NCBI RefSeq assembly: GCF_017939745.1
Contig: NZ_JAGKQQ010000001.1
Coordinates: 3,844,001 to 3,908,000, forward strand
Origin: Gemmata palustris
GTDB taxonomy: Bacteria > Planctomycetota > Planctomycetia > Gemmatales > Gemmataceae
DNA length: 64,000 nt
Direction of reading: 5' to 3'
The translations under genes were made by a program, and so were the position numbers. Positions 1 through 64,000 of this stretch are shown here, piece by piece. Below the pieces are notes generated by a model that saw nothing but the letters and a program-made list of their open reading frames with translations, searched no databases and had not been told where the DNA came from. Each line of letters opens with the position of its first letter. The first letter of the stretch is position 1.

Positions 1-2002
1 CCGGTCTTCCTGAGCGCCCTGGCCGAGTCGGTGGACAAGGTGAAGGCGTTCGCGGTCGGCGGGGTGGACTACCTGACCAAGCCGTTCCAGATGGAGGAGC
101 TGCACGCCCGCGTCGAGACCCATCTCAAGCTCCGCCGGCTCCAACTCGAACTCGAAGCGTATCAGGATTACGACAACTTCATGCTCGACCCGGACGGGAA
201 CGTCTCCACCTGGAACCCCGGCGCCCGAAGAGCAAAGGGTATACGGCCGCCGAAATCATCGGCCGGCACTTCGCGTGCTTCTACACCGCCGAGGACGCGG
301 CGGCGGGCAAGCCGGAGCGGGGTTGCGGATCGCGTTGGAGGGCGGGCACTTCGAGGAAGAGGGCCTGCGGGTGAAGAAGTGCGGGTCGCCGTTCTGGGCG
401 CGAGCCACCATTACCAACGTCCACGACTCCATGGGGCGGCACATCGGCTTCGCCTACGTCACCCGGGACATCAGCGCGCGAAAGCAGGCCGAGCAGGTGC
501 TGCAGTTGCGCGACCGGGCCATCGAGTCGTTGATCCAGGGGTTGTGCATTACGGACCCGACCCGACCCGACAACCCGATCATCTACGTCAACGACAGCTT
601 CCTGCGCTCACCGGTTACGCCCGCGAGGACGTGATCGGGCGGAACTGCCGGTTCCTCCAGGGGCCGAAGACGGACCCGCAAGCGACCGAGCGTGTCCGGT
701 CCGCGGTTCGCGAAAGCCACCCCTGTCTGGTGGAGTTGCTGAACTACCGCAAGGACGGCACGACGTTCTGGAACGGGCTGTCGGTCTCGCCCATTCCCGG
801 CGCCGACGGCCGGGTCGCGCACTTCGTCGGGGTGCTCACCGACGTCTCCCCGCTGAAGCTCCTAGAGCAGCAGTTCCACCAAGCGCAGAAGATGGACGCG
901 GTCGGCCAACTCGCGGGCGGGGTGGCGCACGACTTCAACAACCTCTTGACGGTGATTTCCGGTTACAGCGAACTGCTCCTCGGCACGCTCCCCGAACGAT
1001 CCCAAGTGGGACGCCGTCAAAGCGATCAGTGACGCCGGTGAGCGAGCCGCGGCGCTGACACGCCAGTTGCTCTCGTTCAGTCGCCAGGCGATCCTGGAGC
1101 CAAAGGTGATGGATCTCAATGAGGTTGTAGCAGACACGGAGAAATTATTGCGGCGGGTGATCGGAGAAGATATTTGGCTCACGACTGTTCTCGACCCGAA
1201 CGTGAGTCGGATCAAAGCCGATCCCGGCCAGATCGGCCAGGTGCTTATGAATCTGGCCGTGAACGCCCGGGACGCGATGCCCCAAGGCGGGAAGCTCACC
1301 ATCGAGACGTCAAACGTCCAAGTCGACGACGACGCCCAGTGCCACAATTGTAAACCGGGCCGGTACGTGGTGTGTTCGGTCCGCGACACTGGGACCGGTA
1401 TGACGCCCGACGTCAAGCCACACGTTTTCGAGCCGTTTTACACCACTAAGGGGCCGGGGAAGGGTACCGGGCTGGGGCTGGCGACCGTTCACGGGATCGT
1501 ACAGCAGAGCGGGGCGGCATCGTTCTCGACACCGAACCGGGCCGCGGCACGACCTTCAAAATCCACCTCCCGGCCGTTGACGAGCCACTGTTCCCCCTTC
1601 CCTACGATCGACGCGCATCAGACGTCCCGGGCGGGACCGAAACGGTTCTCGTGGTTGAGGACGAGGACGCCGTGCGCGCCATTGCCGTGCTCGCGCTGGA
1701 ATCCCAGGGTTACCGCGTGCTGCAGGCGGAGAGTGGAAAAAGGGCTTACTGCTCAGCGAGAGACACCAGGGGTGCATCGAACTGCTCGTGACGGATGTGG
1801 ACATGTCGGGCATGAGCGGTCGAGAGCTGAGCGCGACACTGAGCCTTCGGTATCCCGAACTTAAGGTGCTGTATCTGAGTGGCTACACCGACGACACCGT
1901 CATCCAACACGGCGTCCTCCGTGCGGAAGTCGCCTTTCTTCAAAAGCCGTACACCCCGTTGACGCTGGCAAAAAGGTCCGCAAGGTGCTCGACAAGCGAT
2001 GA
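1..2002 (+). pseudogene. decayed hybrid sensor histidine kinase (REC-PAS-LOV-HisKA-HATPase-REC), 5' end outside window
   Basis: The conceptual protein is recognisable only by hopping frames. It has the tail of a receiver domain (1-155), a PAS domain (about 170-480), a LOV-type PAS with the flavin-adduct motif GRNCRFLQG (about 540-850), a HisKA H-box HDFNN (about 930), an HATPase with the GTGLGLAT motif (about 1460) and a C-terminal receiver ending at a TGA at 2000-2002. Reading-frame changes fall near 237, 320, 603, 997, 1513, 1740 and 1970, each explained by a single-base indel. The domain order from LOV onward matches the intact kinase at 3846-7784, so this is probably a decayed paralogue. 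A protein from this locus is unlikely unless the frameshifts are sequencing errors. Confidence 0.8.
6..157 (+). repeat. 152-bp direct repeat, copy 1 (copy 2 at 2434-2585)
   Basis: Bases 6-157 are identical to 2434-2585 at every position I compared. Both encode the C-terminal half of a receiver domain plus the start of the linker helix. Copy 1 additionally lacks three bases (one Ile codon) just upstream. After the repeat the two genes diverge abruptly: PAS/LOV here, SpoIIE phosphatase in copy 2. This indicates recent duplication or gene conversion, or domain shuffling at the receiver boundary. Confidence 0.95.
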
Positions 2003-2164
2003 AAGTTGGCCGCTGCGATCTCGGTCAGCTTGGTCCGTTCAATGCTGAAGGACGTATTGCCGAGGCGAAGGCAGAAGCGAACCGCGCGCTTCAACAGGTA
2101 ACAGAAGCGGTGATGTTCCAACTCCATACTCGATCTGCCCGACTCATCAAGGATCTAAGCTCCC

Positions 2165-3361
2165 ATGACTCCCGTGAAGCCCGACAGCGGCATAAAATAT
2201 CCGGCCAGTATTTTGGTAGTGGACGACACGCTGGCGAACCTGCAGGTTCTGGCTGGGATGCTCAAGGACCGGGGGTACAAGGTGCGCCCGGTCCCGAGCG
2301 GCAAGCTGGCGCTGCTGGCGGCCCGGCGCGAGCCCCGGACCTGATCCTGCTGGACATCAACATGCCCGAGATGAGCGGGTACGAGGTGCGCGCACCTCAA
2401 GGCCGACGACAAGCTCAAGGGCGTCCCGGTCATCTTCCTGAGCGCCCTGGCCGAGTCGGTGGACAAGGTGAAGGCGTTCGCGGTCGGCGGGGTGGACTAC
2501 CTGACCAAGCCGTTCCAGATGGAGGAGCTGCACGCCCGCGTCGAGACCCATCTCAAGCTCCGCCGGCTCCAACTCGAACTCGAAGAATACAGCCGCGATT
2601 TAGAGTTGGCGCGCGAGCGGCTGAAGCTCGATCTGGAATTGGCCCGCGAGGTACAGCGCGACTTCCTGCCGCTGTTCTTGCCCGACGTTTCAGGGTACGA
2701 GTTCTTCGCCCATTACGAGTCGGCCTACGAGGTCGGCGGTGACTACTATGACTTCATCCCACTGACCGGCCAGCGCGTGGCCGTCTTATTGGGTGACGTC
2801 GCCGGCAAGGGGGTGGTTGCGGCCCTTCTGATGGCCAAGCTCAGCGCCGACGCGCGGTTCTGCATGTTAACGGAGCCCGACCCCGCGGCCGCGATCACCA
2901 AACTGAACGCCCTCATGATCAAGTCCGGACTCGCGGACCGGTTCGTGACCCTGGTCGCGGCCGTCCTCGACCCCGTTCGACATACCGTGACGCTGGTCAA
3001 CGCCGGCCACCCATCACCCCTGATCTACCACCGGGGCACGCGCACTGCGGGAGAAGCAATCAGTACCGAGGTGGCTGGCTTACCTCTCGGTGTCCTCGAC
3101 GGCTTCGAGTACACGTCATGTCAGGTTCACCTGGAGCCGGGCGACAGCATTCTGGCGTTCACGGACGGCGTCACAGAGGCCACGGATGTTCAGGATCTTC
3201 AGTTGCAGATGAAAGGAGTGTATGCCGCGGTGCGTGGGGGCGCGTACTCTCCCAAAGCTTTGGGAGAGCAAGTAGTCAAGGTCGTGAAACAGTTCGCCGC
3301 TGGCCGCAGCCAGCAGGACGACATCGCGCTGGTAGGCTTTGGGAGGACCGGTGCATCTTGA
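2165..3361 (+). pseudogene. response regulator with SpoIIE/RsbU-type PP2C phosphatase output, two frameshifts in REC
   Basis: From the ATG at 2165 the frame encodes a receiver start (ILVVDDTLANLQVL), hits a TGA near 2342, resumes in another frame for the phospho-acceptor segment LILLDINMPEMSGYEV, then shifts again near 2392 into a frame open to 3361. That last frame (from about 2459, 300 aa) carries the end of REC, a coiled-coil linker, and a complete SpoIIE/RsbU phosphatase: EVQRDFLP, GGDYYDF, LLGDVAGKG, LVNAGHPSP and FTDGVTEA motifs, with the metal-binding acidic residues present. Members of this family dephosphorylate anti-sigma antagonists in partner-switching pathways; no partner is visible here. 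The phosphatase domain is intact, so either two single-base deletions broke the gene recently or the base calls are wrong. Confidence 0.8.
2434..2585 (+). repeat. 152-bp direct repeat, copy 2
   Basis: Identical to 6-157; see copy 1. It encodes the KPF signature region and last helix of the receiver domain. Confidence 0.95.
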
Positions 3362-3845
3362 GCGCCAGTCGTTCATCAGAGTTTTCCTACTGCCGCAGGC
3401 AAGTCCGGAGCAACTGGCCAAATCGGTTAGCCTCCCGCGCACCACCCGTCCCGGCACGGCCGCCTTCCAACCGCAGCACCAGCTGCTCGCCGGTGCAATC
3501 CGATCAAGCTCAGCCACGACAGACGCGCGACCCTACGCCCGAAGCAGGCCCCGGCGACTTAACCTCGACCCGCGGCCGCTCGCGAATGGAAGAACGGCCG
3601 CTCCAACGGGCACGCCCACGAGCTCGACCGGCTCGGCAACAACGACAACGGGGGTTCACCGAGTTCTGAGAAGTCAACAAAAGACGGGTACTTCTGGGGA
3701 TGACGCGAGCGAGGGGGAGCGGCTCTAACAGTGCCGCTCTCTCTGTTTACTTCCAGTACTTCAGGACGCAAATTCCCATTACGTCAACAAGGTGAGTGCT
3801 GCGGGACTACCGCACGAGCGATCCAGTGCTACCGAGACACGAGTT
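3362..3845. other. intergenic, no convincing gene
   Basis: This stretch lies between two convergent genes. Short open frames exist, including one on the plus strand near 3580-3702 with plausible codon use, but it begins directly after a stop with no start codon and I cannot relate it to a family. It may be another gene scrap. Confidence 0.4.
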
Positions 3846-6800
3846 TCACACCGAGTCGCCGGATTTCCTGTCCAGTACACCGCGAACGAAACGGGCCAGG
3901 GCATCCGGTGTGTACGGTTTTTGAAGGAACGCCACCTGCTTCTCCTCGACCCCGTGCCGCAGGACCGCGTCTGCCGTGTACCCGGACAGGAAGACGACTT
4001 TGATCCTTGGGAATTGAACCGTCAACACTTCGGCCAACTCCCGCCCGCTCATTCCCGGCATAACGACGTCGGTCAGCACCAGGTCGGGTGGGACCGGTAG
4101 TCGGGCGCACGTCGCCAGGGCGGCGGTCCCAGATTCGGCCGCTTCGACCCGGTACCCCTGTCTCACCAGGACGGTGGTCGTGAGTGCCCGCACGGCCTCG
4201 TCGTCCTCGACCACCAAGATGGTCTCGCTTCCGGTCGGCCGCGGGGCCGGGCGCAGAGCGGATTTCGGTTCCTCGGACGGTTTGTCCTCGTACCGGGGGA
4301 GGTAAACTGCGATCGTCGTGCCCCGACCGATCTCGCTCAGTACCGTCAGGAACCCGCCCGACTGGCTGACAATACCGTACACCATAGCCAGTCCCAGCCC
4401 GGTTCCCTTGCCGATGTCCTTCGTGGTGAAGAACGGCTCGAACAGCCGGGCCTGGACGTCCGGCCCCATGCCCGTGCCCGTGTCGGTGACGGACAGTCGC
4501 ACGTACCGCCCAGGGCGGGCGTCGGGGGAGTCGGGAAGGGTCGCGTCGGTTACGTCCGCTGGGGCCGTTTCGATGACGAGGGTTCCGCCTCGCGGCATCG
4601 CGTCTCGCCCGTTCACTGCCAGGTTGATCACCACCTGCTCGACCTGTCCCACGTCGCCCTTTACGAGCCCCGATTCCGGGCCGAGAACGGTCCTCAGGGC
4701 GATATCTTCCCCCAGCAGACGAGTGAGCAGTTTGGCCGTGTCTTGGAGCACCTGGTTCAGATCGAACACCTCAACCCGGAGCATTTGCTGGCGACCGAAC
4801 GCGAGCAACTGTCGGGTCAGGGACGCGCCCCGCGCGCCGGCTCGAACGATGTCTTCGACCAGGGGCCGGGTCGGGGCATCGGCCGCCAGTTCCAGCAACA
4901 GGAGCTCGCCGCACCCGTTGACCACGGTGAGCAAGTTGTTGAAGTCGTGCGCCACACCGCCCGCCAACTGCCCGACCGCCTCTAATTTGTGCGCCTGACG
5001 GACCTGATCTTCCAGCTTGCGTCGCCCGCTCACGTCGGCCTGGACCCCGATGTAGTGGGTGAGTCGCCCCGCGTCGTCCCGCACCGGGGAGAGCTGGAGG
5101 TGGTTCCAGAACGGGGTTCCGTCCTTACGGTAATTGAGCAGTTCCACGTCGCACGGGCGCGCGTCCCGGACCGCCTCGCGGAGCAGAATCAGCGCCTCCT
5201 GGTCGGTGCCCGGCCCTTGGAGGAACCGGCAGTTCCGCCCGGCCACCTCGGTCCCGGCGTACCCGGTGAGCCACTCGAAACCCGGGCTCGTGTAGATGAT
5301 TGGGTTGTCCGCGCGGGCGGCGTCGGTGATCACGATGCCCTGGCGGACTGCCCGGATCGCCCGGTCCCGCAGCCGCAGTTCCAGCTCGGCGCGTTGTCGG
5401 GCGGTCACGTCCTGAGCGAGTGAGAGGATGCCCTGGAACGCGCCGTCCGGGGCGAAGAGCGGCGTGTTATGCCACTCGCACACGATTGTCCGACCGTCCC
5501 CGGTGACGTTTTCGCACGACCCGTTGGCGTTCATGTCCCCGCCCGCCAACCGCGCGAACACGTCGGCCACAAGGGACCGGGACGACTCGGGGACGATCGC
5601 CTCGAACGGGTGTCGCCCGAGCACCTCGGACTGCGCGAACCCGAAGATCCGTTCGGCGGCGGGGTTCCAGCGGGTGTACCGGAAGTCCGGTCCGCTCAAC
5701 AAGTAGGCCAGGGGCAGGCGCTCGATCTGCAGGTTCAGACGGGCGAGTAGTTCGGCGCGCTCGGTCTCGGCCCGCTTCCGGGAACTAATGTCCTGTACGA
5801 CCCCGACCATTCGGACGGCCCGGCCCGCGGGGTCGTAACGGAACCGCCCGGTCGCCGCCACCCACCGCTCGGTGCCGTCGGGCCGGCGGACCCGGTGTTC
5901 GTGAGAATATCCCGTCCCGGCGGACATGGTTTGGCGGAGCGCCTCCTCTACACCCGGCAGATCGTCCGGGTGAATGCGGTCCTTGAAGTGCCGGAGTTCG
6001 ACCGTAAACGAATCGTCCGGGGCGTACCCGAACAGTTCGTAGTGGGACCGGGACCAGATCACCTGACCGCTCGCCACGTCCCAGTCGAACGTCCCCATGC
6101 CCCCGGCCGACAGGGCCAACACGAGCCGCTCCTCGCTCGCCCGGAGGGCGGCCGAGGCCGCCCTGTGCTCGGTCACGTCGACGGCGACCCCGCCCACCTG
6201 GCGGCTTCCGTCCGGTCCCGGGAGCGGGAACTTGTACACCAAGAACTCGCCCGCACTGCCGTCCGCACGCACGCCCGGCTCGGTCACGGTCAGGACCGTT
6301 CCGGAGTCGGCGACGGTGAGGATGTTCCGGAGGTACACTGCGGCCACGTCCGGGGGGTACAGGTCCCAGACCAGGCGGCCGACGATCTCGCCCGGCGGGA
6401 GCCGGAAGGTGCGCTGGTAGGACGCACTCAGGTACACCATGTGCCCTTCCCGGTCCGTGACCCAGGCCGCGGCCGGGCTGTGATCCATGAACGCCCGGAA
6501 CCGCTCCTCGCTCGCCCGCAGCTCCTCCTCGGCTCGCAACTGGTCGGTCACGTCCTGGGCCAGCACGACCTCGGCCGGGCGCCCGGCGAACGTCAGCGTG
6601 TGGCTCACGATCCGCACCCGTATCACCCGCCCGTGCCGCAGGCGGTGGCGCCACACCCCGGCCTCGTCCAGCCCGCTGGTGTCGGCGGCCAAACTGGCGA
6701 GGAGCGCCGGAACGTCCTCACGGGGTCGAATGTCCTTGATCGTGAGGCCCAGGAACTCGTCGCGGTCGTAACCGTACTTGGCGACCGCCGCATCGTTCAC

Positions 6801-7784
6801 CGCGAGGAACCGCAGGGTCTCCCGGTCGAACACCCACATGGGGTGCGGGTTGGCCTCGAACAGGTGCCGGTACCGCTCCTCACTGTCCCGCATCTGGGCC
6901 TCGGCGCGCTGCCGCTCGGTGATGTCCCGGAACACCAGGACCGCCCCGGCCACCCGACCCTCCTCGTCACGGATCGGCGCCGCGCAGTCGTCGATCGGAA
7001 GTTCGCGGCCGTCCCTGGCGATCAGCACCGTGTGGTTCGCCAGCCCCACGAGCACCCCGTCCCGCAACGCCCGAACGGCCGGGTTCTCGACCTCGGAGCG
7101 CGTCGTCTCGTTAACGATGTGGAACACGGACCGGAGGTCCGCACCCGCGGCGCCTTCGGCCGACCACCCGGTCAGGGCTTCGGCGACCGGGTTGAGAAAC
7201 GTTATCCGCCCGGCGGTGTCCGTGGCGATGACCGCGTCCCCGATGCTCGACAGCGTGGTGCGGAACCGCTCGCGCTCGGCGCGCAGGGCCGCGTTCACAC
7301 AGGTCAGTTCTTCGGTTCGGTCCCGTACCCGCCCTTCCAACGCGGCGTTGGCGCGGACCAGCGCCGCTTCGGCCGCGCGTCGGGCCGCGACCTCGCGTTC
7401 CAGTTCTTCCGGGGTCGGCATCGCCAGCATTTGCGGGGTGCCCTTAACGAGGGCCAAGACCGTTACCCACGAGATGACGGCGGTGACGAACTTGAGAAGC
7501 CCCGCGAGCCGGTACGCGGGCCACCAGAAAATGACGGCCTCCATCAAGTGTGTGGTTCCGCAGACCAGAATGAAGGCCGTGAACAACAAGAAGATGCGGC
7601 GAAATGGCACATTTTTCTTGCGAGCAACGAAGTACCCTAGCACCGCAGGTATTGCCATGTAAGCGGACCAGACCCCTAGATCGGAGAGCACGTGGAGCCA
7701 CCCGTGGGCCGGGGTCCAAGCCCCGCACCGCCACCGGGGTGGGAACCCGGACGCATCGAACAACAAACCCAAAAATTCGAACAT
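3846..7784 (-). CDS. hybrid histidine kinase with ethylene-receptor-like copper domain, six PAS (one LOV), HisKA, HATPase and REC
   Basis: 1312 aa. Residues 30-113 form three membrane helices matching the ethylene-binding domain of plant ETR1: the five residues known to matter there (Asp25, Tyr32, Ile62, Cys65, His69) appear with identical spacing as D35, Y42, I72, C75 (in FILVCGTTHL) and H79, so a Cu(I) site is likely. A coiled coil (125-170) is followed by PAS domains at about 170-290, 300-415, 425-540, 550-670, 680-795 and 805-920. The last is a LOV domain with GRNCRFLQG, cysteine 852 being the flavin-adduct residue. HisKA follows (H-box AHDFNN, His946), then HATPase (N-box about 1054-1060, GTGLGL at 1127-1132) and a receiver with Asp1239 in LTDVVMPGMSG. 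I start at the ATG at 7784 because the ethylene domain begins there; the longer open frame upstream is antisense to or inside the insertion sequence. There is no DNA-binding output. Predicted inputs are ethylene or copper and blue light (inference from residues). Confidence 0.92.
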   Translation of the reverse strand: MFEFLGLLFDASGFPPRWRCGAWTPAHGWLHVLSDLGVWSAYMAIPAVLGYFVARKKNVPFRRIFLLFTAFILVCGTTHLMEAVIFWWPAYRLAGLLKFVTAVISWVTVLALVKGTPQMLAMPTPEELEREVAARRAAEAALVRANAALEGRVRDRTEELTCVNAALRAERERFRTTLSSIGDAVIATDTAGRITFLNPVAEALTGWSAEGAAGADLRSVFHIVNETTRSEVENPAVRALRDGVLVGLANHTVLIARDGRELPIDDCAAPIRDEEGRVAGAVLVFRDITERQRAEAQMRDSEERYRHLFEANPHPMWVFDRETLRFLAVNDAAVAKYGYDRDEFLGLTIKDIRPREDVPALLASLAADTSGLDEAGVWRHRLRHGRVIRVRIVSHTLTFAGRPAEVVLAQDVTDQLRAEEELRASEERFRAFMDHSPAAAWVTDREGHMVYLSASYQRTFRLPPGEIVGRLVWDLYPPDVAAVYLRNILTVADSGTVLTVTEPGVRADGSAGEFLVYKFPLPGPDGSRQVGGVAVDVTEHRAASAALRASEERLVLALSAGGMGTFDWDVASGQVIWSRSHYELFGYAPDDSFTVELRHFKDRIHPDDLPGVEEALRQTMSAGTGYSHEHRVRRPDGTERWVAATGRFRYDPAGRAVRMVGVVQDISSRKRAETERAELLARLNLQIERLPLAYLLSGPDFRYTRWNPAAERIFGFAQSEVLGRHPFEAIVPESSRSLVADVFARLAGGDMNANGSCENVTGDGRTIVCEWHNTPLFAPDGAFQGILSLAQDVTARQRAELELRLRDRAIRAVRQGIVITDAARADNPIIYTSPGFEWLTGYAGTEVAGRNCRFLQGPGTDQEALILLREAVRDARPCDVELLNYRKDGTPFWNHLQLSPVRDDAGRLTHYIGVQADVSGRRKLEDQVRQAHKLEAVGQLAGGVAHDFNNLLTVVNGCGELLLLELAADAPTRPLVEDIVRAGARGASLTRQLLAFGRQQMLRVEVFDLNQVLQDTAKLLTRLLGEDIALRTVLGPESGLVKGDVGQVEQVVINLAVNGRDAMPRGGTLVIETAPADVTDATLPDSPDARPGRYVRLSVTDTGTGMGPDVQARLFEPFFTTKDIGKGTGLGLAMVYGIVSQSGGFLTVLSEIGRGTTIAVYLPRYEDKPSEEPKSALRPAPRPTGSETILVVEDDEAVRALTTTVLVRQGYRVEAAESGTAALATCARLPVPPDLVLTDVVMPGMSGRELAEVLTVQFPRIKVVFLSGYTADAVLRHGVEEKQVAFLQKPYTPDALARFVRGVLDRKSGDSV

Positions 7785-7862
7785 AGGATGGACCGAGTCG
7801 GTGCCGGAGTGAGTCGGAGGTCGCGGGCGACCGCTTATGGCGTCGCTGCACGCGATGTCGAG

Positions 7863-9343
7863 ATCTGACTGTACTTTCCGCGAACTTATAGCGTTTAAGC
7901 AGCCAGATCCAGGCACCGGCGCGAGGGGCGCGGATTCTCGCGGGGTCGTGGTGCTCGCCCACAACGGCCTGAATTTCCTCGGCCAGCAGCTCCCGTTGCC
8001 AGGCCCGGCGCTTGTCCGCGTGGCTCGGGCCGGTTCGGATCGTCCCACGGGGAGGCCGCCCGATGGGCCACCAGTTCATCCGCCTTCTGGTTCCAGGCCC
8101 ACACCTCGGTGAGCGTGAGGGACCACGCACACAGGTGGAAGCATCCCACGTTCGACGCGACCCCGCGTACCTGCTGGTGACCGGCGCCCGCGACCTGTTT
8201 GAGATCTCGAAAACAGGTTTCCAACGAGAACCGGTCCGCGATCAGGCCCAGGATGTCGGCCACGGAGGCCGTGGGGTCCGTGCAGAAGAACGCGACCCAC
8301 CCCTTGGGTTCGTCCACCAGGACGACCCGGATCGTGCCCCCCGGCCGGCCGCCACGTGGCCTCGAACGTCTTGTACCGCTTCTCCACGGGCTTCCCATAC
8401 AGGGTGAACGTGCCCGTGGTCCACCCGCCCTTGTGCCCGGCCCGCTTGGCGAGCGACACCCGCTGCTCCCCGTACACGCGGGGCCGCCCGCGGGCGCTCG
8501 GATCGCGGGCCGGGGCACCGTCCACAGGGCCGCGTCCTTGCGGAGCCGGCTCACCATGGTCACCCGGGCGCGAGTAGGGCCTTGAGCACCGGGGCCTTGG
8601 CACGCCCCGTCGGCCACCACCCACACGGCCCGGCCCCACGTCTTCAGCCACCCGTGGGCCCACCGGACCAGGTCCACGGCCATCACCAACTTGGTTGCGA
8701 ACTCGGGCCGGTCCGGCCCGGGATGGCCCTGAGATCTTTGCGGCGGATGTACAGGCGGGCCAACAGGGGAGGGCCACAATCCCCCGAGGGGGTGTCCCAC
8801 CAACAACCCGAGGACCACCCACACGTGCCCGTACACGAACGGGCCCCCGGCCGGCCCGGGTGTCGGGTTGTGGTGCGCCCCGGCCCCTCGAACCTTGGGC
8901 CCGTACCGCTCCGTCGGGGTGTCGTCGAGGGCCAGCACCACCCGAGCGCACCGGCCACCATGGGCTTGAGAACCTCGACCAACAACCGCATGGCGATACG
9001 CTCGGTGCGGGCCCCACGGCCGCGGCCGTGGCGTAGCACCGGCGGTACTGGGGCGACAGCCCGGCGGCCCGGATCCAACCCGCGAGGGCGGCGCCCGCGG
9101 GTCAGGATGATCCCGAGGAACAGGACCGCGAGCCGCCGCCCGGACCGCGGGTCCAGAGCCTTGGCCAGGGTTGAAAACCAGTGGCACCGAGGGGCCGGAG
9201 TATGCGAAGATGGCATGGCCGCGTCCGTTCGGGTCGGGAGGTCGTGTGGTAACGCCATCCTCCCGGACGGGCCGGCACTCGTCTACTCCCGACCCCACAA
9301 CTTACGCCAACCGCCTATAACTTCGCGGAAAGTACAGATCTGA
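7863..9343. mobile_element. insertion sequence, ~1.47 kb, IS4/IS701-like DDE, with inverted repeats and 6-bp target duplication
   Basis: The ends are imperfect inverted repeats: left 7869-7891 starts CTGTACTTTCCGCGAA and right 9315-9337 is its reverse complement, 22 of 23 positions matching. They are flanked by a direct repeat ATCTGA (7863-7868 and 9338-9343), a likely target-site duplication. The interior holds a frameshifted transposase on the minus strand. The element lies only 85 bp upstream of the ethylene/LOV kinase start, so it may have displaced or supplied that gene's promoter. Confidence 0.85.
7895..9258 (-). pseudogene. transposase (DDE, IS4/IS701-like), multiple frameshifts
   Basis: Pieces in three minus-strand frames together give a DDE transposase of roughly 430-450 aa. 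In order they are an N-terminal segment (CHWFSTLAKALDPRSGRR), a first catalytic region VLALDDTPTERYGPKVRG, a second acidic region around VVADGA, the segment RFSLETCFRDLKQV containing the catalytic Glu region, and a C-terminus ending LDLAA at the TAA at 7895. At least five frame changes separate them, so the copy cannot transpose on its own. Family assignment rests on the DDTPT motif and layout and is tentative. Confidence 0.8.
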
Positions 9344-9724
9344 GGTGCCCGCTGAAAACTCGTCATTCGGACTGAAATACGTCGTCTGGGCAGTTTAGTA
9401 TATCATCATACTCACATACAGTCTGAAGCGGGAATAGACCGCGTTCACGCCAAATTCGCCAAGGCCCTCGCCGCTTCACGGGTGTCGTTTTGCCAACAAA
9501 CAGAGGCCGGAGGAGGTATTCAGCTCCGGCACCAAATATCGTGTTACATCACGAATTAATGAGGATTTGTTAATTTCGGACACAACCTTCGGAACCGACG
9601 GGGGCAATCCCGTGCTACAGTTTTTTGACCTCACACGAATCGGTTCCTCCAGCCGGATGGCCATAACCCATTTGAGCACGACCGTTCATGACTAGATGAG
9701 GACCGGATCGTCTTCTTGCCCGAG
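9344..9724. other. non-coding stretch between IS and kinase pseudogene
   Basis: No open frame has convincing protein character and the base composition is lower in GC than its neighbours. It probably holds the eroded 5' part of the kinase pseudogene that follows. Confidence 0.4.
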
Positions 9725-11011
9725 TAAGCAATACTGACCGCACGGGACGGGTCCGAGATCCCGGTCGGCGATAGTGCGACCCCGATCCGCGTGGCACTGC
9801 ATGTCAAAGGCGTAGTACTGGTGTTCCGAGACCTCACCGAACAGTTGCGCGCCGCAGAGGCAGCCCGAAAAGCCAGCGAGGACGTGCGCCACACTCAGAA
9901 AATGGAAGCGGTCGGTCGATTAGCCGGTGGTTTGGCGCACGACGTAAACGACATGATGACCACCGTCATAGGCTTCGGCGAACTCGTCCTGGAACACCCC
10001 CCTGTTGGGCGCCCGGTTCGCGATATGGTTGTAGAAATGAAACGGGCCGGGGACCGGGCCGCGGGCCTCACCGTCAGCTTCTCAGTTTCGCCCGCAAGGA
10101 AATCCTGATTCCGGCAGTAAACGACTTGAGCGGGGTCGTAATGCTCCGGCGGTTGATCGGACCGGACATCACGCTCCGCACTCAACTCCAAGCGGATCTG
10201 GGGGCGTATTGGTGGACCGCGGGCAACTGGAACAGGTCACTATGAATCTGGTCGTGAACGCGCGCGACGCCATGCCCGGCGGAGGCGCTTTGACAATCGA
10301 AACGGCGGACTTCCGAATCGGTGATGAGTTCGAGGCCGGCGTCCCCGAGCTCCAGCCCTGAGATTATGTCGCCCTGACCGTTTCCGATACCGGGTACGGG
10401 ATGGACGCGGTCACGCGCACGCGCGTTTTCGAGCCGTTCTTTACCACCAAGGAAGTCGGCAAGGGGACCGGGCTGGGACTGGCGACGGCTTACGGGATCG
10501 TCAAGCAGGCCCACGGTCACATCTTCATTGATAGCGAACTCGGGCGCAGATCGACATTCAAAGTGTATCTTCCACGTGTCGCGACTGGCCCGATCGGAGA
10601 AGCCACTCCATTACGGGCCGAGTCGCAAGGCGGTTCCGAAACGATCCTGCTCGTGGACGACGACGACGGCGTCCGTCGCATGACCCGCGAGTTACTCTGG
10701 CAGTCGGGATACCGAGTTCTCGAAGCAGCGGACGGTGAAGAGGCCCTGTTGCTTTGTGCGCGCGAACCCGGGGCAATCGACATGCTGCTGACCGACGCAA
10801 TTATGCCCGTGATGAGCGGCGGACGGTATCCGATCGCATAACGGCAGTGCGCCCCGAGGTGAGCGTGTTGTTCATGTCCGGTTGCACCGAGGACCAGGTC
10901 TTCCGGCACGGCGTTCAGTCAGGTGAAGTCACCTTCATTCGAAAACCGTTCAGCACCCGCGACCTCGCGACCCGCGTGCGCGAGGTGCTGGACACCTCCG
11001 TGGCGCGGTAG
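9725..11011 (+). pseudogene. decayed PAS-histidine kinase-receiver gene
   Basis: A PAS C-terminal half (DGSEIPVGDSATPI, VLVFRDLTEQ) leads into a HisKA whose H-box reads AHDVNDMM in place of the usual HDFNN. Then come HATPase pieces (N-box [11 protein letters not shown], stop codon at about 10360, then [20 protein letters not shown]) and a receiver with LLTDAIMPVMSGG, broken again near 10825 and finishing at 11011 in a third frame (VTFIRKPFSTRDLATRVREVL). Frameshifts, an internal TGA and the damaged H-box all indicate a pseudogene. It is the third member of the kinase family in the first 11 kb. Confidence 0.8.
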
Positions 11012-11116
11012 CTCCCAGCCCTCCGGCCGCGCCGAAAACGAAGACTTGCTGTTTTCGACGTCTGCCTGCTCCGGCCCGTTACGAGAGCGGTTCACCAAAA
11101 CAAACCCACGCTGCGT

Positions 11117-12109
11117 TCATCCCCTTCCAGAATCAACGACGACATTCATATCTGTCACGACCGGCGGGGGAACCGGATCGCCCTCTCGTCGAGCCTGAAG
11201 CCGCTCCAGTTCGTGGAGTGTGGACGTGAGCAGGCCGTGCACGTGGCGCTCGTACTTGGAGATGCGCTCGTCGCGTCCGTCGGTGGGAAGCATACACGCA
11301 GACCGGTTTCGATCAGTGCGCCCGTCCAAGAGTCGGGCGACCGCGGTTGCTTCCCGGTCCAGTCGCCGGACCCGGCGCGCCAGTTCCTCGGCCCGCGATT
11401 CCATGTCCGCGCGCATGCGCTCGGCGAACGGCTCTACCGGTTCGCCGGTGAAACGGCAGTAAAAGGTCAGTCCACGCTGGATTACCTCGGGCGTCCAGGC
11501 CGTGCTTTGTGGATCCGTGCCAGTCAGCCCGAGCTCCCGCATAAATGCCTTGCTGCCGAACGTGGGCGGATCGGTGCGCAGATCGTCCGCGGCCTCGGCG
11601 CGTCCGCACGCCGCCTCCAGGACGCTCTCGGCGATCGAGAAGGGCGCATCGGTGACTGGTTCCGACAAGAGGTAGTCCCGCGCCGCGATCGTCTCGACCA
11701 GCTCTTGGTGCGCTCTCCGTAACTCGTCGCGGATAGCTCGGAGTTGTTCCTCACGTTGCGCGGAAACAGGATCCTGGGACGCGAGGAATGCAGGCACCTC
11801 GACGTCTTCCATCGCTGCGGCCACCACTTCGGTCTCGTACCGAGCCAAGCGTTGCAAGCGCCACAGGAGCAGCGCGGCCCGTTCTGCGAGGTTCAGTTCC
11901 AGGAGCCCGATTGGGGCGAGCGATTCAACCACGCCGGTACGATGGGCTTCCCATTCGTCCGTGCTCTCGCCCGGGAGTACAGGCACTGCCGCGAAAATGC
12001 CATGCTTGGTCGCATTTCGGGCAACGATGGACTTGCCTTCGAGCGTGCGCGGCCCGGTGGACAACTGAGCGTTCCGCTGATTTGCTTCGATCTTCGCGAG
12101 CGTAGTCAT
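11117..12109 (-). CDS. conserved planctomycete hypothetical protein with IEANQRNAQLSTGPRTLEGK N-terminus
   Basis: 330 aa. The N-terminus (residues 4-40, IEANQRNAQLSTGPRT then ARNATKHGIFA) is the hallmark of a protein family abundant in planctomycetes whose function is unknown. The rest is helical and charged: a Leu/Arg-rich middle (ERAALLLWRLQRLARYE) and a C-terminal coiled-coil-like stretch. The start was placed at the ATG at 12109 because the signature begins there; the longer open frame above it is antisense or shadow. It lies directly downstream of the 12154-12744 gene on the same strand with a 44-bp gap, so co-transcription is possible. Confidence 0.8.
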   Translation of the reverse strand: MTTLAKIEANQRNAQLSTGPRTLEGKSIVARNATKHGIFAAVPVLPGESTDEWEAHRTGVVESLAPIGLLELNLAERAALLLWRLQRLARYETEVVAAAMEDVEVPAFLASQDPVSAQREEQLRAIRDELRRAHQELVETIAARDYLLSEPVTDAPFSIAESVLEAACGRAEAADDLRTDPPTFGSKAFMRELGLTGTDPQSTAWTPEVIQRGLTFYCRFTGEPVEPFAERMRADMESRAEELARRVRRLDREATAVARLLDGRTDRNRSACMLPTDGRDERISKYERHVHGLLTSTLHELERLQARREGDPVPPPVVTDMNVVVDSGRG

Positions 12110-12153
12110 GAGTTCTTCCCCGAGAAACGGGAACACGATTGTGGACCCAACAT

Positions 12154-12744
12154 TCAACTCTTCGGCCCCCGAGCAATGAGGCGGTCGAAGCGCTTTTGCC
12201 CAGCCGTGAGTACTTTGAGCGCAAGTCCGAGTTGCGAGACCGACATTCCGCGAATGTCCCCGAACTCGTGGAGATGCGCCCCGCGCCGCAGGGCCGCGTA
12301 CACCCGGCTGTCGCTCTCCTGAGTGCTCCGGTACGCCAAGTTGTGGCAGTGCCGACACCCGAAGTATTTGCCGCACCGGTACAGTTTCCGGACGCGGCGC
12401 TCGCAGGCCACACGGTCCCGCACCAGCGGGCAGATGAACCACCAGCGCAGTCCACCCAGGTGGCAGCGTGTCGTCACCAACTGGATCGCGTAATCGAGGG
12501 ACTCCGCGGGCTGGCCGATCCGGTACACCAACCGGAGCACTCCGTTGTCTGTTCCGACCGCGAGCGTGTAAGCGAGTGTTGATGACGGCTTCTTCTCACC
12601 GCCGTGACGCCAGTCCAGAACGCCAGCTCGGTCCGTTCCCGGAATCAGCATTCCCCAGCGCTTGAGATTGGCAGTGTCGAGCGCGTCGCAGGACTCGACC
12701 ACGCGCTTCTTCGACCCGCGGCACCCGCTGAACGTTCCGCCCAT
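12154..12744 (-). CDS. conserved hypothetical protein with CxxC zinc-finger-like motif
   Basis: 196 aa. The middle contains RWWFICPLVRDRVACERRV followed by KLYRCGKYFGCRHCHNLAYR, a Cys-rich arrangement seen in a widespread bacterial family of unknown function often found near mobile elements. The cysteines could bind zinc (inference). No signal peptide or membrane segment is present. It precedes the 11117-12109 gene on the same strand. Confidence 0.75.
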   Translation of the reverse strand: MGGTFSGCRGSKKRVVESCDALDTANLKRWGMLIPGTDRAGVLDWRHGGEKKPSSTLAYTLAVGTDNGVLRLVYRIGQPAESLDYAIQLVTTRCHLGGLRWWFICPLVRDRVACERRVRKLYRCGKYFGCRHCHNLAYRSTQESDSRVYAALRRGAHLHEFGDIRGMSVSQLGLALKVLTAGQKRFDRLIARGPKS

Positions 12745-12915
12745 CGCCCGTCCCTCCGCTCGTGCTCGGATTCTCCGAAATCAATTGCGGGCTGAGTACC
12801 AATTCATCGCCCCATGCCGCCACCAAGTCTAATTCAGCATGCAGGTTCCGTCGATTACACGGGATGTGCGATTGTGTGCGTCGTCTTTGCTTCCGAAAGG
12901 CCCAAACGCACTCCG

Positions 12916-13866
12916 TTACCTTGTCGAAAGCCCGAGAATCGAGCGCGGATCACTCACCCGCGCATCCGGCGCGTGATTCACCACAGTTTGGGTCGTGGCG
13001 ACGTTCAGTTGCGCGAGGATCGCCGGGGCGCGGAGCCGACGGACCCGGGCCAACTCGCGCACGGCCTCGGCGAACCGCTTCTGTGCGCGGCCCAGGGCGC
13101 GGTCCAGGTACTCGCACTCCTTCGCATTCACCGGCGGGCGAACCGTGAGTTCCAGTTCCAGCGTGTGCGTCGCGATCCACCCGTTGATCACGCGGCGCAC
13201 CAACAGCTCCTCCAACACGGTCGGGGTCGTGCCCAACAACTCGGCACGCATGGCACTGACCTTCTCGATGATCCCGGCCTCCCACACGGGATCTCCGCCC
13301 GAGGCCCGGCGGATCAGTTGCCGGGTCGCTTGGCGCCCGAGGTTTCCAAACGAGTCCACCCACTGGCGCTCGCGGAGCAGGGCGCCGACGCGCTTCTTGG
13401 CCTCGGCGTCCCCGGCCCGAGCCCGCGCGAACAACTCGACCGCTTCGGTGTCGCTGGCGGGCGCCTCGTACCGGACGAGCGGCTTCGGCTCCGCGGTATT
13501 TTCCTTCAACTTCTCGATCGCGTTCTTCAGGTGCATCAGTTCGCGCCTCATCCGCCATTCCCCTCGATTGTGCTTGTGATACCCCAGCGCATAAAGAGTT
13601 CCGTCTGCCAGTGTGCGGATGTCGGCGTTGGTGGCCTCGGTTGCGTCGAGCAGACCGTCGATTCGATCCCGGAACGCGGCACCGGCCTCCCGGGAAAGCC
13701 CGCGCAGTTTCGCGGCGTGCTTTTGGAGCCGTTCCAGTTGGTGTGCGAGTAATACGCCCGTTCCGAACCGGTCATCAGCTCCAAGGTACTCCTTGACCGG
13801 CTTCCCTTTGACGCGGCGGTTGCGGTACAGGTACCGGCGCCCGCCGTGTCGCACCTCCCAGCCCAT
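12916..13866 (-). CDS. conserved planctomycete hypothetical protein
   Basis: 316 aa. It starts MGWEVRHGGRRYLYRNRRVKG, a signature I recognise as a planctomycete family of unknown function, typically with the GxxYxYR(K/R) pattern. The body is predominantly alpha-helical and basic, with a coiled-coil-like N-terminal third (residues 40-120) and a Leu-rich C-terminal helix (ELARVRRLRAPAILAQL). It lies upstream of 12154-12744 on the same strand, 171 bp away. No catalytic motif is visible. The family recurs next to transposon-like genes, which fits this location. Confidence 0.75.
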   Translation of the reverse strand: MGWEVRHGGRRYLYRNRRVKGKPVKEYLGADDRFGTGVLLAHQLERLQKHAAKLRGLSREAGAAFRDRIDGLLDATEATNADIRTLADGTLYALGYHKHNRGEWRMRRELMHLKNAIEKLKENTAEPKPLVRYEAPASDTEAVELFARARAGDAEAKKRVGALLRERQWVDSFGNLGRQATRQLIRRASGGDPVWEAGIIEKVSAMRAELLGTTPTVLEELLVRRVINGWIATHTLELELTVRPPVNAKECEYLDRALGRAQKRFAEAVRELARVRRLRAPAILAQLNVATTQTVVNHAPDARVSDPRSILGLSTR

Positions 13867-13918
13867 TTTTGCTCCCGGTGTGTACTACGTTCCGCGCCAC
13901 TGCCCCGCTCGGCGGACG

Positions 13919-14098
13919 TTACCGCGGTGCTTTCGGTGATTCGGTCGTGGCGACGAGAGCGAGAATGGCGCGGCGGATGGGGTCCGGCAGAGCGGGCCAT
14001 GCCGTGGCGACGAGCGCGAGGTCCGGGTCGGTTGCTGCTCCCGGTGCTGCTCCGGATTGAGTGAATGCCGCAGAAACGCTGGAATTGTCAGCGAATTC
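13919..14098 (-). pseudogene. C-terminal scrap of a small mobile-element ORF
   Basis: The minus frame ending at the TAA at 13919 encodes a 59-residue tail with ATDPDLALVATAWPALPDPI and RRAILALVATT. I recognise this acidic-Trp-Leu-Pro ending from small planctomycete ORFs that sit beside integrases and overlap tRNA-derived sequence. There is no start codon; one base of shift would join it to the frame that crosses the tRNA fragment at 14111-14157. Confidence 0.5.
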
Positions 14099-14110
14099 TG
14101 ATCCGCCGCA

Positions 14111-14157
14111 CTGGTTTCCTAAACCGGGGGTCGCGCGTTCGATTCGCGCCGAGGGTA
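14111..14157 (+). other. 3' half of tRNA-Arg(CCT), probable integration (att) site
   Basis: Bases 14111-14127 form a perfect 5-bp anticodon stem-loop with loop TTCCTAA (anticodon CCT, Arg). Next come a 5-nt variable region (14128-14132), a 5-bp T-stem of GCGCG/CGCGC around TTCGATT (14133-14149), seven acceptor bases (CGAGGGT) and a discriminator A. No matching 5' acceptor strand or D-arm lies upstream, so it is a 47-nt 3' remnant, as left at the border of elements integrating into tRNA genes. An integrase remnant starts beside it. Confidence 0.75.
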
Positions 14158-14569
14158 CTCAAGGATTTCAAGCGTTTTGATGCTTTGCCGCATCCATTAG
14201 AATGGACATCCGACCCCTTAATGGCTCTTGGGGCGGCGGGCTTCACCGGTCCGTTTTCTCCGTAGATCGCGTTCAACTTGCTCGCGGTGTCCCGCCCCTG
14301 GGTGTTGATCCAGTGGGCGTAGGTGCGCATGATGGTTTCGATCTTGTCCCCGAGCCGTCGGGCCACTTCTGCGGGATCCACGCCGGCGGCCAGCAGACGC
14401 GACGGTGTGGCGGATCACGTGGAAGCTCCGGTACCGCACCCCCGCTTTCACGAGCGGCGGCTTCCACTCGCACCGAACGAAGTTGGATTTGAAGATGTAG
14501 CCCCCAGCCTCGGTCGTGAATAGCGGGCCGGGTTCGCGCGTGTTCGCGGAGTGGCACCAGTACGAATTC
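14158..14569 (-). pseudogene. tyrosine recombinase (phage-type integrase), C-terminal remnant
   Basis: Read on the minus strand from 14569, the frame encodes GPLFTTEAGGYIFKSNF, then the catalytic block FHVIRHTVAS containing the conserved Arg-His pair. A one-base shift follows near 14398. The rest of the domain is GVDPAEVARRLGDK and TIMRTYAHW, whose Tyr is the likely nucleophile. The N-terminal half is missing because the IS1-family element begins at 14570. The frame then runs antisense through the tRNA fragment. It belonged to an integrative element that used tRNA-Arg(CCT). Confidence 0.75.
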
Positions 14570-14580
14570 GGGTAGTGGCT

Positions 14581-15320
14581 TTACTGATGGCACAGGTTAT
14601 AGAGCCGGATAAAGTACCAAAGTGCCCCGAGAGGAATCATCTCGCACTTGGAGAACGAGAGGGTCTTTCGCACGAACCGGGCGCATCGCTGGCGGAGGGT
14701 GAGCCCGAAGCGCTCGACATGGGCGGCGAGGCCCGTGTCCTTGCCCACGGCCCGGTGCCGGGCGCGTGGGATCGCTTGGCGGTACGAGGCGAGGACGTCG
14801 GTGTACACGGTGACCCCGGTCCGGTACCCACGGGGCAACGCGCCCCAGAGGCGCTGGGCGGTTGCGGCGGACCGATCCCCGACGACCATCGCCAGAACCC
14901 GACGGGTGCCCTCGTCCAGGGCCACCCAAACCCACCGCACCTGATCCTTAGGCCCTACGAAACTCCACAACTCATCGGCCTCGATCACGACCGGACCGGA
15001 CTTTTTGGGGGCGGTCCCGGGTCGCGCGGGGTGTCGTCCCGGTACACGGCGTTGACGAACCCTTGGATCCAAGACCGGGACCGGCCGGTGATCCGGGCGA
15101 TGGCTCGGATCCCGACCCGCTCGCCCAGCAACCGGAGCACCAGGGCCTGGTCGGACGCGCCGACCGGACCCTTCTTGGGAGCGGCCACGAACCGCCGGCG
15201 GCACGCCTGGCAGCGGAACACCGGAGTGCCAGAAGCGTTGGCCCCGTTCCGGACCACGTGCGTTCCCGAGCACCGGGGGCACGGCGGGATCGGGGCCAGG
15301 GCGGTAGCCGATTTGCTCAT
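14581..15320 (-). CDS. IS1-family transposase InsAB' made by -1 frameshift
   Basis: The upstream ORF (InsA, 14985-15320) has a zinc-finger-like PCPRCSGTHVVRNG and C..C pair plus a helix-turn-helix (GERVGIRAIARITGRSRSWI). The second ORF supplies the catalytic domain, beginning VVIEADELWSFVG and continuing VWVALDEGTRRVLAMVVGDR, VYTDVLASYRQAI, ERFGLTLRQRCARF and RKTLSFSK, ending at the TTA/TAA at 14581. The DDE-type acidic residues are all present. The two ORFs overlap at a slippery heptamer (15003-15009) in the right phase for a -1 shift, as in E. coli IS1. Both parts are undamaged, so the element may still be active. I used the ATG at 15320; an in-frame ATG at 15344 is an alternative. Confidence 0.88.
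14985..15320 (-). CDS. insA: IS1-family InsA, unshifted product
   Basis: 111 aa when translated without frameshifting. It has paired CxxC motifs near residue 13 and residue 36 and a helix-turn-helix around residues 65-90. In IS1 the free InsA binds the terminal repeats and represses transposition; the same role is inferred here from family knowledge. It stops at a TGA shortly after the slippery site. Confidence 0.8.
   Translation of the reverse strand: MSKSATALAPIPPCPRCSGTHVVRNGANASGTPVFRCQACRRRFVAAPKKGPVGASDQALVLRLLGERVGIRAIARITGRSRSWIQGFVNAVYRDDTPRDPGPPPKSPVRS
15003..15009 (-). promoter_or_regulatory. -1 ribosomal frameshift heptamer C CCA AAA
   Basis: In the InsA frame the codons read CCC CCA AAA AGT; shifting back one base gives CCC AAA AAG, exactly the InsB frame. 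The X XXY YYZ pattern is satisfied. Confidence 0.75.
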
Positions 15321-15362
15321 CCGGTCAGAGTAGGACCATGACACCGTTCAAGCCACTACCCG

Positions 15363-15557
15363 GGAAGGAGGAAACGGGCGCTATATCAGGCGACGGTACT
15401 GGACGACCCGTGGATACCGGAGCCAATCAAGGACGGGCTCTTCAGTAAGCAAGTCGAGTTCCCGCGCTACGAGGGGCGCGAGGCGCAGTACCTTCAAAAA
15501 GCGGCGCGGATCTGGGTCGTCCGGGCGAACGGTCTCGTCCGGATTCAGCGGGCATAG
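15363..15557 (+). pseudogene. C-terminal fragment of an unidentified gene cut by IS1
   Basis: From the IS1 border the frame encodes about 64 residues ending at the TAG at 15555-15557, including LYQATVLDDPWIPEPIKDG and YEGREAQYLQKAARIWVV. The codon use and residue mix look like a real protein tail, but I do not recognise the family, and the reverse strand is also open. No start codon precedes it. Confidence 0.4.
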
Positions 15558-15559
15558 CC

Positions 15560-17395
15560 CTACCACCACGCGACAGGAACGAAATCGTCATCGGTCGTCA
15601 GGACCGTCGCCGCGTTCTTTCCATCCGCGTCGCACACCACCAGGCGCGTCGGCGCGCTTCCGTTCGCGTTGTTGTTCGTTCCCCGCTCCCGCCACGCGTA
15701 GGCAACCCGCTTCCCGTCCGGGGACCACACCCCGTAGGACCAGAGCTGATTTTTCTCGCCCCCGATCCGGGCCGCCTTTCCCGTGCCCACATCGATCACG
15801 TACACCGAGATCTCCCAGTTCACTCGGTCTTTGCCCTTCAGGTCCTCCGCGAAGGTCAGAACCCGGGTACCGTCCGGCGAGATCCGGCTCCCGTACACGG
15901 CCGAGAGCGTGCCGCTCAGGAGCCGCGGCTTACCCCCGCCCACGGGAACCTTGTGAAGCCGATACGGCGGCGTCCCCTTCTCCGCATCCGGCAAGTTGTA
16001 TTCGTAGGTCAGCACCCAGGTTCCGTCCCGGGCGATGTCGATCAGTTGGTGGGGCTCCGGTACGTCGAGCTTGGTGGCCCTCTTGGTCGCCACGTCGATC
16101 AACGTGTTCTCGAACACGAACGGCACGGGGGCCGGTGCCGGAGGAACCTGCGCGACTTGCTTCATGACCACGGACCCGAGTGTGTCCCCCGCCGGCGAAA
16201 GGACGGAGGACGCGTTCACCTCGACCCCCAGATCCTTCCCGTCCCCGTTCTCGTCGATGGGCCGGGCGTGCAGGGTCAATTTTCCTTCGGGCCACCGGCC
16301 GTCGGGCGTCGGTACCAGGGACCGGCCCTCCCGCCCCGCGAACAAGAGTCGGTCGGTGCCCGGGGACACGTGCAGAACGAACGGCTCGTCCTTGAGGGCC
16401 AGTTCCCGGACGGTTCGCCCCGCCGTCGTGAGGGCCACCACTTTGCCGGTCTTCGGGTACCGCACCCAGATCCGGTTTTCGGGCTTCGGTTGGGGCGGGA
16501 CCGGGGCGGCCGCAGTAACAGGAGCTGAAGGCGCGGGACGCGGGGCGGGCCACGCCGACGCCAATCCACTGAACCCGGCGACGAGCAGGGCGGCCGCAAC
16601 GACGATCCGGCGAAGATTACTGGTGCGCATGGCTGTAGCAACTCCATTGGCGATGATGTGGACCCCGGCCGGCACCGCGGGTTCACCGCGCGCGGCCCCG
16701 ACCAATAACCGCAGCGTGCGACGCGCGAGGGGTACCGGAAGGGCGCCCGCGCGTTCCCCGAGCATCAAACCGAGTACCGCGCCCGCCGGCACTTTACCCA
16801 CGAGGCGCTCAGCCAGGATCCGTTTGGCTTTTGCCAACCGGCTGGACAGAGTACCCTCGCGGATCCCCAACTCGACCGCGGCCTCGCGCCGCGAGCGCCC
16901 CTGGAGTTCGCACAGTACCACGGGCGCCCGATAATGGGGCGGGAGGGTCGCGAGTTCCACGTGTAAAACGGCCGCGCGCTCGTCGCGCTCGACGGGACAG
17001 GGAACGTCAGGGCCAACCGGCTCCTCGTCCCAGGAGAAGGTCGCGCGCCGCCGGCGCAGGTCCAACAGTTCCCGGGACACGCGGACCGCGACCCCGTGGA
17101 GCCAACTCCCGAGTGCCCCCGGCTTTCCGATCCGCGCGGCCCGGCGCAGGAGCACGATGAACGTGGCCTGGAAGGCGTCTTCGGCGTCCTGGTGGTGCCC
17201 GAGGGTGCGCCGGCAGACGCGCAGGACCATCGGCCCGTGCCGGTTCACGAGTTCCTCGAACACGACTTCGTCTGCGCCAGCGATGACGGCGGCGAGTAAG
17301 GCCGCGTCAGATGTGGGCGGGCAGCGCAATGGAAAGGTTTGGGCTGCGATGATCGATCGGTTCGGCACGGCAGGTGGCCCTCGTTCGGTGCTCAT
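15560..17395 (-). CDS. ECF sigma factor fused to a membrane anchor and C-terminal beta-propeller-like sensor
   Basis: 611 aa from the ATG at 17395. Residues 45-90 are sigma region 2 (FEELVNRHGPMVLRVCRRTL, QDAEDAFQATFIVLLRRAA). Residues 147-195 are region 4 with its helix-turn-helix (RSRREAAVELGIREGTLSSR). A single membrane helix follows at about 264-281 (IVVAAALLVAGFSGLASAW), then a Pro-rich linker and a 300-residue segment of repeated WSPDGKRVAYAW/ISPDGTRVLTF-type strands resembling PD40/WD40 propellers. Planctomycetes are known for such sigma-sensor fusions. The layout implies that sigma activity is tied to the membrane and controlled by the outer propeller without a separate anti-sigma factor (inference). 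It is transcribed divergently from the KilA-N gene. Confidence 0.9.
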   Translation of the reverse strand: MSTERGPPAVPNRSIIAAQTFPLRCPPTSDAALLAAVIAGADEVVFEELVNRHGPMVLRVCRRTLGHHQDAEDAFQATFIVLLRRAARIGKPGALGSWLHGVAVRVSRELLDLRRRRATFSWDEEPVGPDVPCPVERDERAAVLHVELATLPPHYRAPVVLCELQGRSRREAAVELGIREGTLSSRLAKAKRILAERLVGKVPAGAVLGLMLGERAGALPVPLARRTLRLLVGAARGEPAVPAGVHIIANGVATAMRTSNLRRIVVAAALLVAGFSGLASAWPAPRPAPSAPVTAAAPVPPQPKPENRIWVRYPKTGKVVALTTAGRTVRELALKDEPFVLHVSPGTDRLLFAGREGRSLVPTPDGRWPEGKLTLHARPIDENGDGKDLGVEVNASSVLSPAGDTLGSVVMKQVAQVPPAPAPVPFVFENTLIDVATKRATKLDVPEPHQLIDIARDGTWVLTYEYNLPDAEKGTPPYRLHKVPVGGGKPRLLSGTLSAVYGSRISPDGTRVLTFAEDLKGKDRVNWEISVYVIDVGTGKAARIGGEKNQLWSYGVWSPDGKRVAYAWRERGTNNNANGSAPTRLVVCDADGKNAATVLTTDDDFVPVAWW

Positions 17396-17530
17396 GATGT
17401 AGTGGGGCGAGCCCGGCTCGCGCGTCGCGAAATCGCTGGGGCGACCCTGACAGTTGGCGCGCAGCACTTCACCGGCATTCCGCCGCTAGTCCTGCTGCCA
17501 CTTCTGATCGCACCCACACAGGACGCAGTA

Positions 17531-17899
17531 ATGGCGAACGAACTGGTCAAAGTCATCGGCAGCACGAGCATCCGGGCGCGCGCGAGCGACAAGTACGTGG
17601 ACGCGACGGCATTGTGCAAGGCGGCGAAGAAGAAGTGGGCTGATTACTTCCGGCTCGGGGGAACAAAAGAGTTCGTTCAAGCTCTGGTCCAATCGGCGGA
17701 AATTCCCGCCGATTCGCTGATCGAGATGAAGAGCGGGAAAAGCGGTGGCACCTGTATTCACCCGCGCGTCGTGATCCACTTCGCGCAGTGGGCGTCCGCG
17801 GAGTTCGCGGCACGAAGTGCAGTTCCAAACACAGCAAAAGCTATCCGGGTCGAATCCGGACCGATACACGGCAACTCACAGTCGAATGGGGCTTGGTAA
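17531..17899 (+). CDS. KilA-N domain protein, probably truncated
   Basis: 122 aa. Residues 18-95 (DKYVDATALCKAAKKKWADY, TKEFVQALVQ, GTCIHPRVVIHFAQWASAEFA) match the KilA-N DNA-binding domain of phages and mobile elements. The conserved end of the domain (usually FAVQV..W) is lost after EFA; a one-base shift near 17815 opens a different frame that also looks peptide-like, so the gene may be frameshifted. KilA-N proteins are often phage antirepressors or regulators; no partner is obvious. The start is the ATG at 17531, where the domain-bearing frame begins; upstream in-frame sequence is not protein-like. Confidence 0.75.
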   Translation: MANELVKVIGSTSIRARASDKYVDATALCKAAKKKWADYFRLGGTKEFVQALVQSAEIPADSLIEMKSGKSGGTCIHPRVVIHFAQWASAEFAARSAVPNTAKAIRVESGPIHGNSQSNGAW

Positions 17900-18042
17900 T
17901 GAGCAGAATTTAATCTGCAGGCACTAGACTCGCGTCGACGAACCGGTTACCTTCTTCCCTCAGCCCTCCTCACCCACCAGCTCGCCCCAGCCCGATTATC
18001 TCAATCCTGTTCGTTACACGGACAAGACTTCACATCCTCTCC

Positions 18043-18048
18043 GGAGGT
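18043..18048 (+). promoter_or_regulatory. strong Shine-Dalgarno site GGAGGT
   Basis: It lies six bases before the DUF1559 start at 18055. Such clear sites are uncommon in this window and fix the start codon. Confidence 0.8.
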
Positions 18049-18054
18049 ACGGCC

Positions 18055-19035
18055 ATGCGCCGTCGCGGCTTCACACTGATCGAGTTACTCGTCGTCATCG
18101 CCATTATCGCGATCCTCATCGGGTTGCTGCTCCCCGCCGTCCAGAAGGTGCGCGACGCGGCCGCTCGGATGACGTGCAGCAACAACCTGAAGCAGGTGGG
18201 GCTCGCGTCCCACAACTTCGTATCGGCCAACGGGAAGTTCCAGGACGGGGCTTGGGCCACCGGCATTGCGTACAGCAACAACGACCTGAGCCGCCTGCTC
18301 CCGTACTTCGAGCAGGACAACATCGCCAAGATCTACAACTACAACCAGCCGTGGTACGGGGACGCGGCGAACGTGACCGCCACGAGCAACCGGATCAAGT
18401 GCCTCATGTGCCCCTCGGACCCGCAGGTCGGCGGGAAGCCGGGCACCTCCGAGCCGATGGGACTCACCAGTTACCACGGGAACTCCGGGATCTGGTACGA
18501 CCGCAGCGGCAAGGACGGGATGTTCGACGACCTGCTGAACACAGGGCGCAAGATCGAGGGCGTCACCGACGGCACCAGCAACACCGCGCTCTACGCGGAA
18601 GTCACGGCCGGGTACCTGTCCGGCGGGGGCGGGGGCAAGAAGGGCGGCGACTGCTTCGAGACCTCCACTTCCCAGCCGTACCAGGCCCTCACGTGGGCCC
18701 AACTCCAGACCGCCCGGGCCGAGCTCCTGTCGCGGGACTACAAGACCGCGTCCCTCGCCGGGGGCTGGAGCCCGGCGTGGAGTTACAAGGGGTACCCGTA
18801 TGTGGAAGGGTCACCGTGGCGCACGTGGTACAACCACCTGCTCCCACCGAACTCGCCCTGCTGGCGCCCGGGCGACTGGTGGGCCATTGTGGTGCCGGCC
18901 AGCAGTTACCACACCGGCGGGGCCAATGTGTGCATGGCCGACGGCAGCGTGCGGTTCGTGCGCGACGGGGTCGATTTGGACGCGTGGATGGGGTACGGCA
19001 GCCGATCGGGTGGGGAGATCGGGAACCTCGATTGA
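18055..19035 (+). CDS. DUF1559 protein with type IV pilin-like N-terminus
   Basis: 326 aa. The N-terminus [20 protein letters not shown] is a prepilin cleavage/methylation signal (cleavage before Phe6) followed by one hydrophobic helix (8-28). The C-terminus has the family's H-X9-DG signature ([13 protein letters not shown], about residue 296-308). The [14 protein letters not shown] and WSSYHGNS-like motifs in between are typical of DUF1559 (also called SBP_bac_10). This family is hugely expanded in planctomycetes; members are probably exported surface or pseudopilin-like proteins. It is followed 45 bp downstream by a small lipoprotein, a common pairing. Confidence 0.95.
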
Positions 19036-19080
19036 CATCCTCCCAAATTCATCATTTTCATCCGACGGGGGCATTGATTC

Positions 19081-19245
19081 ATGAAATGGCTTGTGATCGC
19101 GGGCTCGTTGGTGGTCGCGTCCGGTTGCGGCTCCGGCCAACCGACCCAACCGAAGCTGAGCGAGACCCAGGTGAAAGAAATTATGGATCAGGGAAAGACT
19201 CAGGGTGATAAGGAGCGCGGTGGGCGCGGGGGACCGAAGAAATAG
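19081..19245 (+). CDS. small lipoprotein downstream of DUF1559 gene
   Basis: 54 aa. The signal peptide MKWLVIAGSLVVASGCGSG has a lipobox (VASGC, Cys16 predicted lipidated). The mature part is only 38 residues, charged and Gly/Lys-rich (ETQVKEIMDQGKTQGDKERG). It is 45 bp after the DUF1559 stop on the same strand, so an operon is likely. Function unknown; pairs of this kind recur beside DUF1559 genes in planctomycetes. Confidence 0.8.
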   Translation: MKWLVIAGSLVVASGCGSGQPTQPKLSETQVKEIMDQGKTQGDKERGGRGGPKK

Positions 19246-19351
19246 GCTCTCACCGGCGACGCCAACCAACGCACGGCTCCAACGGTTCGAGCCGCCAGAG
19301 CCGTGCGTTGGTCATGGGCCGAAAACGTTGCGTGCTGTCGCACGACGTTGA

Positions 19352-19657
19352 ACGCGACATCACCAGTTCCACGCCGACACACTCGACGCCATCCAGGATG
19401 GTGACGGGAAGGTGTGGGCTGCGATTAAACGGTGCGGTGAGAATCTCGGACTGGATCTGGAAACGCAGCGCCGCAAGCTGAAAAATAAAGAATGGACAGT
19501 TACGGGTGAGATGCCCGCAACTGGTCCCGACGGCAAACAGTACACCGTGTCGATGATCGATCTCGACGCGCTCCCGATGTGGCTCGCCTCGATCGACGCG
19601 CGCAAGGTGAAGCCCGAGATCCGCGAGAAGACTCACTTCCGCACCGTGATCCCGTAG
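19352..19657 (+). pseudogene. phage P22-type antirepressor N-terminal domain fragment
   Basis: The frame after the TGA at 19349 encodes HQFHADTLDAIQDGDGKVW, then AAIKRCGENLGLDLETQRRK and MIDLDALPMWLASIDARKVK, which is the P22_AR_N fold of phage antirepressors. It lacks an ATG (a GTG at 19412 is the first possible start, already inside the domain) and stops at 19657 right after the domain, so it appears truncated at both ends. A second scrap of the same domain lies at 37956-38052. Confidence 0.65.
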
Positions 19658-21018
19658 ACGCGGTTGAAACTCCAATCCTGCTCGCGCCCCGGTGGAGGGG
19701 TACCGCGGATCGTCGCCCGGTTCGCCTTCACCTCGTATACGAACGGCTTGCCCGAAACCGGGTCGATCGGGACCGGGAGCTTCACCGCGTCGAGAGTCGT
19801 CGGCAGCACTCCTCCATTTTCGGCCGCGTGCGCGCGCACGCCCTCTACCGCGGTCAATAGCGCGACGAGTTGCTCCAAGCGGACCCGTGCCAGTGTCACC
19901 TTCTGGTAGGCCGGGAGAAGGGTACCGAACGCGCCCGGGTGCTTCCGGGTACCGAAGTCCGCGGGAGTGAGCCAGAACGGGACGTTGGTCCACTTCATGT
20001 TGTCGTCGAGTTCATTTTCGTACTGCAGGAAGTCGTCCATCAGGATCACCTGGAGCGGCGACAGTTTTGCCAGGGCATCGGCCTTGTGACCGGCCCCCGT
20101 GAGCCGGGTCGTTGCGGTCGCGACCGCGTCCTTGTCTTGCGATTGCTTCGCACACCACGCACTCGGCGCGACACTCTTGCCGGCCCCCAACCCGTCGACT
20201 GTGTCGAGTACCTTGATCCGCGCTACCAACTCCGCTTCTAGAATCGGAACCGCCTTCCGCAACACTTCGTACTCCTTCCCGGTCAGCCGCCGCTCGCCCT
20301 CGTGCCCCTTGCGCAGGTCGATTAACGGGCGCGGGAGGTCGGTGAGCGCCCAGAACAGGTTCGGCGCGCCCGGCTGTTGCACGAACTCTTCAAGTTCGGT
20401 GGCCGCGATCATACCGAGCGCGATGCCGACGAGGTGGCCGATGAGCGTCGGGTGCTCGTTGAACGCGCGGGCCAGAGCGAACTGCGCCTGGAGCGTCTGA
20501 AGCGCGGCACCGAACTCCGCTCGCGCGACCTCGCCGCGCGCGCGGACCTTCATCACCACGGTGAGCATCCGCATCTGCTGGATGTCCGGGAGGAGCAGTT
20601 CCACGCCCTCGGCCCGGGCCTGGTGCGTGAGCTCCCAGTTCACCGTGTCGAGCCGGGCCGCGTAGAACGCTTGTTTGACCGCGGCCCCGCCGTAGTTCAC
20701 GAGCTCCTTTTCGGAGGCCAAATCCTTCAGTGGCGTCGTGTTCCACTTCTGCTGTTTGTCCGTCGATTCCTTGGCGTGGAACAGCTTGTTCTGTTCGAAG
20801 AAGCACTTGTAAAAGGCCTGAATCTGGTTCCCGGGTTGCAGGTCGCGCGGGTCCGGAAGGAGCCGGTGCTTGAGCGCCGGGCGCACCGGCGCGACCGCGT
20901 CCACGGTGAGCTCGACGACGTACTTGTCGCCCTTCGGTTCGATCGGCGGTTGGGCGGGCATGGCGGGCGCCCCCACGAGGACGACCGCGAGCGCAAATAG
21001 GGGCCAACGGCAACGCAT
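19633..21018 (-). CDS. secreted conserved hypothetical protein
   Basis: 461 aa. A signal peptide (MRCRWPLFALAVVLVGAPA, cleavage near Ala-Gln at 22-23) precedes a long helical protein with no membrane helices. Motifs such as ALPLFEQNKLFHAKES-like helices and the ending NRVYGITVRK place it in an uncharacterised planctomycete family of exported proteins; I cannot assign a reaction. Near residue 410-440 the pattern PIDPVSGKPFVYEVKANRA is characteristic of these proteins and of some pseudopilin-like exported domains. It follows the sigma/anti-sigma pair by 49 bp on the same strand, suggesting it is a target or sensor partner of that system. Its 3' end overlaps the antirepressor fragment by 25 bp. 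Confidence 0.8.
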   Translation of the reverse strand: MRCRWPLFALAVVLVGAPAMPAQPPIEPKGDKYVVELTVDAVAPVRPALKHRLLPDPRDLQPGNQIQAFYKCFFEQNKLFHAKESTDKQQKWNTTPLKDLASEKELVNYGGAAVKQAFYAARLDTVNWELTHQARAEGVELLLPDIQQMRMLTVVMKVRARGEVARAEFGAALQTLQAQFALARAFNEHPTLIGHLVGIALGMIAATELEEFVQQPGAPNLFWALTDLPRPLIDLRKGHEGERRLTGKEYEVLRKAVPILEAELVARIKVLDTVDGLGAGKSVAPSAWCAKQSQDKDAVATATTRLTGAGHKADALAKLSPLQVILMDDFLQYENELDDNMKWTNVPFWLTPADFGTRKHPGAFGTLLPAYQKVTLARVRLEQLVALLTAVEGVRAHAAENGGVLPTTLDAVKLPVPIDPVSGKPFVYEVKANRATIRGTPPPGREQDWSFNRVYGITVRK

Positions 21019-21067
21019 CGGATGCCTCCGGAGTAGGACCAGGGGTATAGAATCAGGGGATCAAACG

Positions 21068-21475
21068 TCAGTCGATGTCACCGCGGCGCCCGGACCGGGC
21101 CGTAAGCGGTTCGCGGGCCGGAACGAGGTTCGCGACCGGTTCCGTTTGTGGCGAGCGCTCCAGGTCCGTTGCGCGGAGCATACGGTAGCTCCACGGTTCG
21201 TCGACCGGGGCCGGAGCCGACGCCGGCGGTGCGGGGGCCTGCTCCGGGTGCGAAATTGCGGGGACCGGAACCGGGGCCGCGAGCGGCGCGCTGCGCGGGG
21301 CGAACAGGAGCGTCGCACCAAGTGCAACATTCGATACCACCAGGCCCGCGACCGCGACCTTCCATCCCCAGTGCGTGCGCGCCGACGCGCGCCCGACCGC
21401 GAACAACAGTTCGGCCGCGTCGATCGAGGGCGCGGGGGTGAACTGCGCGAGTTTGGCGATCGGGTCGGGGGTCAT
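21068..21475 (-). CDS. probable membrane-bound anti-sigma factor
   Basis: 135 aa from the ATG at 21475. A cytoplasmic N-terminus (about 35 residues) precedes one membrane helix at roughly 38-58 (WKVAVAGLVVSNVALGATLL), then a Pro/Ala-rich periplasmic tail with little predicted structure. Its start codon overlaps the stop of the ECF sigma gene (ATGA at 21472-21475), so translation is coupled. That position and topology are typical of anti-sigma factors, although no zinc-binding HxxxCxxC motif is present. An ATG three codons upstream (21484) is possible but would lengthen the overlap. Confidence 0.7.
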   Translation of the reverse strand: MTPDPIAKLAQFTPAPSIDAAELLFAVGRASARTHWGWKVAVAGLVVSNVALGATLLFAPRSAPLAAPVPVPAISHPEQAPAPPASAPAPVDEPWSYRMLRATDLERSPQTEPVANLVPAREPLTARSGRRGDID

Positions 21476-21948
21476 TTCGGGCACGTCACACCGAGCCTTT
21501 CTCGTAGGGCCACGATCCCGGCCCCGTACCGCCGGTGCGCGGTGGTGAGCGAACAGCCCGCGACCGCCGCCACCTGTTCCAGGGTCATCCCACCCCAGAG
21601 CCGCGCGACGATTACCTCGCGCAACTCGTCCGGGAGCGCGTCCAGCGCCGCGACCGCCGCTGTCGCATCTAGCCCGTCGATTTCGTGCTCCGCGAACCAG
21701 CGCTCGGGCCGCGCGGTGATGGCCTCGCGCTTAACGCGGCGCCGGTCCACGCGCCCGCGGTCGATAGCCGTGGTGCGGACCACGCGGAACAGCCACGCGA
21801 CCGGGTCGCCCGGGGGCACGGACTGGCGCACGAGCTTGCAGAACGCATCCTGGACCGCGTCCTCCGGGTCCGCGCACCACTGGCGGGCGAACAGTGCGAG
21901 CACGGCCGCGTGCGAGGCGATCAGTTCAGCGATTTGCCGGGCAGTCAT
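21472..21948 (-). CDS. ECF-type RNA polymerase sigma factor
   Basis: 158 aa. Region 2 runs from about residue 8 to 70 (CADPEDAVQDAFCKLVRQS, WLFRVVRTTAIDRGRVDRRR). Region 4 with its helix-turn-helix covers about 100-150 (LPDELREVIVARLWGGMTLE, VAAVAGCSLTTAHRRYGAGI). No C-terminal extension. The start is placed at the ATG at 21948 because region 2 begins there; the open frame continues upstream without a stop into ParB-like sequence. It is coupled by ATGA overlap to the anti-sigma candidate, with a secreted protein downstream, a typical three-gene signalling operon. Confidence 0.85.
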   Translation of the reverse strand: MTARQIAELIASHAAVLALFARQWCADPEDAVQDAFCKLVRQSVPPGDPVAWLFRVVRTTAIDRGRVDRRRVKREAITARPERWFAEHEIDGLDATAAVAALDALPDELREVIVARLWGGMTLEQVAAVAGCSLTTAHRRYGAGIVALRERLGVTCPK

Positions 21949-22455
21949 ATCAAAACGAGAGACGACACCGGGGCGCAGATTTTCCGCGCGAAACCCGAAT
22001 TCCTTCGCGGCCTTCTTGACCTTCTCGTAGGTCTTGCCGCCGATTCCCAAGGCGCCCGCCACCTTGCCACGGGTCTGACCGGTGGAACCTTCAGGCAATT
22101 TGCCTGAAGGTTTGTCCGTCCGAGTGCCCTGCCGCTTCTTTGCCTCAGGCTTCTCCAGGGCCTCGATGCGGCGCCCGAACTCAAACAGGTCATCGGGATC
22201 GAGCTCCTTCCGACACGTGTTCTCGTCGCGCTCCGTTTGAAGAGCCGCGACCGCCCTGTCGAGCGCGTCAACGATGCGGCAGGGAATCTCCGTCCAGCCC
22301 AACTTCTTGGCTGCCGTGAGGCGACGCGCGCCCGCGATTAATTCAAGCCGCGTGTTCAAGACGATCGGGTGCAACAAGCCGACCTCTTGGATCGAGGCCG
22401 CCAGGGGCAGGACGGTGCAATCCGTTGCGCAGGCGAAGTACGTTCGCGCTTGCAC
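21949..22455 (-). pseudogene. ParB-like domain remnant fused in frame to the ECF sigma gene
   Basis: About 169 codons carry a ParB/Spo0J nuclease-like core (LAASIQEVGLLHPIVLNTRL, IAGARRLTAAKKLGWTEIPC) and a later helix-turn-helix segment (TGQTRGKVAGALGIGGKTYE). The N-terminus starts mid-domain at a GTG and the C-terminal DNA-binding part is cut. The frame then reads into the sigma start without a stop, so a 327-aa ParB-sigma read-through protein is possible on paper. I regard it as a truncated mobile-type ParB gene whose remnant abuts the sigma operon and may contain its promoter. Confidence 0.6.
22086..22112. repeat. 27-nt perfect palindrome inside ParB remnant
   Basis: Thirteen bases (AACCTTCAGGCAA) are followed by one T and their exact reverse complement. 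It encodes the linker PSGKLPEG immediately before the helix-turn-helix segment TGQTRGKV. Comparable palindromes occupy the same position in the ParB debris at 25.4 and 25.7 kb. Confidence 0.85.
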
Positions 22456-22463
22456 CGGAACCC

Positions 22464-22499
22464 GGATCGGTCATGCTGGGAGTGGTTCCAGGAGGGTCT
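22464..22499 (+). repeat. conserved leader of the paralogue family, copy 1
   Basis: CCGGATCGGTCATGCTGGGAG and a following GTTCCAGG-G block are shared almost base for base with 43327-43366 upstream of the intact paralogue. It contains a good ribosome-binding site (AGGAGG) before the ATG at 22500 and an in-frame upstream ATG at 22473. Confidence 0.8.
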
Positions 22500-23160
22500 A
22501 TGACCGAAGCGGAATGGCTGGTGGGTGAGAACCTGTTCCGAATGCCGGACGCGCTCGGCGATCAGAGGGAACGGAAACTGAGGCTGGCCGGGTGCGCGGT
22601 CTGTCGCCGGTTGTGGCACCTGCTCAGCCAGTCCACAAGCCGGCACGCGGTCGATGTTGCCGAACGGCATGCCGATGGGACCGCGGACGCGCAGCAACTG
22701 ACGTCCGCCCGCAGGGGAGCGGCCCGGGCCGCCAATTGGAGCGAGGAGAACGAGGGCGAGTCCTTGTATCACGCGGCCATGTCGGTGAAATTCCTGCTCG
22801 GCCCGACCTCCCGGTCGCCGGACGGCCCGATGGATGGCCTGATGTGGGCGCTGGATGCCGCCGCCCATGCGGTCGACGTCGAGCTGCTGAGTGACCAGAA
22901 GGATGTGGGGGGCGCTCTTGCACTGCGTCTTCGGGAACCCGTTCCGCTCCGTGACGTTCTCCCCTTCGTGGCGCACTCCCACGGGGGGCGCGCTCGCGTC
23001 CCAGATGTACGAGTCCCGTGACTTCTCCGCGATGCCGATCTTGGCCGACGCGCTCCAGGACGCCGGGTGCGATAGCGCTGACGTGCTCGATCACTGCCGC
23101 GGACCGGGGCCGCACGTGCGCGGGTGCCGGGTCGTCGACCTGGTGCCCGGGAAGGAGTAG
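22500..23160 (+). pseudogene. Gemmata-type paralogue family protein, frameshifted
   Basis: The N-terminal frame encodes MTEAEWLVGENLFRM, then GCAVCRRLWHLLSQ and VDVAERHADG. Near 22915 one base of shift is needed to reach FGNPFRSVTF, ASQMYESRDFSAMPILADAL, AGCDSADVLDHCRGPGPHV and RGCRVVDLVPGKE. This is the same fold as the intact copy at 43367-44017. The family is, to my knowledge, highly amplified in Gemmata relatives and of unknown function; it carries conserved Cys/His residues in CRR and HCRGPGPHVRGC. A single-base change separates the two halves, so decay is recent or a base call is wrong. Confidence 0.75.
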
Positions 23161-23166
23161 CGGGAG

Positions 23167-23784
23167 TCACCGCCGGCCCCGGATTTCTAGCAGAATCGCA
23201 AACCGTATGAGTTCCGCGACGCTCGTGACCCGGAGCTTGCGCATGACCTTGGCCCGGTGGAACTCGATGTTCTTCTCACTCACCTGAAGTTCGCTGGCAA
23301 TATTCTTGTTTGCTTTGCCGACCGCGATCCGATCGAGTATCGCGCGCTCGCGCGGGCTGAGTGTGCCCAGCGCCTCCAATGCCGCGCTTCGTTGCGCGTG
23401 CTCGTTCCGGCGCTTCGCGTCGCGGCTCAATGCTTCCTGAACCGCGTCCAATAAGTCCTGCGCGCCGAAGGGCTTCTCGAGCACGTGGACGGCGCCCGCG
23501 CGCATGGCCCGGACCGTCGTAGTCACGTCGCCGTACCCGGTTACCAAGATGGCCGGTAGAGCTACTTCCCGCGCGCCCAAGCGGTCCAAAACGGCGAGCC
23601 CGCTGAGCCCGGGCATCCGCAGATCCAAGACGACGCACCCCGGACGTTCGGCCCCCACTTCTTGTAGGAATCGGTCCCCGCTCTCGAACTCCTGCACGGG
23701 CAGATTTACGGACCCGAGTAGCAGGGACACGGAGGTCCGGAACTCGGGGTCGTCGTCCACAATGAAGACCGTGAAAGGGATCAA
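23167..23784 (-). CDS. FixJ/TodT-type response regulator with LuxR helix-turn-helix
   Basis: 205 aa from a TTG at 23784, chosen because the receiver domain starts there (FTVFIVDDDPEF) and a GAGGTT-like site precedes it; the longer frame upstream does not look like protein. The receiver covers residues 4-120, with phospho-acceptor Asp in CVVLDLRMPGLSG and Lys in LEKPFGAQ. The LuxR-type DNA-binding domain covers about 140-200 (LSPRERAILDRIAVGKANKN, EKNIEFHRAKVMRKL). FixJ-type regulators pair with PAS-containing kinases; no dedicated kinase is adjacent. It is convergent with the broken paralogue upstream (6 bp apart). Confidence 0.85.
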   Translation of the reverse strand: MIPFTVFIVDDDPEFRTSVSLLLGSVNLPVQEFESGDRFLQEVGAERPGCVVLDLRMPGLSGLAVLDRLGAREVALPAILVTGYGDVTTTVRAMRAGAVHVLEKPFGAQDLLDAVQEALSRDAKRRNEHAQRSAALEALGTLSPRERAILDRIAVGKANKNIASELQVSEKNIEFHRAKVMRKLRVTSVAELIRFAILLEIRGRR

Positions 23785-24182
23785 GTCACGAACCTCGCGC
23801 GCCTGGACCCATTGCTCCGTTGCAGCGGGGCAAACCGCAGTTGCGTATCGAGAGCAAGGCAACGAGAGAGAACCGGCGCCTTGACGTGGATTGAGGGAAC
23901 GACCCCACATTGTGGAGCGCTTCATTTCAATCAAAAACAAGTACCGCGGCCATTTCGATCGGTATCGAACTGATTCCCAAGTTCTGAGCCGGGAGCGTCT
24001 TACCGTCGTTCTCAAACAGTGCCGGTTCTGCTGCCTTTTGCGACCGCTCCAGTCGACATGGTTTCCACCCGACGACCGGGCACAAGCGGGGACTCGGCCG
24101 ACGTCACTTCCGAAGCAACGAAATTGGCCGCGCGCGCTGGGGCGTGGACGCGCCCAGGCACGAGTGCGCCGCGAGAGTAACA
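23785..24182. other. intergenic, no gene recognised
   Basis: This is the upstream region of the FixJ-type regulator. Open frames on both strands lack protein character. Confidence 0.4.
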
Positions 24183-24395
24183 TCAACCGCGAGAGAGTAA
24201 CGTCTGTGCGGACAGCTTCGAGAGGTGAGCAATCGGGTCAGCGAAAGAAATGCAGACACCATTACTCATGATAATCGTTTGAATATCATTCGCGAGGAGT
24301 ACCTTCTCACATAGCACCCGCTTGCCGGATCCAAGGGTCAACAAGCACGGAACACCAACCTTTCGGAGTTGGTCGCGCAGTTCAAACGGATTCAC
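24183..24395 (-). CDS. small conserved-looking hypothetical protein
   Basis: 70 aa from a GTG at 24395 (MNPFELRDQLRKVGVPCLLT...). It has a helical N-terminus followed by beta-strand-like segments (VLCEKVLLANDIQTIIMS, CISFADPIAHLSKL). The N-terminus resembles a planctomycete family of small proteins beginning MxPFxxRxLL. A TTG at 24422 in the same frame would add nine residues. No function can be assigned and it stands alone. Confidence 0.5.
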   Translation of the reverse strand: MNPFELRDQLRKVGVPCLLTLGSGKRVLCEKVLLANDIQTIIMSNGVCISFADPIAHLSKLSAQTLLSRG

Positions 24396-24635
24396 AGGGC
24401 GCCTCAATTTGGGGCAAGGCAACTTGAGGCCAGGAAATATGAGAAATACGTGAGAATCGATTTGATGTCAACACGAGGCTCGAAGTTTTCAGTTGATTCT
24501 GTCGAAACGGTGATGAACGAGAGCGTGTCTCGCGAGTGAATCACTTCGCTGTCCCCTCACACCTGTAGTTTGAATGCCCGAACCCTCGTGGCCGGGCCAC
24601 CACATCCCGGCGGCTGTGGTCGGACGCAGCTTTTG

Positions 24636-25217
24636 TCACGTGCGACGGGCGCGCCGGAACAGCCCGAAGGCCGACAACCCGATACCGGCCAGAACCAGTG
24701 TGTTGGGTTCGGGCACACCCGGTGGCGCGGGGACGGGAATCCGCGTCTCGGTGACGTTCGTATCGGGCTTGCGGTCCTTGGCACGGGTGTTGTGGCCGAC
24801 GAACACCCCCTCCTCACTGGACCCGGACAGCGACGTGGCCCAGAACTCCCCCAATTGGACCCGGCCAGCAGGGATCACTGGCCCGGTGTACGTCCAAACG
24901 AGGTTCGCGACGCTGGAATCATCGGGAATGTTAATGTATGACAGTGCCGGACCGGACATGGGCGTCGAAAGCGTCCAGCCGGCCGGCGCACCCGTGGCGC
25001 CCGGAACGAGTCCGTTGAAGTCGTAGATGGTGAAGTAGTTGCCGGCCTGGAGCGCGGCCCCGCTGGGCAGGGTGACGGAATAGGTCCAGCGGAAGTGGTT
25101 CTGCTCCGGAGTGACGGTCACGGCTAACGGGAGCAGCCCCGCGCGGGCGAGGGGAGCGGTGAATGCCGCGGAAATGACCAACGCGAACCCGAGCGCCAGA
25201 GGGCGAGGGAGCAACAT
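24636..25217 (-). CDS. PEP-CTERM sorted exported protein
   Basis: 193 aa. An N-terminal signal peptide (ALGFALVISAAFTAPLARA) precedes a beta-rich body. The C-terminus is a classical PEP-CTERM sorting signal: VPEPNTLVLAGIGLSAFG then LFRRARRT, i.e. the VPEP box, a hydrophobic helix and an Arg cluster. Such proteins are processed by an exosortase and usually end up in the extracellular or envelope matrix; none of the exosortase genes lies in this window. The function of the body is unknown. A second PEP-CTERM protein sits at 38152-38772. Confidence 0.9.
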   Translation of the reverse strand: MLLPRPLALGFALVISAAFTAPLARAGLLPLAVTVTPEQNHFRWTYSVTLPSGAALQAGNYFTIYDFNGLVPGATGAPAGWTLSTPMSGPALSYINIPDDSSVANLVWTYTGPVIPAGRVQLGEFWATSLSGSSEEGVFVGHNTRAKDRKPDTNVTETRIPVPAPPGVPEPNTLVLAGIGLSAFGLFRRARRT

Positions 25218-25384
25218 ACAGTGTCTCTACTTGGGGTGAAGGTGACGAGTGTAGGCGCCAGCGCGAGTGCAAGTCAACCGCAACTTTGCGCGCCCCGGGT
25301 GCGAGCGGAAGTGCTAACCGGCCGCACGATCAGCCGCCCCGAAACGCCGATCGTTTTGCCCACCGCGTCACGGGTTTTCCCCTT

Positions 25385-25422
25385 ACTCGAAGGCTCCGGA
25401 ATTAATTCCGGAGCCTTCGAGT
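25385..25422. repeat. 38-bp perfect palindrome
   Basis: The left half ACTCGAAGGCTCCGGAATT is followed directly by its exact reverse complement. On the minus strand it encodes the linker SKAPELIPEPSS in front of KGKTRDAVG. Confidence 0.92.
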
Positions 25423-25673
25423 CGCCTCTTCGTGAAGATCCAGACGCCCGCCCGCCTCGTGCGGCCGCAGCCTTCATTCGCGCCGCTGCTTCGGCCTTTA
25501 ACTTCTCGGTGAGCTTCGTTGCGCGTGAGCCCACCATCGCCATCTGCGACTTCGTGAGTTGGCGCCGCTCCTTGTTGAGCTCGGGGGCGGCTTTGTTCAA
25601 GACACGGGAAGCACAGTCGATGGTTCGAGACCCAACCCCGGCGAGTTCCGCAATTTGATCGCGAACTTGACCG

Positions 25674-25710
25674 CTCGAAGCGGTAAGGCAAATTTGCCTT
25701 ACCCTTCGAG
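25674..25710. repeat. 37-nt near-perfect palindrome
   Basis: CTCGAAG, one extra C, then a perfect 22-bp palindrome (centre GGCAAATTTGCC), then CTTCGAG. On the minus strand it codes for the segment just before SGQVRDQIAE. Its centre resembles that of the 22086 palindrome (GGCAATTTGCC). Confidence 0.88.
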
Positions 25711-25899
25711 CCTTCGCGCGGGCTGATCCCGAGCGATTTACCTCCTCGCGCGCCTGATTCGCGTAATCGCTTTTTTGCTTCTTCGATAAGCCTTTCACGC
25801 AGGCCCTTCGCGCGCACCACGGCCAACGCCCGCTGGCTCGTGGAGAGGTCACGCCTGTTCTGCTTCGACATCACGTAGGCGATCGGGCCACCTCCAGTT

Positions 25900-26020
25900 G
25901 TGGGCTTCATGCCCACAACTGAGCGTGCGTGGGCATGAAGCCCACATACGGTGTCGGGCGGCCGATCATCTCCAAAGTCTGCGATTTCCCGTCTTCCGCA
26001 ACTGTGGGCTTCTTGCCCAC
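25900..26020. repeat. three copies of a 17-nt palindromic repeat
   Basis: GTGGGCTTCATGCCCAC occurs at 25900-25916, in inverted orientation at 25929-25945, and with one change at 26004-26020. Each copy can fold into a GTGGGC/GCCCAC hairpin. They surround the N-terminal module of the ParB debris. Confidence 0.88.
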
Positions 26021-26126
26021 CGTTGCCCGCGCCTCGTTTATCCGCTTCCGTATTCGCCGTTCCGGGTTCCGTCGCTGCCCGGAAACTCCACCGGGTACGT
26101 GCGATGGTAGAGCTTCGCCCCAATCC

Positions 26127-26375
26127 ATGAGTAACCGGACTATGAACCCGATTCCCGACCTCGAACACCTGGCGACCATCCCCACGGGCGAACGCCCGCC
26201 CCCCGAAGCGTGTTCGCCCGGCGACCTCGCCGACGAAATGGAAGGGATCGAGTACTGCGTGCTCGAGGAAACCACCGAACGGGTTCCTTATCCCGACCCC
26301 CTGATGATCGAGTGGCTGACCGCGCCCATCGTGCGACTCGGCACCGCACCCACCCGAACAACTGTGGCGCACTGA
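26127..26375 (+). CDS. small hypothetical protein, possibly phage-derived
   Basis: 82 aa from the ATG at 26127. It is acidic and Pro-rich (IPDLEHLATIPTGERPPPEA, EGIEYCVLEETTERVPYPDP) without membrane or signal segments. It lies 60 bp before the broken large gene at 26436 on the same strand, so they were probably one operon. I do not recognise a family; the codon usage matches its neighbours. Confidence 0.5.
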   Translation: MSNRTMNPIPDLEHLATIPTGERPPPEACSPGDLADEMEGIEYCVLEETTERVPYPDPLMIEWLTAPIVRLGTAPTRTTVAH

Positions 26376-26435
26376 TCCCGGCCCTCGCCCGGCGGGTAGC
26401 GTCGGCCCTGGAACCCTCCTTCGCGAGGGTTCAGA

Positions 26436-28185
26436 ATGGCGATCGGCGACCTGCCCCAACTCGGGATCGTGTCCTACGCGGGTTACATATTCAACGAGAC
26501 CACGGACACGACCTTGTACCGCGTGTCCCCGCGGTACGACGCGGCCCGGCGCACGGTCACGGCGTGCGAGTTCTCGATCGGGCTCAAGTAGACGATCGCG
26601 AACAACGGGGGCACCACGGCCGAGGTGCGCGATATGATCGCGCGCCTGACCAAGTCCGGTGAGGAACTGCGGTACGAGGGGCGCGGGTTCGGGAACGAGG
26701 CCGTCAACCGCGGGGTCGTGCGCGACGTGGACTGGGGACCGCACCCGGGCGACGTGGTGCTGAAACCCGTGGGCGCCGGGCGCGCGGTCGAGGCCGAATG
26801 GCAAGTCACGTTCACAATCCCCACGTGCCACGACGCGGCGTTCACCGGGGTCATGGAGTGGAACTTCGGGGTCACGTACTCCATCGACGCAGACGCCGTC
26901 ACGACCCGCACCACCCGCGGGCACCTCGTCGTCGCCAACAACCGCGCCCGGCCCGGGGACCGGGCCGTTACTCGTAGCGCCGACACGTACCGCGCGGCCG
27001 TCACGCCCGGGTTGCTCCGGGGGTTCAAGCGTGAGCCACAGGAGTTCACGCTCTCCCTGGACAAGTCGATGCTCGAGTACGTGTTCGTGGACCACGAGAT
27101 CGGGTCGAACGCGCCGGGCGACGGGATCCTGAGTGCCGAGGCCTCGGAGACCATCACCAACGCCCCGGGTAAGGACTACTGGGTCCAGTGGATCAAGACC
27201 TTTCGCACCACGTACACGATCGCACCCGGGCGCTCCGTCGAGGTGGCGTGGAAGGCATTCTTCGCCATCATCGCTGACCGGTTGAAGAAGGCCCGCACCC
27301 GGATCCCGAGGGTGTTGCAGATCCCGATCAACTTCACCGCAGAAGATCCGTCCGTGTACGGCCCGCAGCAGAAAGTCTCACTCTCCCTCACGTACAAGGT
27401 CGTCGACGCGTACCTCCCGTCCGCGCTGGGGGCCACGGGGCTGTGGAAGCCGATCCCGGGCTCGGACTACCGGATCTGGGCCAACTCGACGGCCGCTGCG
27501 TTCGGGCCGCGCGGGACGCGCCGGGCTGCGGTTCGACGTGGGCAACGACAAGCTCGTCGACCTGTGTCGCGCCGAAGTGCCGCCCGTGTCCGCCGGCGGT
27601 GGGGCGCCGGGTGCCGGCCCGGGACCGGGCTTCGGCGGTATGCTCACCGCGAACCTGTTCCCGCCCCCGACCAAGGATGCGAGTTGGTTGCGCTACGAAG
27701 TTCACACGCGGGTTGTCATGGACACGGGCGCGATGGTGGTAAAAACGCTCCCCGACGAGCCGCTCGAGCGCGCGGAGTTGCGTTCCGACACGTGGAACGT
27801 CGGGCAAACCGGCGCGCTGCCCCTCGCGGCGGGGAGCGCGCTTCCGCCGGTCGTGAAGAAACCGGGCGGGAGCCTGCAGGCCGCCTTCGCCGGGTCGGGC
27901 GACACGACGATCCAGCACCGGACCACACCGGCGGTTCACGTGTACGTGACCGGGGTCGCGGTCCGGTACGGCTACGACATCCCCCACCCGCAGTTGATTT
28001 CCGTGAACGGGTTCCCGGCCACGCTGATTACCGATGGGACGCCCGGAGAAGGGTTCAAGAGTAGAGTTGTCGGATACGCGGCCTACCCCGTGTTCCGCGC
28101 GTCCTGGAACCTGCACTACGTGGTCCCGGGGCTCAGGACCACACCCGGCGCTCTGCCCAACCCAATCTGGGCCCCGCCCGGTTAG
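26436..28185 (+). pseudogene. large phage-structural-like protein with in-frame TAG and one frameshift
   Basis: The frame opens at the ATG at 26436 (GDLPQLGIVSYAGYIF) behind a GAGGG ribosome-binding site, meets TAG at 26589-26591, and continues in the same frame to about 27517. There a one-base shift leads to a second frame ending at 28185. Across the breaks the protein would be about 580 aa, beta-rich, with no signal peptide. The sense of repeated YRVSPRYD / FRTTYTIAPG / LHYVVPG strands suggests a virion or tail-like structural protein, but I recognise no family. Two independent lesions argue for a pseudogene rather than recoding. Confidence 0.6.
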
Positions 28186-28232
28186 TCCTCGGCACCGGGC
28201 CGCACATCGCGCAGCGCGTTGGACACGACCCG

Positions 28233-28574
28233 CTAGACCTCGCCCTTGGTCGTGAACGGGATCAACAGGAACAGAACCCCGAGCAGGAACAGGAACACCA
28301 CGCCCAGCGCCACGGCGACCCAGCACGCGGGCGACGGGCGCACCGTGTAGTTCACGTCCAAGACCCACTCGTCGTCCTTGCGCCCCCGGGGCAGGTGACC
28401 CGTGACCTCGGTCACCGACATGCCGGACCGGAGCCGCGCGCCAACGAGTTCGAACGCCCCGCCCTTGTGGAACTCGACGCGCCCGAGGCGCCCCAGGGCC
28501 TGTTCGATGATGTCCTCCAGCTCCGAGCCGCGCTTCGCCGACCGGAACCGGATCGTGCCGTCTCCACCGAACAT
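28233..28574 (-). CDS. small membrane-anchored hypothetical protein
   Basis: 113 aa. A soluble N-terminal domain (1-75, with IRFRSAKRGSELEDIIEQAL and GHLPRGRKDDEWVLDV) is followed by one strongly hydrophobic C-terminal helix (WVAVALGVVFLFLLGVLFLL, about 85-106) and a short charged tail. Tail-anchored topology is likely. There is no known domain. It converges on the broken phage-like gene with 47 bp between them. Confidence 0.7.
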   Translation of the reverse strand: MFGGDGTIRFRSAKRGSELEDIIEQALGRLGRVEFHKGGAFELVGARLRSGMSVTEVTGHLPRGRKDDEWVLDVNYTVRPSPACWVAVALGVVFLFLLGVLFLLIPFTTKGEV

Positions 28575-28907
28575 GGGCGTGCTCCCGGGTAACGGTTGTA
28601 GGGATCGCGCCCATTAAAGCGCCCTCCCACCAGCGCGCAACCCCAGTCGCACGGATTTACCAAAATGCACCGAGGCGCCGGAATTTGGCGCGAAATGTAG
28701 GCCGGCAGTCACAAGAGGTCATTTCTTCGACCAGCGCCGGCACTCATACCGAAGTAGTCCAATTTCTTACCGTTCTAACCGGAAAACGCTCGGGAAATTA
28801 TCAGTTTACAGCGTGTGAGCGACGGTAAGGAATCGGCCCGATTCGGTATCAGTCGGACGGGCCTTCATGTGGTACACCGTGACCTCGCGATCGAGCACTG
28901 GTGTTGT
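28575..28907. other. intergenic, no gene seen
   Basis: AT-richer stretch between two minus-strand genes; it presumably carries the promoter of the 28233-28574 gene. I see no protein-like frame. Confidence 0.4.
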
Positions 28908-30728
28908 TCACGACATAAACGTCACCACGTCGTCCTTGAAGCGCCTGAGGAGGGCTTCGCGTCCCGCAACCCCGACGTTCTCCTCGCTGATCCAGAGCTG
29001 CTTGAGGCTTTTGAAGTGTGGCGCCGCGGCCAGCGCCCGTGCGCCCTCGGGGCCGCACGCCACGCGGCACAGATCGAGGTGTTCGAGGAGCGGCATGTCG
29101 GCGGCAGCGACCGCACTCGTTCCCGCCGCCCGAAACGGGTTGTCGTTCAGCTTGAGCGTGGTCAATTTTGTTACGGCCTTTGACCGCGCCACCACCTCCA
29201 CCCCCGCATCGGAGATCGCGTTGTTCGCCAGCTCCAGTTCACGGAGTTGCACGAAACCGTGTGCGGCCAGCGCGGTCGCAGTCGCGTCGCCGGCCCCGCT
29301 CGAGTTCGCGCGGAACACTTCGATCGCGCGAAAAAACGGTGCCGTGACAACGGCGCGCACGCCCTCGTCACTTGTCGTGCAGTACGAGATCTCGAGTGCC
29401 GTCAGCGCCGGGAAAGCACCGGTCGCGAGCACCGTGAGTGCGTCGGCGCCCAACTGGGTGCTGCTCAGGTTGAGTGACGTTAGTGTCTGCGCGAACGGGG
29501 CGGTGACGAGGGTGCGAACGGATTCCGCAGTAAACTCGTTGCTCTCCAGGTTGAGGACCTCCAACCGCGCGAGGTGCGGAGACCGGCACAGCGCGATCAG
29601 CCCGCGGTCGGTAAGCCCGTTGTACCGGAGGTCGAGCGTGGTCAGGTTCGCGATATTCGGAGTTCCCGCGAGTGCGGCCACACCGTCATCGCCCAGCGCA
29701 TTCGAGCCGAGGTCGAGCGAGTGTACCCCGGCGAGCCACTCGGCCCGTGCCAGATGCTCGACCCCTTCGGGACCGATTCGGCACCCGGACAGCCCGAGTT
29801 CGCGCACCCCGCTCAGGTGCGGCGATTCCGAGAACCGGCGCACGTCCTCCGCCGTTCCGCCCGCCACGGACAACGAGAGCGATTCGAGTTGCGCGAACTG
29901 TGGGATCGCGGCGAACTCCCCGACCGTGAGGTCACCGTGGGCGACCTTCAGTTTTTGGAGGAACGGCGCGGCGTGAAAGAGGCGCGGGGCGTTCGCGGGA
30001 AACACGAGTGCGTCGCGCTCGATGTCCAGCTCCTCGATCACGCCCTTCGGGCCGTGGAATATGGTGGGGAAGTACCCGTCGTAGCCGCCGATATAGACGC
30101 CCGGGTAGATGCCAATTTTGGCGAGCGGGAGTGCCCAGCGCGGCCCGTACTTCGCGACAATTTTCCCCACCCGCTCTTCGAGGCGCCCGCGGCGCTCGTC
30201 TCCCTCGGGGAGCGCCGCGATTCCCAGCGTGAGCCGGATGAAGTCGCCGTAGGGGTCGCCCTTGGCGCTGAGCCAGGCGGCGTAGTCGAGGTAGGGCCGA
30301 TCCGTGTCGCGGTGGTCGAGGATCGCACGAATGAGTTGCACCTCCTCGAGGGAGCGCGTCGGGAGCGGTTGTTGCCGCGCCGGATCGGGGCGCCCGGGGG
30401 CGATCAACCCGTTCGCGGTGTTGTAGAACCGTGCCGCCTCTTCGCGGAGTTCGGGCGTGGGCGGGTGGAATTCGACCGTCTTGTGCCCGCCGTCCGGATC
30501 GGGTTCAGCCCAGTAGTAGTACGAATCCTCACCGAACTCGATGCGGAACGGCGGGGTCAGCACGGGACGAATGAACGCGTCCGGCTTCTCCATGTGGTCG
30601 CCGATGGGTAACGTGAAGGTACCGAGCGCTTCGCCGAAGAGCGTGACCTTGTACCGTCGCACGCGCTGGTGCGGGAGTAACCCGAACGCGCTCGCGGTCC
30701 GAATGACCAACCAACTGAACAGACCCAT
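28908..30728 (-). CDS. TIGR02996-domain leucine-rich-repeat protein
   Basis: 606 aa. Residues 130-190 hold a TIGR02996 motif (IRAILDHRDTDRPYLDYAAW, GDPYGDFIRLTLG), the companion domain that precedes repeats in many Gemmata proteins. From about 250 to 600 come some 12 leucine-rich repeats of the ribonuclease-inhibitor type (LRELELANNAISDAGVEVV, LTTLDLRYNGLTDRGLIALC). There is no signal peptide beyond a short hydrophobic start. Such proteins are thought to mediate protein contacts; the partner is unknown. It is a monocistronic minus-strand gene. Confidence 0.88.
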   Translation of the reverse strand: MGLFSWLVIRTASAFGLLPHQRVRRYKVTLFGEALGTFTLPIGDHMEKPDAFIRPVLTPPFRIEFGEDSYYYWAEPDPDGGHKTVEFHPPTPELREEAARFYNTANGLIAPGRPDPARQQPLPTRSLEEVQLIRAILDHRDTDRPYLDYAAWLSAKGDPYGDFIRLTLGIAALPEGDERRGRLEERVGKIVAKYGPRWALPLAKIGIYPGVYIGGYDGYFPTIFHGPKGVIEELDIERDALVFPANAPRLFHAAPFLQKLKVAHGDLTVGEFAAIPQFAQLESLSLSVAGGTAEDVRRFSESPHLSGVRELGLSGCRIGPEGVEHLARAEWLAGVHSLDLGSNALGDDGVAALAGTPNIANLTTLDLRYNGLTDRGLIALCRSPHLARLEVLNLESNEFTAESVRTLVTAPFAQTLTSLNLSSTQLGADALTVLATGAFPALTALEISYCTTSDEGVRAVVTAPFFRAIEVFRANSSGAGDATATALAAHGFVQLRELELANNAISDAGVEVVARSKAVTKLTTLKLNDNPFRAAGTSAVAAADMPLLEHLDLCRVACGPEGARALAAAPHFKSLKQLWISEENVGVAGREALLRRFKDDVVTFMS

Positions 30729-31178
30729 GTTGCTCCCTCGGCACGCGGAACCGGCTCACCGAACATCCGGCGTTGGTAAACCCAAAGACGAGAAGAGGCC
30801 CGGCCCGCGAGGCGGCGGCGCCCGGATCCCGGTCCTGTTTGAGTGAACGAGCGACCGCGTGCGGATCGCGCCTATCGTAGTCGAGAAGGCAACAGTTCTT
30901 GAGCGCCGAGTCGCCAGGGTCCGAACAGGAACTACCTTTCGCCCGAGAAAGTTGTCGACCCGCCGAACCGATGTTCCCGGACCTGACCTCGGAAGAGATC
31001 TGCAACGACTACACAACAGCCAAGATCGACGCGGGCGCTACGATGGCGCAACATCAGCCTGTCGCAGAGCGACGAGCTAAACCGACCACGGGAACTGTGA
31101 CAGCGTAGCTACGAGTGGAAGGCAACACAAGCGCCGGACGTCACCCGTTTCCGCACCCGCACACGAACTGCCCCTCGG
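30729..31178. other. intergenic, small doubtful ORF only
   Basis: A plus-strand frame (30899-31108, ending TTGTVTA) contains PDLTSEEICNDYTTAKIDAG, which looks weakly protein-like, but there is no family match or good start. Nothing else is seen. Confidence 0.35.
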
Positions 31179-32030
31179 TCAGTGGCTCACGTCCGTGAAG
31201 GTGCGCACCCTCCGCTCGGTCAGTTCGCCGAGCAGTTTGGTGAGTCGGCGCACGTCACTGAGCGTGGTTAGGCCCAACACGAGATCGTCCCGATCGCGGA
31301 GGTACAGTTTCAGCAGAGCCTCGTGCGGAGCCCCGCGGTTCCACAGGCGGAACAGAACGGACGGCTTGTAGATGAGCGCGTCCTCGATGTTGCGCGCCTT
31401 GATGACGAAGTTGAGTTCGTGGTCCCGGCGCAACAGGTGTAACGGCTTCTTGTCGACGCGCGCGCGTCGCTCGGTGTACTTGTCCGGGTCCGGGCCGCGG
31501 AAGCTGTCGAGCGCCAACCCAACTAGCGCACCGCATAAGGCACCGCCGACCGCGCCGATGGCCGCACCGATCACACCGGCGGTCAGGGCCTCGGTCAGAC
31601 CATCCCGGATCGTGCCCTTCACGGCGCCCATCCCGACCGCGAAAGCACCGATCCCCGCCCCGGACAACCAGACCGGGGGTATCCAGTCCTGCCCGAGGTA
31701 CACGCCCACCAACTCGCCGTCGCCGATATACAGGCGGAAATTCTGCAGGCCGTTCGGATCGATTACGTGGAAGTGCGGGAACCTGGGTTCGTCGACTGCC
31801 GGGGTAGCGTCGCTGAAGAAATCGAGATCGTTGGCCGGGTCGGGTGCCAGCACCGCGACCGCGACCGCCACCTCAGGTACCTTGAACGGCTCTTTGCAAC
31901 GCGGGCAGCGGACCGTCTTGCCGGCGGCAGAAACCGGCACCCCGAGCGGCGCCTCGCACGTTGGGCACGTCATGGGTCGCGGGGCGATGGGCACGGAACA
32001 CTCTGGGCAATTAGAAGGGGAAACTCGCAA
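31179..32030 (-). CDS. zinc-ribbon protein with glycine-zipper membrane segment
   Basis: 283 aa from a TTG. Three CxxC pairs occur in the first 45 residues (CPECSVPIAP, CPTCEAPLG, CPRCKEPF), a double or triple zinc-ribbon of the kind common in planctomycete signalling proteins. A Gly/Ala-rich hydrophobic region at about 120-170 (GIGAFAVGMGAVKG, AGVIGAAIGAVGGALCGALV) resembles glycine-zipper membrane inserts. The C-terminal 100 residues are soluble and basic. Function unknown. The next methionine (residue 20) would remove the first zinc pair, so the TTG start is preferred. Confidence 0.75.
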   Translation of the reverse strand: MRVSPSNCPECSVPIAPRPMTCPTCEAPLGVPVSAAGKTVRCPRCKEPFKVPEVAVAVAVLAPDPANDLDFFSDATPAVDEPRFPHFHVIDPNGLQNFRLYIGDGELVGVYLGQDWIPPVWLSGAGIGAFAVGMGAVKGTIRDGLTEALTAGVIGAAIGAVGGALCGALVGLALDSFRGPDPDKYTERRARVDKKPLHLLRRDHELNFVIKARNIEDALIYKPSVLFRLWNRGAPHEALLKLYLRDRDDLVLGLTTLSDVRRLTKLLGELTERRVRTFTDVSH

Positions 32031-32174
32031 TTACAAGTTCAGAACAATGTACATAAACAAATCTCAGTTAGGCATCATCGACGTGAAAAATACTCGCGGG
32101 TGATTCCTACGGGTACAAAAATCAGTAATCGCTTCCCGCAAGAACGTAGGGCGAACCGGCGCGCCGCGGGCGCC

Positions 32175-32529
32175 TCACTCCAGCGGCAAGACTACTTTGG
32201 CCCCGGATGTGTGCGTCAGCTCCAGCATCCCTTTCGCCACGGCCGCACCACTCCAGCGCGTAGATCATGAACCGCCCGTCCTTCTGGACGGTAACCAGTT
32301 CGGTGCCCTTCATGATCTTGAGGTGGTGCGATACGTTTACCATCTCGGTACCGACCTCGCGGGCCAGATTCGTCACCGTCTGTGCGCCGACGGCTAGGGC
32401 GCGGATCAGGGCCAGGCGCGTCGGTTCGCCGATGGCCGCGATCCAGCCAGCTTGCTCGTTCGGGGCGGATGCGGTTCGGGCTATTGGGGTTCGGGTGGGC
32501 TTAAGGGTTCGGGCGGGCAAAGGGATCAT
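32175..32529 (-). pseudogene. ArsR-family winged-helix regulator, one frameshift near the C-terminus
   Basis: From the ATG at 32529 the frame gives a typical ArsR helix-turn-helix: IGEPTRLALIRALAVGAQTV, TNLAREVGTEMVNVSHHLKI, then the wing MKGTELVTVQKDGRFMIYAL. Near 32250 an extra base diverts the frame; without it the protein would end MLELTHTSGAKVVLPLE at the TGA at 32175, about 118 aa in total. The DNA-binding core is intact, so a slightly longer protein in the other frame could still be made. Ligand unknown: no Cys pair for metals is present. Confidence 0.65.
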
Positions 32530-32645
32530 TTCGCCCGCTCAATTTCTTCTCGATCCAATCCAGTACAGCGCGGTACGCCTGGGGCCGTCGTGTCTTGGGA
32601 ATCTTTGACAAGCGGCTCACAGCGAGAAAGACGTATGTGTTCTTT

Positions 32646-33302
32646 TCACCTTGGGGCGGGGAAGAGTCGCCGCACTTTATCCAGGCAGACTACACGTCGC
32701 AGAACGGCCGGCTCCAATCGACTCAGCTCGAAGGTAACCTCAAAAACCTCCGCTTCCGCTCGCGACATCCTTCGTGAGGGCTCCGGATTTTCTGTCCCGC
32801 GATTACCAACCTCATCCTCGTGTTTCGGCTCACGTTCAGGATCTTTATAAGGTTTGACGGGTTTCGCCGGACTCGTTGTGTCCGACGCTTTAGCTTCGTG
32901 CCCTTCCTTGAGTTCAGGATCGGTGCGAGCTTCCGCGACTTCGATCAGGTTCTCAAGAATACTCACCAACTCCTCGCGACGCACGCGAACGTAACCACCG
33001 GCCGCACCGTCCTGGGTGCGCACGAGTTGAAGAAATGACCGAGCGATCACCGTCACTTCCGAATCGTCCCGTGGCGCTGCGATTACCTCCAGCTCGCTTA
33101 AGCGAATACACGGAACGGTCTGCTCACCTCGCTCACCCGGGACGATGTGGACTTTCACCAGAGCAGCCTTGCTCGGGTCGTATTCCGCGAGTCGTGGGCG
33201 TCCCACGCCGACCGCGGATTTCCTTCGGCTGCTTCCCGCGCCGTTCTCCTCAATCACTTCGCTAAGGTCGTGTTGAGCGATGTTGAGGCCGCAACAGGGC
33301 AT
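32646..33302 (-). CDS. hypothetical protein, charged, unknown family
   Basis: 218 aa from the ATG at 33302. The first half is mixed alpha/beta (PRLAEYDPSKAALVKVHIVP, CIRLSELEVIAAP, RSFLQLVRTQDGAA, VRREELVSILENLIEVAEA). The second is a Lys/Glu/Pro-rich linker (PAKPVKPYKDPEREPKHEDE) and a basic tail. No signal peptide, membrane helix or catalytic motif is recognisable. Codon use looks normal. It stands alone between the ArsR remnant and the kinase gene. Confidence 0.55.
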   Translation of the reverse strand: MPCCGLNIAQHDLSEVIEENGAGSSRRKSAVGVGRPRLAEYDPSKAALVKVHIVPGERGEQTVPCIRLSELEVIAAPRDDSEVTVIARSFLQLVRTQDGAAGGYVRVRREELVSILENLIEVAEARTDPELKEGHEAKASDTTSPAKPVKPYKDPEREPKHEDEVGNRGTENPEPSRRMSRAEAEVFEVTFELSRLEPAVLRRVVCLDKVRRLFPAPR

Positions 33303-33450
33303 GCTTTAAGGAACGGTACATGATCGCTCCGGAACAGGTCCAACAGATTACGCGGCCCGCGCGCACCGGTGACCACAACGACGAGACCGAGTAGGCCCCG
33401 GCGAACCTCTCGGCACGGTTGCGTGATTCACCTAAATTTCCGCCGCACGA

Positions 33451-35610
33451 TTACTTGAGTATCTTACCGTTCCCACTTACGGGCGTCACCACGAGGCGGT
33501 CGATCTGGAAGGGTGTTGTGTAGCCGATTTGAATGGCCAGCGCCTTTTCGTTCGGTGTGCGGAAGTCGGAATGGATCCAGAAGTGAGTAAACGCGCCCTT
33601 GTAGGAGGTGATTACCGTTCCATTAACCAAGACGTCGATCTTCCCCTTCCGGACGGAACAGGCGACCGCATAATCCGTTCCGGCCTGAACGAGCTGGCGG
33701 CCCTTCACTCCCGTTCCGTTATTGAGCAGGCTTTCCCCGGCGATATTCCCCATTCCGCTGAAGTAGCCTTTGGACGGCCACGTGTCGATCGCCACGTTGA
33801 TCCGGTGGCCGCCCGCGACCAGTTGAAAACCAAAATACTCATCCCCCGAGACGCGCCGTACCGTCGCTTCGATGTCGTACTCGTCGCCCGGCTCGTATGG
33901 TAGTTGCAGCACCCCTGGAAACGTCGGATTAACACCCACAAGTGATTTCCCGTTCTTCTTCCACTCTCCGAGGACGGCGTGAGCCTTCGGGTCCGCGAGA
34001 GCGAGGAGGTCGATCGGGCCCCCGTCGGCTGTCGGACTTTCGTTCTTGAGATCCTTCCGCGCGGACCCGATCGTCGATACTTCATCTCCCCTCTTGGCCG
34101 CTGTGAATCCTTTGACCGTCTCTTGCTGCACGGAATCCGTCGCCTTCGGCTTCCCTCCGGCCACGATTAGAGCTACGCCTACGAAGGCGGCGACCAGAAC
34201 CGCGGCACCGGTCCCGATGAGGACCGGTATGACGCGGGCCTTCTTTCCCCGCGCTCCCCCCTTTGCCTTCCTCCGCCTCGGTCGGTCGGGGCGCTCTAGA
34301 TCGGCGCCTTCGTCCTCCCCTCGCGCGTTCTCCTCCCGCGCTCTCTTCCGCGATTCCTCCCGCGTCCCCTCCCAGAGGACTCCGGACGAAATGACCGTGC
34401 GCGTCGCGCCGATCGTCGTCTTCTCCTCCTGCTCCTCGTCGGGCGGCATTGGCGGCGTGATGGCGACGACCGCCATCGAGCGGAGCAACCTCGGCTCGCC
34501 CGGCTTCGCGGCGAGGTGCCCTCCCCGCTGCGATGCGCTCGACGGGGTCCGGGTCGTCCACGGGTCGGCGCCCGCCACTTGCGAGTTGGAGGGCGCGGGC
34601 GGCGCGCCCGGCCCCTCGGCCGTGCCGGGCGCGGCAAGGCCCGCGGGCTGTTCCAAGATCTCTTGCAAGCGATTGGCAACTGCCGCCGCGGTCTGCGGGC
34701 GCCGCTCCGGATCCTTCGCGAGGAGTTGGTGGATCAGTTCCGCTAGAGACTCGGGAACGTTGACGTTTTGCGCGCGGACGGGTTTCGGCTCCTTGGTGCC
34801 AAGAGCCAGTAGCACGGCACCCACGCTCGCCCCCTGGAAGGGGAGCTGCCTCGTGCAGAGCAGGTAGAGGACCGCGCCCAGTGAGAAGAGGTCGGTGCGG
34901 TGGTCCACCCGCTCGCCGAGCGCCTGCTCTGGCGACATGAATGCCGGAGTGCCGAGCACCGCACCGCTCTTGGTGAGCTCGTTGTCCGCACCGCCGGGCC
35001 GGGCCAGACCGAAGTCGAGCAGCTTGACCCGGCCGCGGGGCGCCTCCAGCCACAGGTTCGCGGGTTTGATGTCACGGTGCACGGTGCCGAGCTCGTGGGC
35101 CGCGGCCAAACCCAGGGCCGCCTCCCGTGCGATCCGCACGGCACTGCGCAGCGCCGGGGCACCCTTGTTCTGGAGGAAGGCGTCCAGCGATACCCCCTGG
35201 AGGAGCTGCATGGCGATGTACGGGATGCCGTCGCGCTCGTCGGCCTCGTACACGGTCACCACGTTGTCGTGGCTGATCCGGGCGGCGGCCTTCGCCTCGC
35301 GGAGGAAGCGCTCCTTCGCCTCCGCGTCGGCGGTGAATTCCGGCAGCATCACCTTCAGCGCCAGGTCGCGGTCCAGGCGCGTGTCCCGCGCCAGGTAGAC
35401 GGCACCCATCGCGCCCCGGCCCAGTTCCTTCACGACGCGGTAGGGCCCGAGTGTTCCCACCTCGCCCCCCGCCACGGGCGGGCCGAAGGCGAGCGCGGCA
35501 GAGCCCCACGACGCGGGGTGCTTGGTTACGCCGAAGTGGTCCGAGGCGGAGATCAGCAGGCTCCCCAGGCGCGGATCGGTGATCCGCGCCGGGTCGTTTG
35601 AATCGGGCAT
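33451..35610 (-). CDS. membrane Ser/Thr protein kinase with lectin-like C-terminal domain
   Basis: 719 aa. The kinase domain (55-320) has the glycine loop GRGAMGAVY, Lys86 in LALKVM, catalytic HRDIKPAN (Asp180), DFG (Asp199) and APE-equivalent SPEQA. A Pro/Ser linker (320-440), a strongly basic segment, then one membrane helix (about 468-492, VIPVLIGTGAAVLVAAFVGV). The outer 200 residues resemble a concanavalin-like fold of the DUF1080/laminin-G type (EYDIEATVRRVSGDEYFGFQ, HRINVAIDTWPS). All kinase motifs are complete, so it should be active. Outside sensing with inside phosphorylation is inferred. It is transcribed divergently from the small ORF and second kinase at 36 kb. Confidence 0.93.
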   Translation of the reverse strand: MPDSNDPARITDPRLGSLLISASDHFGVTKHPASWGSAALAFGPPVAGGEVGTLGPYRVVKELGRGAMGAVYLARDTRLDRDLALKVMLPEFTADAEAKERFLREAKAAARISHDNVVTVYEADERDGIPYIAMQLLQGVSLDAFLQNKGAPALRSAVRIAREAALGLAAAHELGTVHRDIKPANLWLEAPRGRVKLLDFGLARPGGADNELTKSGAVLGTPAFMSPEQALGERVDHRTDLFSLGAVLYLLCTRQLPFQGASVGAVLLALGTKEPKPVRAQNVNVPESLAELIHQLLAKDPERRPQTAAAVANRLQEILEQPAGLAAPGTAEGPGAPPAPSNSQVAGADPWTTRTPSSASQRGGHLAAKPGEPRLLRSMAVVAITPPMPPDEEQEEKTTIGATRTVISSGVLWEGTREESRKRAREENARGEDEGADLERPDRPRRRKAKGGARGKKARVIPVLIGTGAAVLVAAFVGVALIVAGGKPKATDSVQQETVKGFTAAKRGDEVSTIGSARKDLKNESPTADGGPIDLLALADPKAHAVLGEWKKNGKSLVGVNPTFPGVLQLPYEPGDEYDIEATVRRVSGDEYFGFQLVAGGHRINVAIDTWPSKGYFSGMGNIAGESLLNNGTGVKGRQLVQAGTDYAVACSVRKGKIDVLVNGTVITSYKGAFTHFWIHSDFRTPNEKALAIQIGYTTPFQIDRLVVTPVSGNGKILK

Positions 35611-35815
35611 GAGCGGCTCCCGCGGTTTCTGCCGAGTGTATCAGTTGAGGTGCCGTCGCGAAAGGTCGCACCGGTTGCGGATCTCGCGGCCGAAATCCTG
35701 AAAGCGGGCGAGCGCGGGTGATCCCGATCTACTTGACCATCAGTGGGATCTGACGTGGCGGGCAGAATTCCCCGACACGGTGATCCGTTCGTACCCAACG
35801 GAGAAGTGAGAAGCG

Positions 35816-36046
35816 ATGAGCGCCGCACCGAAGAACCGCCGCTTGTACCGCCGCGTCGACGAGTACAATTACGTGTGCTGGGACACCTCGACCGACACGT
35901 TCAGTTGCATCTCGATCGACCGGGCACCGCCGCTGCGCGAGCTCGCGCTCCACGGTTCGTTCCCGCACGTCTCATTTTTCTGTTCTAAGATGGGATGTTT
36001 TTCTGCCGGCTTAGCGTCCAAACCCGGTTTGATACATGAGCAATGA
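35816..36046 (+). CDS. small hypothetical ORF upstream of a kinase gene
   Basis: 76 aa, beginning MSAAPKNRRLYRRVDEYNYV and ending LASKPGLIHEQ. A purine-rich GGAGAAGTGAGAAG precedes the ATG. Its last 11 bp overlap the start of the kinase at 36036, so translational coupling is possible. The first 50 residues look like a compact domain; the rest is less convincing. It could equally be a truncated gene or a chance frame. Confidence 0.4.
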   Translation: MSAAPKNRRLYRRVDEYNYVCWDTSTDTFSCISIDRAPPLRELALHGSFPHVSFFCSKMGCFSAGLASKPGLIHEQ

Positions 36047-37943
36047 CCGCTCGCACGGCAGCAAGTCGTGCCCGGATCTGAATCCCGATCCGAACGACGC
36101 AAGATGCGAGAAGACGGTCGTCGTACAGAATCCGACACGGGACACCCCGCCGCCCGTCGGGCGATCGCAGTTCATCCGTCAACCGATCACGGATGTGATC
36201 GGACAATTCGAGGTACTGGAGGCGATCGGCCAGGGCGGGTTCGGGACCGTCCAGAAGGCGTTCGATCCGAAGCTACAGCGCATTGTCGCCATCAAGGTGA
36301 TGTCCGCGGAACTGGCAGTTACGTCGCCGGCCCGCAAACGGTTCCTTCGCGAGGCCCGGGCCGCGGCCGCCGTCTGCCACGAAAACGTCGTCCACATCTA
36401 CGCGGTCGAGAGCGATCCGAGCCCGCACCTCGTCATGGAGTACGTCTCCGGCGGGTCACTGCAGGAAATGCTCACACGTTCCGGTCCGCTCGACGCCCAA
36501 GAGGTGGTACGACTCGGGGCGCAGATCGCCCGCGGGTTGGCCGCGGCCCACGCACACGGGCTGGTTCATAGGGACGTCAAGCCCGCAAACGTGCTGCTCG
36601 AGCCCGGCTCTCCGCCCCGCGCGAAGTTGACCGACTTCGGGGTCGCCCGAGCGGCCGACGACGCCAGCCTGACTCAGAGCGGCATGATCGTCGGCACGCC
36701 GATGTATATGGCTCCGGAACAAGCCCGGGGCGATCCCGTCGATCACCGGGCGGACCTGTTCAGCCTCGGCAGCGTGCTTTACGCGATGGTCACCGGCCGA
36801 CCGCCGTTCCGTGCGAGCAACAGTCTCGCGGTGCTGAAACGTGTGTCCGAGGACACCCCGAGGCCGGTTCGAGAGATCATTCCTGAAGTGCCGGAGTGGC
36901 TGTGCGAGATCATTGCCCGGCTCCACGCCCGCGAACCGGGCGACCGCTTCCAGTCCGCGTCAGAAGTAGCAGACCTTCTTGAGCATGGGCTGGTGGCGGG
37001 TGCCGACGGTGCGGCACGACAACGCCCGGCGAGCCGACTCAAGTCGAGTGTGAGCCGCTACCTTCTGCCGGCGCTGACGTTGCTGGTGGGTGTCGTCGCT
37101 GCAATTGCATTTATGTCTTTCCGATCTGCCGAGAAGATCACGAGCAATGGCACCGCGGAGGGTGCTAAAGTCCCGGCAACGCCCCCGGTGCGGGCCGAGT
37201 CCCTGACACCTCATCAGAAATTCGGACGCGCCGCGACCGAGTTGCACCGGCTGAACCCGGAGTTTAAGGGGCAGATCATCCCGACGTTTGCCGAGGACCA
37301 GTTGATCGGACTGGAGCTGACCGACTGCAATGCCGTCCGAGATCTATCGCCGCTCCGCGACCTTCATGAGCTGCAGAAACTCGTCGCTTGGAACACCGAG
37401 GTAGTCGATCTGAATCCGCTACGGGGGCTCCCACTTCGGCACCTCTGTCTCAACAACGATTTTCAGCTCTGTGACCTGTCGCCCCTCGCGGGTATGCCGC
37501 TCGAGTGCCTGGAGGTGTGGGGCTTCGGGGGCGGCGACCTGTTGCCCCTGGCAGGGATGCCGCTGCGGATCCTGAACTGTGGTGGCGGCGGGCGCAAACT
37601 CGATCTGGCACCGCTCAAGGGGCAACCGCTGAAATTCCTTTGTATCAATCAGACCGGCACGGACGACCTATCGCCACTGCGGGGAGTGGCGCTCGAGGGA
37701 CTGTTGATCGAGAGTACCCCGATCCGCGACTTGGGGCCGATCAAGGGGATGCAGTTACGTAAGGCATCGCTCAAGGGCTCGCGTGTAACGGACTTGAGCC
37801 TACTGCGTGGAATGCCACTCGAAGAAGTGACCTACGACTTCGTCCTCGAACGAGACGCCGAGTTCCTCCGTTCCTTCTCGGGATTGAAACGCATCAACGA
37901 AGGGCCACCGGAAGAATTCTGGAAAGGTGCGGGGAAACGGTGA
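36036..37943 (+). CDS. membrane Ser/Thr protein kinase with leucine-rich-like C-terminal repeats
   Basis: 635 aa. The kinase domain (57-320) shows GQGGFGTVQ, Lys87 (VAIKVM), HRDVKPAN (Asp180), DFG (Asp200) and APEQA. A single membrane helix lies at about 345-365 (LLPALTLLVGVVAAIAFM). The outer part (400-610) contains about nine short degenerate leucine-rich repeats of the form LSPLRGxPLxxLxxxxT (DLSPLAGMPLECLEVWG, DLSPLRGVALEGLLIES), a layout typical of planctomycete receptor-like kinases. All catalytic residues are present. The repeats may bind a protein or peptide ligand (inference). Confidence 0.93.
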   Translation: MSNDRSHGSKSCPDLNPDPNDARCEKTVVVQNPTRDTPPPVGRSQFIRQPITDVIGQFEVLEAIGQGGFGTVQKAFDPKLQRIVAIKVMSAELAVTSPARKRFLREARAAAAVCHENVVHIYAVESDPSPHLVMEYVSGGSLQEMLTRSGPLDAQEVVRLGAQIARGLAAAHAHGLVHRDVKPANVLLEPGSPPRAKLTDFGVARAADDASLTQSGMIVGTPMYMAPEQARGDPVDHRADLFSLGSVLYAMVTGRPPFRASNSLAVLKRVSEDTPRPVREIIPEVPEWLCEIIARLHAREPGDRFQSASEVADLLEHGLVAGADGAARQRPASRLKSSVSRYLLPALTLLVGVVAAIAFMSFRSAEKITSNGTAEGAKVPATPPVRAESLTPHQKFGRAATELHRLNPEFKGQIIPTFAEDQLIGLELTDCNAVRDLSPLRDLHELQKLVAWNTEVVDLNPLRGLPLRHLCLNNDFQLCDLSPLAGMPLECLEVWGFGGGDLLPLAGMPLRILNCGGGGRKLDLAPLKGQPLKFLCINQTGTDDLSPLRGVALEGLLIESTPIRDLGPIKGMQLRKASLKGSRVTDLSLLRGMPLEEVTYDFVLERDAEFLRSFSGLKRINEGPPEEFWKGAGKR

Positions 37944-37955
37944 CGCGCCCGACGC

Positions 37956-38052
37956 CATTCGGATGGTGGCGAGAAGGTGCGGGTGAGCATCCGGAGGTGC
38001 TGTGAGCATCTGGGCCTGGGTGCCAATAATCAGTTCAAAAAGCTGAAAAATC
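37956..38052 (+). pseudogene. scrap of a P22-type antirepressor domain
   Basis: The plus frame encodes DGGEKVRVSIRRCCEHLGLG and NNQFKKLKN, aligning with the start of the P22_AR_N domain seen at 19352-19657. No start or stop of its own; 13 bp after the kinase stop. Confidence 0.55.
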
Positions 38053-38059
38053 GGCTCAT

Positions 38060-38142
38060 GAGGCCGTCGGGGTGGAGGTGTAGCAGAGGACGTTGTCGGG
38101 CAACGAGTTGCATTCAGCCTCCACCTCCACCCCGACGGCCTC
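38060..38142. repeat. 21-bp perfect inverted repeat with 41-nt spacer
   Basis: GAGGCCGTCGGGGTGGAGGTG at 38060-38080 is exactly complemented at 38122-38142. It sits between convergent genes and could act as a bidirectional terminator or be a miniature element. There is no T-run. Confidence 0.88.
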
Positions 38143-38151
38143 CACGCAACA

Positions 38152-38772
38152 TCAGGCCAGCCGGCGGCGCAGAGCCAATAGCCCTCCGACCCCGAGCAGC
38201 CCGAGTGTGAGCGACGCCGGTTCGGGAGCAGCCATCGGGGTCGGGCCGGCTAATTCCCCTTGTACCCGGAACAGGGCATCGACCTGGCCCCCGAATATCG
38301 CCGAGTAGTTAGAGTTCGGGCTGGTTGTGTACTCTTTTCCGCCGTCGTAATCGCCGGGCAGTCGGACCGCGATGCTCGATCCAAAAGCGGCGCTCGTGTA
38401 CACGAAGTACTGGGTCTGAGCCTGGAGCGTCACGCCCGAGTCGAACACGTACACCCCGGCGGCCGTCGCAGCGCCCGTCGCCAGGAACCCGGGAGTAGAA
38501 GCGCTCAGGTCGACCGGCTTCCCGAAATATTCCTTGTCGAGCAAGTAGAGCGTGCCCGAGGCGACCGGCGTTGTCGCCCCGCCCGGAGCGAAGAAGTTGA
38601 ACGTGATCTGATCCCAGGGGCCACCGGTCGATGTGGTGAACGACTGCCCGATGGCGAACGTGCTGACACTGGTCCCGCTGGCCGGACCCGTGTACTCGGC
38701 GATCGTGAACCCGGCGGTGGCCGGCCCCGTGCACAGGGCAGCGGTGATAAGAGCAAGGGCAATACGAAGCAT
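38152..38772 (-). CDS. PEP-CTERM sorted exported protein
   Basis: 206 aa. A signal peptide (MLRIALALITAALCTGPATA) precedes a beta-sandwich-like body with repeated Gly/Ser/Thr strands (GQSFTTSTGGPWDQITFNFF, YTSPNSN-like). The C-terminal sorting signal is APEPASLTLGLLGVGG then LLALRRRLA, with the PEP box, hydrophobic helix and Arg tail. Exosortase-dependent export to the envelope or matrix is expected. The body resembles choice-of-anchor-type domains, but this is weak. Body unrelated to the other PEP-CTERM protein at 24636. Confidence 0.9.
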   Translation of the reverse strand: MLRIALALITAALCTGPATAGFTIAEYTGPASGTSVSTFAIGQSFTTSTGGPWDQITFNFFAPGGATTPVASGTLYLLDKEYFGKPVDLSASTPGFLATGAATAAGVYVFDSGVTLQAQTQYFVYTSAAFGSSIAVRLPGDYDGGKEYTTSPNSNYSAIFGGQVDALFRVQGELAGPTPMAAPEPASLTLGLLGVGGLLALRRRLA

Positions 38773-39228
38773 GTTAGTACTCGGAGGGGCGGGCGGCGGG
38801 CAGTGGCAGCCCCTGGATCGCCCGTTGATCCAGCAACTGGCTACAGTTTCAGCGGCGCGATTGCGTGCGCGACCGGGCTTCGCGACGCGCTCAAATGGAT
38901 CGCGTGCGCGACGGGACGTTCGGCCAGCGGTTCACGAACCGCCGGGTGCTATCGGGGCGTATCGGAGGGTGTTTGTTTCACGCACCTGGTACGGAAAACC
39001 GGGCCGAAACCTAAACCCTCTTTTCGAGAAATGTTCCCAGGAATCGCTGAAACGGTCTGACGGGAGCCGGTGCCCTCTGGAATCCGGCCGATGGCGCAGG
39101 GCTTTGGGATTCGGTTACCAACGTCTGAGCGGGGGAAGTGGCGGCTCGGAGCGGTAACCGCGCCCCGTGAGGACATGTGGCCACTGATTCGGGTTCCGTC
39201 GAGCGGTCGCTGCTGGGCCTAACCGCCG
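38773..39228. other. intergenic, no gene recognised
   Basis: Lies upstream of the PEP-CTERM gene and downstream of the large kinase gene. Open frames are present on both strands but none shows family features. Confidence 0.4.
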
Positions 39229-42200
39229 CTACGGTTTTCGGCGCTCTTCCAGTTCCTTGCGCCACTTCGCCGCGTCGTCGGGCCGGTTCGTCGCCTCGCA
39301 AAGTTCGACGAGTCGCGCCGCGCCCTCGGTGAGCCGCGCCCGTGCCTCCGGCGGTACGGATCGCTCGCGCTGCTTCATGCCCTCGTATCCGGCGAGCAAA
39401 AACGGTTCGGCGTCGGTGTACTTCTTCTGACCCAGGAGCGCGCCACCGAGCATCGACCGCGTGGCGAACGTCCGCCAATCGTTGGGCTCTTTTTTCGCGC
39501 GAATCGCCAAGGCCTCGCGGAGCAGCGGCTCGGCTTCCGCCCACCGTTTGCGCTCCAGAAGAACCAGGCCGAGTTGGGCGAGTCGGCCGGCCAGTTGCGG
39601 ACTGTCCGGGGATAACGTGCCGCGAATATCGGACAGTTGTTCCTGGAGCAAACGGGTGAACTTGGCGTCGTCTCCCACCTTCGCGTAGGCGTCCAGAAGG
39701 TGCGGGCCGATCCAGCGCAGTTCGGGGACCGACTTCGAGGCCCGGTGGGCTTCTTCCATGAGCACGATCGCGTCCGCCAGCCGGCCCGCGTCCCGGTAGC
39801 TCACGGCGAGGTTGGCCGCAGTGTTGAGCGCGTCGGCGTGGTCGCGCCCGAACTTCGCGGTCTTCAGCTTCAGGGCCTCCTCGAACAGGGGAACCGATTT
39901 ATCGAACTGCCGCCCCAGCCAGTACGCCCGAGCGAGGTTGTGTAGTCCGAGGAGTGTTACGGAGTGCGTCGGGCCGTACCGGGCTTTCCGCAGCGCGTAT
40001 GCTTCTTCAAAGAGCGGGAGCGCCAAAGAGAGCTTCCCGGCGTCCCGGTAGGCCGAGGCGAGGTTGTACTTGCACGTCTGCGCCAAGGGATGATCGGCAT
40101 CGTGTTTGGCCTTCAACACGGCGAGTGCCGCTTCAAAGAGCGGGAGCGCGGCACCGAAGTTCCCGGCGTCGTGGTGCGCCCCGGCAAGGTTGATCGTGCT
40201 GCTGAGCGTGTCGGGGTGCTCGGGGCCGAGTTTGGCTTTGCGGCGCGTGAGCGTCTCTTCCAGCAGCGGCACCGCGGCTCGGAGCCGGCCCGCGTCCCGG
40301 TACACCATCGCGAGGTTGTTCGCGCAGGTGAGCGTGTGCAGGTGCTCGGGGCCGAGTTTGGCGCGCATGAGGCGGAACGTTTCTTCGTACATCGGCAAAG
40401 CGCGGCCGATCTCGCCAATGTCCAGATAGGACTTGGCGAGATTGGTCATGCAGGTCAGCGTGCGGGCCTCGTCGGGGCCGAGGCGAGCCTTCATGAGGGC
40501 GAGCGTCGTTTCAAACAAGGGCACGGCGCGGTCGAACCGTTCAACCGCCGCGTAGTCCGCAGCCAGGTTCGCCGTGCTGACGAGTGTGTCGGGGTGCTCC
40601 GGGCCGAGTGCCGCGGTGCGGAGCCGGAGCGTTTCCTCGTCGAGCGGCAGGGCGAGGTCGGGTCGGTCGGCCCAGAAGTACGCCTGGCCGAGGCCATTCA
40701 TTGCGGCCAGGGTGTGGGCGTGGTCCCGGCCGAGAAGCATGGTCCGGAGCTGGACGGCGCGCTGCAAGAACTCGATGCCCTTTTTCGGCGCCCCGACGCT
40801 GCGGTAATTCATGCCGACGATCCAGCACAACTCGGCCTCGATCCGCGGGGCGAGATCCTTCCGCGCCCGCAACTTCGCCGCGGCCCGGTCCAACAGGTCG
40901 CGCAGGGTGGCGTCCTTGCTCAGCCCGTCCCGGTCGCTACCAAGAAGGTCTTGCCCCTCGACGCTCGTGAGGGCCAGGAAGTCGTCACGCACGAACCGGT
41001 TAATCGCTTCAGCGAAGTTCCGCTCCCGTTCCTCGTCGAGGCGCGCGGCGTGCTCTTTCTCGGCGGCATCGTTGGCCCGCTGCTCGTTGGTCTCGGCGGC
41101 GGCGCGCGCCCGGTCGGCCTCGATCGCCTGCCACTTCGCCGCGCCCAAGCCGGCCACCAGCGCGAGTAGAACCAGGCCGGCTGCGATTGCCGGCCCCTTG
41201 TTGCGCAGGAGGAACTTGCGGAGGCGGTACGCCGCCGAAGGCTGCTGCGCCTCGACCGGTTCGCCGGCCAGGAACCGTTCGACGTCACGGGCCAGGGCGC
41301 TGGCCGACTCGTACCGCCGGTCGCGCGCCTTCTCCAGGCACTTCATCACTACCCGGTCCAGGTCGCCCCGCAGTTGCGCGACCAGGCGCCGCGGGCGGGC
41401 TCGTGGTGGCGCGGCGGCAGTCACGCGCGCGGAGGGCTTCGCCGGCTCCTTCTCCTGGATCATCCGGAGGATTTCGCCCAGCCCCGCCCGCTGGAGATCG
41501 AGCGGCCGCAGCCCGGTGAGCAGTTCGTAAAGGACCGTGCCGAGTGAGTAGATGTCGGAGCGCGTGTCGATGTCGGCGCCCGGGCCGGCGGCTTGCTCCG
41601 GCGACATGTAGTCCAGCGTGCCGACCACGACGCCGTCCTGCGTGACGTGCAATTCCCCGGTCGCTTCGTCACCCACGGCCTTGGCGACGCCGAAGTCGAT
41701 GACCTTCGGTACCGGTCTGCCGTCGACCGTGGCGACCAGGACGTTCGACGGCTTCAGGTCGCGGTGAACGACGCCCTTCTGGTGCGCGTGCTGAACCGCC
41801 CGGCAGACCGTTGCGAACAGTTCCAGGCGCCCGCGCACGTCCAGTCGCGCGCCCGCACAGTAGTCGGTGAGCGGGCGACCGGGGACCAGTTCCATGACGA
41901 AGAACGGGCGCCCGTCGCCGGTTTCGCCGCCGTCGAAGACGCGGGCGATGTTCGGGTGGTCCATCCGGGCCAGCGCCTGCCGCTCCGTCTCGAACCGGTG
42001 CAAAACCGACCGGCCGTTGAACCCGGCCCGGATCACCTTGACGGCAACGGCCCGGCGAAGCGGGGCGGTCTGATCGGCCGCCCAGACGGTGCCCATGCCA
42101 CCTTCACCAACGATTTCGCGCAGGCAGTACCGACCGGCCAGCACGGTGCCGGCGGCGTCGATCGGTCCGGCCGCCCAGTTTTCGGCGCGCGACCCTTTGA

Positions 42201-42351
42201 GAACCAGCGACGGGCGATCCGTCAGTGCGTCCAGTTGTGCTTGGCAGGTCGAACAAGCGTCGATGTGGTTGGTCGCCGCCGCTAACGACGGCGCGTCCAG
42301 CCGGCCGGTCAGGAAGTTGCGAAGCCCCTGCTCCCCCAAACAGCCGGTCAT
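39229..42351 (-). CDS. Ser/Thr protein kinase with zinc-finger N-terminus and TPR C-terminus
   Basis: 1040 aa. Residues 25-40 carry an anti-sigma-type zinc motif (HIDACSTCQ: His29, Cys33, Cys36). The kinase domain (75-370) has VGEGGMGTVW, Lys105, HRDLKPSN (Asp198), DFG (Asp219) and SPEQA. A membrane helix lies at about 408-425. A coiled coil (430-480) precedes about ten tetratricopeptide repeats of the kinesin-light-chain type (LGPEHPDTLSSTINLAGAHH, AVPLFEETLA-like), spanning 530-1000. The ATG overlaps the stop of the sigma gene (ATGA, 42348-42351), so both are made together. The zinc finger could hold the sigma factor; phosphorylation would then release it (inference from this unusual fusion). 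Confidence 0.93.
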   Translation of the reverse strand: MTGCLGEQGLRNFLTGRLDAPSLAAATNHIDACSTCQAQLDALTDRPSLVLKGSRAENWAAGPIDAAGTVLAGRYCLREIVGEGGMGTVWAADQTAPLRRAVAVKVIRAGFNGRSVLHRFETERQALARMDHPNIARVFDGGETGDGRPFFVMELVPGRPLTDYCAGARLDVRGRLELFATVCRAVQHAHQKGVVHRDLKPSNVLVATVDGRPVPKVIDFGVAKAVGDEATGELHVTQDGVVVGTLDYMSPEQAAGPGADIDTRSDIYSLGTVLYELLTGLRPLDLQRAGLGEILRMIQEKEPAKPSARVTAAAPPRARPRRLVAQLRGDLDRVVMKCLEKARDRRYESASALARDVERFLAGEPVEAQQPSAAYRLRKFLLRNKGPAIAAGLVLLALVAGLGAAKWQAIEADRARAAAETNEQRANDAAEKEHAARLDEERERNFAEAINRFVRDDFLALTSVEGQDLLGSDRDGLSKDATLRDLLDRAAAKLRARKDLAPRIEAELCWIVGMNYRSVGAPKKGIEFLQRAVQLRTMLLGRDHAHTLAAMNGLGQAYFWADRPDLALPLDEETLRLRTAALGPEHPDTLVSTANLAADYAAVERFDRAVPLFETTLALMKARLGPDEARTLTCMTNLAKSYLDIGEIGRALPMYEETFRLMRAKLGPEHLHTLTCANNLAMVYRDAGRLRAAVPLLEETLTRRKAKLGPEHPDTLSSTINLAGAHHDAGNFGAALPLFEAALAVLKAKHDADHPLAQTCKYNLASAYRDAGKLSLALPLFEEAYALRKARYGPTHSVTLLGLHNLARAYWLGRQFDKSVPLFEEALKLKTAKFGRDHADALNTAANLAVSYRDAGRLADAIVLMEEAHRASKSVPELRWIGPHLLDAYAKVGDDAKFTRLLQEQLSDIRGTLSPDSPQLAGRLAQLGLVLLERKRWAEAEPLLREALAIRAKKEPNDWRTFATRSMLGGALLGQKKYTDAEPFLLAGYEGMKQRERSVPPEARARLTEGAARLVELCEATNRPDDAAKWRKELEERRKP

Positions 42352-42950
42352 GGCTCCTCCTCGGACGCGCGGACGAACTCCTGGAGCATGGCCTGCACCT
42401 TACTCTTGGCGACGAACACCGCCCCGACGTTCATGCCGAGTCGGTGAGCGGCTTCGGCCCCCTTCTGCCCCTCGACGGCGGTTAGAACGAACGCCTGCCA
42501 GGTGCGCCCCTCGACCCGCGCACGAACCTGTTCGTATGCCCGCTCCAGTAGCTCGTGATCGAAGGCGGCCAGGAGCCGCTGGTCCAAATCGTCGCGGGCC
42601 GCGACTCGGTCCAACACGTCGAGCGCCGCCGAACCACCGGCCCCGGCGCGGTCGCCGGCGCGGTAGAAGTCGCTCCAGGCGTGCCGCGCCAGCGTCTTGA
42701 GCCAAGCGCGGAACCGCTTGGACGGGTCGTAATAGAAGTCGCGCAGTTTTTGGGTGAGTTGTAGGAGGACGTTCTGAGTCACGTCGGCGGCGTCGGCTTC
42801 TTGCAATCCCCAGTGCCGGCACCAGGCGGCTATCTGCGGCCCGTAGCGCGCCACGAACTGGTCCCACGCCGCCGGGTCGTCCGGCGCCTGCTGCAGCCTG
42901 AAGAGTAGGCTGGCGCGCGTCCGCAGTTGAGAGCCTTCGCTGTCCGTCAT
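42348..42950 (-). CDS. ECF-like sigma factor coupled to a Ser/Thr kinase
   Basis: 200 aa from the ATG at 42950. Region 2 (about 20-95) includes AWDQFVARYGPQIAAWCRHW, ADAADVTQNVLLQLTQKL and FRAWLKTLARHAWSDFYR. Region 4 (about 135-195) includes EGRTWQAFVLTAVEGQKG and EAAHRLGMNVGAVFVAKSKV. This sequence type belongs to the planctomycete ECF group whose genes precede kinase genes. The stop overlaps the kinase start (ATGA). An ATG 14 codons upstream (42992) also exists but lies before the conserved part. Confidence 0.88.
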   Translation of the reverse strand: MTDSEGSQLRTRASLLFRLQQAPDDPAAWDQFVARYGPQIAAWCRHWGLQEADAADVTQNVLLQLTQKLRDFYYDPSKRFRAWLKTLARHAWSDFYRAGDRAGAGGSAALDVLDRVAARDDLDQRLLAAFDHELLERAYEQVRARVEGRTWQAFVLTAVEGQKGAEAAHRLGMNVGAVFVAKSKVQAMLQEFVRASEEEP

Positions 42951-43326
42951 ATGGGGTTCAAACAGTGTAAGCGCGCGGCCCGGCAGGGACAATCCTCACA
43001 AAAAGCCGTACCGATTTTTCGTCGCACCGTTTCCCCCGCGCACCATTTGATTCGCGCTGCCACGGTCGTGCGGCTCTCTGCGATCGTTGCACGGCCCGAA
43101 CTCACCTCGTCGACTGTTCAACGAGGTGTCCCAATGTTGGGCGCAAGATGTTTACCCGCGAGCCCGTTTTGCGGGTCGTGTGCCCGCGGCGGTAACGCTG
43201 GACGAATCCAATGTCTCGTCCGTAACCCCTTGATGGGGAGCCACATCCGGGAGATGTGATGCGGGCAATGAATCGTGGGTCAATGCACGCGCAACATGAC
43301 CGACGTTCGCGCTTTGCGCCGGGCGC
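42951..43326. other. divergent intergenic region
   Basis: Separates the sigma-kinase operon (minus) from the paralogue gene (plus) and should contain both promoters. I see no reliable -35/-10 pair or gene. Confidence 0.4.
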
Positions 43327-43366
43327 CGGATCGGTCATGCTGGGAGCAGTTCCAGGGGGACGGCCG
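43327..43366 (+). repeat. conserved leader of the paralogue family, copy 2
   Basis: It shares CCGGATCGGTCATGCTGGGAG and GTTCCAGG-GG with 22464-22499. The in-frame upstream ATG (43337) is conserved in both copies, so the leader may be coding or regulatory. Confidence 0.8.
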
Positions 43367-44017
43367 ATGTTGACCGAAGAGCGGTGGCTGGAGTTGGAAG
43401 ACCCAGTGCGGATGGTTATGTTTCTGCAGTCACGCAGGACCGACAGGAAGCTCCAGTTATTTGCTTGCGGCGTTTGTCGAAAACTCGCAGCACTCGTGGG
43501 GACCGTGGAGTACCTTCTAGGACTGGACGCTGCGGAGCGTTATGCCGACGACGAGCGGGCAAAACCGGCCATGCAGCGGCGCCGGCAAGCCCTGACCCAT
43601 CGCAAGAACTCGTTGAGCAGTAGCGACCCATCGGGGGAATACACCCCTCTGTTCCTGGCCGCGGTTGCGATCAGTGAGAGAGACTTCCTCAGCTTCCCAA
43701 CGTGCCTCAGTAGCCTTCAGATTACCCGTCCGGGCGATCCAATAAGAATCGCTCTGCAGGCCGCGGGCCCGACCATCCGCGACATCTTCGGGAACCCGTT
43801 CCGTCCCGTCACCTTCCTCCACGAGTGGCGCACCTCCACAGCCGTTGCCCTCGCGTCCCAGATGTACGAGTCGCGCGACTTCGGTGCGATGCCCATTTTG
43901 GCCGACGCGCTCCAGGACGCGGGGTGCGACAGTGAGGATGTGCTGGCGCACTGTCGCGGTCCGGGGCCGCACGTGCGCGGATGCTGGGTGGTGGACCTCG
44001 TGCTGGGGAAGTCATAG
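43367..44017 (+). CDS. Gemmata-type paralogue family protein, intact
   Basis: 216 aa from the ATG at 43367. It has MLTEERWLELEDPVRMVMFL, an LFACGVCRKLAAL helix, AERYADDE, then the conserved C-terminal module IRDIFGNPFRPVTF, ASQMYESRDFGAMPILADAL, QDAGCDSEDVLAHCRGPGPH and VRGCWVVDLVLGKS. I know this module as a family greatly multiplied in Gemmata relatives, function unknown. Cys and His residues in CRK and HCRGPGPHVRGC are candidates for metal binding (inference). Comparison with the broken copy at 22500 shows that this one is complete. An in-frame ATG 10 codons upstream lies in a leader that is also conserved. Confidence 0.82.
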   Translation: MLTEERWLELEDPVRMVMFLQSRRTDRKLQLFACGVCRKLAALVGTVEYLLGLDAAERYADDERAKPAMQRRRQALTHRKNSLSSSDPSGEYTPLFLAAVAISERDFLSFPTCLSSLQITRPGDPIRIALQAAGPTIRDIFGNPFRPVTFLHEWRTSTAVALASQMYESRDFGAMPILADALQDAGCDSEDVLAHCRGPGPHVRGCWVVDLVLGKS

Positions 44018-44338
44018 AGCCAGCACGCGATCATCACGATAACGTATGATCAATCGATCGTACACGCGAGTTCAGTGTAGCGCCGGTTCGAGTGGGGCGC
44101 GAGTAGAGATCACCGAGCCGACGCCACGCGGACGCGAGCGAAACGGCGGCAAAAGTGCGCCACTCTTGGGTTCAGGCGATCGGGTGGAACGGGCTCCCGA
44201 AGATGTCGAATAGGCCTCCGCACTCGGTTGCGCGAATCTGCTTTGGTTGAGGGAAAGACGCCCCCTTCCCGGGAGGAGTCCCCAGGGCGTTGGCATTCCA
44301 TTTCGTGCGCCCGTGTAAACGACTAGATTATCTGACAA
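44018..44338. other. intergenic, no gene seen
   Basis: Between two convergent genes. No terminator hairpin with a T-run and no protein-like frame. Confidence 0.4.
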
Positions 44339-47300
44339 TCACGGCTTCGAGATAGCGAGTGGCCTGATGGTTGACGGGCGGCCCAGCGTCGGGTTCTGCT
44401 GGCCACCACTCAACTGCTGCACGCGCACAGCGGCGTAGTGCTCTAACTCGTTCAGGTGGACCACCCCGTCGCGGTTGAAGTCGGCCCGACCGCCCATCCC
44501 CTCGGTCAGCCCGAGCGTGTAGAACCCGGCCTTCGTCGCCGGGCTTTCCAGCGAGTACTCGCCGCCCAGCGACGACGCCAACACTACCACCCCGTAGTCG
44601 TCGGTCATCAGGTCCCGCACGAGGTTGTCGGTCTGGGCCGGCCGGATCTCGGTCACCGCGCCGGAGTGGCAGGCGTCGAGGATGGCGACCAGCCGGCCCG
44701 GCATGTCCTCCAGCCGGCTCTTCAACTCCTCCCCGGACAAGCACGTGCGCTCCATATCGGGGCCGACGTCCACCGGGATCAGGTAGAATTTCCCGGTGCC
44801 CTCGTCGCGCCCGCCGTGGCCGGAGAAAAACACGATGCCCACGTCCTTCGCGGTCATCTTCGCCTTCAGCCAGTCCAGCCCCTCGCGGATGTTCGTTTTG
44901 GTCCCCTGCTTGTCGGTCAGCACCTTCATCTCGATGGTGCCGAACACCGCCTTCGACCGCACCCGGAGCGTGTCGGTGAGCAGGATCGCGTCGGACGCCG
45001 CGTAGTTCAGTTTCATGCTACCGGGGTACGCGGACACCCCGACCGCCAGGACGTACAGATTGGGGAGCGGCTCCGCGCCGGCCCGGGTGACGACCGCCGG
45101 CGCGGAGCCGCCCTTACTCACCGGCGACTCGGCCAGCGCCACGAGTGTGTGGGTGCCCGGCCCCAGAGTGACTTCCCAGCTCGCCTCCGCTTTCGGTTGC
45201 TTGTCGAACCGCTTCACGCCCGCGGCCCCATCATACGGTCGCCCGTCCACGAGCAGGCGCATCGCGACGATCGGGTTCTTGGCACTGCCCTCGGCCGTCG
45301 CGCGGACCGTGATCGGCTTGTCGGTGGCGGCGACCGGCGCAGCGAGCGTGACGCCCGGCGGCAGCACGTCCGCCAACCCGGTCGCGGTGATCTGCTGCCG
45401 CTCGAACTTACTCACCATCGCGAGGCCCAGCCGCATGTCACCGGCCGGGATCAGGTACTTGATGAGCGCGGGCTGGTAGAGCGACGCGCGGAACCGCACC
45501 GCCGGGTGGACCGCCGGCAGCTTGGCGACACCCGCGCTCACCTGCCACGCGATGAGCCGCTCGCCGTACGGCGAGCACGCGTAGTACCCCTGCGGCGTCC
45601 ACGCGATCCACTCGCGCGAAACGGCGAAGACCGACAGTACCGGGTCTTCGCGGTCCACCGCCCACACGCGGAGTACCTGGTCGGACGACCCGCTGACGAA
45701 GTGCCGACCGTCCGGCGCCGGGGCCAGCGCCGTCGTCAGCCCGCGGTCGCCGCGGTACTGGCGGATCAGCTTGCCGGTCTTCGTTTCCAGTAGGTACAGG
45801 TCGAACGACGCGCCGACGAGGACGCCCCGCCCGGGAAGGAGCGAGACGCTATAAATACGGTCGGCGCGCGACTTGTGCTGGTAGAGCGGCTTACCGTTCT
45901 CGAGGACCGTGAACTGGAAGAAGTTGTCCACGCGGACCGAGTAGGTGCCGTCGTCGCGGACGTGCCGCGCGTACGCGCCCGGTTCGGGAGCCGGGCCGGG
46001 CACGAACTCGTCGAGCCGGAGCGCCTGTTCCAGCGCGCACAGCCCGTCGGCCCCGGTCAGGTTGGTGTTGCCCCACGCGAGGGACTTCCCGTCCTTCCCC
46101 CACCCGACCGCCCAGAGCGACTTGCTGGCGGACTGGAACTTGCGGACGATCGCCCCGTCCCTTGTGCCCCATACGATGATTTCGTTGTTCTCGCCGCCGG
46201 CGGTCACGGCCCGCGCGCCGTCGGCCGACCGGTTCACGGCCATCACCGTGTTCGTGTGCTCTTTCACGACCACGGGTTGCCGGCCGGTTTCAACGTCGGT
46301 CACCCCGGCCCAGCCCTGGCGCGCGATGCCCCCGAAGACGAATTGCTTGTCGCCGGGCAGGAACCGCATGCGGACGATCTGGATCGGGCTCCTCCCGTCC
46401 TCCAGCGCCGGTGCCACCTTCGCGAGCGGCTTGCCGGCCGGGTCATAGGTGAGCACCTCGCCGTTCCCGCAGCCGATCGCGAGCGCGCTCCCGTCCGACG
46501 CCCAGTCGATCGTGTTCGCCCCCTGCTCTGCGAGTTTCAATCGGACCGTGGGACCGGTCCGATCGGAGAGCGCCCAGACCGTCACCTCGCTGTCGCGGCC
46601 CACCGCGGCCAGCACCGGCCGCTTCGGGTGGAACCGGATCTGCTTCACCTGCTTGGTGTGCGCGGGCACCTCGTACACCCACTTCCGCGCCGCGAGGTCG
46701 TACACTTGGAGGGTACCGTTGCCGCAGCCAACGGCGAGCAACCTCCCGTCCGGAGAGTACTCGAGCGCGTGAATGACGTCCGCCGCGCCACTGGCCGCGC
46801 CGAGCAACTCGCCGGTCTCAACCGCCAGCACGTAAAATGGGATGCCGGATCTGCCGCCGTTGAGCGGGAACCCACCGACCACGAGGTGCTTGCCGTTGGG
46901 CGACAGGGCCGCGCCGAACAGCGCGCCCTCGGTGTCCGGCCCGGCCGGCAGCCGGGCCGTGTACACGGCCGCGCCGCTGGGCACGTCCCACAGCCGCACC
47001 GACTTGTCCTCGGCCACCGAAATGACCCGGTTCCCGTCCGGGGTAAAGAACACGTGCCTGACGAACCCGGTGTGCCCGCCGGGGTCGAGGACGAGCATGG
47101 GGCGCCGGTCCCCGGGCGGCAGCGGTGGCAGTTCGGGTAGCGGCCCCTCCGGCTTGAACGACGCGGCGCGGGCGAACACGTCCCCGACCGGAGCCGGCGG
47201 CTCCGCTGGCGTTTTTGAGGCGCTCACCGGCTCGGGTTTCGGGTTGGGCTTCGGCGGGTCCGGGTTCAGTTTGGGCGATACAGGGTTCGCCTTCGCAGGC

Positions 47301-47647
47301 GGATCGGCCTGCGCGACCGGTTGCTTATCGGGGCTGCTGAACGCCAGCACCAGCGCGACCAAGCCGCCGACGAGTACCAGGGCGCCCGCGACCACGGCGG
47401 CGACGAGAGGTGCCTTCGACGCGCCCGCGTCCTTCCGCCTGTACTTCCCGGGCCGGCCGCCCTCGTCGCCTCGATCGCGACGCTTGATGATCTCCGCCGG
47501 TTTCAAGGCCGGCGGTTCCGCGTCCTCCAGCCCGGCGGTGAACTCGTGCCCGCATTTGGGGCACTCGACCTCGTGGTCACCGTCTTCGTCCACGGCGACG
47601 CGAACACGAGTGTCGCACTTCGGACAGCACGTCTTGATAATGGGCAT
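44339..47647 (-). CDS. WD40-repeat caspase-like (peptidase C14) membrane protein with zinc ribbon and EF-hand
   Basis: 1102 aa. An N-terminal zinc ribbon (CCPKCDTRVRVAV ... CPKCGHEF) precedes a membrane helix at about 82-106 (APLVAAVVAGALVLVGGLVA). After a Pro-rich linker, about 12 WD40-type blades span 185-640 (VRLWDVPSGAA, LLAVGCGNGTLQVYDL). Then comes a beta domain, and the caspase fold at about 870-1070 with His944 in FFSGHGGRDEG and Cys993 in ILDACHSGAV, the C14 dyad. Residues 1056-1067 (DFNRDGVVHLNE) fit the EF-hand consensus exactly, suggesting calcium control as in other bacterial caspase homologues. The catalytic domain is intact. Target unknown. I start at the ATG at 47647; one four codons upstream is possible. 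Confidence 0.92.
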   Translation of the reverse strand: MPIIKTCCPKCDTRVRVAVDEDGDHEVECPKCGHEFTAGLEDAEPPALKPAEIIKRRDRGDEGGRPGKYRRKDAGASKAPLVAAVVAGALVLVGGLVALVLAFSSPDKQPVAQADPPAKANPVSPKLNPDPPKPNPKPEPVSASKTPAEPPAPVGDVFARAASFKPEGPLPELPPLPPGDRRPMLVLDPGGHTGFVRHVFFTPDGNRVISVAEDKSVRLWDVPSGAAVYTARLPAGPDTEGALFGAALSPNGKHLVVGGFPLNGGRSGIPFYVLAVETGELLGAASGAADVIHALEYSPDGRLLAVGCGNGTLQVYDLAARKWVYEVPAHTKQVKQIRFHPKRPVLAAVGRDSEVTVWALSDRTGPTVRLKLAEQGANTIDWASDGSALAIGCGNGEVLTYDPAGKPLAKVAPALEDGRSPIQIVRMRFLPGDKQFVFGGIARQGWAGVTDVETGRQPVVVKEHTNTVMAVNRSADGARAVTAGGENNEIIVWGTRDGAIVRKFQSASKSLWAVGWGKDGKSLAWGNTNLTGADGLCALEQALRLDEFVPGPAPEPGAYARHVRDDGTYSVRVDNFFQFTVLENGKPLYQHKSRADRIYSVSLLPGRGVLVGASFDLYLLETKTGKLIRQYRGDRGLTTALAPAPDGRHFVSGSSDQVLRVWAVDREDPVLSVFAVSREWIAWTPQGYYACSPYGERLIAWQVSAGVAKLPAVHPAVRFRASLYQPALIKYLIPAGDMRLGLAMVSKFERQQITATGLADVLPPGVTLAAPVAATDKPITVRATAEGSAKNPIVAMRLLVDGRPYDGAAGVKRFDKQPKAEASWEVTLGPGTHTLVALAESPVSKGGSAPAVVTRAGAEPLPNLYVLAVGVSAYPGSMKLNYAASDAILLTDTLRVRSKAVFGTIEMKVLTDKQGTKTNIREGLDWLKAKMTAKDVGIVFFSGHGGRDEGTGKFYLIPVDVGPDMERTCLSGEELKSRLEDMPGRLVAILDACHSGAVTEIRPAQTDNLVRDLMTDDYGVVVLASSLGGEYSLESPATKAGFYTLGLTEGMGGRADFNRDGVVHLNELEHYAAVRVQQLSGGQQNPTLGRPSTIRPLAISKP

Positions 47648-47965
47648 TATGGGCTGCACCGGTTAAAGGTGGCGGAGGGCGTTGGGAAAAGGAGAGAGTG
47701 AGAGTGTACGAAACGGATACCGTGAATTTAGAAGTGTACCAGGATCGTCGCCGCCCGCCGTCCAGCCGTCAAGCGAATAAACAACGGCCGGCCCCGACGC
47801 AGGTGACAAAAGCGCGCCCGCATGTGCGCTAACAAGAACACACTCGTGCCCGTGAACGGCCTAAAGCGGTAGCGGCCCCGAAAGGGCCTCGCGAGATTCG
47901 ATTGCCCGCAACGGCTTCCAGTCGAAAATGTGTTTCGGCGAACGGGCGTGTGCGCCCGCTTGCGC
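47648..47965. other. intergenic, no gene seen
   Basis: Upstream region of the caspase gene. No convincing frame. Confidence 0.4.
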
Positions 47966-48060
47966 CGAGCGCCTAATCGGTCACGCGGGGAGAGGGTGAC
48001 CGGTGACCGAATCGGAATAGTTGGTTGTGAGAGACCTGCCTGCAACGCAATCGACCTTGT
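47966..48060 (+). pseudogene. decayed 5' end of a third paralogue-family copy
   Basis: CTAATCGGTCACGCGGGGAGAG resembles the conserved leader, and the following GTGACCGAATCGGAATAG matches the MTEAEWL start of the family, here with a stop in place of Trp. Only the first dozen codons are recognisable. Confidence 0.5.
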
Positions 48061-48117
48061 CGGGCCGTGGGCACGCGACGGTGACCCACGCGCCGGGTCG
48101 CCGGGAGTGGGCCCGCG

Positions 48118-48358
48118 ATGACGACGGGGACGGGATTCGCAAGGTCCATGACAACACGCTCGAAAGGCTGTGGGCGGCCTTGCGCACATTCGTCCGACCG
48201 TTCCGCGAGATCCGCAAGCACGACCTCCATCAGTACGTCGCCGTCTTCCAGTGGCGTACAACACGTGGCCGGCATGGTCCGCACCCTACTTGGGCTGCCC
48301 CGGCCCACCCCGACGGCCTCATGAGCCAAAGCCATTTATTTCTCGTTGTGTTCGACTG
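48118..48358 (+). pseudogene. IS1595 (ISXO2-like) transposase C-terminal relic
   Basis: The frame encodes HDNTLERLWAALRTFVRPF, then REIRKHDLHQYVAVFQW, matching the C-terminus of ISXO2-type transposases (their VHTNTIEGxWxxLKxxxRxxRG and YLxEFxWRxN pattern). It stops at the TGA at 48356. The rest of the element is gone. It overlaps no other gene. Confidence 0.65.
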
Positions 48359-48360
48359 AG

Positions 48361-48381
48361 GGTTCGGCACCCTGCCGAACC
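48361..48381 (+). terminator. 9-bp perfect hairpin with 3-nt loop
   Basis: GGTTCGGCA, loop CCC, TGCCGAACC, two bases after the relic transposase stop. There is no T-run, so a terminator role is only possible; it may be part of the old IS end. Confidence 0.45.
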
Positions 48382-48679
48382 CCAGTCTTCATAAGCCCCA
48401 TCTGTGAAACCCGGCGCCTGCGCGGAGGCTGTCGGTCGCACACTCGGGAGGAATGATGCCCGGAGCCGACCTCCAGGACTCTTACCTGCCGAATCGGGCG
48501 ACGGAAAGGAATAGCGCGACCCGCCGGATTATGGCATCGAGAGTCGTTTCGGCCCGGATGAATCGGGTCCGCTCCACTCATCTCACCCGACCGCCCGACC
48601 GATGCTGGTTCACCGTGACTCGAATTGTCGGCCCCGAAATACCCGTGCCCCTCACCGCCTCAACGATTGCCGGTGCATC

Positions 48680-50023
48680 ATGACCTCGCCCCCGTCGGCT
48701 ACACTCCTCACCCACCTAGCCCGTGCGTTTGCGTGGAATCTCGGGCGGGTTACCCCTTCGCAGGCCGAGGCCGAGCGGCTAGCAACCGCCGGGCTGACCG
48801 AGCCCGTCGTCCAGCGGTACGCGGCGTGGCGGCGCAGCTTGCTCCTCGTTGCGGCGGCCGTGTCTGCCGGTGCGTTCGCCCTGGCCGTCGTGGACACGGT
48901 CGCGGGCGGAATGGGCGAGTACACGGCCTTCGGAAAAGGGTTGGAGGTGGCGTGGCTGGTTGCCGCGGGCGCGCTACCGCTGGCCGCACTGGTCGGTGCC
49001 ACGCGGTGGACCCGCCCCGAAGCGGGGGCCGCACTCCTCACCGGGGCGTGGGCCGCGGCGTTCCTCTTACCGTTCGTGTACGCATTGCTCCCGGTCGGCC
49101 TGATCTACCACGTTCAGCCCGTTACCCCCGAGTCCGTCACCAAACTTGCGGCCAAACCGATCTCACCCGCGACCGGCGCGCCTGCTGCCAAGGTCGTAGA
49201 CGACGAAGAAGACGACGAGAGGCCCGAGTCCGAGCAAGTCCCGGTGGATCCGGCGGTGCTCGAGAAAGCCGTTGCGATGGAGGAAACTTTGGTCGAGTTC
49301 GTACTGTCCGGCGGCGGGTACCTGTTGCTCCTTCCGGCGGTGCTGTCGCTCATTCCCGGGGCCGTGAACGGGTGCCTGCGGGTAAAAACTCTGATGCCGG
49401 CGGCCCAGTTGCCGGGGTGGCTGCTGGTCACCGTTGCCCCGGCGTTCCTACTATTCTGGCTCGTTCTGCTGGCGGTAGCGAACCACGCCGCCCGCAGCCC
49501 GCTGCTCGTGTTCGGAGTGCTTCTGTGGGCCGGGAGCCCGGCGCTGTACTCGGTGTTCGGCCGGGCGCTCGTCCGCCCGCACCTGACCGACGCCGACGCC
49601 GCACGGATCGGCCGGGTGAAGCGGGTCGTCGGGCTCACCGGCCTCGCCGGTATCGCGCTCCTGGTTGCGTTCGCTCTGACCGGCAAAGTGGCCGGCTTAC
49701 GGGTGGTCGGGTTCGATCGGGGAGCCGCCGTGTCCACCAAACTTGATGCCTTGGCAGACGATGATGAGATCGGTTTGGAAGACGTTCGGACCGCGATGGC
49801 CGAGTCGAAGTCGGTGGTCTACGCCTTCGATCTAGCGTCGTTCCGGCTGGTAATCGACTTCCTGGCCAAACTGCTCGTGGTGACGACAGTGTTCGCGGGC
49901 CTGGCGCTGCGGGCGACTCTTGCCGCTTGGCGGAATGACCGCTCGTTCCGGGGGAGTGGTAACACCGATTACGACACCACCGCGGCGGCCCTCGCCGCCC
50001 TGGAGTCTGTGGACAAGCCGTAA
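48680..50023 (+). CDS. multi-pass membrane protein of unknown function
   Basis: 447 aa from the ATG at 48680. There are eight or so predicted membrane helices: near 45-65, 80-100, 105-125, 212-232, 248-270, 283-303, 322-342 and 395-418. An acidic cytoplasmic or periplasmic loop (VVDDEEDDERPESEQVP) lies at about 173-190. No transporter or enzyme motif is recognised. The start is taken where the N-terminal soluble segment (ATLLTHLARAFAWNLGRVTP) begins; the upstream frame is not protein-like. It stands alone. Confidence 0.7.
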   Translation: MTSPPSATLLTHLARAFAWNLGRVTPSQAEAERLATAGLTEPVVQRYAAWRRSLLLVAAAVSAGAFALAVVDTVAGGMGEYTAFGKGLEVAWLVAAGALPLAALVGATRWTRPEAGAALLTGAWAAAFLLPFVYALLPVGLIYHVQPVTPESVTKLAAKPISPATGAPAAKVVDDEEDDERPESEQVPVDPAVLEKAVAMEETLVEFVLSGGGYLLLLPAVLSLIPGAVNGCLRVKTLMPAAQLPGWLLVTVAPAFLLFWLVLLAVANHAARSPLLVFGVLLWAGSPALYSVFGRALVRPHLTDADAARIGRVKRVVGLTGLAGIALLVAFALTGKVAGLRVVGFDRGAAVSTKLDALADDDEIGLEDVRTAMAESKSVVYAFDLASFRLVIDFLAKLLVVTTVFAGLALRATLAAWRNDRSFRGSGNTDYDTTAAALAALESVDKP

Positions 50024-50179
50024 TTGTAGCGGAAACGACGAGCAAATCACAGACGACCGTACCACAGTTGGGCGGCTGCGTGCGTCCGCGCAGCCCTTCC
50101 AGGTGCCGCATGCGAAAAGCATCACTGGCCATTCTTTGAGATCTGGGCTCTTATCGCGAGCACCCTCCGGGTGCCCGCG

Positions 50180-50245
50180 CCCTGGGCCGCCCGGACCCAA
50201 CTGAGTTACCGTCCCGGTACGAAGCGTTGACGAACCCTTGAACCT
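50180..50245. mobile_element. relic of an IS1-family insA end
   Basis: CCGTCCCGGTAC followed by GCGTTGACGAACCCTT closely matches 15036-15064 of the intact IS1 copy (the antisense of the FVNAVYRD segment). Only some 40 bp survive. Confidence 0.55.
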
Positions 50246-50422
50246 CGTACCGTTAGGTTAGGATTGCGCCACACGTAGGGCCATTACCGCCGGGCGAGTC
50301 GGCCCATCTCGCGCCGCCGAAATACTTCGGCGGAAAGCTCGCCTCGGGCACCGGTTCCAGGGGCCGCGCGTCCGCGCCCACGGTGAACGTGCTCGGGTTG
50401 TACCGGTTCCCCAATCCCGGTG

Positions 50423-51562
50423 TCACGGGTCCGCGAGCCACTCAATAACTGCCCCGGTCGGGCGTGCCTTCTCCGTCGCGGGGCCGGCCCGGAACGTGCC
50501 GCTCAGTACCCACGCCATTGCGACCGCCTTGCCCGTCGTCGCGTCGAACACGCCCACCCCCTCACCGGTCGCGGTCGTGCGGATCGGGTACTTGGGGTCG
50601 CCGTCCCGGTCGTGAGCGGACTCCCACGTCCCCGCGTACCGCACCACGAGCACACCGTCCCCGGCCCGCGCCACCGTCGCGGTGACCTTCGCGACCGTCA
50701 CGTCGCCCGGCTTCGGGCCGAAGATCGGGTCTGTCATCGGGCTCAGCGCCGGGGTAAAGTGGCGAACTATCGCTTCCGGGACCGACCACTCCGTCCCGAC
50801 GCGCGCCCCACCCGGCGGGGCCAGTGCGGTCCATTCCTTGGCGCCCAGCCGGATGCTGTCCACGACCGGGGGGCCTTCTTGGCGCCCGTTCCGCAGCCCG
50901 ATCACGCTCACCGCCAATCGCACCCCGCCCTCGGCTCCCACCCCGCGGCCCCGGTCGGCGAGTGTACCCGGTTTCGCCTTCACCACGCGCGCGGGCGCCG
51001 GACCCGCGGCTTTGGCTGCGTCGCTCAGCATCCCGAGCGTATCGGTCACCCAGCGTTTGGCGCCCTCGGCCGCGGACTCGGTGCCCTTCGCCCGGTGGTA
51101 GTGGAACCCGAGCACCCGGCCCTCGGGCGTAACGACCCACAGTCCCTGGGGCCACTGCTTCAGCAGCGCCCGGAAGAACTTGCCCTCGGCCGTGTCCGGC
51201 AAGCGGTCCGCGTTGAGCGTCACCGGTACGAACGATTCGGTGACGAGTTTTACGACCGCGGGGTCGTTCAGAGGGCCCGCACGGAGCCCGGCCGCGTACC
51301 CTCAGCACCGCTCCAGTGGAGTTCCGTCCCGGTCCCGACCACCGGCCAGCCACACCAGTATCGCGCGCTTCTCGTCCCGGGCCTCCTTGAGGGCCGCAAC
51401 CGGGTCGTCGTGCCACGGGATCTCGCGCCACGCCAGGTCGCGCCCCGTGGGGCGCAGGGGGGCGGCCTTTTTCAGCAAAGCTGTCAATTCGGGTGCCGGC
51501 TCGCCGGCACGGGTCGGACCCGTGAGGAGCACAAGGGCCAAGAGCGCGAGTGTTCGTTTCAT
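50423..51562 (-). CDS. thioredoxin-like secreted protein with in-frame UGA: candidate selenoprotein
   Basis: 379 aa if the TGA at 51302-51304 is decoded. A signal peptide MKRTLALLALVLLTGPTRA precedes a thioredoxin-like start (WREIPWHDDPVAALKEARDE, KRAILVWLAGG). Then TPLERC-UGA-GYAAGLRAG (Cys86-Sec87) is followed without any frame change by DPAVVKLVTESFVPVTLNAD, the typical strand/helix of thioredoxin-fold proteins, and a 250-residue C-terminal domain. The stop-free frame on both sides, the vicinal Cys-UGA and a stable hairpin 12 nt after the UGA (51273-51289, loop CGUGC with G second) fit bacterial Sec insertion. The competing view is a nonsense mutation of a Cys, Trp, Arg or Gly codon. No selA/B/C/D genes are in the window. 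Confidence 0.6.
51273..51289 (-). promoter_or_regulatory. SECIS-like stem-loop after in-frame UGA
   Basis: In mRNA sense: 6-bp stem GGGCUC/GGGCCC closed over the loop CGUGC, beginning 12 nt and reaching its apical loop 18 nt downstream of the UGA. Known bacterial SECIS elements place the apical loop about 16-37 nt after UGA and have a G among the first two loop bases; both hold here. Confidence 0.55.
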
Positions 51563-52041
51563 TGGAGCCCCTCTTGCAGCGCGGGCGACGCCGAAGTGTT
51601 TTACCCGGTCGCCCACTGGTGCCGCAACTCCAGCCGTCGATGCGCTCGCGGTTCCGCCTCATCGTTCCAAGGCCCGCGCGGCCCCTGTAACTGTTCACCA
51701 AGGGCCTCGACGCGGTCAACGCGCCGGCCCCAAGCTAATGGTGGGTCAAGTGGAAGGCGCATTGGTCTCATATCCACAAGAATGGCACCGTCGTGTTGCG
51801 CGGTTGTTTGCAGGGATTTTCTCGGGTTGTAATTTCGGGCTCGGGGAGCAATACGCGGGCACTCGTTCACGAGGCGAACTACGGTTCTGCAAGGCGTCTT
51901 GGCGCCACGTGCGACGGCCCGGGCGAAATAGCGACCCCAGGACTTCGGGCACGTGCCCCCGTGAGCAAGTTCAGACGCGGCTCTTCAAGTCACAACTGTG
52001 GCGCGATTATGCTCGACCCCATTCCAGCCCATGCATTCTCT
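51563..52041. other. divergent intergenic region
   Basis: Holds the promoters of the candidate selenoprotein gene (minus) and the Sel1-repeat gene (plus). Upstream in-frame extension of the latter exists but lacks protein character. Confidence 0.4.
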
Positions 52042-53697
52042 ATGACGAAAGCCCCCACCCCGACCGGCCCCACGCGCCGGCGCGGATCGTCCGCCCTGCT
52101 CCTCCTCGCGCTCCTCTTCGCTGGCGCGTGCCAGCGCCAGGAACCTGCCCCCGACCCGAACCCGGCCCCGACCGCGTTACCCCAAGCAGAAGCGCCCTCG
52201 ACCGGCGACAGTGTCTCGGAAGACTATGCCATTGTGGAACGGTGTTGGTACGAGCACCGCAGTACGGCCGACTTCCTCAGAGCACAGGGGGAGAAGCGGA
52301 CACCCGTGTGGAAGGAGGCTGCCACACAGGGGTCGAGCAAAGCGATGGTCCTCTATGCCCGGTCCCTACAAGAGGGAACCGGCGTGGCGAAGGATCCAAC
52401 CGAGGCCGTGAAGTGGCTCCGCAAGGCCATCGAGCGCGGGAACACGGACGCAATGTGTCTCCTCGCACAATGCTCCTTGGACGGCGAAGGCGTGGCGAAG
52501 GATCCAACCGAGGCCGTGATATGGTTCCGCAAGGGTGCGGAATTCGGAAATGCCGATGCGATGCACGATCTGGGTGCGTGTTACGTCAACGGCCTTGGGG
52601 TGACGAAGGATAGCGCCGAAGCGGTGAAGTGGTTCCGCAAAGCCGTGGAACTCGGAAATGCCGATGCAATGGTCAGTCTGGGTTCGTGTTACACCTATGG
52701 CGCAGGTGTGCCGAAGGATCTGACGGAGGGCGTCAAGTGGTTCCGCAAGGCCACGGAACTCGGATGTCCCGAAGCGATGCACAATCTGGGTGCGTGTTAT
52801 TTCCACGGCCGCGGCGTGGCAAAGGATCTGATCGAAGCCGTGAAATGGTACCGCAAGGCCGCAGAACTGGGGCTACCGATAGGGATGCACGATCTGGGCA
52901 CGTGTTACGTCAATGGCCTTGGGGTGACGAAAGACGCGACTGAAGCGATCAAGTGGTACCGCAAGGCCGCAGAACTGGGGCTACCGATAGGGATGCACGA
53001 TCTGGGTGCATGTTACACCTATGGCGTAGGTGTACCGAAGGATCTGACTGAGGGCGTCAAGTGGTACCGCAAGGCCACGGAACTCGGATGCGTCGAAGCC
53101 ATGCACGATCTGGGTGCGTGTTACGCCAATGGCACTGGCGTGGCAAAGGATTCAGTCGAAGCCGCGAAGTGGTTCCGCAAAGCGGCGGACTTCGGTAGTG
53201 CCGAAGGGATGCACAGCCTGGGTGCGTGCTACGCCAACGGCGCAGGTGTGCCGAAGGATCCGGTCGAGGCCGTCAAGTGGTTCCACAAAGCCGCCGAAAC
53301 TGGACACGCCGAAGCAACACGCAATCTGGGTGTAAGTTACGCCGATGGCGTCGGGGTAGCGAAGGATCCGGTTGAGGCCGTGAGGTGGTTTCGCAAGGCT
53401 GCGGAACTGGGGCTGCCACTGGGAATGGTCAATCTGGGGCAGTCCTACGTTCTCGGCGTGGGTGTGCCGAAGGACACAGTTGAAGGGTTGAAATGGGTCC
53501 ATAAGGCCGCAGAACGCGGAGCACCCCACGCCATGTACCTTCTCGGCGCTGGGTACTTTGAAGGTGTGAGTACCGCCAAAGACGCATCGGAGGCTGTGAC
53601 GTGGCTCACTAAGGCCGCGGAACTCGGGAACACAGACGCCCGATATGTTCTGCAGCAACTGCGCGACGCACCGTTGGCACCGCCACCCAAACCGTGA
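52042..53697 (+). CDS. Sel1-repeat lipoprotein
   Basis: 551 aa from the ATG at 52042. A lipoprotein signal (SSALLLLALLFAGAC, Cys35 predicted lipidated) precedes a Pro-rich spacer and then 12 consecutive Sel1 repeats of exactly 36 residues (for example MHDLGACYVNGLGVTKDSAE / AVKWFRKAVELGN). Sel1 repeats form TPR-like solenoids for protein binding and are common in envelope signalling. All repeats are in register with no gaps. No enzymatic domain is present. It stands alone and likely faces the periplasm. Confidence 0.92.
   Translation: MTKAPTPTGPTRRRGSSALLLLALLFAGACQRQEPAPDPNPAPTALPQAEAPSTGDSVSEDYAIVERCWYEHRSTADFLRAQGEKRTPVWKEAATQGSSKAMVLYARSLQEGTGVAKDPTEAVKWLRKAIERGNTDAMCLLAQCSLDGEGVAKDPTEAVIWFRKGAEFGNADAMHDLGACYVNGLGVTKDSAEAVKWFRKAVELGNADAMVSLGSCYTYGAGVPKDLTEGVKWFRKATELGCPEAMHNLGACYFHGRGVAKDLIEAVKWYRKAAELGLPIGMHDLGTCYVNGLGVTKDATEAIKWYRKAAELGLPIGMHDLGACYTYGVGVPKDLTEGVKWYRKATELGCVEAMHDLGACYANGTGVAKDSVEAAKWFRKAADFGSAEGMHSLGACYANGAGVPKDPVEAVKWFHKAAETGHAEATRNLGVSYADGVGVAKDPVEAVRWFRKAAELGLPLGMVNLGQSYVLGVGVPKDTVEGLKWVHKAAERGAPHAMYLLGAGYFEGVSTAKDASEAVTWLTKAAELGNTDARYVLQQLRDAPLAPPPKP
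52336..53631 (+). repeat. twelve 108-bp tandem coding repeats with a higher-order duplication
   Basis: Twelve units of 108 bp without indels. Units 3-5 resemble units 6-8 more than their neighbours (VNGLGVTKD, then TYGxGVPKDLTEGVKW), and 53 bp spanning 5/6 and 6/7 (TGGTACCGCAAGG to GATCTGGG) are identical, pointing to a recent duplication. Confidence 0.85.
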
Positions 53698-53828
53698 TCC
53701 GAACACAGAACGCGATTGTTCACGCACAGTTACCGAAGAGCGCACAAAGGGCGATTAGCGACCCGAAACGCATTCCGGCACCGCACCCGTGAGCGATTTC
53801 GGGCTGCCCCTGCTACAACAACCGCATC

Positions 53829-54953
53829 ATGGCGAAGCACCCAGACGTTGCGATCATCGGCGGCGGGATCATCGGGCTCACCTCCGCGTTCTTCCTCGCG
53901 AAAGAAGGACTGTCGGTCGCGGTGTACGACCGCAGCGACCTCGGCCGGGAGGCGTCGTGGGCCGGCGCGGGGATCGTTCCGCCCGGCAACCCCGAACGCG
54001 CTGCGACCCCGGCCGACAAGCTCCGCGGCATCGGCTCCCGGCGCTTTCCCGAGCTTTCCGCCGAGTTGCGAGAACTCACAAGTATCGACAACGGCTACCG
54101 ACTTTGCGGCGGCATCGATTTCCTGGAACCCGAAGACCGCGACGTCCCCACAGTATGGCGCACAGAAGGCATCGCATTTGAGCGGCTGTCCCTTGCCGAC
54201 GCCCAACGGCTCGAACCGCTCGGCGAGGTCGGAGGGGAGCCGTACTTGCTGCCCGGGTGCGCACAAGTGCGAAACCCGCGTCACCTGCGTGCCCTTATCG
54301 CCGCGTGTGAACGAGTGGGCGTACAACTACATCCGAACACCAGCGTAGAGGCGTGGGACTTCGATGCCAATCGCATCACCTCCGCACAACTCGCGACCGG
54401 CGCACGGGTAACCGCGGAGCGGTTCTTGCTCGCCGCGGGCGCCTGGAGTGAATCTCTGTTGCGCCCGCTCGGCCACAGTCCACACGTTCGCCCGGTACTC
54501 GGGCAGATCGCGCTTCTGAAGGGGCCGAGTTGTTCGCGCGTGCTGATGCTCGGCAAGCGCTACCTCGTGCCGCGCGCCGACGGGCTCACGCTCATCGGTT
54601 CGACCGAGGAGCCAGAAGCGGGCTTCGAGAAGCGAACCACCGCCGTGGGAATCGAAGGGCTGGTCGCGTTCGCGCGCCGGACGGTTCTCGCGCTCGCGGG
54701 AGCGACCCTCGAAACGTCATGGGCCGGGCTACGCCCCGGATCGCCGGACGGGTTGCCGTTTATCGGCAGCGTTCCGGGGTGGGACAATGCGTTCGTCGCG
54801 TGCGGGCACTTCCGCGCCGGCGTGCAACTCTCGATCGGCACCGCACAAGCGATCACCGACCTACTCACCGGCAAGCCGACGTGCGTCGATTTGGCCACGT
54901 TCGCACTGGACCGAACACCCGACACGGCCGCGAAGAGCGCGTTTCGGTCGTGA
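53829..54953 (+). CDS. thiO: FAD-dependent glycine oxidase ThiO-like
   Basis: 374 aa. An N-terminal Rossmann FAD motif (VAIIGGGIIGLTSAFFLAKE, GxGxxG at residues 11-16) with the acidic end of strand 2 (VYDRSDLGREASWAGAG) is followed by the DAO substrate domain (GRPVLGQIALLKG region, LVPRADGLTLIGSTEE). The C-terminal FAD-binding block is SWAGLRPGSPDGLPFIG, GHFRAGVQLSIGTAQ. Such enzymes oxidise glycine to iminoglycine for the thiazole ring of thiamine. Other glycine/D-amino-acid oxidases of this family cannot be excluded because no thi genes are adjacent. No signal peptide, so cytoplasmic. Confidence 0.85.
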   Translation: MAKHPDVAIIGGGIIGLTSAFFLAKEGLSVAVYDRSDLGREASWAGAGIVPPGNPERAATPADKLRGIGSRRFPELSAELRELTSIDNGYRLCGGIDFLEPEDRDVPTVWRTEGIAFERLSLADAQRLEPLGEVGGEPYLLPGCAQVRNPRHLRALIAACERVGVQLHPNTSVEAWDFDANRITSAQLATGARVTAERFLLAAGAWSESLLRPLGHSPHVRPVLGQIALLKGPSCSRVLMLGKRYLVPRADGLTLIGSTEEPEAGFEKRTTAVGIEGLVAFARRTVLALAGATLETSWAGLRPGSPDGLPFIGSVPGWDNAFVACGHFRAGVQLSIGTAQAITDLLTGKPTCVDLATFALDRTPDTAAKSAFRS

Positions 54954-55002
54954 TAAGGAGGGGTTTTTGACAGGATCAGAACTAAACCTCGCTTTTAATC
55001 CT

Positions 55003-55103
55003 GTTGATCCCGTTAATCCTGTCAAAAACTCTTCGACGGCGCGGACCGAGTTACCCGGCTCGCGTTACATTGTTGATCCCGTCAATCCCGTCAAAAGCTC
55101 TTC
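55003..55103 (+). repeat. two copies of a 32-nt intergenic repeat
   Basis: GTTGATCCCGTTAATCCTGT... at 55003-55034 and 55072-55103, 29 of 32 positions identical. Read in frame they give NPVNPVK-like peptides, a repeat type I have seen in planctomycete spacers. It precedes the GTPase operon. Confidence 0.8.
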
Positions 55104-55152
55104 TGGTTCGGTCTTTCCGGCCGTTCGCCCTCGAGTCTGCAATAATACCCCC

Positions 55153-57054
55153 ATGCAACCGACCGAACACCGCTCGGCCGTGGGTCAGTTGGCCGACGAC
55201 CTCCGCTGGCTCGAAGACCACTGCCGCCGACAGCCGGAACTGGCCGCGCACGCGGGCACGCTGCGGCTCGCCTCCGCGCTCACGCGCAACGTCATCGGGC
55301 CGTTCCTCGAGGGCCAACCGACGCGCCCGCTGCACGTCGCGGTCGTCGGCGGGGCCGGTGCGGGCAAGAGCACGGTGGTGAACTTCCTCGCCGGCGATAA
55401 AGTCGCCGAGGCGAACCCGCAGGCCGGGTTCACGCGGCACCCCACGGCGTTCCTGCCGCCGGGACCGGCCTTCCAGTGGCCCAGTTACATCGGCTTCATG
55501 GGGCAAATGCACCGGCTCACGGAAGACAAGCCCGCGAGCGCCGATGAAGACGTGTACCAGGTGAAGCGCATCGCGCCGCCCACAGCGACGACAGCCGGCA
55601 CGAACGAGAAGTACAGTCACCCGCTCGCCGAGTTCGTCATCTGGGACTGCCCGGACATGACGACCTGGGCCTCCGAGGGGTACGTGGCGCGGCTCATGGA
55701 AGTCGCAGCACTCGCGGACGTGATCGTTTACGTCGCGTCCGACGAGCGCTACAATGACGCGGTCCCGACGGAGTTCCTGCACCTTCTGGTTAAGGCCGGC
55801 AAAGCGGTTGTTGTTGCGCTCACGAAGATGCGCGCACAGGACGCGGATTCCTTCATCGAGCACTTCCGCCAGGAGATTCTCGGTCGACTGCCGAAGCTGC
55901 CCAACGGCGAAGTACCCGCGGTGCCGGTGGTCGCGATCCCGCACATGAGCATGGCCGAGCGCACGGACCCGGCCGGTGCGGGCGCGCGGTACCGCGTTCA
56001 GTTGTTGAACCAGATCCTCGTGCAGTGCGAGAGCGACGACGCCACGCGCGCCCGCACCGTCACCAACGCGGCGAAGTACCTCAGCACTGCCGGGGACGGC
56101 CTACTCGACGTGGCCCGGCGCGACTTCTCGGAACTCGAAGCGTGGAAGTCCACGGTGACCGCGGGGAAGTCCGCGTTCGACGAGCGCTACCGCCGCGAGT
56201 ACCTTTCGGGCGAACAGTTCCGGCGCTTCGACCGGTTCCGCGAACGGCTCACGGACCTGCTCGAACTGCCCGGCGCCGGGCGCGTGGTCGGCGGCATATT
56301 TTGGGCGCTCCGCTCGCCGTACCGCTGGACCCGGGATTACGTCTTCGGGCTGGTCGCGCGCCCCGACGTGCTGAATCTCTCGGAACAAACGGTGCTCACG
56401 GGCGCGCTCACGAGCTGGCTCGACGCGCTGCAAGCGGAATCGCTCCGCAAGGCCGGCGCGCACTCGCTCTGGAAGCAGATCGCGGTGCGGTTCGATTCAG
56501 AACTCAGTCCGCAGGCGCGCGACCGGTTCGCGACGGACTTCCGCGCCTTCGAGCTAAAGGAATCCGAAGACCTGGAAGAAGCAGGTAAGGCGCTCGTGGA
56601 CGGTCTGGAGAAGAACCCCGCCCTGCTCTACACGCTCCGCGGTGGCAAGTTCGCGCTCGACCTTGTCATTATTGGCAGCGTGGTCTACTTCACGTGGCCC
56701 CCGGGCTGGCTCCTGCTGCTCATCCCGTTCGGTGTGTCGGCGTCGCACCAGTTCGCGGAACTCGCGACGCGCGCGGTGGCCGAAGGCGCGCGCCACCGCG
56801 TCCGCTCGCACCGCGAGCAACTCGTCACCACGTCGCTGTCCGCGCCGCTCGCGGAGTGGCTCGCGGAGTGGCCGACGACCGGCGGAACGTCGTTCGAGAA
56901 GCTCCAGCAGGTGCTGCGCCGCGTGCCGGAGTCGATTCGCACGATGGAACAGCGCGTGGCCGCGAAGGTCGCGGCCATCACCGCACCGAAGCCGCACGAA
57001 AACAAGGCGCCCGCGCCGCTCGCTCACCAAAACACGGAGCCGCCGACCGCATGA
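55153..57054 (+). CDS. dynamin-like membrane GTPase, first of a coupled pair
   Basis: 633 aa from the ATG at 55153. The GTPase domain has the P-loop GGAGAGKST (66-74), switch/G3 region WDCPDMTT (about 178-185) and a G4-like TKMR (about 233-236, degenerate). A long helical region follows (300-520) and then two closely spaced membrane helices at about 530-555 (FALDLVIIGSVVYFTWPPGW, LLLLIPFGV). The helical tail ends acidic/basic. This layout is that of bacterial dynamin-like or interferon-inducible-GTPase-like proteins that act on membranes. The next gene overlaps by ATGA and is another GTPase of exactly the same length, so they probably form a heteromer. Confidence 0.85.
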   Translation: MQPTEHRSAVGQLADDLRWLEDHCRRQPELAAHAGTLRLASALTRNVIGPFLEGQPTRPLHVAVVGGAGAGKSTVVNFLAGDKVAEANPQAGFTRHPTAFLPPGPAFQWPSYIGFMGQMHRLTEDKPASADEDVYQVKRIAPPTATTAGTNEKYSHPLAEFVIWDCPDMTTWASEGYVARLMEVAALADVIVYVASDERYNDAVPTEFLHLLVKAGKAVVVALTKMRAQDADSFIEHFRQEILGRLPKLPNGEVPAVPVVAIPHMSMAERTDPAGAGARYRVQLLNQILVQCESDDATRARTVTNAAKYLSTAGDGLLDVARRDFSELEAWKSTVTAGKSAFDERYRREYLSGEQFRRFDRFRERLTDLLELPGAGRVVGGIFWALRSPYRWTRDYVFGLVARPDVLNLSEQTVLTGALTSWLDALQAESLRKAGAHSLWKQIAVRFDSELSPQARDRFATDFRAFELKESEDLEEAGKALVDGLEKNPALLYTLRGGKFALDLVIIGSVVYFTWPPGWLLLLIPFGVSASHQFAELATRAVAEGARHRVRSHREQLVTTSLSAPLAEWLAEWPTTGGTSFEKLQQVLRRVPESIRTMEQRVAAKVAAITAPKPHENKAPAPLAHQNTEPPTA

Positions 57055-58952
57055 GCGCTGAAGAAGAATCCGGCGGTTCCCTCCCCCCGCTCGCCGAAGC
57101 ACCAGAGGCCGCGCCGCAACCACTGTTGCGGACGCTCGCGCCCCTGTTGCGCGGGCTGGAGCGCCCCCTGCGCGCGTGGCTCGATACGCGCCGCAAGTTC
57201 CCGCTCTCGATGATCCAGCGCGCGGAACTCGAGGGGCTCGCCGACGACCTCCGGCGCCAGGCCGAGACGCTCGATGTCGAAAAGCCGCTCCTCGTCGTCA
57301 TGCTCATGGGCGGCACCGGTGTCGGTAAATCCACGCTCCTGAACGCCCTCGCGGGCGGGCCGATTGCTCAGGCTTCGTTCACGCGCCCGACCACGCGCGA
57401 CCCCGTGGTGTACTTCCACCATTCGGTGAAGTCCGAGCGGCTCGATCCCGCGCTCCGGGTGTGCCGGCTCGTGCAGCACGACCGCCCCGGGCTCGAACAA
57501 AAAGTCATCGTCGACACGCCCGACATCGACTCCAACGACCTCTCGAACCGCGACAAACTCATCGCGCTGTTACCGGTCGCGGACATCGTGCTGTACGTCG
57601 GTTCGCAAGAGAAGTACCACGACCGCCTGGGGTGGGAACTCTTCAAGGAGCAGCGCCAGCGCCGGGCGTTCGCGTTCGTGCTGAACAAGTGGGACCGGTG
57701 CGTGACCGGCGAGAGCGGCGTGCAACCGGACCAAGACCTGCTCGCGGACCTCAAAGCCGAGGGGTTCCAGAACCCCCTGCTCTTCCGCACGACGGCCCAA
57801 CTGTGGCTCGATGCGGCCAAAGCCCACAGCGGGAGCGGCGTTCCCCCGAAACCGGCGGACCTCCCCGAAGGCGAACAATTCGGGCTGCTCCGCAACTGGC
57901 TCGAACTCGGCCTCACGCGGCTCGAGATCGAAGCCGTAAAAGCGCGCGGCGTGGGTCAACTACTGCAACAAATGACCCGCATCGCGGAGACGATCCGCCC
58001 CCCGGATTTGAGCGCGGAAGGCGAAAAGGTCAAGGCCGCGTGGGAGCGCACGCTCGACGAAGAAGCGGACGTGCAAGCCGATGTGCTCGTCGGCACCCTG
58101 GAGCCGTACCAGACCGAGGTGGAGCACCACTTCAGCGTCGAAGATCAGCAGCGGTTCCGCGGGCTGATGGCGGCGTACCTGCGGCTCACGACGCGCCTCC
58201 GCTACGCGGGCAGCGGCCTGCGCGACCGGATCCCGTTCGGCAACTTAAAGGGGAAGTTGCTCGGGGGGCGCGTCGAGACGCCGGTAGAGTGGAACCTCGG
58301 AGCGTTCGTGCAGGAGTGTGCCCGGACCGCGGGCGAGCGCGTGCTCGACCAGCGCACCACCGCACTCACCAACCGACTGTTGGTCGAAGCCGAATCGAAG
58401 GGCTTTCCGCTCACGCTGCTCACCGACCCCGCGGGCGCTGCGGGCCGACTCGACTGGCGCGAGAAGGTCACGCGCGCGGTCATCGAAGCACTCGCCGAAG
58501 TCGAGCGCCAGGCGATCAACCCGACCGGCTTCAAGCGCGTCGTCCGCGGGACGCTCGGCCTGTTCGCGAACACACTGCCGGAAATCGCGCTCGTCTCGAC
58601 GGCGGGCCTATTGCTGTGGAACTTCTTCGTCCGTGGGGAGACCCCGGACCTCTTCCGCATGTCGTTAGTGGGGCTGATCCCGCTCGTCGTCATCATCGTG
58701 CTGCACTTGCTCGTTCTGCTCTTGCTCCCGGTGCGCTGGCCGGCGATCCGGCACGAGTTCCGTAAGCAACTCGGTACGCGAATGGCCGCCGAACTGGGGC
58801 GCGCCTACCTCCCGATCCCGTCCGAGGTGGCCGCTACGATCCAGGAAGAGCGGAAGCAGGTGGACGTGCTCATCGCTGAAGCGAAACAGGTCAACGACTG
58901 GCTGGCCGAGCGGCAACAAGCCGCGCGCGTGGCCGAATTGTACGGGAAGTAA
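57051..58952 (+). CDS. dynamin-like membrane GTPase, second of a coupled pair
   Basis: 633 aa. The P-loop GGTGVGKST (87-95), DTPDID (about 155-160) and NKWD (about 208-211) give a complete GTP-binding set, unlike the first gene whose G4 is degenerate. Then a long helical region and two C-terminal membrane helices at about 520-570 (LPEIALVSTAGLLLWNFFV, SLVGLIPLVVIIVLHLLVLL). The ATG at 57051 overlaps the first gene's stop. Equal length and the same domain order suggest ancient duplication. Together with the CHAD gene 55 bp downstream this is a compact three-gene operon. Membrane remodelling or stress protection is inferred. Confidence 0.88.
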   Translation: MSAEEESGGSLPPLAEAPEAAPQPLLRTLAPLLRGLERPLRAWLDTRRKFPLSMIQRAELEGLADDLRRQAETLDVEKPLLVVMLMGGTGVGKSTLLNALAGGPIAQASFTRPTTRDPVVYFHHSVKSERLDPALRVCRLVQHDRPGLEQKVIVDTPDIDSNDLSNRDKLIALLPVADIVLYVGSQEKYHDRLGWELFKEQRQRRAFAFVLNKWDRCVTGESGVQPDQDLLADLKAEGFQNPLLFRTTAQLWLDAAKAHSGSGVPPKPADLPEGEQFGLLRNWLELGLTRLEIEAVKARGVGQLLQQMTRIAETIRPPDLSAEGEKVKAAWERTLDEEADVQADVLVGTLEPYQTEVEHHFSVEDQQRFRGLMAAYLRLTTRLRYAGSGLRDRIPFGNLKGKLLGGRVETPVEWNLGAFVQECARTAGERVLDQRTTALTNRLLVEAESKGFPLTLLTDPAGAAGRLDWREKVTRAVIEALAEVERQAINPTGFKRVVRGTLGLFANTLPEIALVSTAGLLLWNFFVRGETPDLFRMSLVGLIPLVVIIVLHLLVLLLLPVRWPAIRHEFRKQLGTRMAAELGRAYLPIPSEVAATIQEERKQVDVLIAEAKQVNDWLAERQQAARVAELYGK

Positions 58953-59007
58953 GTTTCGAGTGCGGTCCGCCCGCCGAGCGGGTGGGCCGCCCGGGAAGGC
59001 AGACGTT

Positions 59008-59958
59008 ATGGCAGAAGGAAAATGGATCTCGGGCCTGAAGCCCGGAACGCCGATCGCGGACGCGGCAAAACTCGTGCTTTCCGAGCGGTTCGCGGTGGTG
59101 CGGCACTACCTCCCGCTCGCGGCGAGTAAGCCCTTTGAGGACGTGGAATACGTTCACCAGCTCCGCGTGGGCACGCGCCGCGCGGGGGCCGCGCTGCGCG
59201 CGTTCGCCGACGCGCTGCCGCGCAAGCCGCTGAAAGCGACGAAGGCCGCCCTCCGCACGATCCGCCGGGCCGCCGGCGACGCGCGCGACTGGGACGTGTT
59301 CCTCGCCGCCCTGCCCGGCGCGAAAACCTTCAGCACGGCTCCCGCGAAGCCCGCACTCGATTTCCTCCTCGGTTACTCGTTCGGCCAGCGCGCCGCCGCA
59401 CAATCGCGCCTGACGACCGCCGAGACCGAAACGGGCGGCGAGTTCAACACGCTCAGCGAAGCGCTACCCGAGCGCGCCCGCGAACCGGATGGCGCGGGCG
59501 CGCCCGCGAACTTCGGCGCGCTCGCCGCCCAGCAGCTCGGAGCGCTCCTCGGCGACCTCTCCGCGAGCACCGAAGCGAACCCCACCGAAGCGCACGCGCT
59601 GCACGCGCTACGGATCACCGCGAAGCGCCTCCGCTACGCGATCGAAATCTTCGCGGACTGCTTCCCACCGCTCTTAAAGGACACGATCTACCCGGCCGTC
59701 GAACGGGTGCAGGAGGTGCTCGGCGAGGTCCAGGACGCGAACGTCAGCATCGCGCGCATCGCGGACATTCGCGCGCACGCGAGCGCGGTGATGCCGAAGC
59801 AGTTGACGCGCGTGAAAAAGGGTCTGGACGGCCTCGCGGCGTCGCTCCGCACGAAGGTTCCCGCCGGCAAGAAGGCGTTTACCTTCTGGCGCAAGGAATG
59901 GCTGGAAATGATGGCCGCACTCAAGCTCGAAGTGGTGGCGAGTGTCGTGACCGCGTGA
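59008..59958 (+). CDS. CHAD domain protein
   Basis: 316 aa from the ATG at 59008. It has the conserved histidine/arginine helices of CHAD: VHQLRVGTRRAGAALRAF (about 51-68), RDWDVFLAAL, and ALHALRITAKRLRYAIEIF (about 200-218), then VQEVLGEVQDANVSI. CHAD domains bind inorganic polyphosphate and occur on polyphosphate granules. Neither a CYTH domain nor a signal peptide is present. Directly downstream of the two GTPase genes on the same strand. Confidence 0.9.
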   Translation: MAEGKWISGLKPGTPIADAAKLVLSERFAVVRHYLPLAASKPFEDVEYVHQLRVGTRRAGAALRAFADALPRKPLKATKAALRTIRRAAGDARDWDVFLAALPGAKTFSTAPAKPALDFLLGYSFGQRAAAQSRLTTAETETGGEFNTLSEALPERAREPDGAGAPANFGALAAQQLGALLGDLSASTEANPTEAHALHALRITAKRLRYAIEIFADCFPPLLKDTIYPAVERVQEVLGEVQDANVSIARIADIRAHASAVMPKQLTRVKKGLDGLAASLRTKVPAGKKAFTFWRKEWLEMMAALKLEVVASVVTA

Positions 59959-60106
59959 GGTGCGAAATGCTCACCCCTCCGCGACAGTTACGGAACGGGT
60001 GGGGCCAATACCCACACATTAGACGGCCCTGATTTTCATCGTTTTGGTCTTGCGAGGGTGTACTCGGTTGCTATGTTCGCGCCCTTGTCCTGGGGGGGGC
60101 GATGAG

Positions 60107-60595
60107 ATGACTTTTCGCGCAATCTGTGTGGCTTTGCTGCTCTCAAGTCTGCCGATCGCGGGGTGCGGAACAGTCAAAAACACGCTCACAACTCGCCCCG
60201 AGGAGGGGGGGAGAACCCCTTTCGGCGGTATCCGGCAAGATATGTTGTGTATCAAGCGCGCCGCGAACGGAGAATTGGGCGTCAGCACGGACCCTCATTC
60301 GGAGCCCGAGCACGATCCACAACTGGCGCTCATGCTGTTCTGTGCCATAGACCTGCCGTTCAGTCTCATCGGCGACATCGTGACGTGGCCTTATACGAAG
60401 ATGTACTCTTACGTGAATCAGCCAGTACCAGCCCCGCCCTTGACATTCGCGGACACCCCCGCGACACCGAGACCCTCGAACGCGAGCGCGACACCGGGAA
60501 CCTCGTACCCGCCCGCAGCACAGCCCACATCGCTCCCGCCCCTGACGCTGCCTCCGCCCGTAACTGGTTCTGACAAAAACCCAAAAACGCCTTGA
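60107..60595 (+). CDS. YceK/YidQ-family lipoprotein
   Basis: 162 aa. The lipoprotein signal is FRAICVALLLSSLPIAGC (Cys20). The mature N-terminus GTVKNTLTTRPE with GRTPFGGIRQD and the later CAIDLPFSLIGDIVTWPYTK are the hallmark of the YceK family (pattern D-PFS-xxD-xxxxPY). The last 50 residues are Pro/Thr-rich and probably disordered. Function unknown; outer-membrane lipid anchor expected. I use the ATG at 60107, just before the signal peptide. Confidence 0.8.
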   Translation: MTFRAICVALLLSSLPIAGCGTVKNTLTTRPEEGGRTPFGGIRQDMLCIKRAANGELGVSTDPHSEPEHDPQLALMLFCAIDLPFSLIGDIVTWPYTKMYSYVNQPVPAPPLTFADTPATPRPSNASATPGTSYPPAAQPTSLPPLTLPPPVTGSDKNPKTP

Positions 60596-60773
60596 AACGG
60601 CACCCGCAAGCCGGAGCCCGGTCAGGTAACGAGTGGGTACATTGGCACCGAAATCCGGGCCAATAGCAAGACACGGCTCGCGCGGATTAAAACCAAGCGC
60701 GTGTTCAATAGTCGCTCTGGTTCTGATCCGCGTGATCTGCGTCATCCGTGGCTCTTCTCCTTTATCCCAAAGC

Positions 60774-62456
60774 TCAACGCATCACCCAATCGGACTTCAG
60801 GCGGTACACGCGCACCCGGAGGCGCGGGGAATCGCGCCCGCTGACCGGGTCCGCGCCGCCGTAGAAGTTCGGCACCGTCTTCGCCGAGAGCCAGTCATCG
60901 CACTCCACGTCCCCGACCGCGTCTGCGGCCCCCTCGGGCGGGTGCGTCACGGCGAAGCCACCATACGGTCGGGGAAAGTTGTCGCCCTCCGGGTACAGCG
61001 GGAGCACGACGAAATCGCCGGCGCGCGCGACCGTTTGCTTCGCGATCAGCGGCATCATTCCCTCGCGCTCACAATAGAACTGGAACCCCCAGTGCCCGAC
61101 GAACCACACCGTTTCGCCGTCTCGTCGGTCGCGGGTGTAGTGGGTCGCGCCTCGTGCGCACACTTTCTCCGGGTACGCATCGAGTGTGTCGAACGCGGCC
61201 ACCAGCACACCGGCCCCGATCCCGACCACCAGCACCCAACGCGGCGACGTGCGTTCCGGGCGGGCGCGACGAACCAGAGTCGCCGTTCGCGCGGCGATCA
61301 ACCCCATCACGAGACTCACGCCGATCACGCGCCGGGCGGCCGGGAACGGCGTCAGCCCGAACACGGCGACCACTTCGATCACGAACCAGCCGACGAGGAA
61401 CAACGACGTGCGATTCGCGCGAATACGGAGCTTGTTCCGCACGCGCACGAGGAGCACGCACGCACACGCCGCAACTGTACCGAACCACACGACTCCACTC
61501 ACTTGCCAAAATCCGGTCGCGGCCGGTAAGTCGCCACCGATCAGCGTCCAGCGCCGCGGGAGGATCGCCACAAGCGCGAACCCGATGCACCATGTAATGG
61601 CGACTCCCGCGAGCCACTGACGCGAAATACGCAGCGCGGAACCGGCGAGCAAACCGGCCCCGACCGCGAGGCACCCCAAGTAACTCGCGAGCGGCGGGAC
61701 GAGCTCGAACTTGCTTTCGATCAACTCCTCCCACCCGCCCCCGCCTGAAGAACTCGCGTGGAACGCGAAGTGCGACCGCCCGTACTTCTGTACGAGCCAC
61801 ACCTCCCAGCCGACAAACACTGCCACACACAACCCCGTCGCGAGCGCGGCCAGTCCGACGCGCCGGTGCGTGAGGCCGAACCACACGATCACCGCCGGCG
61901 CGACGAACGCGCTGTACTTCGTCTGCATCGCCAACCCCGCGACGATCCCCGCAAGTGCCGCCCGCCACCAGTTTCGCGCGAGCGCGGCCCGAATGAACAA
62001 CTCCACCGAGGCAAGCGCGAGCGCCACGGCCGGTACATCGAGCATCAGATTGACGGCCGGAAGTACCGCGGGCGAGAGCATTAACAGCGGAAGTGCAAAA
62101 TGCTCTGTTCCGCGCGCGAAACGAACCAGCAACGATCGCATCGCCCAGGCGAGTAGCAGAATGAAGGGAAATAACCAGAGTTTCAGCAGCCCGACGTGTT
62201 CGCCGAACAGCTTCACGCCCAGCGCGAGCCAGTACGGAACGACCGGCGGGCACAGCACTTCCATTGCCGGCTCCGGTTGGTTCCACCAGAAAATCGAGAA
62301 GCCGTAAGGGTCCGTGGGATCGGACGCGATGTGGCGCGCGAAGAGGAGGTACGCGGTATCGTCCACCGTGACCGGTTTGGCGACGTTTGCCAACGTGACC
62401 AGCGCGGCCAGCGCGAACGGCCCGGCGAGAAAAGAACGGGGCACCAGCGACTCCAT
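60774..62456 (-). CDS. GT-C-type membrane glycosyltransferase-like protein
   Basis: 560 aa with about ten to twelve membrane helices in the first 400 residues and a soluble C-terminal domain. An early acidic motif in the first loop (VTVDDTAYLLFARHI, Asp-Asp at about 32-33) and the WWNQPEPAMEVLCPPVVPYW segment are as in ArnT/PMT-type glycosyltransferases, where such an Asp is catalytic. The substrate would be a polyprenyl-linked sugar. The C-terminal part (HWGFQFYCEREGMMPLIA) matches planctomycete homologues of the PMT_2 group. Monocistronic. Confidence 0.82.
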   Translation of the reverse strand: MESLVPRSFLAGPFALAALVTLANVAKPVTVDDTAYLLFARHIASDPTDPYGFSIFWWNQPEPAMEVLCPPVVPYWLALGVKLFGEHVGLLKLWLFPFILLLAWAMRSLLVRFARGTEHFALPLLMLSPAVLPAVNLMLDVPAVALALASVELFIRAALARNWWRAALAGIVAGLAMQTKYSAFVAPAVIVWFGLTHRRVGLAALATGLCVAVFVGWEVWLVQKYGRSHFAFHASSSGGGGWEELIESKFELVPPLASYLGCLAVGAGLLAGSALRISRQWLAGVAITWCIGFALVAILPRRWTLIGGDLPAATGFWQVSGVVWFGTVAACACVLLVRVRNKLRIRANRTSLFLVGWFVIEVVAVFGLTPFPAARRVIGVSLVMGLIAARTATLVRRARPERTSPRWVLVVGIGAGVLVAAFDTLDAYPEKVCARGATHYTRDRRDGETVWFVGHWGFQFYCEREGMMPLIAKQTVARAGDFVVLPLYPEGDNFPRPYGGFAVTHPPEGAADAVGDVECDDWLSAKTVPNFYGGADPVSGRDSPRLRVRVYRLKSDWVMR

Positions 62457-62564
62457 CGGAAAGTCGCGTGCCTCCCGCTCTCACTTCATCTGGGTGAAGG
62501 CACGTCCGTGTGGTAAACTACCAGTGTCGGAGGTGTTTTCCACACGTGACACGAGACGTTCGCG

Positions 62565-63308
62565 GTGACCGAGCGGCCGGAACAACCCGATTTCGCCCCC
62601 GAGCGCGTCCTCTCGGCATACCTACTCGGTGCCCTGGAGTTCGACGCCCTGACCGCGCTCCAGCGCCGGCTGGTCTACGACGTCAGCGGCGACCGCGACA
62701 CCGCGGCCCTGGTCCTCTGCGAGCACCCGCCCGGAATCACGATCGGGCGCGAAGGGAGTGCGGCCCACATCCGCCCCAACGTGAACGCGCTCGCCGCCCG
62801 GCGCTGGCCGGTTCGGTGGGTGAGTCGCGGCGGCGGGGTGATGCTCCACCAACCGGGGCAGGTCGCGTGCTACCTCATATTCCCACTCGACGCGCTTAAC
62901 ATTTCGGCCGGGCGTTTCGTTACCGAACTGCAAGCGGTCGCGGTTGATCTGTGTCGCGAGTTCGGCGTCGAAGCCCTCCCCGACCCGGCCCACCCCGGCG
63001 CGAGCGCAAACGGTCGGCGCATTGCCCACGTCGGCGTCGCGGTCCGCAGTTGGGTCAGCTCCTTCGGACTGATTGTGAACGCGAACCCGGACCTCGAACC
63101 GTTCCGGGACGTGCGGTGCGACGGCGCCCCCGCACCCATGACCTCGCTCCAGCGCGAAAGTCCGCTCCGGGTGCGCGTCGCCGGTGTGCGCCAGCGCCTC
63201 CTCGAGTTGATCGCGGCCCGCTTCGGTTTCGCCCGTGTTTCGGTCTTCCACAACCACCCCGCGGACCTTCCGCGCCCGACACGACATGCGCTCCCTCACG
63301 CTTCTTGA
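62565..63308 (+). CDS. lipB: octanoyl-ACP:protein N-octanoyltransferase LipB
   Basis: 247 aa from a GTG. The BPL/LPL fold motifs are WVSRGGGVMLHQPGQVACY (residues 85-103) and SANGRRIAHVGVAVRSWVSS (147-166), then VNANPDLEPFRDVRCDG (171-187). Cys185 corresponds to the catalytic cysteine. The catalytic lysine of E. coli LipB (Lys135) is replaced by arginine (Arg152 in GRRIAHVG). Transfers octanoyl from ACP to lipoyl domains. The last 23 bp overlap lipA, so the two are one operon. The altered lysine should be tested, as activity may be reduced. Confidence 0.9.
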   Translation: MTERPEQPDFAPERVLSAYLLGALEFDALTALQRRLVYDVSGDRDTAALVLCEHPPGITIGREGSAAHIRPNVNALAARRWPVRWVSRGGGVMLHQPGQVACYLIFPLDALNISAGRFVTELQAVAVDLCREFGVEALPDPAHPGASANGRRIAHVGVAVRSWVSSFGLIVNANPDLEPFRDVRCDGAPAPMTSLQRESPLRVRVAGVRQRLLELIAARFGFARVSVFHNHPADLPRPTRHALPHAS

Positions 63309-64000
63309 TAAACCTGAACAGCCTGCTCCACCGCCGCGAACGGGCAACCGGCTCCCGGCATGGCTGAAGCGCCCACTCCCGACCGGGAACGGGAACAACT
63401 TCACCGCGCACCTAATCGAAGACCTCAAACTCGAAACGGTGTGCGAGAGCGCGAAGTGCCCGAACCGGCCGGAGTGCTGGTCGCGCCGCACGGCCACGTT
63501 CATGATTATGGGCAACCTCTGCACGCGGACGTGCAGCTTCTGCTCCGTGCCCAAAGGCGCGCCCGAGCACCTCGAGGTCGACGAGCCCTCGCGCCTCGCC
63601 GAAGCCGCCGTTCGTTTGGGTTTGAAGCACGTCGTGATTACGTCCGTCACGCGCGACGACCTCCCGGACGGCGGGGCCACACACTTCGCGGACTGCATTG
63701 CGGCTGTACGCGCGCGAATGCCCTCGGCCGCTGTCGAAGTCCTCACGCCGGACTTCCTCGGTGACCCCGTCGCCATCGACACCGTGACCGATGCGAACCC
63801 CGAGGTGTTCAACCACAACCTCGAAACGGTTCCGCGCCTGCACCGCACCGTTCGCGGGCGGGCGCTGTACCATCGGAGCCTCGGGTTACTCGAGCGCGTG
63901 AAGCGCCGGGCGCCGCACATCGTCACGAAGGCCGGGCTGATGCTCGGCATCGGCGAAACGATTGATGAACTCTTCGACGTGCTGGCCGACCTCCGCGCGA
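63286..64000 (+). CDS. lipA: lipoyl synthase LipA, 5' part, runs off window
   Basis: Translated from the ATG at 63286, 238 residues lie in the window. The first iron-sulphur cluster motif is CESAKCPNRPEC (Cys53, Cys58, Cys64) and the radical-SAM cluster is CTRTCSFC (Cys79, Cys83, Cys86). DPxxxGExGTxM-like and TSVTRDDLPDGGA and VEVLTPDF motifs follow. It inserts two sulphurs into octanoyl groups to make lipoate, completing the pathway begun by lipB. The start overlaps lipB by 23 bp. All visible catalytic cysteines are intact. Confidence 0.95.
   Translation, partial: MRSLTLLDKPEQPAPPPRTGNRLPAWLKRPLPTGNGNNFTAHLIEDLKLETVCESAKCPNRPECWSRRTATFMIMGNLCTRTCSFCSVPKGAPEHLEVDEPSRLAEAAVRLGLKHVVITSVTRDDLPDGGATHFADCIAAVRARMPSAAVEVLTPDFLGDPVAIDTVTDANPEVFNHNLETVPRLHRTVRGRALYHRSLGLLERVKRRAPHIVTKAGLMLGIGETIDELFDVLADLRA

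Follow-up and report, generated by a model that had tools for sequence, protein, structure and literature searches.

A planctomycete hybrid histidine kinase predicted to combine an ethylene-receptor-type membrane domain with a LOV domain

The kinase gene and its surroundings

In the 64,000-nucleotide stretch of Gemmata palustris DNA that was analyzed (hereafter the window), positions 3846-7784 of the minus strand encode a hybrid histidine kinase of 1312 amino acids. Translation of the open reading frame gave no internal stop, which bears out both the coordinates and the frame of the original prediction. Upstream of the ATG at 7784 the frame stays open as far as a GTG at 8048; the ATG is nevertheless taken as the better start, since the alignment with the protein of L077, the closest relative, begins at this Met1 too. 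The domain order is an ETR1-type three-helix membrane domain (ethylene-binding-type domain, EBD), five ordinary PAS domains, a canonical LOV domain, HisKA, HATPase and a receiver domain (REC).

An insertion sequence occupies positions 7869-9337, where its inverted ends of 23 nt and a target duplication of 6 bp (ATCTGA) were recognized. It begins 84 bp upstream of the kinase start codon, and a search of 7700-8000 yielded no sigma-70-like promoter. Neighboring kinase genes are broken across several frames, among them the next LOV kinase (434-1973, plus strand), and the L077 gene is also frameshifted. Such surroundings would suit a gene that is silent or decaying, cut off by the insertion from its former upstream region, but we regard this as distinctly unlikely, given that the 1312-codon frame is whole and the catalytic residues are retained across it. 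This explanation and the other alternatives raised below overlap, and the likelihoods attached to them need not sum to one.

The membrane domain

Residues 27-122 (7419-7706, minus strand) belong to the Pfam family ETR1_N (PF25487), with a score of 117.3 bits against a cut-off of 27. The AF2 structure model consists of three helices, as expected for this domain (residues 25-55, 62-84 and 91-121; pLDDT 93.9), and no solved relative was found by PDB sequence or fold searches. The five residues originally put forward as a plant-type ethylene site with identical spacing, namely D35, Y42, I72, C75 and H79, were all recovered, and I45 and P46 bring the conserved positions to seven. All of these stand at a constant offset from plant ETR1, i.e. 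from what we take to be the ethylene-binding positions D25, Y32, I35, P36, I62, C65 and H69 of AtETR1. In ETR1, the conserved Cys/His pair is the copper site. All seven residues are intact in 199 out of 241 distinct EBD ORFs (40 differ and two have a gap), which argues against their presence in the window protein being due to chance. One study states that ethylene binding in AtETR1 requires seven residues (PMC11819568). Judged by its residues, the membrane domain has the make-up of the ETR1 copper(I)/ethylene site, and is predicted to bind copper and ethylene.

The membrane domain could also sense something other than ethylene, be it copper, the redox state or a different small unsaturated molecule, to which the LOV domain would add light. 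The pair known as the copper site in ETR1 would fit this, and the open-access literature, among the matches listed, contained no study of ethylene perception by planctomycetes. We still hold a non-ethylene ligand to be rather unlikely, as the bacterial domains with these seven residues that were tested, namely those of AzoEtr1 from A. brasilense (PMC11819568) and of Synechocystis, are reported to bind ethylene.

PAS, LOV and kinase modules

All remaining domains likewise lie on the minus strand. Besides the LOV domain, Pfam identifies five PAS domains, one more than the four originally counted: PAS1 (residues 172-288; 6921-7271; PAS, 62.5 bits), PAS2 (residues 303-411; 6552-6878; PAS, 35.5 bits, and PAS_8, 37.3), PAS3 (residues 434-541; 6162-6485; PAS_4, 64.2 bits), PAS4 (residues 575-663; 5796-6062; PAS_3, 82.9 bits) and PAS5 (residues 690-798; 5391-5717; PAS_4, 60.0 bits), the last of which has no counterpart in the L077 alignment.

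The LOV domain (residues 809-921; 5022-5360), absent from L077, carries the predicted adduct cysteine, Cys852, within GRNCRFLQG, in agreement with the canonical GxNCRFLQ. It also has NYRKDGTPFWN and, near the domain end, Gln915; NYRKDG and the final-strand Gln are presumably the conserved flavin-contacting residues of LOV domains. The segment matched 160 distinct solved-chain sequences in the PDB at E<=0.001. The best match, at 147.8 bits, is 9vf7 (chain 9vf7_A), which is named 'histidine kinase' and has the same GRNCRFLQ, and after it phototropins and aureochromes are found among the matches listed (best 60 of 160).

HisKA (residues 938-999; 4788-4973), with the phospho-acceptor His946 in a VAHDFNN motif, scores 25.0 bits, slightly under the Pfam cut-off of 26.9. 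It is followed by HATPase_c (residues 1044-1164; 4293-4655; 66.9 bits) and by the receiver domain with Asp1239 (residues 1189-1298; 3891-4220; 72.2 bits), and together His946, the HATPase and Asp1239 identify a hybrid histidine kinase. The kinase predicted at the outset, with a gas or copper input and a blue-light input, is a fair hypothesis, both input modules being real and intact by sequence.

Distribution and origins of the EBD-LOV pairing

The EBD is present in 25 of 59 relatives and in 42 of 392 of the phylum. Named Bacteroidota records, and others, carry it as well (among the best 80 of 215 confirmed stretches), and viral contigs gave one weak match. Together with a canonical LOV domain it was found in six of the 241 distinct EBD ORFs examined, every one of them planctomycete. 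The survey thereby added five further proteins with both domains (L058, L062, L344, L346 and L355), and a pairing unique to this genome was rejected. Of the initial remark that such a sensor had not been met in planctomycetes, the part on the pairing stands, with six in 241, while the EBD itself is widespread there. No paper on the EBD-LOV pairing was found in the open-access literature, among the matches listed.

The LOV domain was sought in the ORF holding the EBD. Of the 241 ORFs, 24 fall below 400 aa, some of them because a contig end or a frameshift cuts them short; scanning the other frames downstream of the EBD ORFs for the motif revealed no LOV. The LOV scan covered 170 genomes, with at most 25 candidates scored in each, and its overlap with the EBD scan was judged by eye. 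Included were 44 of 80 EBD matches in the phylum to which a Brasilonema record belongs, 16 of 27 in the phylum of the L205 genome, 20 of 27 new matches in the family of the window genome and 20 of 23 new ones in a further set. Two rows of the phylum-wide EBD search (G183:C92) were left out, and some further EBD matches were compared by place only. The pairing count rose from 3/224 to 6/241 after 20 more loci, and more EBD-LOV pairings therefore surely exist. The other 235 EBD ORFs, including all 44 from the phylum of the Brasilonema record, are without LOV, and ethylene-type and LOV inputs thus need not cooperate.

In the LOV-kinase tree, the EBD-LOV proteins fall in two groups split at 100/100. 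This split rejects a single fusion behind all pairings and gives at least two origins. Grouping the membrane domains of the window protein, L058 and L062 as one was likewise rejected (p-AU 0.021); on whether the window protein and L058 stem from one fusion or two, p-AU was 0.208. In a second family, EBD-PAS-LOV kinases occur in four genera. Four of the seven ethylene residues (Y, P, I and C) are gone from one of these kinases, L355, which keeps its LOV domain, and L357, a LOV kinase of the same clade, is without the EBD.

The losses in L355 and L357, together with the rarity of the pairing, would be expected if LOV were the sole working input, the ETR1-type domain acting mainly as a membrane anchor and dimeriser and the pairing reflecting neutral domain shuffling. 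However, the window protein retains all seven residues, as do four of the five other EBD-LOV proteins and most EBD ORFs (199/241), and we consider this explanation unlikely.

Module exchange relative to the closest relative

L077 is the nearest relative in the membrane-domain tree (support 96/63). It is 79% identical to the window protein over residues 1-487, more diverged in PAS4 (28/60 and 35/60 identical), and again 73-88% identical per block from residue 927 onward. Between these parts, residues about 687-925 of the window protein, i.e. PAS5 and LOV, are matched in L077 by one unrelated PAS only, and scanning the other frames of L077 for the motif turned up no LOV. Over the kinase core (930-1165), the window protein shares 80.9% identity with L077 and at most 63.4% with the 14 LOV kinases compared, which places the kinase with the EBD lineage and leaves LOV as the differing part.

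Counted from the conserved Asp that follows the last PAS/LOV strand, the His lies at a distance of 29 in all but one of the 20 sequences listed (out of 24). These 19 are the window protein, L077, L058 and 16 LOV-type kinases that have no EBD; L310 and L321, both among the 16, are without the cysteine. The remaining sequence, L062, is of another kinase type and has a distance of 34. Taken together, the relatives suggest that both sensors have been exchanged like plug-in modules.

Proposed mechanism and significance

We slightly favor a membrane-anchored two-input hybrid histidine kinase to which LOV was added by PAS-module exchange. At the membrane, the three-helix N-terminal domain would respond to ethylene or to a small ligand resembling it, and its signal would reach the kinase via the five PAS domains and LOV. 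LOV directly precedes the dimerisation and phosphotransfer helix, with a linker as long as in the ordinary LOV kinases of its kin, and from this position and kept length we infer that blue light, presumably through a flavin, would gate the autophosphorylation of His946. From there phosphate would be transferred to Asp1239 in the fused receiver, and then to a putative downstream partner. As to the direction of exchange, LOV probably entered a pre-existing ethylene-type kinase.

More tentatively, planctomycetes may have evolved, at least twice, kinases that read an ethylene-type copper site together with a blue-light LOV domain, in which LOV is exchangeable for other PAS modules and the copper site dispensable. 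Such kinases would be a flavin-based equivalent, of independent origin, to the ethylene/light receptor of cyanobacteria. The window protein (both sensors), L077 (without LOV), L355 (LOV and a decayed copper site) and L357 (without the membrane domain) form a natural series, offering comparisons of how one kinase can serve both a gas sensor in the membrane and a LOV switch. The occurrence of ethylene-type domains in many planctomycetes also raises the question of what use such a site is to these bacteria.

Comparison with known systems

The plant receptor ETR1 has, by the numbering assumed above, the same seven membrane-domain residues with identical spacing. It has a GAF domain and is not known to have PAS or LOV. 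The LOV kinases of NF010076 / PRK13557 resemble the window protein in having LOV directly before HisKA, HATPase and REC. That model spans the last 500 residues only, to which the window protein adds the membrane domain and five PAS; the score of 497.8 bits over residues 809-1309 is below the cut-off of 631, and the protein is accordingly not a member. AzoEtr1 of Azospirillum brasilense shares the seven-residue ethylene-binding domain, PAS and histidine kinase, but is 525 aa long and has a separate response regulator, with one PAS and no LOV named in its description (PMC11819568).

The closest parallel is SynEtr1/UirS (Slr1212) of Synechocystis, described as an ethylene and light receptor in one protein (PMC5812497, PMC6508509, PMC6682694). 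It too unites an ethylene-binding membrane domain at the N-terminus with a photosensory domain and a histidine kinase, but its light domain is a phytochrome-like cyanobacteriochrome. In the window protein LOV takes the place of this bilin domain, and there are five additional PAS domains and a fused receiver. Neither GAF nor PHY is among the ten Pfam families found in the window protein, which sets it apart from the SynEtr1/UirS type. An ethylene-type domain and a light domain in one protein thus have a precedent in Synechocystis, from which the pairing with LOV differs. If both inputs work, integration of ethylene and light arose separately outside the cyanobacteria with a different photoreceptor, and would represent functional convergence and no cyanobacterial oddity.

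Domain composition of the kinase

The reading frame of the hybrid histidine kinase at 3846-7784 on the minus strand was confirmed to be intact, encoding 1312 residues. Pfam domain identification assigned ETR1_N, the ethylene-binding-type membrane domain (EBD), to residues 27-122, together with several PAS models, HATPase_c and Response_reg, while HisKA scored a little under the cut-off. For the PAS count, the protein from residue 161 onward was split into six overlapping segments, each 130-140 residues long. As all six were over the cut-off with some PAS model, the kinase holds one LOV and five ordinary PAS domains; the original prediction was right about additional PAS inputs, though not about their number, given there as four.

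Ethylene binding in AtETR1 needs seven residues (PMC11819568). In AtETR1 numbering, all seven positions are kept at a constant offset of +10, in agreement with the predicted retention of the plant site. The LOV adduct cysteine was likewise found where it had been proposed, at Cys852, and Gln915, His946 and Asp1239 are also in place. Among solved chains, the top match of the LOV segment was 9vf7_A (147.8 bits), with an identical GRNCRFLQ, and the best 60 of 160 matches comprised entries named e.g. histidine kinase, phototropin, aureochrome, sensory box protein and miniSOG. For the membrane domain, one sequence search found no similar solved chain at E<=1, a second gave a best E of 0.29, and a fold search yielded none at E<=0.001. 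Residues 1-149 were modelled with AF2 from an alignment of 44 sequences including the window's own; the top model had a mean pLDDT of 93.9, with helices spanning 25-55, 62-84 and 91-121, and the remaining four had mean pLDDT values of 73.7-89.2.

Distribution of EBD and LOV domains

By examining the ORFs of 260 loci, we obtained 241 distinct EBD ORFs, only six of which had a canonical LOV, namely the window kinase, L058 from the same genus, and L062, L344, L346 and L355 from family f4, the family of genome G058. Without the last 20 loci, the pairing occurred in 3/224 EBD ORFs, distributed as 3/91 in the planctomycete sample, 0/44 in the phylum of a Brasilonema record, 0/14 in that of the L205 genome, 0/74 in the named set and 0/1 in viral sequences. 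Over the 170 genomes of family f4, 66 EBD and 36 LOV matches overlap in four genes, as compared by eye and with at most 25 LOV candidates scored per genome. Several EBD kinases in families f3, f4 and f6 have a LOV-like PAS lacking the GxNCRF motif. In five EBD kinases (L091, L063, L131, L105 and L354), G[RQK]KPGxxLQGP replaces GRNCRFLQG in such a domain, and the adduct cysteine is therefore absent.

EBD genes as such were found in 25 of 59 relatives; the window's family gave 35 of 95 genomes and its phylum 42 of 392, the host being counted in all three. The corresponding numbers were 44 of 170 (43 over the cut-off) for the family of G058, 37 of 117 (36) for the phylum of the Brasilonema record and 25 of 377 (24) for that of the L205 genome, with zero in the 14 control genomes in every one of these searches. 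Among the best 80 of 215 confirmed stretches, the domain was seen in named records such as Mucilaginibacter, Spirosoma, Fulvivirga, Gimesia and Zavarzinella. A viral IMG/VR contig (L214) carries a weak relative of the EBD with 39% identity.

The host genome has two EBD genes. The second, L078 (G000:C1:2913500-2921800), has no LOV in its 1471-aa ORF and clades with EBD kinases from eight other genomes of the genus (support 100/96), and is perhaps the core EBD copy of the genus. Beyond the window kinase, seven LOV-like matches were found in the host at E<=1e-12, where the cysteine motif occurs in four intact ones (L216-L219) and the broken neighbour of the window kinase (L220), and is missing from L221 and L222.

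Origin of the pairing

By its membrane domain, the window kinase is closest to L077, a kinase of the same genus without LOV (80% identity, tree support 96/63). Identity between the two is 79% over residues 1-487. L077 carries a frameshift, and its second frame aligns from residue 507 of the window kinase, with 53/60 identical at 507-566 and lower values in PAS4 (28/60 and 35/60). At about residues 687-925 the L077 counterpart is a single unrelated PAS, after which, from residue 927, 43-53 residues are identical per block of 59-60, and 19/25 in the final block. In the kinase core (930-1165), identity is 80.9% with L077 and 52.6-63.4% with 14 LOV kinases. No LOV motif was found in the other reading frames of L077. 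Since L080, the next relative, also has no LOV within its 706-aa ORF, a gain in the window's line is the simpler reading, though the LOV may instead have been lost in L077.

In a membrane-domain tree with 71 rows, the presence of LOV in the window kinase, L058 and L062 takes at least three changes to explain. A single group of these three membrane domains, defined by LOV presence and fixed ahead of the tree, was rejected (p-AU 0.021); grouping of the window with L058 was not (p-AU 0.208). The spacing from the PAS/LOV end to the His, compared in the 20 of 24 sequences that matched the search pattern, is 29 in the window kinase, in L077 and L058, and in 16 LOV-type kinases that lack an EBD, and 34 in L062.

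L058 is distinguished by a GAF preceding the LOV. In the f4 kinases L062, L344, L346 and L355, the domains run EBD, PAS, LOV, HisKA, HATPase and receiver; counted from the matched stretches, L346 has two PAS and the others one. These four are of another kinase type than the window's. Together with L357, from the genus of G058, they form one group (92/85; 100/100 when L366 is added), separate from 17 window-type LOV kinases. At the seven ethylene positions, L355 reads D-L-I-A-L-S-H instead of D-Y-I-P-I-C-H, an alignment that is less certain given its weak EBD score (45.2 bits). Beside an intact LOV, the site has lost its Tyr, Pro, Ile and Cys. In L357, no EBD was found even at E 1 with filters off. 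LOV accordingly persists during decay of the ethylene site, which speaks against both inputs being strictly required.

Genomic surroundings

Upstream of the kinase, 84 bp from its ATG, starts a DDE_5-type insertion sequence at 7869-9337 (7863-9343 including flanking repeats), with inverted ends of 23 nt (96%), a 6-bp target duplication (ATCTGA) on both sides and a transposase ORF at the DDE_5 cut-off (27.0 bits). Histidine kinase and receiver fragments occupy two frames at 9707-10993 (+). Downstream are a SpoIIE-type phosphatase ORF at 2459-3361 (+) and a second LOV histidine kinase at 434-1973 (+), whose LOV has Leu at a position that is usually Gln ([10 protein letters not shown]); being spread over several frames, it is either a broken gene or affected by sequencing errors. 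Two ORFs at 31-160 and 2459-2590 (+) share their first 40-odd residues ([20 protein letters not shown]...), which probably represent the duplicated end of a receiver. None of the genes in these surroundings was assigned as a partner of the kinase.

Comparison with known systems

No description of an EBD and LOV pair was found in the literature among the matches listed, and three papers naming both ethylene receptors and planctomycetes were, going by title, plant-microbiome works. Ethylene binding and light sensing are combined in one kinase in SynEtr1/UirS. The window kinase would follow the same plan, provided that its modules function as their kin do. However, the light domains differ, which places it outside the SynEtr1/UirS family.
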